Source: a virus
DNA length: 42,380 nt
Direction: 5' to 3' (one strand)
Virus record (IMG/VR): IMGVR_UViG_3300027902_000015
Span: 1 to 42,380 of that record
Every line of letters begins with the position of its first letter. Position 1 is the first letter of the stretch. Of this stretch, positions 1 to 42,380 are shown piece by piece. The notes under the pieces were generated by a model. It did not search any database and had not been told where the DNA came from. It saw only the letters and a list, made by a program, of their open reading frames with translations. The translations under genes were made by a program, and so were the position numbers.

Positions 1-1
1 C

Positions 2-2020
2 TCTACTGGGAGAGAGGAGCCTATTGGAGGTCTTGAATCCGGTGGTATTGCAAAATCGATAGAAACTCCTGAATCTAACCCGGCACTTGATTCTGGTAAA
101 AAAAAGGGTGGTGGGGGTGAACAGAATCGACTCAACTCTCTCTTTGATACTCTAACAAAAGAACAAGCCAGTTTAACTAGTGGAAAGGCGGCTGAAATAT
201 ATGCCACTCTTGATAAAACTTTAACTCAAATTCAAGGCAAAGCAGAGCATAGAGCAGTAACTCAAGCCGAGGTGGAAGTCTTAGCGAGGTCAGTAGCCGC
301 AAAGAAAATAGAAAAACTTTATGAAGATCAGACTCTTTGGGTAGCAAAGGAGTATGGAGATCAAACAGTAGCTTTGAATGCTGAGGAAGAGGAGAAACTT
401 AAAACTGTTAGATATACTGGAGAGATGACTTATCAAGATCAAGTGAAGTTGTACAATTTGCAGAATCAAATACATGAAGTTTTTAATAAAAAGAGAGCGG
501 CTAATAATTTAGAGATAGCCGATACTGAATTAAACAATCAAAAAACATATAATGACGCTCTTGCCTCTGCTTCTCCATATCTTGAAGTTCAACTTCGTTT
601 AAAGAAAGAGTCTTTGGATATAGAGAATAAACTGGCCCAAGACGCCATCACTAAGTTGATAGATCAGAAAAAAGAATTAGCAGTTTATGAGGATATTTTT
701 AGAAAAAGACAAGAAGGTATTAATCAAGCTAAACAAGAGGCTTTAATTCGTGAAGGTTGGATGAAAGAAGACGTTTCTGGTGGACTTAAATCAGGAGCCC
801 TGGAGAGAGATAAGGAGTCTGTTACTCGAACTGCACAATGGACCATTGATGCCATGAAGGGAGCGGAACAATATATAGGAGAATCTGGAGGTCAGGCATT
901 TGTAGATTTTATACACAACAAGAAAACCGATCTCACTAAAATGTTTACTGATTTAGGAGATTCTTTGATTAAGCAGTTGTTGAAGATGGGAACTACCAGG
1001 TTATTTGATACGGTATGGACTGGTCTTGGTAAGTTGTTTGATTTAGATGTAAAGGGTAAACCAGATGGAAGTAGCGCTGCGAAAGCCCTCCATGTGACTT
1101 TTGAAGGATTGGAAGGAAAAGGACTAGGAAAAGTTGGTGGAGGGGAAGCTGCTTATCAACGGTCAGTAACTTCTGCTGGTAAAATTGGGTATACTATAGG
1201 GGGCAGTAAAGAGTTTGATTTCACCGATATGTACAAGAAAGAAACTATTTTTGATAAGGCCATGAACAGGGATCAGAAGGAGTGGTTAGTTGGATTCAAA
1301 AACTTGGATAAAGAGCAGAACGTTTATGTCAGAATGCAGCAAAAGATGGCGGACGAGAATAAAGATGCTTTTGATACTGAATACATAAAAAGTTATCAAG
1401 ATGATTTTACCGGAATGACTACCAATATAACTGGAATTTGGGGAACTGCCCAAGGGCTTATGACGGCAGCCGGGGTTACTGGAGAAGCCCAAAGGATAAC
1501 TTCAATGATCGGTTATGCTACACAGGCAATTAGCATCGTTCAAAAATTAGCTAAAGGGACCATTCTTGCAGACGCTTATCGTGCTGCGGCTGCGGCATAC
1601 GCCTGGATGGTGGAGATGTTCGGACCTATTATAGGAATTCCTCTTGGAATGGCGGCCGCCGCTATAACTTTTGCTGCAGTTTCTGCTTACGGAGTCTTTG
1701 GTGGCGAAACAAAGGGAATCGCTTCATCTGCTGGTGGGGATTATCAAGTAGTGGCTACTGGCACTCGCCAGGTCCACCAGGATGAAACCATTCTCCCAGC
1801 ATGGGCAGCAAATAGTTGGCGGGATATTGTGAGTCGAGAAAATATGGGAGGACGATCTGGGGAGAATGGAGGCACTACTGTAAATGCTCCGATCAATATT
1901 TCTATTCATCCTCGCCAGGAAATGACCCAAGCGGATTACGACCGGCATGCCAGGATGATTAAGACCTCACTGAATAAGCATATCGGGACCAGGGGGCAGA
2001 CAATAGGGGATGGTAGGTAA
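2..2020 (+). CDS. Tail tape-measure protein, C-terminal part (cut by window edge)
   Basis: The frame is open from the first bases, so only the C-terminal ~672 residues are present. The visible part is rich in charged alpha-helix/coiled coil for its first third, then has an Ala/Gly-rich hydrophobic stretch (AYAWMVEMFGPIIG onward) of the kind inserted into membranes by tape-measure proteins. The C-terminus (PINISIHPRQEMT..., then a basic end) resembles lambda gpH-like tape measures. It stops with TAATGG, overlapping the next gene by one base. The call rests on composition, hydrophobic segment and position just upstream of tail-tip genes; no enzymatic domain is visible. Confidence 0.72.
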   Translation, partial: STGREEPIGGLESGGIAKSIETPESNPALDSGKKKGGGGEQNRLNSLFDTLTKEQASLTSGKAAEIYATLDKTLTQIQGKAEHRAVTQAEVEVLARSVAAKKIEKLYEDQTLWVAKEYGDQTVALNAEEEEKLKTVRYTGEMTYQDQVKLYNLQNQIHEVFNKKRAANNLEIADTELNNQKTYNDALASASPYLEVQLRLKKESLDIENKLAQDAITKLIDQKKELAVYEDIFRKRQEGINQAKQEALIREGWMKEDVSGGLKSGALERDKESVTRTAQWTIDAMKGAEQYIGESGGQAFVDFIHNKKTDLTKMFTDLGDSLIKQLLKMGTTRLFDTVWTGLGKLFDLDVKGKPDGSSAAKALHVTFEGLEGKGLGKVGGGEAAYQRSVTSAGKIGYTIGGSKEFDFTDMYKKETIFDKAMNRDQKEWLVGFKNLDKEQNVYVRMQQKMADENKDAFDTEYIKSYQDDFTGMTTNITGIWGTAQGLMTAAGVTGEAQRITSMIGYATQAISIVQKLAKGTILADAYRAAAAAYAWMVEMFGPIIGIPLGMAAAAITFAAVSAYGVFGGETKGIASSAGGDYQVVATGTRQVHQDETILPAWAANSWRDIVSRENMGGRSGENGGTTVNAPINISIHPRQEMTQADYDRHARMIKTSLNKHIGTRGQTIGDGR

Positions 2021-2400
2021 TGGCAAACGGGAAAATAATCTATCCTCATGGAGACCCTAGTCCCACGACCTACGTCTTTGTCAAAAATCCGGATTGGGGT
2101 CATGAGGGAGGGTATGTCGAAACCGATGATAATGCTCGGGGGTTGGACGGCACTTTACAAAGTTACGCCGGGCCAGTAAAAAAGACTTTCAATTTGACAT
2201 TCACCCGAGTCGAAAAGGCCCAACTCGACGCCCTCACCCTGGCCTGGGCCGCCCAATGTCCGGTAGATTTATATCTGGACGGGGCGATCCTAGATGCAAC
2301 GGTTAAGGTGATGAAACCAGTCATATGGAAATCAGAAGCAGCCTTTGTTGGGGGCGGCGTTTACACCTACACTTTTGATGTGATCGTGGAAGAAATATGA
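2020..2400 (+). CDS. Minor tail protein (tail-tip/distal tail type)
   Basis: 126 aa, beta-rich, with no signal peptide or membrane segment. It lies directly between the tape measure and the large hub-like protein, the usual place of a small tail-tip protein that links tube and baseplate (lambda gpM-like position). The middle section (KKTFNLTFTRVEKAQLDAL) resembles small phage tail proteins that describe substitutions along a strip, but I cannot assign a family. The start is coupled to the tape-measure stop (TAATG), and the stop overlaps the next ATG (ATGA). Confidence 0.6.
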   Translation: MANGKIIYPHGDPSPTTYVFVKNPDWGHEGGYVETDDNARGLDGTLQSYAGPVKKTFNLTFTRVEKAQLDALTLAWAAQCPVDLYLDGAILDATVKVMKPVIWKSEAAFVGGGVYTYTFDVIVEEI

Positions 2401-5216
2401 TTCCGGCCGGCGCAGACTACTTATCAAAGGAAGCTCTACAAATAGGGGCGATTCCGGTGATCCGGGCTACGCTTTTACCTTATCTGTGGCCTGATGGGAT
2501 TGATGCTGCCGGGTCCTTTGTTGATTGTGCTTACGTTTCCCCGAACCGAATTCAGGCCAATTATGAGGGGTTCACCGGTGGGTCCTGGATTTCCTCAATA
2601 CTCACCGCAAATTTACAGATTTCCAGTTCATCGGCGGTTATTACCTGGGCTTGGAACTCTCCAGGTTTTGATCTAGTGCTTTACTGGAGAGGGGCTATGA
2701 GCACTTCGGCTTTGGTCGCGGCGTCATGGGTCCTGGTAACCAATGGCAATACCCCACAAATACAACCTTACTATCAATTCAAGCTTACGATAGATGGTTA
2801 TCGCTCCTGGGCTATAGATTCCTCAGGGGATGCGGACAATTTCACGGCCTGGGCTGAGGATTCTCCCGGGAATCTGGACTCATATCAGGGATATGCAGCT
2901 GATACTAATGTGCCCGGTGATCTTCTCACTTATATAGAAACTCTCAATCTCCTGGGAGAACTGACTATCGTTCGGGATATTGAACAGGCCGGGACTGTGA
3001 CCGTCGAGGCCCCCAAGGCTTTTGATGACCTAGTGGCCGGGTCTCATTCCGGGTTGATTTTGAATAACCGCCAGGTGGACTCAATAAGTGGTTTTCCGGC
3101 GCCATCCTATTCCCCGAACAAAAGTAGTTTTATTTTTGCGGGAAAGAATTGGTTTGGAACACAGTTACGAATGGAACTCGGTTGGCTCAAAGGCGCGAGT
3201 TTTAGCCTCAATGCCGCAGGCACAGGTTATGCCCCCGGTCAGACCCTAACCGTAGTTCAATCCGAAGCGTCTTTTATGACTCTAAGGGTTTTGACCATCA
3301 CCGGAGGAGGTGGCACAGGCCCGGTTGGAACGGCAGAAATTTTAACTCAGGGACGCGGTTATTATCCTGCTACCGGGTTACTGACCACCGTCAATACCGG
3401 CTCCGGGACCGGCTGCAAGATTAACCTCCTGACTGTTGGGGATTTCACCGATTTTATTATTCTATTTTTAGGGAAAATTACGAAATGGGGGCCAATTTCA
3501 AGGGCAGTTGATCAAACCGGCGTGGCACAGGCAAATACGGTTGAGATTTACGCAAAGGATTGGATGACTGATTGCCTACAAAAAAGGGTGGCACTGCCGG
3601 CCCTTGATGGCACCCCGGAACCTTTGACCTTTGGAGAATTTCTTTGCAAAGCTGATGCAGTTTCAGGATGGTCTCCAGTTCCCGCTATTCGCACCGCATA
3701 TTTCGAAAATGATAATTACAATGAACTTGACAGAATAGTGGTTTTAGGGGGAGGCTCTTGTAGTCTCATTACCCCAGGACTTACCGGAACCCGGGCGATC
3801 CAATTCCAGACCACGGCAGGAGGAATTCAAACCGTCTATGGATCAATCATTCTTCCTTATGCAGGGGAAATGTTTATTACTGGAAGCATCCGATTTTCTA
3901 CTATTCCAACAACCATAGCTAATCTAAATATGACTTTCATGCAGGTAATTGATTCCACCGGTGCTGCTGATTTCGCCATTCAAATTGACAATACTGGAAA
4001 TATTTGGGGAAGTAATATTGGTCAGACAAAGTTTAACATCCTATCTTATTTGGATATTCCCCTATCCTTTGCCATATGGTTGTGCCCAACTAATCCAGGA
4101 TATGTTAAGGTCTGGATCAATGAGGCTGAAATCCTGACTTACCAGGGTAATATTTCCGGCGATCATCCTTTAGAATTTAGATTTGGAGTTCAAACATCTT
4201 CTTCTCCGGAAGCCTGGGTTATCAATTTTGACGATATTGAGGTCAGGCCAAAATATTATGACAATGCTTTTAAAGTAGACGGTGGACCTTTCGAATCCAT
4301 CGGCCCGGTTTATCTTGATAACTATCCCCAACCGGATACACAGACAATCATAAATAATAGTCAAAACTATACCCAGACCCTTACCCGACTTCCGGAATAT
4401 GGAATGGTGCAATTTATTAGTACTGATCCCACCTTCAAACCTTCCGGTACCATAGAATTCCGGGTCGCGGAACACACCGGAGGCCGTCATGCTCTAGACA
4501 TTATCCAGTCACTTTTGTCCGTAGCTGGTTTAACCAACTATATTGACGCAACCTCCCTGGCCTCAGCTTATGCCACCTCTCCAGATGACGTCATTAATGC
4601 CAGGTTTGAGGGTGGGAAGAAGGATAAAAACTCCTTTGGCCTTAAAGAGATAGTGAACCTTGGCATAACTGTGGCCGACTGTCTCAAAGAAATCTGTTCC
4701 AGAATGCTTTATTGGATCTTTATTGACGCCGGTAAAATAAAAATCGTTCCCTATACCGGGATTCCTCCATCCTCCCCGATTATGGCACTGACTGTTTCAA
4801 ATCTTTATGAGGCCATGCAGATCATTGACCTGGATCAGCTTAATGACTTTGTATCGGCAACATATGGATGGTATGAGCATTCACCTAGTCTTTTTGTCCT
4901 AGTCGGGAACCAAACCGCGGGAGGGCAAGGCACCTGCTTAGATTTCACCTGGGGTTCTCCTGTGTCCTCTGAGAACCGAGATTTGGCACTGGCCAAGACT
5001 ACTCTTCTACTCAAGTTTTTAAGTGCTCAAGAACGCCTGGAGCCGGTTAGAACGTCCCTTTCTGGGGCTCGGCTTGAACTCATGGAGGTAGTTAGTGTGC
5101 GAGATGAATTGTTAAATGATGAAGCCATAAATTACTGGATCACCCGGAAAGAACCCGGCCTTGACCCTGGAAGTCGGGAAACCACTTTACAACTAATGAG
5201 ATTTTTGGGGGAATAA
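2397..5216 (+). CDS. Large tail-tip/hub protein with lectin-like insert
   Basis: 939 aa. The N-terminal ~250 residues are beta-rich. Residues ~274-350 carry two glycine-rich repeats of the type GTGYAPGQTLTV and GRGYYPATGLLTTV, a motif common in phage structural proteins. Residues ~480-620 look like a LamG/concanavalin jelly-roll (IRFSTIPTTI..., WINEAEILTY..., WVINFDDIEV) that may bind carbohydrate. The C-terminal ~300 residues have the mixed alpha/beta composition of tail hub proteins. The start is coupled by ATGA to the previous gene. Position after the tape measure and a small tail protein supports a baseplate hub; the domain calls are from pattern only. Confidence 0.6.
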   Translation: MIPAGADYLSKEALQIGAIPVIRATLLPYLWPDGIDAAGSFVDCAYVSPNRIQANYEGFTGGSWISSILTANLQISSSSAVITWAWNSPGFDLVLYWRGAMSTSALVAASWVLVTNGNTPQIQPYYQFKLTIDGYRSWAIDSSGDADNFTAWAEDSPGNLDSYQGYAADTNVPGDLLTYIETLNLLGELTIVRDIEQAGTVTVEAPKAFDDLVAGSHSGLILNNRQVDSISGFPAPSYSPNKSSFIFAGKNWFGTQLRMELGWLKGASFSLNAAGTGYAPGQTLTVVQSEASFMTLRVLTITGGGGTGPVGTAEILTQGRGYYPATGLLTTVNTGSGTGCKINLLTVGDFTDFIILFLGKITKWGPISRAVDQTGVAQANTVEIYAKDWMTDCLQKRVALPALDGTPEPLTFGEFLCKADAVSGWSPVPAIRTAYFENDNYNELDRIVVLGGGSCSLITPGLTGTRAIQFQTTAGGIQTVYGSIILPYAGEMFITGSIRFSTIPTTIANLNMTFMQVIDSTGAADFAIQIDNTGNIWGSNIGQTKFNILSYLDIPLSFAIWLCPTNPGYVKVWINEAEILTYQGNISGDHPLEFRFGVQTSSSPEAWVINFDDIEVRPKYYDNAFKVDGGPFESIGPVYLDNYPQPDTQTIINNSQNYTQTLTRLPEYGMVQFISTDPTFKPSGTIEFRVAEHTGGRHALDIIQSLLSVAGLTNYIDATSLASAYATSPDDVINARFEGGKKDKNSFGLKEIVNLGITVADCLKEICSRMLYWIFIDAGKIKIVPYTGIPPSSPIMALTVSNLYEAMQIIDLDQLNDFVSATYGWYEHSPSLFVLVGNQTAGGQGTCLDFTWGSPVSSENRDLALAKTTLLLKFLSAQERLEPVRTSLSGARLELMEVVSVRDELLNDEAINYWITRKEPGLDPGSRETTLQLMRFLGE

Positions 5217-6329
5217 ATGGCCATACCTAATGAAAAATGGCAACCCGGGACAGGGAAGCAGGTCATTCTCAAAAGTGATTTTGTGGATATTGAGCGAGGA
5301 ATCTTGACACAGGGCCAGGTTCGAATGCAACCTTCTCTTGTCTGGGTAGATGCTGCGACGGTGAGGGTTGAGGCCACACCTGATTGCCCGGCCACCATGC
5401 AGTTAAACGGAATACCTAATATCCTCAATCCATCAACTCAAGTAAGCGGCAGTCTCAGTGATGGGATAGTCCGTACAGTTGACAGTAATGTTTCTTTGGG
5501 CATGGCTACCGGTGGACTTTATGGAATTACACAGACTGAAAAATCTTCGCAATGGTATGCGATTTATGCCATAGCCGCGGCCGAGGTTACAACCTTTAAT
5601 ATTAAAGCTATGCCGATAATGAGATTTTATAGTCAATCAAGCCGAGTAATTACTATCAGAAATAATTTGAATTTAGCAAATATTGGTTATGGATTTACTA
5701 CGGACGAACTTGTTGGAGGAAAGATTTATTTTATTTCCGGAACTTCTAAAGGTCTTATGCGAACTATACTTCATAATAATAATAACAATTCAACTGGAGG
5801 AACCATTGAATATTCTGGATCAACTTTAAGCGCATCGGCAGGAGATTGGTTTTTCGTTCTTCCGTTTACGAATTTTCGTTTCATCGGAACTGTTTTCAAC
5901 AATTCATCCGGAAATATTCGCAATTTTCTTAAAATTGGGAATCGGGTGCAATTATTAGAATCAAGTCAAGTTGTTATCCATAATGGAGTATCGGAAGATA
6001 TTTCCGGCCTTTGCCCTCTGGCCACTGAAAGCAGAATGTCATTATTTAGGACCACAGTACCATTAGTGGGTCCAATGGACACAATTAAATTGGCGCACCC
6101 GAGCGATACTAACGGATTTGGCGCCTCCAGTGAGCGAGCCTGTGACCTAGATATCTCTATAGCTTTGGAAAGGGATTATAATTATGTAATTTATGGTATA
6201 ACCAGTGAGATAACCAGACACTTAAATGTTACTTTAGATTCCCCAATACAACTATGTAAATACATAATTAATGGGGCGGACTCTGCTTTTGTGCTTTCAT
6301 ATGCCTATCCACCTGGATGTGGCTTTTAA
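5217..6329 (+). CDS. Tail-associated structural protein, unknown family
   Basis: 370 aa, beta-rich, beginning MAIPNEKWQPGTGKQ, with the ATG directly after the TAA of the hub-like gene. It has many short hydrophobic-polar alternations and an Asn-rich loop (HNNNNNSTGG), as seen in fibre or baseplate components, but no catalytic motif. It is followed within 11 bases by a small membrane protein with its own ribosome binding site. A role in the tail tip or fibre attachment is inferred from position alone. Confidence 0.5.
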   Translation: MAIPNEKWQPGTGKQVILKSDFVDIERGILTQGQVRMQPSLVWVDAATVRVEATPDCPATMQLNGIPNILNPSTQVSGSLSDGIVRTVDSNVSLGMATGGLYGITQTEKSSQWYAIYAIAAAEVTTFNIKAMPIMRFYSQSSRVITIRNNLNLANIGYGFTTDELVGGKIYFISGTSKGLMRTILHNNNNNSTGGTIEYSGSTLSASAGDWFFVLPFTNFRFIGTVFNNSSGNIRNFLKIGNRVQLLESSQVVIHNGVSEDISGLCPLATESRMSLFRTTVPLVGPMDTIKLAHPSDTNGFGASSERACDLDISIALERDYNYVIYGITSEITRHLNVTLDSPIQLCKYIINGADSAFVLSYAYPPGCGF

Positions 6330-6340
6330 GGAGACGTTCT

Positions 6341-6559
6341 ATGGGTGGTCTTTTCATTTTAATCAAACCAAGGAGACTAAATAAGATTATATGGGTGGCT
6401 TTGTTTTTGTTACTGGGGTTTCGGGGAATAGGTTACACCGCCCATCAATCCGGCTTGTATCCGGGGCTATCGATGGGACTGTCGCAACCCTCAATCGGGA
6501 CACCCTTAAGCGGCTGGGGAATTTTGGGGTGGGGGAACTCACCTGGATGGGGGAACTAA
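6341..6559 (+). CDS. Small membrane-anchored protein with GWG-rich tail
   Basis: 72 aa if started at the ATG preceded by AAGGAG with seven bases of spacing; an upstream ATG at 6317 overlaps the previous gene and has no good Shine-Dalgarno. A basic N-terminus (KPRRLNK) is followed by one hydrophobic segment (IIWVALFLLLGF), then a Gly/Trp/Ser/Pro-rich tail with repeated GWG (SGWGILGWGNSPGWGN). I do not recognise the family. It lies between structural genes and ends two bases before the next ATG. Confidence 0.45.
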   Translation: MGGLFILIKPRRLNKIIWVALFLLLGFRGIGYTAHQSGLYPGLSMGLSQPSIGTPLSGWGILGWGNSPGWGN

Positions 6560-6560
6560 A

Positions 6561-7352
6561 ATGAAAAAATTATTGATCATCTTTCTGGTTCTTTTGACTT
6601 GTTCATCGGCTATCGCGGCAAATACTTCCACCACCAATTACGGTTTTCCCAAACCGGCCAGCGGCGACAATGGGGCCGCCTGGATAGCCGACTTTAACGG
6701 CCGACTGGATACGGCAGATGCGGCGATCAAGACGGCCTTGGATGGCAAACTGCCTCTGGCTGGTGGGACCATCGCGGGCAATTTAGCCTTCTCTGGTACT
6801 GGTAATTGGGGCTTGACGCATAATCCCCTGACCACTACCCAAAGGAACGCACTGACTAATGTCCCTGGTGGCGCAGTCGTTTGGAACTCCACCACTACAA
6901 GGGTTAATCTATGCACAGATGCGACTCCCCAATCCACTCCTACCTGGTCTCCGGGTTGGGTGCGCTTAGATGGCGACACCATGACCGGGAATCTTACCGC
7001 CAATGTCAGCCCTACCTCTGCAACGATTACCACTGGTTCGTCTATATACCCAGGCAGCACTGGTGCAGTTGGCGGAACGAAGGTTCAACATTTTACGATC
7101 ACGGCGTTAAATGGCACCGCTACATTTTACTCCCCACAAGGTAGTTGGAACGATGGTGATCTATTAACTATCAGAATTAAGGATGATGGTAATATCAGAA
7201 CATTGGATTTTACCACTTCGCCTCGTTACCGGAATGGTACGGATGTAGGCAAGCCTACTGCCACGGTTCCAAATAAAACTATGTATGTTCAATTTTGCTA
7301 TAACTATCCAGATGATAAATGGGACTTGGTTGCCACTCCGGGAGGATTCTAA
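6561..7352 (+). CDS. Fibre-type protein with an N-terminal signal peptide
   Basis: 263 aa. The first ~20 residues are a textbook signal peptide (MKKLLIIFLVLLTCSSAIA, with a likely cut after AIA). The mature part begins with TTNYGFPKPASGDN and a D-G-K-L-P-L-A-G-G-T-I pattern, repeated later as DGDTMTGNL; both are typical of phage tail-fibre and baseplate-adaptor proteins. LLTC is not a good lipobox. A secretion signal is odd for a virion protein: either the product acts in the envelope, or the leader is unrelated to assembly. It is followed by the PHP-domain fibre protein with one base between. Confidence 0.55.
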   Translation: MKKLLIIFLVLLTCSSAIAANTSTTNYGFPKPASGDNGAAWIADFNGRLDTADAAIKTALDGKLPLAGGTIAGNLAFSGTGNWGLTHNPLTTTQRNALTNVPGGAVVWNSTTTRVNLCTDATPQSTPTWSPGWVRLDGDTMTGNLTANVSPTSATITTGSSIYPGSTGAVGGTKVQHFTITALNGTATFYSPQGSWNDGDLLTIRIKDDGNIRTLDFTTSPRYRNGTDVGKPTATVPNKTMYVQFCYNYPDDKWDLVATPGGF

Positions 7353-7353
7353 C

Positions 7354-9528
7354 ATGGGGTTCTTCGACTCTAAAGTTAAGTGGACTCTTCGAGATAAAAT
7401 GTCTGTCGATCTTGCGACCGGCATAAATGGCACTACCTGTGATAGTGGCCATCTCAGGACGGTGGTGGACACCAATGCCTGTATGTCGATATACAATGGG
7501 TATCTTTATGCGGCACCGGCGCTGTCGGCGGCGGGCAATCCGGGGATTTGGTATCCATCTATGTCCAGGGTTGCCGGTCAGTCGATGTTTTTTTATGTCC
7601 GCAAGAATACTATTAATACCTCTTTCCCGCGCATAGGTTGGTCAACCTCACAGAGCGGATCGACTGTTGTTTCTGGAATAAGTTTTGGCTCAGATGGCAA
7701 CTTTTATTCTATGAATGGTACTGGACTGGTAATTATTCCAGCTTCATACGCTGCCGACACTGATTATTATTTATGTCTGACGCAAAAGGGAACTGGCCAT
7801 TATATTTACATCAAGGGTGGAGCCTGGACAAACTGGACTCTGTTGTTTTGGGAGGCAATAACCAGCACAACTACCTTATATCCGGCCATCCTCCCAACTT
7901 ATACGCAGGCCAACAATTTCCCGAAGATAAGATTTTATGGCATTGCACCAAATATTTTCCCCGTCCCGGTTGCGAGCGATGCTTTTACCAGGACCGGGGC
8001 CATTAACACCACCGTTACAGATGGGGGTGGAGATACCGAACTCGGGGTTCATGGGGACGGAGTTCAATGGAGTAACGTACTGGGAACAGTGGCGACAAGC
8101 TCGGGTCATGTCGTGGCTACTGCAACGGCAAATGATGGGGCAAGTCCCACCCCTGGATCTGGAGCTTTTGCAATTGTTAATACCGGGGTACAGGATCGTC
8201 TACAATCAATAAAAGTAACTCAGACAACCCAAAGCGGAGGAATGATAATTAAATGGCTTAACAGCGCTAACTATGTGTCCTTATATTATTCCGGTGGCGG
8301 CCCTTACCCCAAAGTTAGACAGGTAGTAAATGGGACAATGACTTCTCAAACAGGGACTACTGCATATTCTGCCGGGGCGTTGTTACAGGGTTATTGCATA
8401 GGCAACCAACTCTATGTTTATTATAATGGAGTTTATCAATTCACTTGGACTATAGATAGCAGTTTGGTCAGCAATACCAATGCTGGAGTTGTTTTATGGT
8501 CAACCTCCAACGTGTATTGCGATGATTTTACGGTTTTTGACTTGACCAAAAATTATAATTATCTCCTGGACAAATACATCATCAATCCGACGCCCAATAT
8601 TATGCTGACTAACTCCTTGATTGGCGGGACTACTGCTCGCAAGGTGGCAGCGCATACCCATAGTTATCCTGATTCGACCGATACATTAACAAGTCAACTT
8701 CCAAGTCTTGTTATGAATGCTTATAAAAATGCTGGATTTGATGCCGTTTGTTTGACGGAGCATAATGTTACCCCCCATACTCCGGGAGACTATGGTATAA
8801 CTTGGATTCCAGGCAATGAAGAAACAACCAACGCTGAACCTACACATGGACATCATATAGGTAATTTAAATGCCTATCTGAATATAGTGGGGGCCGTAAG
8901 TATTCAAGACACGATAACAGGCATACTTGCACAGCAAGGTGCGCCGACGGCTGGTGATAGTAAGCCAAAGATAGCCTGTATAAATCACCCAAATGCTGTA
9001 ACCAAGGCATTAGAATATACAGTTGCTCAGGTTGTTCAAGCAACCGGCTACACGTTAATAGAAATCTACAATGCTATTGCGGATAAAAATCACCCGGAAG
9101 GGTATGCTACGGCGATTGTCAATGCTGCCCTGTATAGAGGAAAACAATTTTATTTAAATGCAGTCGATGATTGCCATGATATTACTGACTCAACCCAATT
9201 CAACAAGGGTTGGGATATGGTTTATGCTGCGTCAACATCTGCGGCTGATATTATTGCTGCTTATTTAGCAGGCAATTTCTACCCAACACAGGGGCCGACA
9301 ATTGCAGTGGTTAAGTCTGGGGCATTAATCACCGTAACGACACCGGATCAAGCAACCATCGCTTTCACAGGCGGCAAATTAGGGGGAGGAGTATCGTTAG
9401 CCACCCCCGCAACCAACGCAACTACCAACTCTTACACTTGCGACGGCACTGAAATTTGCGTACTTGCCACCGTGACCAGGAACGACGGGTTAATTGCTTG
9501 GAGTCAGGCAATATGGGTTCATACCTAA
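7354..9528 (+). CDS. Tail fibre/spike with lectin-like region and C-terminal PHP hydrolase domain
   Basis: 724 aa from the ATG preceded by GGGAGGATTCTAAC; a longer frame from 7285 overlaps the previous gene. Residues ~1-400 are beta-rich, with a probable concanavalin-like section (~210-400). Residues ~430-625 match the PHP metallophosphoesterase fold: AHTHSYPDSTD (His434, His436), DAVCLTEHN (~468), HGHH (~498), NHPN (~545) and DDCHD (~606) are the usual metal-ligand motifs. A short beta domain follows. PHP enzymes hydrolyse phosphoester bonds, so this may be a fibre that cleaves a phosphorylated surface polymer; the substrate is unknown. The PHP call is fairly strong, the fibre call rests on position and composition. 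Confidence 0.68.
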   Translation: MGFFDSKVKWTLRDKMSVDLATGINGTTCDSGHLRTVVDTNACMSIYNGYLYAAPALSAAGNPGIWYPSMSRVAGQSMFFYVRKNTINTSFPRIGWSTSQSGSTVVSGISFGSDGNFYSMNGTGLVIIPASYAADTDYYLCLTQKGTGHYIYIKGGAWTNWTLLFWEAITSTTTLYPAILPTYTQANNFPKIRFYGIAPNIFPVPVASDAFTRTGAINTTVTDGGGDTELGVHGDGVQWSNVLGTVATSSGHVVATATANDGASPTPGSGAFAIVNTGVQDRLQSIKVTQTTQSGGMIIKWLNSANYVSLYYSGGGPYPKVRQVVNGTMTSQTGTTAYSAGALLQGYCIGNQLYVYYNGVYQFTWTIDSSLVSNTNAGVVLWSTSNVYCDDFTVFDLTKNYNYLLDKYIINPTPNIMLTNSLIGGTTARKVAAHTHSYPDSTDTLTSQLPSLVMNAYKNAGFDAVCLTEHNVTPHTPGDYGITWIPGNEETTNAEPTHGHHIGNLNAYLNIVGAVSIQDTITGILAQQGAPTAGDSKPKIACINHPNAVTKALEYTVAQVVQATGYTLIEIYNAIADKNHPEGYATAIVNAALYRGKQFYLNAVDDCHDITDSTQFNKGWDMVYAASTSAADIIAAYLAGNFYPTQGPTIAVVKSGALITVTTPDQATIAFTGGKLGGGVSLATPATNATTNSYTCDGTEICVLATVTRNDGLIAWSQAIWVHT

Positions 9529-9552
9529 GTTCTGAGTATGCGAGGATACGAA

Positions 9553-9894
9553 ATGGAGCCTGAAATTAATATTTCTGCTACAGCAGATAGCAAAGATTGG
9601 CGTTCCTGGACCAATTACGTCCTATTTGCCATCGTAATTATTTTGATTTCAGGAGCGGCTTTCCTTAATAATAGGTTGGTTGATACCAGGTTTGACAACA
9701 TATCTAAGGGCATAACGGATCTAGAAAAAACTATAAAAGAGCGGTCTGATTCTCAACAAACCCTTCTCTCCCAACAGGGGCAAAAACTAGATCAAGTTTG
9801 TCACAAATTAAGTGAGCACGATACCTTACTTCGGATTCCATTTGACCAACGGCAGAAGTATTATCAGTCCTTTAAACTTGGGAATGAACGATGA
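9553..9894 (+). CDS. Membrane-anchored coiled-coil protein of the lysis region
   Basis: 113 aa from the ATG with GAGGATACGAA upstream; an in-frame ATG lies 15 bases earlier. There is one transmembrane helix (~residues 22-41, NYVLFAIVIILISGAAFL) followed by a coiled-coil region (~50-95) full of Lys/Glu/Gln. The topology resembles inner-membrane spanins or similar lysis accessory proteins, but the family is not recognised. The stop overlaps the endolysin start (ATGA). Confidence 0.5.
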   Translation: MEPEINISATADSKDWRSWTNYVLFAIVIILISGAAFLNNRLVDTRFDNISKGITDLEKTIKERSDSQQTLLSQQGQKLDQVCHKLSEHDTLLRIPFDQRQKYYQSFKLGNER

Positions 9895-16889: not shown

Positions 16890-18010
16890 CGTGCTTTCTC
16901 CTTTCTCTGCGGACGAGCCTCGGTCTCAAGTTTGTTCCATAGATCCACTACCAGTTCACGGATATCTTGTTCCAGATTGTTATCCTCTACGTATTTGATA
17001 GCCGCCTCCAAAGCACCTCCAGAGGTATTAACTGGAAAGACTTTGTCTCCTATGGCGTAACCGGCGTATTTCTTTCCGTCGAACTCAGATAGTTCGCCGT
17101 GTTTTTTCAACCACTCCATATTGGCACCGAGATCATCAATGCCATAGCCGAAGATGATACGGATGGGAGCAGAGCGATACTCGATATCAAGAGAGTTCTT
17201 GCTGACGAACGCCTCGATGTTCTTACCAATGATAATCTGATCGCCAACTGGTCCTCTTTTAATTCTACCGATGGCCCTGAGTTGAATTCGTACGGACGAA
17301 TAGAACCCAATTGCCTGACCACCAGGAGTGACCGTTGAAGGAGTAAACATTCCACCTCCAACATTATCACGTAATTGATTGGAACAGGCCAAGAGAATGT
17401 TATAGTCTTTGATATGAGAGCAGATAACGCGTAAGCCTTCGGAGAATTCCTTGGCTCTCCGCTGACCCATTTTATCACCTTGTTCCATTTCCATTCTGGT
17501 GGACAAGGCCGCTAATGAATCTACCCCCTCACAGTTAATGAATTTAGGGTCTGGTTTCCAAGACAGATCCCAGTTGCGTCTGGTTTTTCCGCTCTTTTCT
17601 TGAAGCGGCCCGATGATGGCTTCGATCACATCGGTTACTGTCTTCGGGACCGAGTAGATAGACGGATCAAATTTGATACCCATTAATCGACAGTAATCAC
17701 TATCCAGGCGGGCTTCTGAATCTTTGATCCTGGCCTCACCACCAAGCCGCTGTATCCCACCGATTATCTCTCCAAGAATAGTGGTCTTAGACGAGCCGGG
17801 AGGCCCACTGATCTCCACCAGTATTCCACCCGGCAAACCACCATATCTGGTTTTGAGACCAGAGATTGCCAAGTCAAGGAGTAAAGAGCCTGTGCTGACA
17901 GTAGCTCTCCAGGAGGTTTCTATTCTAGCTTGTTGTGGAGGGGTCTTGGCATGATCTACTACTTGTTGAGCAATAGATTTAGGTCTCGGTGGCAGGTTCG
18001 GTGGTTGCAT
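16886..18010 (-). CDS. recA: RecA/UvsX-type recombinase
   Basis: 374 aa. Walker A is GPPGSSKTT (~69-77), Walker B-like INCEGVDSLAAL (~157-168), and the L2/core region ILLACSNQLRDNVGGGMFTPSTVTPGG matches the RecA loop that binds ssDNA. It should form filaments on ssDNA and drive strand exchange with the gp32-like protein and UvsY-like protein encoded just upstream. The N-terminus (~1-30) is Pro/Gln-rich and the C-terminus is charged. Ribosome binding site TAAGGATAAAAACAA. Length is close to bacterial RecA and T4 UvsX. Confidence 0.9.
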   Translation of the reverse strand: MQPPNLPPRPKSIAQQVVDHAKTPPQQARIETSWRATVSTGSLLLDLAISGLKTRYGGLPGGILVEISGPPGSSKTTILGEIIGGIQRLGGEARIKDSEARLDSDYCRLMGIKFDPSIYSVPKTVTDVIEAIIGPLQEKSGKTRRNWDLSWKPDPKFINCEGVDSLAALSTRMEMEQGDKMGQRRAKEFSEGLRVICSHIKDYNILLACSNQLRDNVGGGMFTPSTVTPGGQAIGFYSSVRIQLRAIGRIKRGPVGDQIIIGKNIEAFVSKNSLDIEYRSAPIRIIFGYGIDDLGANMEWLKKHGELSEFDGKKYAGYAIGDKVFPVNTSGGALEAAIKYVEDNNLEQDIRELVVDLWNKLETEARPQRKEKAR

Positions 18011-18022
18011 TTGTTTTTATCC

Positions 18023-18259
18023 TTAGCTCTCGTAATCTTCTAATTCTTTCTGCTCCACAATCCAAAATTCTACTGCTACTTCTCCACCAGTTATTTCCAA
18101 TGGCAGAAACTCTGGGTCAATGGTGGATTTTGGAATCCAAACTTCTTCATCACCAAAAGCCAGTAATACTGCACCTTGATCTACTTCTCCTTCGTAGGTT
18201 TCGTGGATTACTCGGTCATAATCAAGGCTTATATAATCTTTATCTTTTGTTCTGGACAT
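18023..18259 (-). CDS. Conserved small phage protein with WIPKS motif
   Basis: 78 aa from the ATG preceded by AAGGATTGATA. The middle (AVLLAFGDEEVWIPKSTIDPEF) matches a pattern often seen in small proteins of phages and mobile elements (hydrophobic strand, then VW[IL]PKS); these have no assigned function. It lies just upstream of recA and is probably co-transcribed with it. No catalytic residue is evident. Confidence 0.6.
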   Translation of the reverse strand: MSRTKDKDYISLDYDRVIHETYEGEVDQGAVLLAFGDEEVWIPKSTIDPEFLPLEITGGEVAVEFWIVEQKELEDYES

Positions 18260-18268
18260 TATCAATCC

Positions 18269-18409
18269 TTAAAAGAGTTCCTGAGGGATAGTGCAATTGA
18301 AACGGGCTAAAGCACTACCGTCACCCTGCCGCATCAGCCTCAGGAGTTTTACACTTTGGCACGAGCTTGCCTTAATGGAACAAGTTTTGCAAGCAACTCG
18401 TAACTCCAT
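18269..18409 (-). CDS. 46-aa Cys-rich micro-protein
   Basis: The ATG has GAGGGACGAAAAA upstream. The N-terminus MELRVACKTCSIKASSC has a CxxC and a third Cys, and a fourth Cys lies at ~39, so a small metal site is likely. It ends TIPQELF with its TAA leading into the ribosome binding site of the next gene (TTTTAAGGA). Function unknown. Confidence 0.45.
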   Translation of the reverse strand: MELRVACKTCSIKASSCQSVKLLRLMRQGDGSALARFNCTIPQELF

Positions 18410-18433
18410 TTTTTCGTCCCTCGGTGTAAACTA

Positions 18434-18563
18434 TTAAAGCAAATCCCTGAACAGCCTGGGGATATCATTAACTCCTACTTGCAATTGTTCAGGTCGTCTA
18501 TCCCATTCCAGGCCATTCAGGAAATCATATGTGCTTTGGGCCTGTGGTGGGTTAAACCATCAT
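18434..18563 (-). pseudogene. Possible small gene interrupted by a 1-nt frameshift
   Basis: A protein-like frame (NPPQAQSTYDFLNG, then LEWDRRPEQLQVGV, then NDIPRLFRDLL and stop) has no usable start. Directly upstream ATGATGGTTTAACCC opens in another frame and stops at TAA after three codons. Removing one T of GGTTTAACC joins the two into a 42-codon ORF. It may be a real frameshift, a +1 programmed shift at GTT-TAA-C, or a sequencing error. It fills the gap between the gp32-like gene and the Cys-rich micro-protein. Confidence 0.35.
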
Positions 18564-18599
18564 GCGAACGCGCTTTCAGGCCCTCAGCACAATTTATAT

Positions 18600-19772
18600 T
18601 TACTTTTGCCCCCGCCTCAGAGGAGTCGGGCCTGCGCCCGGCCTCGGAGAGGGGGGTGGACCGACAGCTCTAGCAGGAGCAGCGGGCGATCTGGATGGTG
18701 CCGCAGGAGGTGCGGGTGCCGGCTCGGGCTGCGGCTGGTGAACCGGCTCAGAAGGGATGTCAGGCTCTTGAATCTGTACCATCCCGCCTTTGGCACATTC
18801 TTGATAATCTTGGCAGTTTTGGCAGTCTGCGTACCCGCCACAGTTTCCCTGCTGGAAGCACTCGTAATGCTGTTCTTCAGTGCCTGTCGCGGCTTCTGCC
18901 TGAGGTTCAGCCGCTCCCCCGGACCCATAGAAGGCCTCGTAGAGTTCCTCGTAGGAAGGCACATGGAGGAGGTCGTCGAGTGGGACGATGGCTTGGGCCA
19001 AAATATGATCCGGGATGGGCTGTTGACGCTCTTCGAATTTCACCCCGGTCCAGTCCTGGTTACTGCCGGCCATGGTGACCTTGAAGTCGATATCCCGGCC
19101 GCCGCCTGGGCCTGCCAGAGGAGACATGAACGGAATGTAACCACCGCCCCGAGCACTTTTGGCTTGAGCCTGAAGCTCCCGCTCGAAGAAGTAGCCAGAG
19201 ATCTCGTAGATCACGACTCCCTTCGATTCATTGTCACGGTCCCAGATGTAGTACACATACGACATATACTTGCTGGTGCGGAGGGACTTGACAATCTCTT
19301 CGTCAGCGTCCGGGTCCCGGGCCAGTTCATTCCGGTACTCACAGATCGGACACGGTAGGCCATAGGTCCTGGCCAGACAGATGTACCGGTCATTATTGGG
19401 ACCGATATTCTTGTGGGGATAGACGCCGACGGTATAAGTGGGGTCACCTTCTTTCATCCGGCCAGCCACGACTTCGGGATCTTGGGAACCGCAAAGGTAC
19501 GGGATAATGGACCAGTAATGATCGCCGGCGGTGATCCGACCGATCTGCATGTTTTTGGTCGAGTGGCTATCCAGGATACCTTTGTAACTGGCGCCGTCTT
19601 TAGTCCGGTAGGACTGTTCACCGCGTTCGGCCAGCTTCTGGGTTTGGGCACTCCAATCAACTCTGGCAATGGCACTGGGTGCCGGGCCTGCGGGCGCTTG
19701 TGGTCTACCACCAGGCGCAGGACCTCTGGGAGGTCCTCCTGCTCCTGGCCTACTCGGGGGAATTGGACTCAT
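18600..19772 (-). CDS. gp32-like single-stranded DNA-binding protein with Cys-rich and Pro-rich tail
   Basis: 390 aa from the second ATG (AAGGAG eight bases before); the first ATG is only two bases after the GGAG. A Pro/Gly-rich leader (~1-40) precedes the OB-type domain; YICLARTYGLPCPICEYRNE holds a zinc knuckle CPIC, and SYVYYIWDRDN, YEISGYFF, GRDIDFKVTM are typical of T4 gp32-like phage SSBs. Residues ~305-327 form a second Cys cluster (CFQQGNC, then CQNCQDYQECAK), followed by a Pro/Ala-rich disordered tail and a basic end. It should coat ssDNA for replication and RecA loading. A basic rather than acidic C-terminus is unusual for SSBs. Confidence 0.8.
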   Translation of the reverse strand: MSPIPPSRPGAGGPPRGPAPGGRPQAPAGPAPSAIARVDWSAQTQKLAERGEQSYRTKDGASYKGILDSHSTKNMQIGRITAGDHYWSIIPYLCGSQDPEVVAGRMKEGDPTYTVGVYPHKNIGPNNDRYICLARTYGLPCPICEYRNELARDPDADEEIVKSLRTSKYMSYVYYIWDRDNESKGVVIYEISGYFFERELQAQAKSARGGGYIPFMSPLAGPGGGRDIDFKVTMAGSNQDWTGVKFEERQQPIPDHILAQAIVPLDDLLHVPSYEELYEAFYGSGGAAEPQAEAATGTEEQHYECFQQGNCGGYADCQNCQDYQECAKGGMVQIQEPDIPSEPVHQPQPEPAPAPPAAPSRSPAAPARAVGPPPSPRPGAGPTPLRRGQK

Positions 19773-19920
19773 GTTCATCTCTCCTTGTTTTGTATTTCTT
19801 AAGATAGTCTGCCTTGGATTCCCAGAAGGCTTTGAAAATCAGCCTTGCGATGATATAGATGCCGACAATGCCTAAAAATATCATGCCGACAATGGCCCAA
19901 GGATTAATTCCAGTATTCAT
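19750..19920 (-). CDS. 56-aa single-pass membrane protein
   Basis: The start ATG overlaps the stop of the preceding gene (TAATG). One transmembrane helix (~7-30, PWAIVGMIFLGIVGIYIIARL) is followed by a basic/charged tail (ESKADYLKKYKTRRDEHE). The last 23 bases overlap the gp32-like gene and include its ribosome binding site. Family unknown; a similar small membrane gene is embedded in the sbc operon. Confidence 0.5.
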   Translation of the reverse strand: MNTGINPWAIVGMIFLGIVGIYIIARLIFKAFWESKADYLKKYKTRRDEHESNSPE

Positions 19921-20564
19921 TACGGTTTCCTTGGCAACGGCCTCATTGAAGGACGAGGTGGAAGACCTGACGGCTTAGAAGCATCATTAATCCCAATTTC
20001 TCCAGGAGGAGTTATGGTAGTGACTTGTGTCACCTCCCCTTTGGTTTCAACATGAACTTTAGCAGGAGGCATCTCCTTTTTCAATGCCTCAACCCCGGCT
20101 CTTTTGCCTTGTTCCATGGCTATGGGTTTGGTGTCGGAGCCCGGCTCTTCGTAGGGTTCGGCATAGTATTTCATACCGAAGAGCCGGACCAGATTTTCAA
20201 GAGCAGATTTTTTAGCTTGGAAGGCGGCTATGGCACCCCGGAGCAGATCAACCACATAGTCCGCCTTGTGAAGATTTTGTAAGGCCTCGATATGGGTCGG
20301 CTTGGTCTGCATACGATTGGACACAACCGCCTCGGTGATCTTCTCGTTTGCGGCGGCGGCGGCTTGCCGGATGCCCGTATCCAAATCTGCCTTGGTGACA
20401 TCCAATGCTTCCTTGGCGCGGTTCCGGTCATAGATGGCCTGGGCGAATACCTCGGAGTAAGCCATGATCTGCTTGGCAATGGCTAACCATTCCAACTCAA
20501 GCTGGTGCTGGTCAATCTCTAAGTCTGCTTTGTAATTCAATTCGATAGTTGGATATTTTGACAA
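19920..20564 (-). CDS. Coiled-coil recombination-accessory (UvsY-like position) protein
   Basis: 214 aa, TTG start with AAGGGGGGTGAATTAAG before it. Residues ~20-135 are helical coiled coil with KADLDTGIRQAAAAANEKITEAVV and KADYVVDLLRGAIAAFQAKK, a pattern I associate with phage proteins next to SSB that act like UvsY, loading recombinase on SSB-coated ssDNA. The C-terminal third is Pro/Lys-rich and disordered. It is transcribed with the membrane protein and the gp32-like gene. The role is inferred from helical composition and neighbours. Confidence 0.6.
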   Translation of the reverse strand: MSKYPTIELNYKADLEIDQHQLELEWLAIAKQIMAYSEVFAQAIYDRNRAKEALDVTKADLDTGIRQAAAAANEKITEAVVSNRMQTKPTHIEALQNLHKADYVVDLLRGAIAAFQAKKSALENLVRLFGMKYYAEPYEEPGSDTKPIAMEQGKRAGVEALKKEMPPAKVHVETKGEVTQVTTITPPGEIGINDASKPSGLPPRPSMRPLPRKP

Positions 20565-20593
20565 CTTAATTCACCCCCCTTACTTATATTATA
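20565..20593 (-). promoter_or_regulatory. TATAAT-plus-SD cassette before the UvsY-like/SSB unit
   Basis: On the minus strand TATAAT (20588-20593) lies 29 bases from the TTG start, with AAGGGGGG between. No -35 element is found at 16-18 bases. It shares its layout with the cassettes at 22090, 36525 and 39662 and probably is a phage promoter with a very short leader. Confidence 0.45.
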
Positions 20594-20601
20594 GGAAATT
20601 A

Positions 20602-21516
20602 TTAGAGAATCGCTCTTTTTGCCATTAACATTAATCCTGGTAAACCGGAATCATATACGTTTGTCTTAAAACATTCCAGAATCGTGAATGCCTGCATATT
20701 GTCCTCTTTCTTAACAACCGCTCCAGCATATCCTAACACCGCTCTCCTTATTCTTTCTGGATCTTCTCCGTCTGGTAGTCCTCTAAAAATGGTAGAGATT
20801 ACATTCCAACCTTTCTTGGCCAGTAATGCCTGACATAGTTCCTTAACGGTAGATTCATTGGCTCTGGTCTGCTGGATGGCCTGTAACATTTCCTGGTCGT
20901 CAGCGATATCAATTACTGTATCAAGCAAGACCAGTGCTTGTCTGGCAGAACCATCAGATGCTTCTACAATGGCGTCAATAGCATCTGATGGGAAACCTTG
21001 GATACCTTCGCTCTCGGTGATGTGATAGATGAACTTTCTCATCACTGGCCCAGGCAGAGGTTTCATTTCAAAGGTAGAGCAACGAGTACGGATAGTTTTT
21101 ATCAATCTATCTGGATCGGTGGTGCAAAGGATAAATACCACATGAGAAGGAGTGTCTTCCAGGGCCTTTAAAATTGACTGTTGGAATGCTGACGTTGCTT
21201 GCTGCACCTCATCTAGGACGATCACTCGAATCTTACTATGAGGCATGTAAGTTATGTTGGTTAAAATTTTACGGGCGTCATCAATTCCGCGGGCGTCAGC
21301 AATATTCTTTTCTTCATAATCTCTCTCATCGACACAACCCAACTGTTCAGCCACAATCCTGGCCATGGTGGTCTTGCCAGTGCCTGACGGGCCAGTAAAC
21401 AACCAGGCTCTGGGCTTGTCTTCCCTGGCAAAAATTGTAGCAATGGAGGTCTTGACAGATTCGTTTCCGAATACTTCTTCCAGGGTTTTGGGCCGATATG
21501 TGAGGTAGAGAGACAT
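20602..21516 (-). CDS. DNA polymerase clamp-loader subunit (RFC/DnaX-type AAA+)
   Basis: 304 aa from ATG (MSLYLTYRPKTLEEVFGNE). Walker A is GPSGTGKTT (~42-50), Walker B VIVLDEVQQ (~98-106), sensor 1 FILCTTDPD and the arginine-finger SRC-like TRCSTFEM are all present, with the helical C-terminal collar. It should load the sliding clamp encoded at 25712-26710. The start chosen follows a stop codon in another frame by two bases and has GGAG eight bases before. The frame stays open upstream through a Gly-Ala repeat to a TTG at 21732, so a ~72-residue N-terminal (GA)n extension is possible; see the repeat entry. Confidence 0.88.
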   Translation of the reverse strand: MSLYLTYRPKTLEEVFGNESVKTSIATIFAREDKPRAWLFTGPSGTGKTTMARIVAEQLGCVDERDYEEKNIADARGIDDARKILTNITYMPHSKIRVIVLDEVQQATSAFQQSILKALEDTPSHVVFILCTTDPDRLIKTIRTRCSTFEMKPLPGPVMRKFIYHITESEGIQGFPSDAIDAIVEASDGSARQALVLLDTVIDIADDQEMLQAIQQTRANESTVKELCQALLAKKGWNVISTIFRGLPDGEDPERIRRAVLGYAGAVVKKEDNMQAFTILECFKTNVYDSGLPGLMLMAKRAIL

Positions 21517-21522
21517 ATTATC

Positions 21523-21720
21523 CGCTCCCGCTCCGGCTCCCGCTCCAGCTCCCGCTCCAGCCCCCGCTCCAGCTCCCGCTCCAGCTCTGGCTCCAGCTCC
21601 GGCTCCGGCTCCCGCTCCGGCTCCGGCTCCGGCTCCAGCTCCCGCTCCGGCTCCCGCTCCGGCTCCAGCTCCAGCTCCCGCTCCAGCTCCAGCTCCCGCT
21701 CTGGCTCTGGCTCCAGCTCC
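21523..21720 (-). repeat. 33 tandem copies of the hexamer GGAGCN
   Basis: 198 bases made of 33 consecutive 6-mers. On the minus strand the unit is GGAGCN, with N = T, C or G but never A; only four units depart at another base. One frame gives (Gly-Ala)n in frame with the clamp loader; a second gives Ser-Trp/Gly/Arg repeats, in an 80-aa frame from a GTG at 21760 that overlaps the upstream stop and ends at 21518; the third gives Glu-Leu/Pro/Arg. All three are open here. Almost all unit-to-unit variation is synonymous in the Gly-Ala frame. The array also gives a GGAG every six bases. Confidence 0.9.
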
Positions 21721-21756
21721 AGCTATTTTCAAAGCCTGTCCGTAAAATAGCGGCGT

Positions 21757-22089
21757 TCACTTTTGGCTCCGGGGAGTTGCAGAAATTTGAATGGCATCTA
21801 CTACTGCACCTCGCCCCACAATCACTTGGCCATCGGGAAACGGTTCCACTTCATTAAATTTACCAGTTTTGAGAGCATCAGCAAAACGCCCCGTGTCGGC
21901 GATCCAGGCAGCATCTTCGAGAACTAATTCTTGTGAAGTCACTGCTACCAACCGACCAGTTTGTATCATGGTTACGGTGCGGATTAGATAATTTTTGCCA
22001 ATTACCCAAGGATGATCTTGGACGCATTTAGGAAACATTGAGGCAAGTTGCTTTGCTTCTCCGATGGTTAATTCGTCTAAATTTGCCAT
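21757..22089 (-). CDS. Conserved phage protein of unknown function (ELVLEDAAWIADTGRF family)
   Basis: 110 aa. The sequence IRTVTMIQTGRLVAV, then QELVLEDAAWIADTGRF, then VEPFPDGQVIVGRGAVVDA is a pattern I recognise from small conserved proteins of many phages, with no known function. It is beta-rich and compact. The start has a strong cassette upstream (TATAAT, then AAGGAG). It precedes the clamp loader and GGAGCN array; its stop overlaps a GTG (GTGA). Confidence 0.7.
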   Translation of the reverse strand: MANLDELTIGEAKQLASMFPKCVQDHPWVIGKNYLIRTVTMIQTGRLVAVTSQELVLEDAAWIADTGRFADALKTGKFNEVEPFPDGQVIVGRGAVVDAIQISATPRSQK

Positions 22090-22114
22090 AATTTTTTCTC
22101 CTTACTTTATTATA
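22090..22114 (-). promoter_or_regulatory. TATAAT-plus-SD cassette before the 110-aa gene
   Basis: TATAAT (22109-22114) starts exactly 25 bases upstream of the ATG and is followed by AAAGTAAGGAG. The TATAAT includes the stop codon of the polymerase gene. No -35 hexamer is seen. The 25-base spacing is identical at 36525 and 39662. Confidence 0.5.
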
Positions 22115-25100
22115 GTGCTGATAGTCCCATCCAATCGGATTTCGCTTTGGCTCTGGCACACTGTTGCCAAATCTGACATTCTTGGCATTCTGCATACATA
22201 TTGTTATTGGAGGCGAACTGTCCACCATAAGGACAAGTTTCATTAGGATCTGGTTGCCATTCATCTCTGGCCCAAATATCACCGCCTATCATGGCTAACT
22301 TCCTGGCAAAGTTCTCAATACCGCTGGCAAAGGTTTGCTTGTTACTGGCTTGATAAAGAACCGAGGCGGGATGAATACACCAACAGATCCAGCACTGGTA
22401 CTGATCGGACCATTCAGTTGTGCCGCAGAGCTCAGTTATCCCACCTGTTTCCCCACGGAACATCTTAACGCCTGTATTTCCGAACGCCAGGATGATGATT
22501 GGCTGAAGATTTTCAATCTCCATTTCGATATGCTTGGAACAAATTTGGATATGCTTCTTAGACGGCGTCTTGGTTCTGGACGGATAGCATTTCACACAAT
22601 TTGAAACATGAAACATAAATGGAGAGAATCCATACTTCTTTAGTTCGGGCCAGAGCACATCATTCCCCGCACTGCCTATGAAACCAATTCCTTCCTGGTC
22701 CTCGTTCTTTCCTGGTGCCTCCCCCGCGAGCATTATATTGTAACGACCAAAGGAGGGCTGAACAGGTCTACTACACTCGTTAATCAACTCACAGCTCTGG
22801 CATTCGATCTTAGGCAAGATGTATCTGTTGATCTCTATCAGATCGCCTTGGTAATTATCAAGACGGCAGGCAAGGATATCTCTGTCTGAATACCCCGTTA
22901 AATTCAGTCGAGAGAATCGTTCCTGGCCAGTCAGGACATTAAAATCATAGTAAGGAGTGGCCTGTTTCAGCTCTTCATAGGTCAGATCCTGTTCCCGATA
23001 GTACCCCGCCTTTGTAAGGAGAGCGGTGATGGCTGACTTCTGCGACTTCTGAACAGTTACCTGCGGAGGTTCAGGAGTCGGATTGATAATCTTCTTGTCA
23101 AAGAAGCCTCTGGGAATCGCTTTCTGTTTCTGTTCTTTTACTCTCTGACGACTCGTGCTTGGCTTAGCTTGTCCAACTTTGTTACTGATCCTGCCAGATA
23201 GTATTCTCTCCGCCTGCGAATCTCCTATCCCCTTAATAGCCATCAAAGGAGCATAGATAACATTCTTACCAGGTGGTGCATACCATTCTCTGGCTTTTGA
23301 CAATCCTTGCTTGGGTAGTTCTATTTGAAGACCAAGTCGTCTGGCTTCATCTACATAGTTTTTAGTCTCATCTTTTCCACCGTAGGTGAGGCAGGCACAT
23401 AGAAATTCTTTTGGGTAGTAACACTTGAGGTACATCATCCAATATGTGATCAAGGAGTATTCGGTGGCATGTGCCTTATTGAACGAGTAGGAGGCATGAG
23501 ATGATAACATATCCCATACATGAGAGGCTTCATCCTTTGATATAGTTTTTTGATTTACACAACCATTTACAAACTGATCTTTGAATTCTTGAAACGCCGC
23601 CTCCCCTTTGGACTTTCCCATTACCTTTCGGACCTTCTCGCACACTCCCCAAGGCAGTCCTGCCAGTTCATACATAACCCACATCACCTGCTCTTGGTAA
23701 ATAACTATGCCTAGGCTCTCTTTGGTATAGGGTGCCAGCTTTGGATGAAGATGAGAGACCTTTACCTCTTTTCTTCTCCTTTTCAGGAATTCATCCACCA
23801 TACCAGATCCTAAAGGGCCAGGTCTGAATAGAGAAGTTGCCAAAACTATATCATTGAACTCTTTGACTTTCATGTCTTTGCAGAGACCTGTTAATCCATG
23901 ACTATTGATCTGGAAGGCGCCTGCGGTGTTACCTAGGCTAATCTCTCTGAACACTTTCTGGTCATTCAATGGTATCTGGTCGAATTGGATATCGAACTCA
24001 GAGCCTAGATTATCAAGAATCATCTTTCTGGCACCATTTAGAATAGATAAGGCGGCCAGTCCAAGTATATCTAACTTCATTAATCCCATATACTCGGCGT
24101 CGCTCTTTTCCCAGTTGGCAACCAGAACTCCACTTCTCTGAACTAAGTTACATCTCAGACCGTCTCGTAAATCATCTCTGGAAAGGCACGAGGCCGCTGC
24201 GTGCTGCCCGCTACCAGAGACCTGCCCTTCTAGTTCCATACCATATCTGACAACATCTGGGTACTTATTTTGAAACTGTTTTAGTTCTTCTGTTTTAAGG
24301 CTGTCTTCAATGCTATGATTGGCTCTGGGGTCTCCATCTGAAATAGTCACTATGGCCTTGGCTGCCAGATCAACTTCCTTTAAGGGAACTTCAAAGACCC
24401 TGGCTACGTTTCTTAGAGCACCTCGCCCTTTCATACTGGTGAAGGTAGAGAGACCCGTTACGTTATGTTCTCCATAACAATCGCGTAGATGTTGCTTTAC
24501 TTCTTCCCGACGATGGTCCTCAAAATCCATATCGATATCTGGGAGGTCCTTACGCTCTGGGCTAATGAACCTGGCGAAGATCAGACTATACTTAATGGGG
24601 TCTACGTCAGTAATCCCTAAGAGATAACAGACCAGACTACCTCCGGAACTACCCCGGCCAGGCCCTGTCATGATGCCTTGCTTCTTGCACCAGGATATGA
24701 GTTCCCAGACGATAAGGAAGTATCGTTGGAAATTCATCTCTACGATCAGATTAAATTCTTCGTTAACTCTGGACTCGTAGGTAGAGTAATCTCCTACTGG
24801 TCGTCTTGACCAACCATCTGCGATGATTGCCCATAGGAGTTCTGTTTCGTCTTGGTCCTCGTAACCATATACTTTGGGTAGGTCGACAGGAAGTTTTTCA
24901 ATAGTGTAGCCATTACAGAGGTCAACCACTTCCATAGTTCTGGCCATGGCATCGAGATAAGTTTTCTTGTCAAACTGACCTTGTCTCTCGAAAGCCATTT
25001 CCATCTCAGCGGCAGAGCGAAGATGAAGACCTGTGAAATCAAACTTCCACCGATTAGGATCATTCCATTTGGCTTTACGCTGAATAGCCAGTAATACTTC

Positions 25101-39661: not shown

Positions 39662-39686
39662 AAGATTTCTCCTACTCCTTATTATA
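39662..39686 (-). promoter_or_regulatory. TATAAT-plus-SD cassette after the initiator gene
   Basis: TATAAT (39681-39686) is 25 bases upstream of the 49-aa gene's ATG, followed by AAGGAGTAGGAGAAA. It includes the stop codon of the initiator gene. It probably starts the unit that runs through the HD protein to the helicase. Confidence 0.5.
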
Positions 39687-41361
39687 GTGTCGGCTGGAAG
39701 AACTGTCTGGGTTCCGGATTGGTGGTCGGTTTGTAAACTCCGATGTTGTATAAGAATTTCTTAACGGGTTTGTTGTCGGGATTAAACCACCCAGGATTGA
39801 TAATCTCTGCTGCGCTCTCGATGGAATCCAGGAACTCTTCGAAGAACGATGGCCAGGAATTACAACCATTACCATTCATCTTCAACCTGTACTCCTGAAT
39901 ATATCTTTTCTTAAGGTTGATGATGTTACTGGCCAGCTTTGACTTCTCCTCTGGCATTATTTTCTCAGGAATGATATCCATCGCCTGTTCGAGCTGCCGT
40001 TCCACCGACTTGAAGTCGACGGGCATTTGTTTAATGACTTTGACTGGATTTGCCATCCATACCCTCGCAAGGAAGGAATGTCCTTTATGCGATCTCATTG
40101 CTCCTGATAAATATATCTTTTCACCCTTGCCACCATAATCTACTCCCAACATATTATTGAGTAGGAGATATAGTTCACGGCGCTCGGCTTGACTAAATTT
40201 TTTGTCAAGGAAACGCTCTCTCAGAGTCTTTTCTGTCAGTGGATAATTACCGCCTGGCATGGTAGTCCCCTTCATGTTGTTGATAATGGCTTGTATTTCA
40301 TCTGGCCGGAGATAATTGCTTGGGCCGTATATGAGGGCTTTGATTACTCTGGTGTCTTCATGATATATATCAGTACCCGTTCTGGGTGACCGGACAAGAT
40401 TAAGATTATCCCTTATCCAGTTCATATCGAGGGTGACTTCCATGGGATAGTGTTTTGTAGAGACTTCTTTCTTTTTGTTAAAATCATTTTTTGGTTTTAC
40501 TGACTCGAGTTTCAGGTGGCGGATAATTTTATTGACGAGGCCTGCTGGGGCAGGGGTATCAAAGGGAATTCTTATAGGCATATTATATTCCTTTTTGATA
40601 GGGGAGTTTATTTGCTGGGAAGGGGGCTCTTCTTTTAAAGGAACTTCCTTAACAAACAGAACCGAAGGTTCTTTAGAATTATCTTTAGATAATTCATCTT
40701 TACTTATTATCTTTACTTTATCTTTACTTATACCATATGGTTTTCTTGGGTTGGGGTATATGGTTTTCTTGGGTTGGGGTATATGGTTTTCTTGGGTTAC
40801 AGACATTTGAAAAGCATAGATCGGAATAATATTTGAGACTCTGGCTTTGGCCTGTAAATACGTAGATAGCGGTATTCCAACCTTCCACGCCTTCCACCCA
40901 TTGTTGTGATTTGCGAAGGCGATTTCAACAGCAGCGACAGTTCTATCGGAAAACTCTTTTAACTGAAATAAGCGAGAATTTATAGTCAGGCCATCCGGGT
41001 GGGTTCCCAATGGGGGTTCTGGTAGGACGACTTTGGCTCTATTTTTAGAGAATTCTAATACCCCTAAACTTTGTAATTTTTTTCTGGTTTGACGGGCAGA
41101 CTCCTCTGTTTCTCCTCCTCCAAGCATTCGTGAGAGAACCAAGTCTGTAGGAGGTGTAGGGAGTTGATCATAAATTGCTAAAGCGTATTTATCTTTACTA
41201 CTTATTCCTGATGCTTTTTTTGTGTTTTGGAGGATGTGTCCGGGGATTTGTCGGGAGGTAATCTCAATTTTTTCTTCTGGTTTTGTTTCCGTTTTTGATA
41301 CCAATCCCAGATTGAGACGAACTGGAGCTTCTGACTCTTCTTGTTTTGCTTCTTTAGCCAT
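39682..41361 (-). CDS. Probable replication initiator/organizer protein
   Basis: 559 aa with CGGGAGTGGAAAA before the ATG. The N-terminal region (~55-110) is a winged-helix-like segment (KYALAIYDQLPTPPTDLVLS, RQTRKKLQSLGVLEF), followed by FSDRTVAAVEIAFANHNNGW. Residues ~185-290 are a Pro/Lys-rich linker; the C-terminal 260 residues are helical with no known motif. As in lambda O, the linker DNA contains direct repeats next to an AT-rich stretch. It precedes the helicase unit. The initiator call is inferred from this layout, not from a strong sequence match. Confidence 0.55.
   Translation of the reverse strand: MAKEAKQEESEAPVRLNLGLVSKTETKPEEKIEITSRQIPGHILQNTKKASGISSKDKYALAIYDQLPTPPTDLVLSRMLGGGETEESARQTRKKLQSLGVLEFSKNRAKVVLPEPPLGTHPDGLTINSRLFQLKEFSDRTVAAVEIAFANHNNGWKAWKVGIPLSTYLQAKARVSNIIPIYAFQMSVTQENHIPQPKKTIYPNPRKPYGISKDKVKIISKDELSKDNSKEPSVLFVKEVPLKEEPPSQQINSPIKKEYNMPIRIPFDTPAPAGLVNKIIRHLKLESVKPKNDFNKKKEVSTKHYPMEVTLDMNWIRDNLNLVRSPRTGTDIYHEDTRVIKALIYGPSNYLRPDEIQAIINNMKGTTMPGGNYPLTEKTLRERFLDKKFSQAERRELYLLLNNMLGVDYGGKGEKIYLSGAMRSHKGHSFLARVWMANPVKVIKQMPVDFKSVERQLEQAMDIIPEKIMPEEKSKLASNIINLKKRYIQEYRLKMNGNGCNSWPSFFEEFLDSIESAAEIINPGWFNPDNKPVKKFLYNIGVYKPTTNPEPRQFFQPTL
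40658..40734. other. AT-rich, palindrome-rich candidate unwinding element
   Basis: Inside the initiator gene. It holds AGAACC/GGTTCT (40658-40672, loop GAA), GAATTATC/GATAATTC (40676-40695, loop TTTA), and three copies of ATCTTTACTT[AT] (40696, 40709, 40720). It borders the 23-bp repeats directly, an arrangement like the lambda origin (iterons beside AT-rich DNA). Confidence 0.55.
40735..40798. repeat. Three tandem 23-bp direct repeats (iteron-like)
   Basis: Copies start at 40735, 40758 and 40781. The first two are identical over 23 bases (ATATGGTTTTCTTGGG then TTGGGGT), and the third matches over its first 18. The period of 23 is not a multiple of three, so each copy is read in a different frame of the initiator gene. 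Confidence 0.9.
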
Positions 41362-41765
41362 TTTTCCACTCCCGTTAATTTTCCATTAGGGAAGTCATAA
41401 TCTTGTTCGAACTGATGTAGATAGTAAATGTTTAATTCTAGAGACAAGATAACAAAATCTATGGTTGGATTGGCTTGTTGAAAAAATTTGGTAAAATCAC
41501 TCATATTATCTATGAGGTCTTGTTGAAGAAACTCTTCTTCCATGTAGCTCGTAATAAGAGGTTCTTTCAGTTCTGGATAAACTCGGAGGATGTGTTCAAG
41601 AGCGAATTCAATAGGCCATTCGAAGGGATAACATAGTAAAAAAGAAAAGACAGTTTGTATAAAAATTTTCGAACAACAACTACTACCTTCTTCCTTGAAT
41701 ACGCTTCCTATCTCTGTTTCATAAATGGGAAACCATTTAATAGGAAAAATTTTTAAGTTTTTCAT
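41202..41765 (-). CDS. Hypothetical 187-aa protein overlapping the initiator gene
   Basis: 187 aa from MKNLKIFPIK, chosen for AAGGAAG five bases upstream; a further ATG at 41786 has poorer spacing. The N-terminal 140 residues look like a real folded protein (PFEWPIEFALEHILRVYPEL, FVILSLELNIYYLHQFEQDY). The C-terminal ~50 residues are Lys/Gln-rich and overlap the initiator gene by 160 bases in another frame. The latter overlap is unusually long, so the true stop may be read, or the C-terminus may be a by-product. Function unknown. Confidence 0.5.
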   Translation of the reverse strand: MKNLKIFPIKWFPIYETEIGSVFKEEGSSCCSKIFIQTVFSFLLCYPFEWPIEFALEHILRVYPELKEPLITSYMEEEFLQQDLIDNMSDFTKFFQQANPTIDFVILSLELNIYYLHQFEQDYDFPNGKLTGVEKWLKKQNKKSQKLQFVSIWDWYQKRKQNQKKKLRLPPDKSPDTSSKTQKKHQE

Positions 41766-41803
41766 TAAACTTCCTTGCAAATCCATGCCTTTAGAGAGGA
41801 GCG

Positions 41804-41840
41804 CTGGGGCAACCCTTCGTCAAGGTTGGTGTTGCCCCAG
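41804..41840 (-). other. Strong hairpin in the leader of the 187-aa gene
   Basis: CTGGGGCAAC and GTTGCCCCAG form a perfect 10-bp stem; the 17-base loop contains a CCTT/AAGG inner stem. No U-run follows on either strand, so a structured leader or operator is more likely than a terminator. It lies between a TATAAT at 41864 and the gene start. Confidence 0.6.
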
Positions 41841-41863
41841 GCTGGTAAGGCAGGATAATTTTT

Positions 41864-41891
41864 ATTATAAAGGGTCCTCAAAGAAAAACAA
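41864..41891 (-). promoter_or_regulatory. Possible sigma70-like promoter upstream of the 187-aa/initiator genes
   Basis: Minus strand TTGTTT (41886-41891), 16-base spacer, TATAAT (41864-41869). It would transcribe through the hairpin at 41804-41840 into the 187-aa and initiator genes. The -35 match is modest. Confidence 0.35.
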
Positions 41892-41900
41892 AGAATAAAA

Positions 41901-42101
41901 TTAGTTCCTCCTTTCTGACCTGGGTCGAGGCAATTTAGGCATGAATCCACTGCATTGATAACAGGGCACTGCTTCCCAATTCGCCTTGGCAGCCAGATCT
42001 AGGCAATTATCATAGTGGATGCAGTTCCTTCTTTCGTGCTTCCGAGTTTTGTTGCCATGACACTTTCCATGCTTTTTTGGTGTTACTCTTGGTCTTGACA
42101 T
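41901..42101 (-). CDS. Small Cys-containing basic protein
   Basis: 66 aa, GAGGTGAATATGA before the ATG. It is very basic at both ends (RPRVTPKKHGKCHGNKTRKH, PRPRSERRN) and carries CIHYDNC and CYQC, a possible zinc site about 20 residues apart. It may bind nucleic acid. It follows the HTH gene by six bases. Confidence 0.55.
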   Translation of the reverse strand: MSRPRVTPKKHGKCHGNKTRKHERRNCIHYDNCLDLAAKANWEAVPCYQCSGFMPKLPRPRSERRN

Positions 42102-42107
42102 TCATAT

Positions 42108-42338
42108 TCACCTCATTATGGGTAGTCCCTCGCCTCGTAAGAACCTGATGAGGCGATTGGGATAGATTCTCCATTCATTGCCAATCTTCGACCCCAATGG
42201 TAATCCTCCCACTTCATATCTCCTGAGCCAATTTACCAGAGTAGTGTCGGAACATTTGCACGCTTCTCGGAGCTTGTGGTCAAGATCAACCATTGGGATT
42301 GGGAGCTCACCATCATCAATAACTTGCTTGGTCATCAT
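42108..42338 (-). CDS. Small helix-turn-helix (excisionase/MerR-like) DNA-binding protein
   Basis: 76 aa. SDTTLVNWLRRYEVGGLPLG, then GNEWRIYPNRLIRFLRGEG follows the pattern of small winged HTH proteins (Xis/MerR/AlpA type: helix, W-x-R turn, then wing with the I-x-x-x-x-L-x-x-F-L end). It could regulate the early unit or mark an origin or packaging site. The upstream 42 bases to the window edge hold no further gene that I can support. Confidence 0.65.
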   Translation of the reverse strand: MMTKQVIDDGELPIPMVDLDHKLREACKCSDTTLVNWLRRYEVGGLPLGSKIGNEWRIYPNRLIRFLRGEGLPIMR

Positions 42339-42380
42339 TTGAACCCCGTGGGATTTGTAACCACAGTCGGGTTCCCAGGG

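Follow-up and report, generated by a model that had tools for sequence, protein, structure and literature searches.

A candidate replication origin within the linker of the initiator gene of an uncultured phage

A 42,380-base virus record from an uncultured phage (the whole stretch of DNA analysed, referred to here as the window; positions are those of the window unless stated otherwise) very probably carries a phage replication origin inside the gene for its putative initiator, in the linker region. This reading is based on strong comparative evidence, namely on a layout conserved in two relatives, on the joint change of the iterons and the N-terminal domain of the initiator, and on synonymous-site constraint beside the iterons, all of which support the proposal of the first-pass annotation that an origin lies inside this gene. 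The elements listed there, i.e. three 23-bp iterons, an AT-rich tract, three copies of ATCTTTACTT and a pair of perfect inverted repeats, are all present at 40658–40798, in the linker of a 559-aa putative initiator gene (39682–41361) that shares an operon with a DnaB-like helicase. An origin inside an initiator gene is already a known kind of feature (lambda, SPP1). The present candidate belongs to an uncultured lineage of phages, the initiator of which is not recognized by any family library.

The putative initiator gene, its parts and the helicase gene of its operon were assigned as follows:

39682–41361, minus strand: putative replication initiator gene, 559 aa (ORF; homologues at L003:4238-5866, identical to L007, and at L006:718-2769, matched by L010)
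40804–41361, minus strand: predicted N-terminal DNA-binding region (low-confidence models, PHROG 345 match of L003, hhalign to O N-domains)
41032–41199, minus strand: predicted winged helix, approximately residues 55–110 (low-confidence models)
Residues 129–178 of the initiator, minus strand: possible second helical domain (low-confidence models)
39682–40581, minus strand: conserved C-terminal domain without known family (profile and structure comparisons)
40579–40593, minus strand: internal Shine-Dalgarno sequence (AAGGA) and ATG at codon 261 (aligned place kept at codon 241 in L003 and codon 364 in L006)
36558–38087, minus strand: DnaB-like replicative helicase (PHROG 19, E=5.7e-19)

Pol III alpha and a clamp are also encoded in the window. 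The initiator proteins (542–683 aa) are encoded between primase and DnaB helicase and away from structural genes; the primase gene of the relatives is just upstream of the initiator, and the equivalent position in the window would fall past the end of the contig. The DnaB-like helicase has a cysteine-containing insert (C266, C274, C305, C308), invariant in five relatives, that is perhaps a metal site. Pol III alpha (22110–25712, minus strand) carries a uracil-DNA glycosylase domain (PF03167, residues 992–1126) as a C-terminal fusion, and the two parts are also neighbours in the relatives G003 and G002. A 7-deazaguanine gene cluster at 26628–36096, comprised of TGT-like, two QueC-like, QueD, QueE and GTP cyclohydrolase genes, suggests a modified guanine in the phage DNA. 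About 33 GCTCCN hexamers are arrayed in a coding region at 21524–21724.

The iterons are direct repeats at 40735–40798, in the linker, consisting of 2.8 copies of a 23-bp unit with 100% matching. The repeat search gave:

40781–40798, minus strand: iteron 1, AACCCAAGAAAACCATAT
40758–40775, minus strand: iteron 2, AACCCAAGAAAACCATAT
40735–40752, minus strand: iteron 3, nearest the AT tract, AACCCAAGAAAACCATAT

On the gene strand, the 17-bp core, AACCCAAGAAAACCATA, is present in exactly three copies, and no further copy was found in the 42-kb window, even with three mismatches allowed. Because 23 is not divisible by 3, each of the copies falls in a different reading frame (giving TQENHIPQ, PKKTIYPN and PRKPYGI); among the high-scoring arrays of the window, this is the only one with such a period. 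The array has a tandem score of 41, and 300 synonymous-codon shuffles of the initiator gene yielded at most 18. Thus, with a non-triplet period and a score that synonymous shuffles do not reach, the iterons are constrained as DNA. Their dyad symmetry extends to 4–5 of 11 positions in three phages, compared to 9 of 11 in lambda, as measured by a centred test that replaced an earlier one that was blind to lambda's own dyad.

The iterons adjoin an AT-rich tract, which is followed by two inverted repeats:

40689–40738, minus strand: AT-rich tract that is free of C on the gene strand and contains three AAGTAAAGAT repeats, a candidate DNA unwinding element
40676–40695, minus strand: perfect inverted repeat 1, GAATTATC-TAAA-GATAATTC (gene strand)
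40658–40672, minus strand: perfect inverted repeat 2, AGAACC-TTC-GGTTCT (gene strand)

The copies of ATCTTTACTT are found at 40696–40705, 40709–40718 and 40720–40729. In AT content, the tract ranks among the top two places of the window, its best 60-bp AT window being equalled by just 6 of 42,321 windows, and it includes the longest G-free run of the window (50 nt, plus strand). The hairpins of the window are weak when taken alone, as a stem of 8 or more appeared in 48 of 500 shuffles. Both hairpins recur at the equivalent place in both relatives.

These relatives were found by a scan with the helicase, which yielded five loci, including two distinct full-length initiator homologues, L003 and L006; there are only three distinct homologues in the collections searched. 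No relatives of the initiator were found in annotated phages or GTDB genomes. There are three iterons in L003 (AACCCTATAAGAAAACT, spacing 23 and 22 bp) and two in L006 (AACCCTTAATAAAACTA, spacing 22 bp), likewise unreached by synonymous shuffles. In the window, L003 and L006, iterons, AT tract and two hairpins follow each other in the same order and at the same place, while the letters of the iterons differ. The pattern AACCC...AAAAC is common to the three iteron units, beyond what is seen in shuffled units (p = 0.006, 0.001 and <0.001). Outside this locus, the window, the 53-kb G001 and the ≈97-kb G002 contain no iterons, and in G001 and G002 this locus is the sole site with exact tandem copies of at least 14 bases at 18–26 bp spacing. 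Absence of the repeats from close relatives had been named as a finding that would speak against an origin; the layout is instead present in two distinct relatives. We considered the possibility that the array arose by chance slippage in a drifting linker and has no function. Linkers do tolerate repeats, and the copies number only two or three, but the place, the nearly identical period and the order of parts are common to three homologues with different letters. With the synonymous constraint, and with the relatives already contradicting it, such an accident is extremely improbable. The two ends of G002, the contig of L006, share 126 identical bases, though the record is classed as linear; this suggests that the genome, of ≈97 kb, is complete and either circularly permuted or terminally repeated.

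Comparison with the closest relative, L003, indicated that the iterons do not vary independently of the protein. The C-terminal part of the initiator is 77% identical to that of L003, and the N-terminal part 24%. At the DNA level, the two are similar across the C-terminal part up to 40730, five bases from the iterons, and again from 41889, upstream of the gene, leaving a single block:

40731–41888, no strand assigned: block without DNA similarity to the closest relative, containing the N-terminal domain and the iterons; flanks 77–79% identical

Because the similarity breaks right beside the iterons, the predicted DNA-binding domain and the iterons change together, as one block that was either exchanged or diverged rapidly. 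This is a case, outside the lambdoid phages, of an initiator DNA-binding domain and its iterons changing as a unit, and a related pair of phages with different domain and iteron sets offers a ready domain-swap test of how the initiator reads the origin. In L003, a homing endonuclease gene (652–1545 of that locus) is located beside the primase gene, at a distance of ≈2.5 kb from the initiator block described above.

Directly past this block is a stretch without synonymous change, counted over codons for residues that are identical between the window and L003:

40603–40692, minus strand: codons without synonymous change relative to L003 (24 of 24, versus 131 of 210 elsewhere; Fisher p=2.6e-5)

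This suggests that the hairpin region is constrained as DNA or as RNA. The counterparts of inverted repeat 1 are AGTATTATC-TAAA-GATAATACT in L003, where one pair is changed on both sides relative to the window, as read from the sequence, and an 11-bp stem in L006. Hairpin 2 is the same in the window and L003 and becomes CGAACA-TTC-TGTTCG in L006, with two compensated pairs. In all three homologues, an internal Shine-Dalgarno sequence and ATG are found ≈65–110 nt downstream of the hairpins, and the other internal ATGs of the gene have no Shine-Dalgarno sequence conserved among the three. This conserved, in-frame start sits directly after the candidate origin, and codon 261 may be the start of a separate 299-aa C-terminal product. 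The compensated pairs and the retained internal start would fit an mRNA element, formed by the hairpins and tract, that controls translation of the C-terminal part, with iterons that are incidental or autoregulatory. Such an element, however, would explain neither the AT tract nor the presence of the iterons and their change in step with the N-terminal domain, and there was no credible match in Rfam. As a replacement for the origin we consider it very unlikely; it may rather be an additional layer on top of it.

The initiator of the window has no match in PHROG or Pfam, O included, in agreement with the statement of the first-pass annotation that the protein shows no evident match to O. That statement does not extend to L003, however, the N-domain of which has a weak match to PHROG 345, "replication initiation O-like" (E=0.0012), in the winged-helix region. 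The same region was aligned when hhalign was run against seven O N-domains (P=0.0005, probability 32%). The C-terminal domain has no family match in Pfam, PHROG or the PDB, and there are no PDB relatives for either half of the protein. The structure models were of low confidence (mean pLDDT 34 and 53), and the AlphaFold model of the whole protein was dropped due to its poor quality. For the N-domain model, structure comparison retrieved generic winged helices only, among them Rep and lambda GpO entries, and no hit reached E ≤ 0.001. There was no Pfam match to Rep_3, and a second DNA-binding helical domain is suggested only by low-confidence models.

The repeats could also be a site that the protein binds for another purpose, DNA packaging (pac) or partition. 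Small terminases can recognize a pac site located within the gene that encodes them, and a DNA-binding protein with a site in its own gene is also the layout of some terminase/pac pairs; a PHROG 2 search of the contigs found no terminase. Packaging, however, is at odds with the position of the initiator homologues between primase and helicase, away from structural genes, and with the match of one relative's N-domain to O-like initiators, and it gives no reason for the AT-rich tract beside the iterons. We therefore regard a packaging or partition site as very unlikely.

GC skew at first appeared to support the origin, since the cumulative minimum of the window, at 40,150, is near the site that the first-pass annotation had proposed to check in this way. 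However, the minima of the relatives (23 kb in G001, 34.6 kb in G002) fall away from their candidate origin sites (7.3 and 20.0 kb, respectively), and the third-codon skew in gene sense is approximately zero. Skew thus tracks gene direction, and it was dropped as evidence for the origin.

For the origin reading, a mechanism can be outlined in which the initiator would work like lambda O and SPP1 gp38, with membership established in neither family. The predicted N-terminal winged-helix region would bind the 23-bp iterons, all three from the same face of the helix, and would bend the DNA, whereupon the adjoining AT-rich, C-free tract would melt. The C-terminal domain, either directly or via a small protein of the operon, would then bring the phage DnaB-like helicase to the opened strand, on which the phage primase and Pol III would subsequently act. 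The two hairpins past the tract probably aid stabilization of the single strand, loading or priming.

The annotated lambda iterons occupy a central position within gene O, and an AT-rich tract comes after them. In lambda and in lambdoid O/P modules (P22, HK225), the N-domain, iterons and AT tract are arranged mid-gene (PMC7466680, PMC4488673); the lambda tract is described as highly strand asymmetric, and O binds via its N-terminal half (PMC4488673). The lambda-like layout initially proposed for our phage stands with respect to the order of parts, from a predicted N-terminal DNA-binding domain to iterons and a directly adjoining, strand-asymmetric AT-rich tract. The likeness of an origin in mid-gene, between DNA-binding and C-terminal parts, is one of anatomy only, and O/ori recognition is likewise phage-specific. 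The likeness does not hold for the iterons, which in lambda are (imperfect) inverted repeats bound by O dimers and here lack the dyad, or for the helicase, since lambda P captures host DnaB while this phage has its own. No P-like loader was matched among the genes downstream of the initiator, and the sequence link to O consists of one weak family match in one relative.

The iteron plasmids (F RepE, R6K pi, P1 RepA, RK2 TrfA; Pfam Rep_3) have non-palindromic direct repeats alongside an AT-rich tract (PMC5043065). The present iterons resemble theirs in this respect and in a length of about two helical turns, but the protein does not match Rep_3 and the origin is inside the gene. One might speculate, with considerable reservation, that the initiators form a separate family, in which the N-domain binds non-palindromic iterons as a monomer in plasmid style and is exchanged between phages as a cassette with its own sites. 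The C-terminal domain, conserved and not described before, would in this case load the DnaB encoded by the phage and would also be produced on its own from the internal start that the homologues share.

The SPP1 system is comprised of the gp38 initiator, the gp39 loader and the gp40 DnaB helicase. The initiators described here are about twice as long as gp38 (542–683 versus 256 aa). PHROG and Pfam gave no match to a gp38-type initiator or a gp39-like loader among the initiator and intervening genes, and no second repeat cluster (oriR) was found in the contigs. Nevertheless, SPP1 oriL/gp38 likewise has direct repeats and an AT-rich element within the initiator gene, as well as a phage-encoded DnaB-family helicase in the module (here matched by PHROG 19, E=5.7e-19). 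Because the iterons lack a dyad and the phage has its own DnaB, SPP1 oriL/gp38 has the closest layout and is a closer analogue than lambda.
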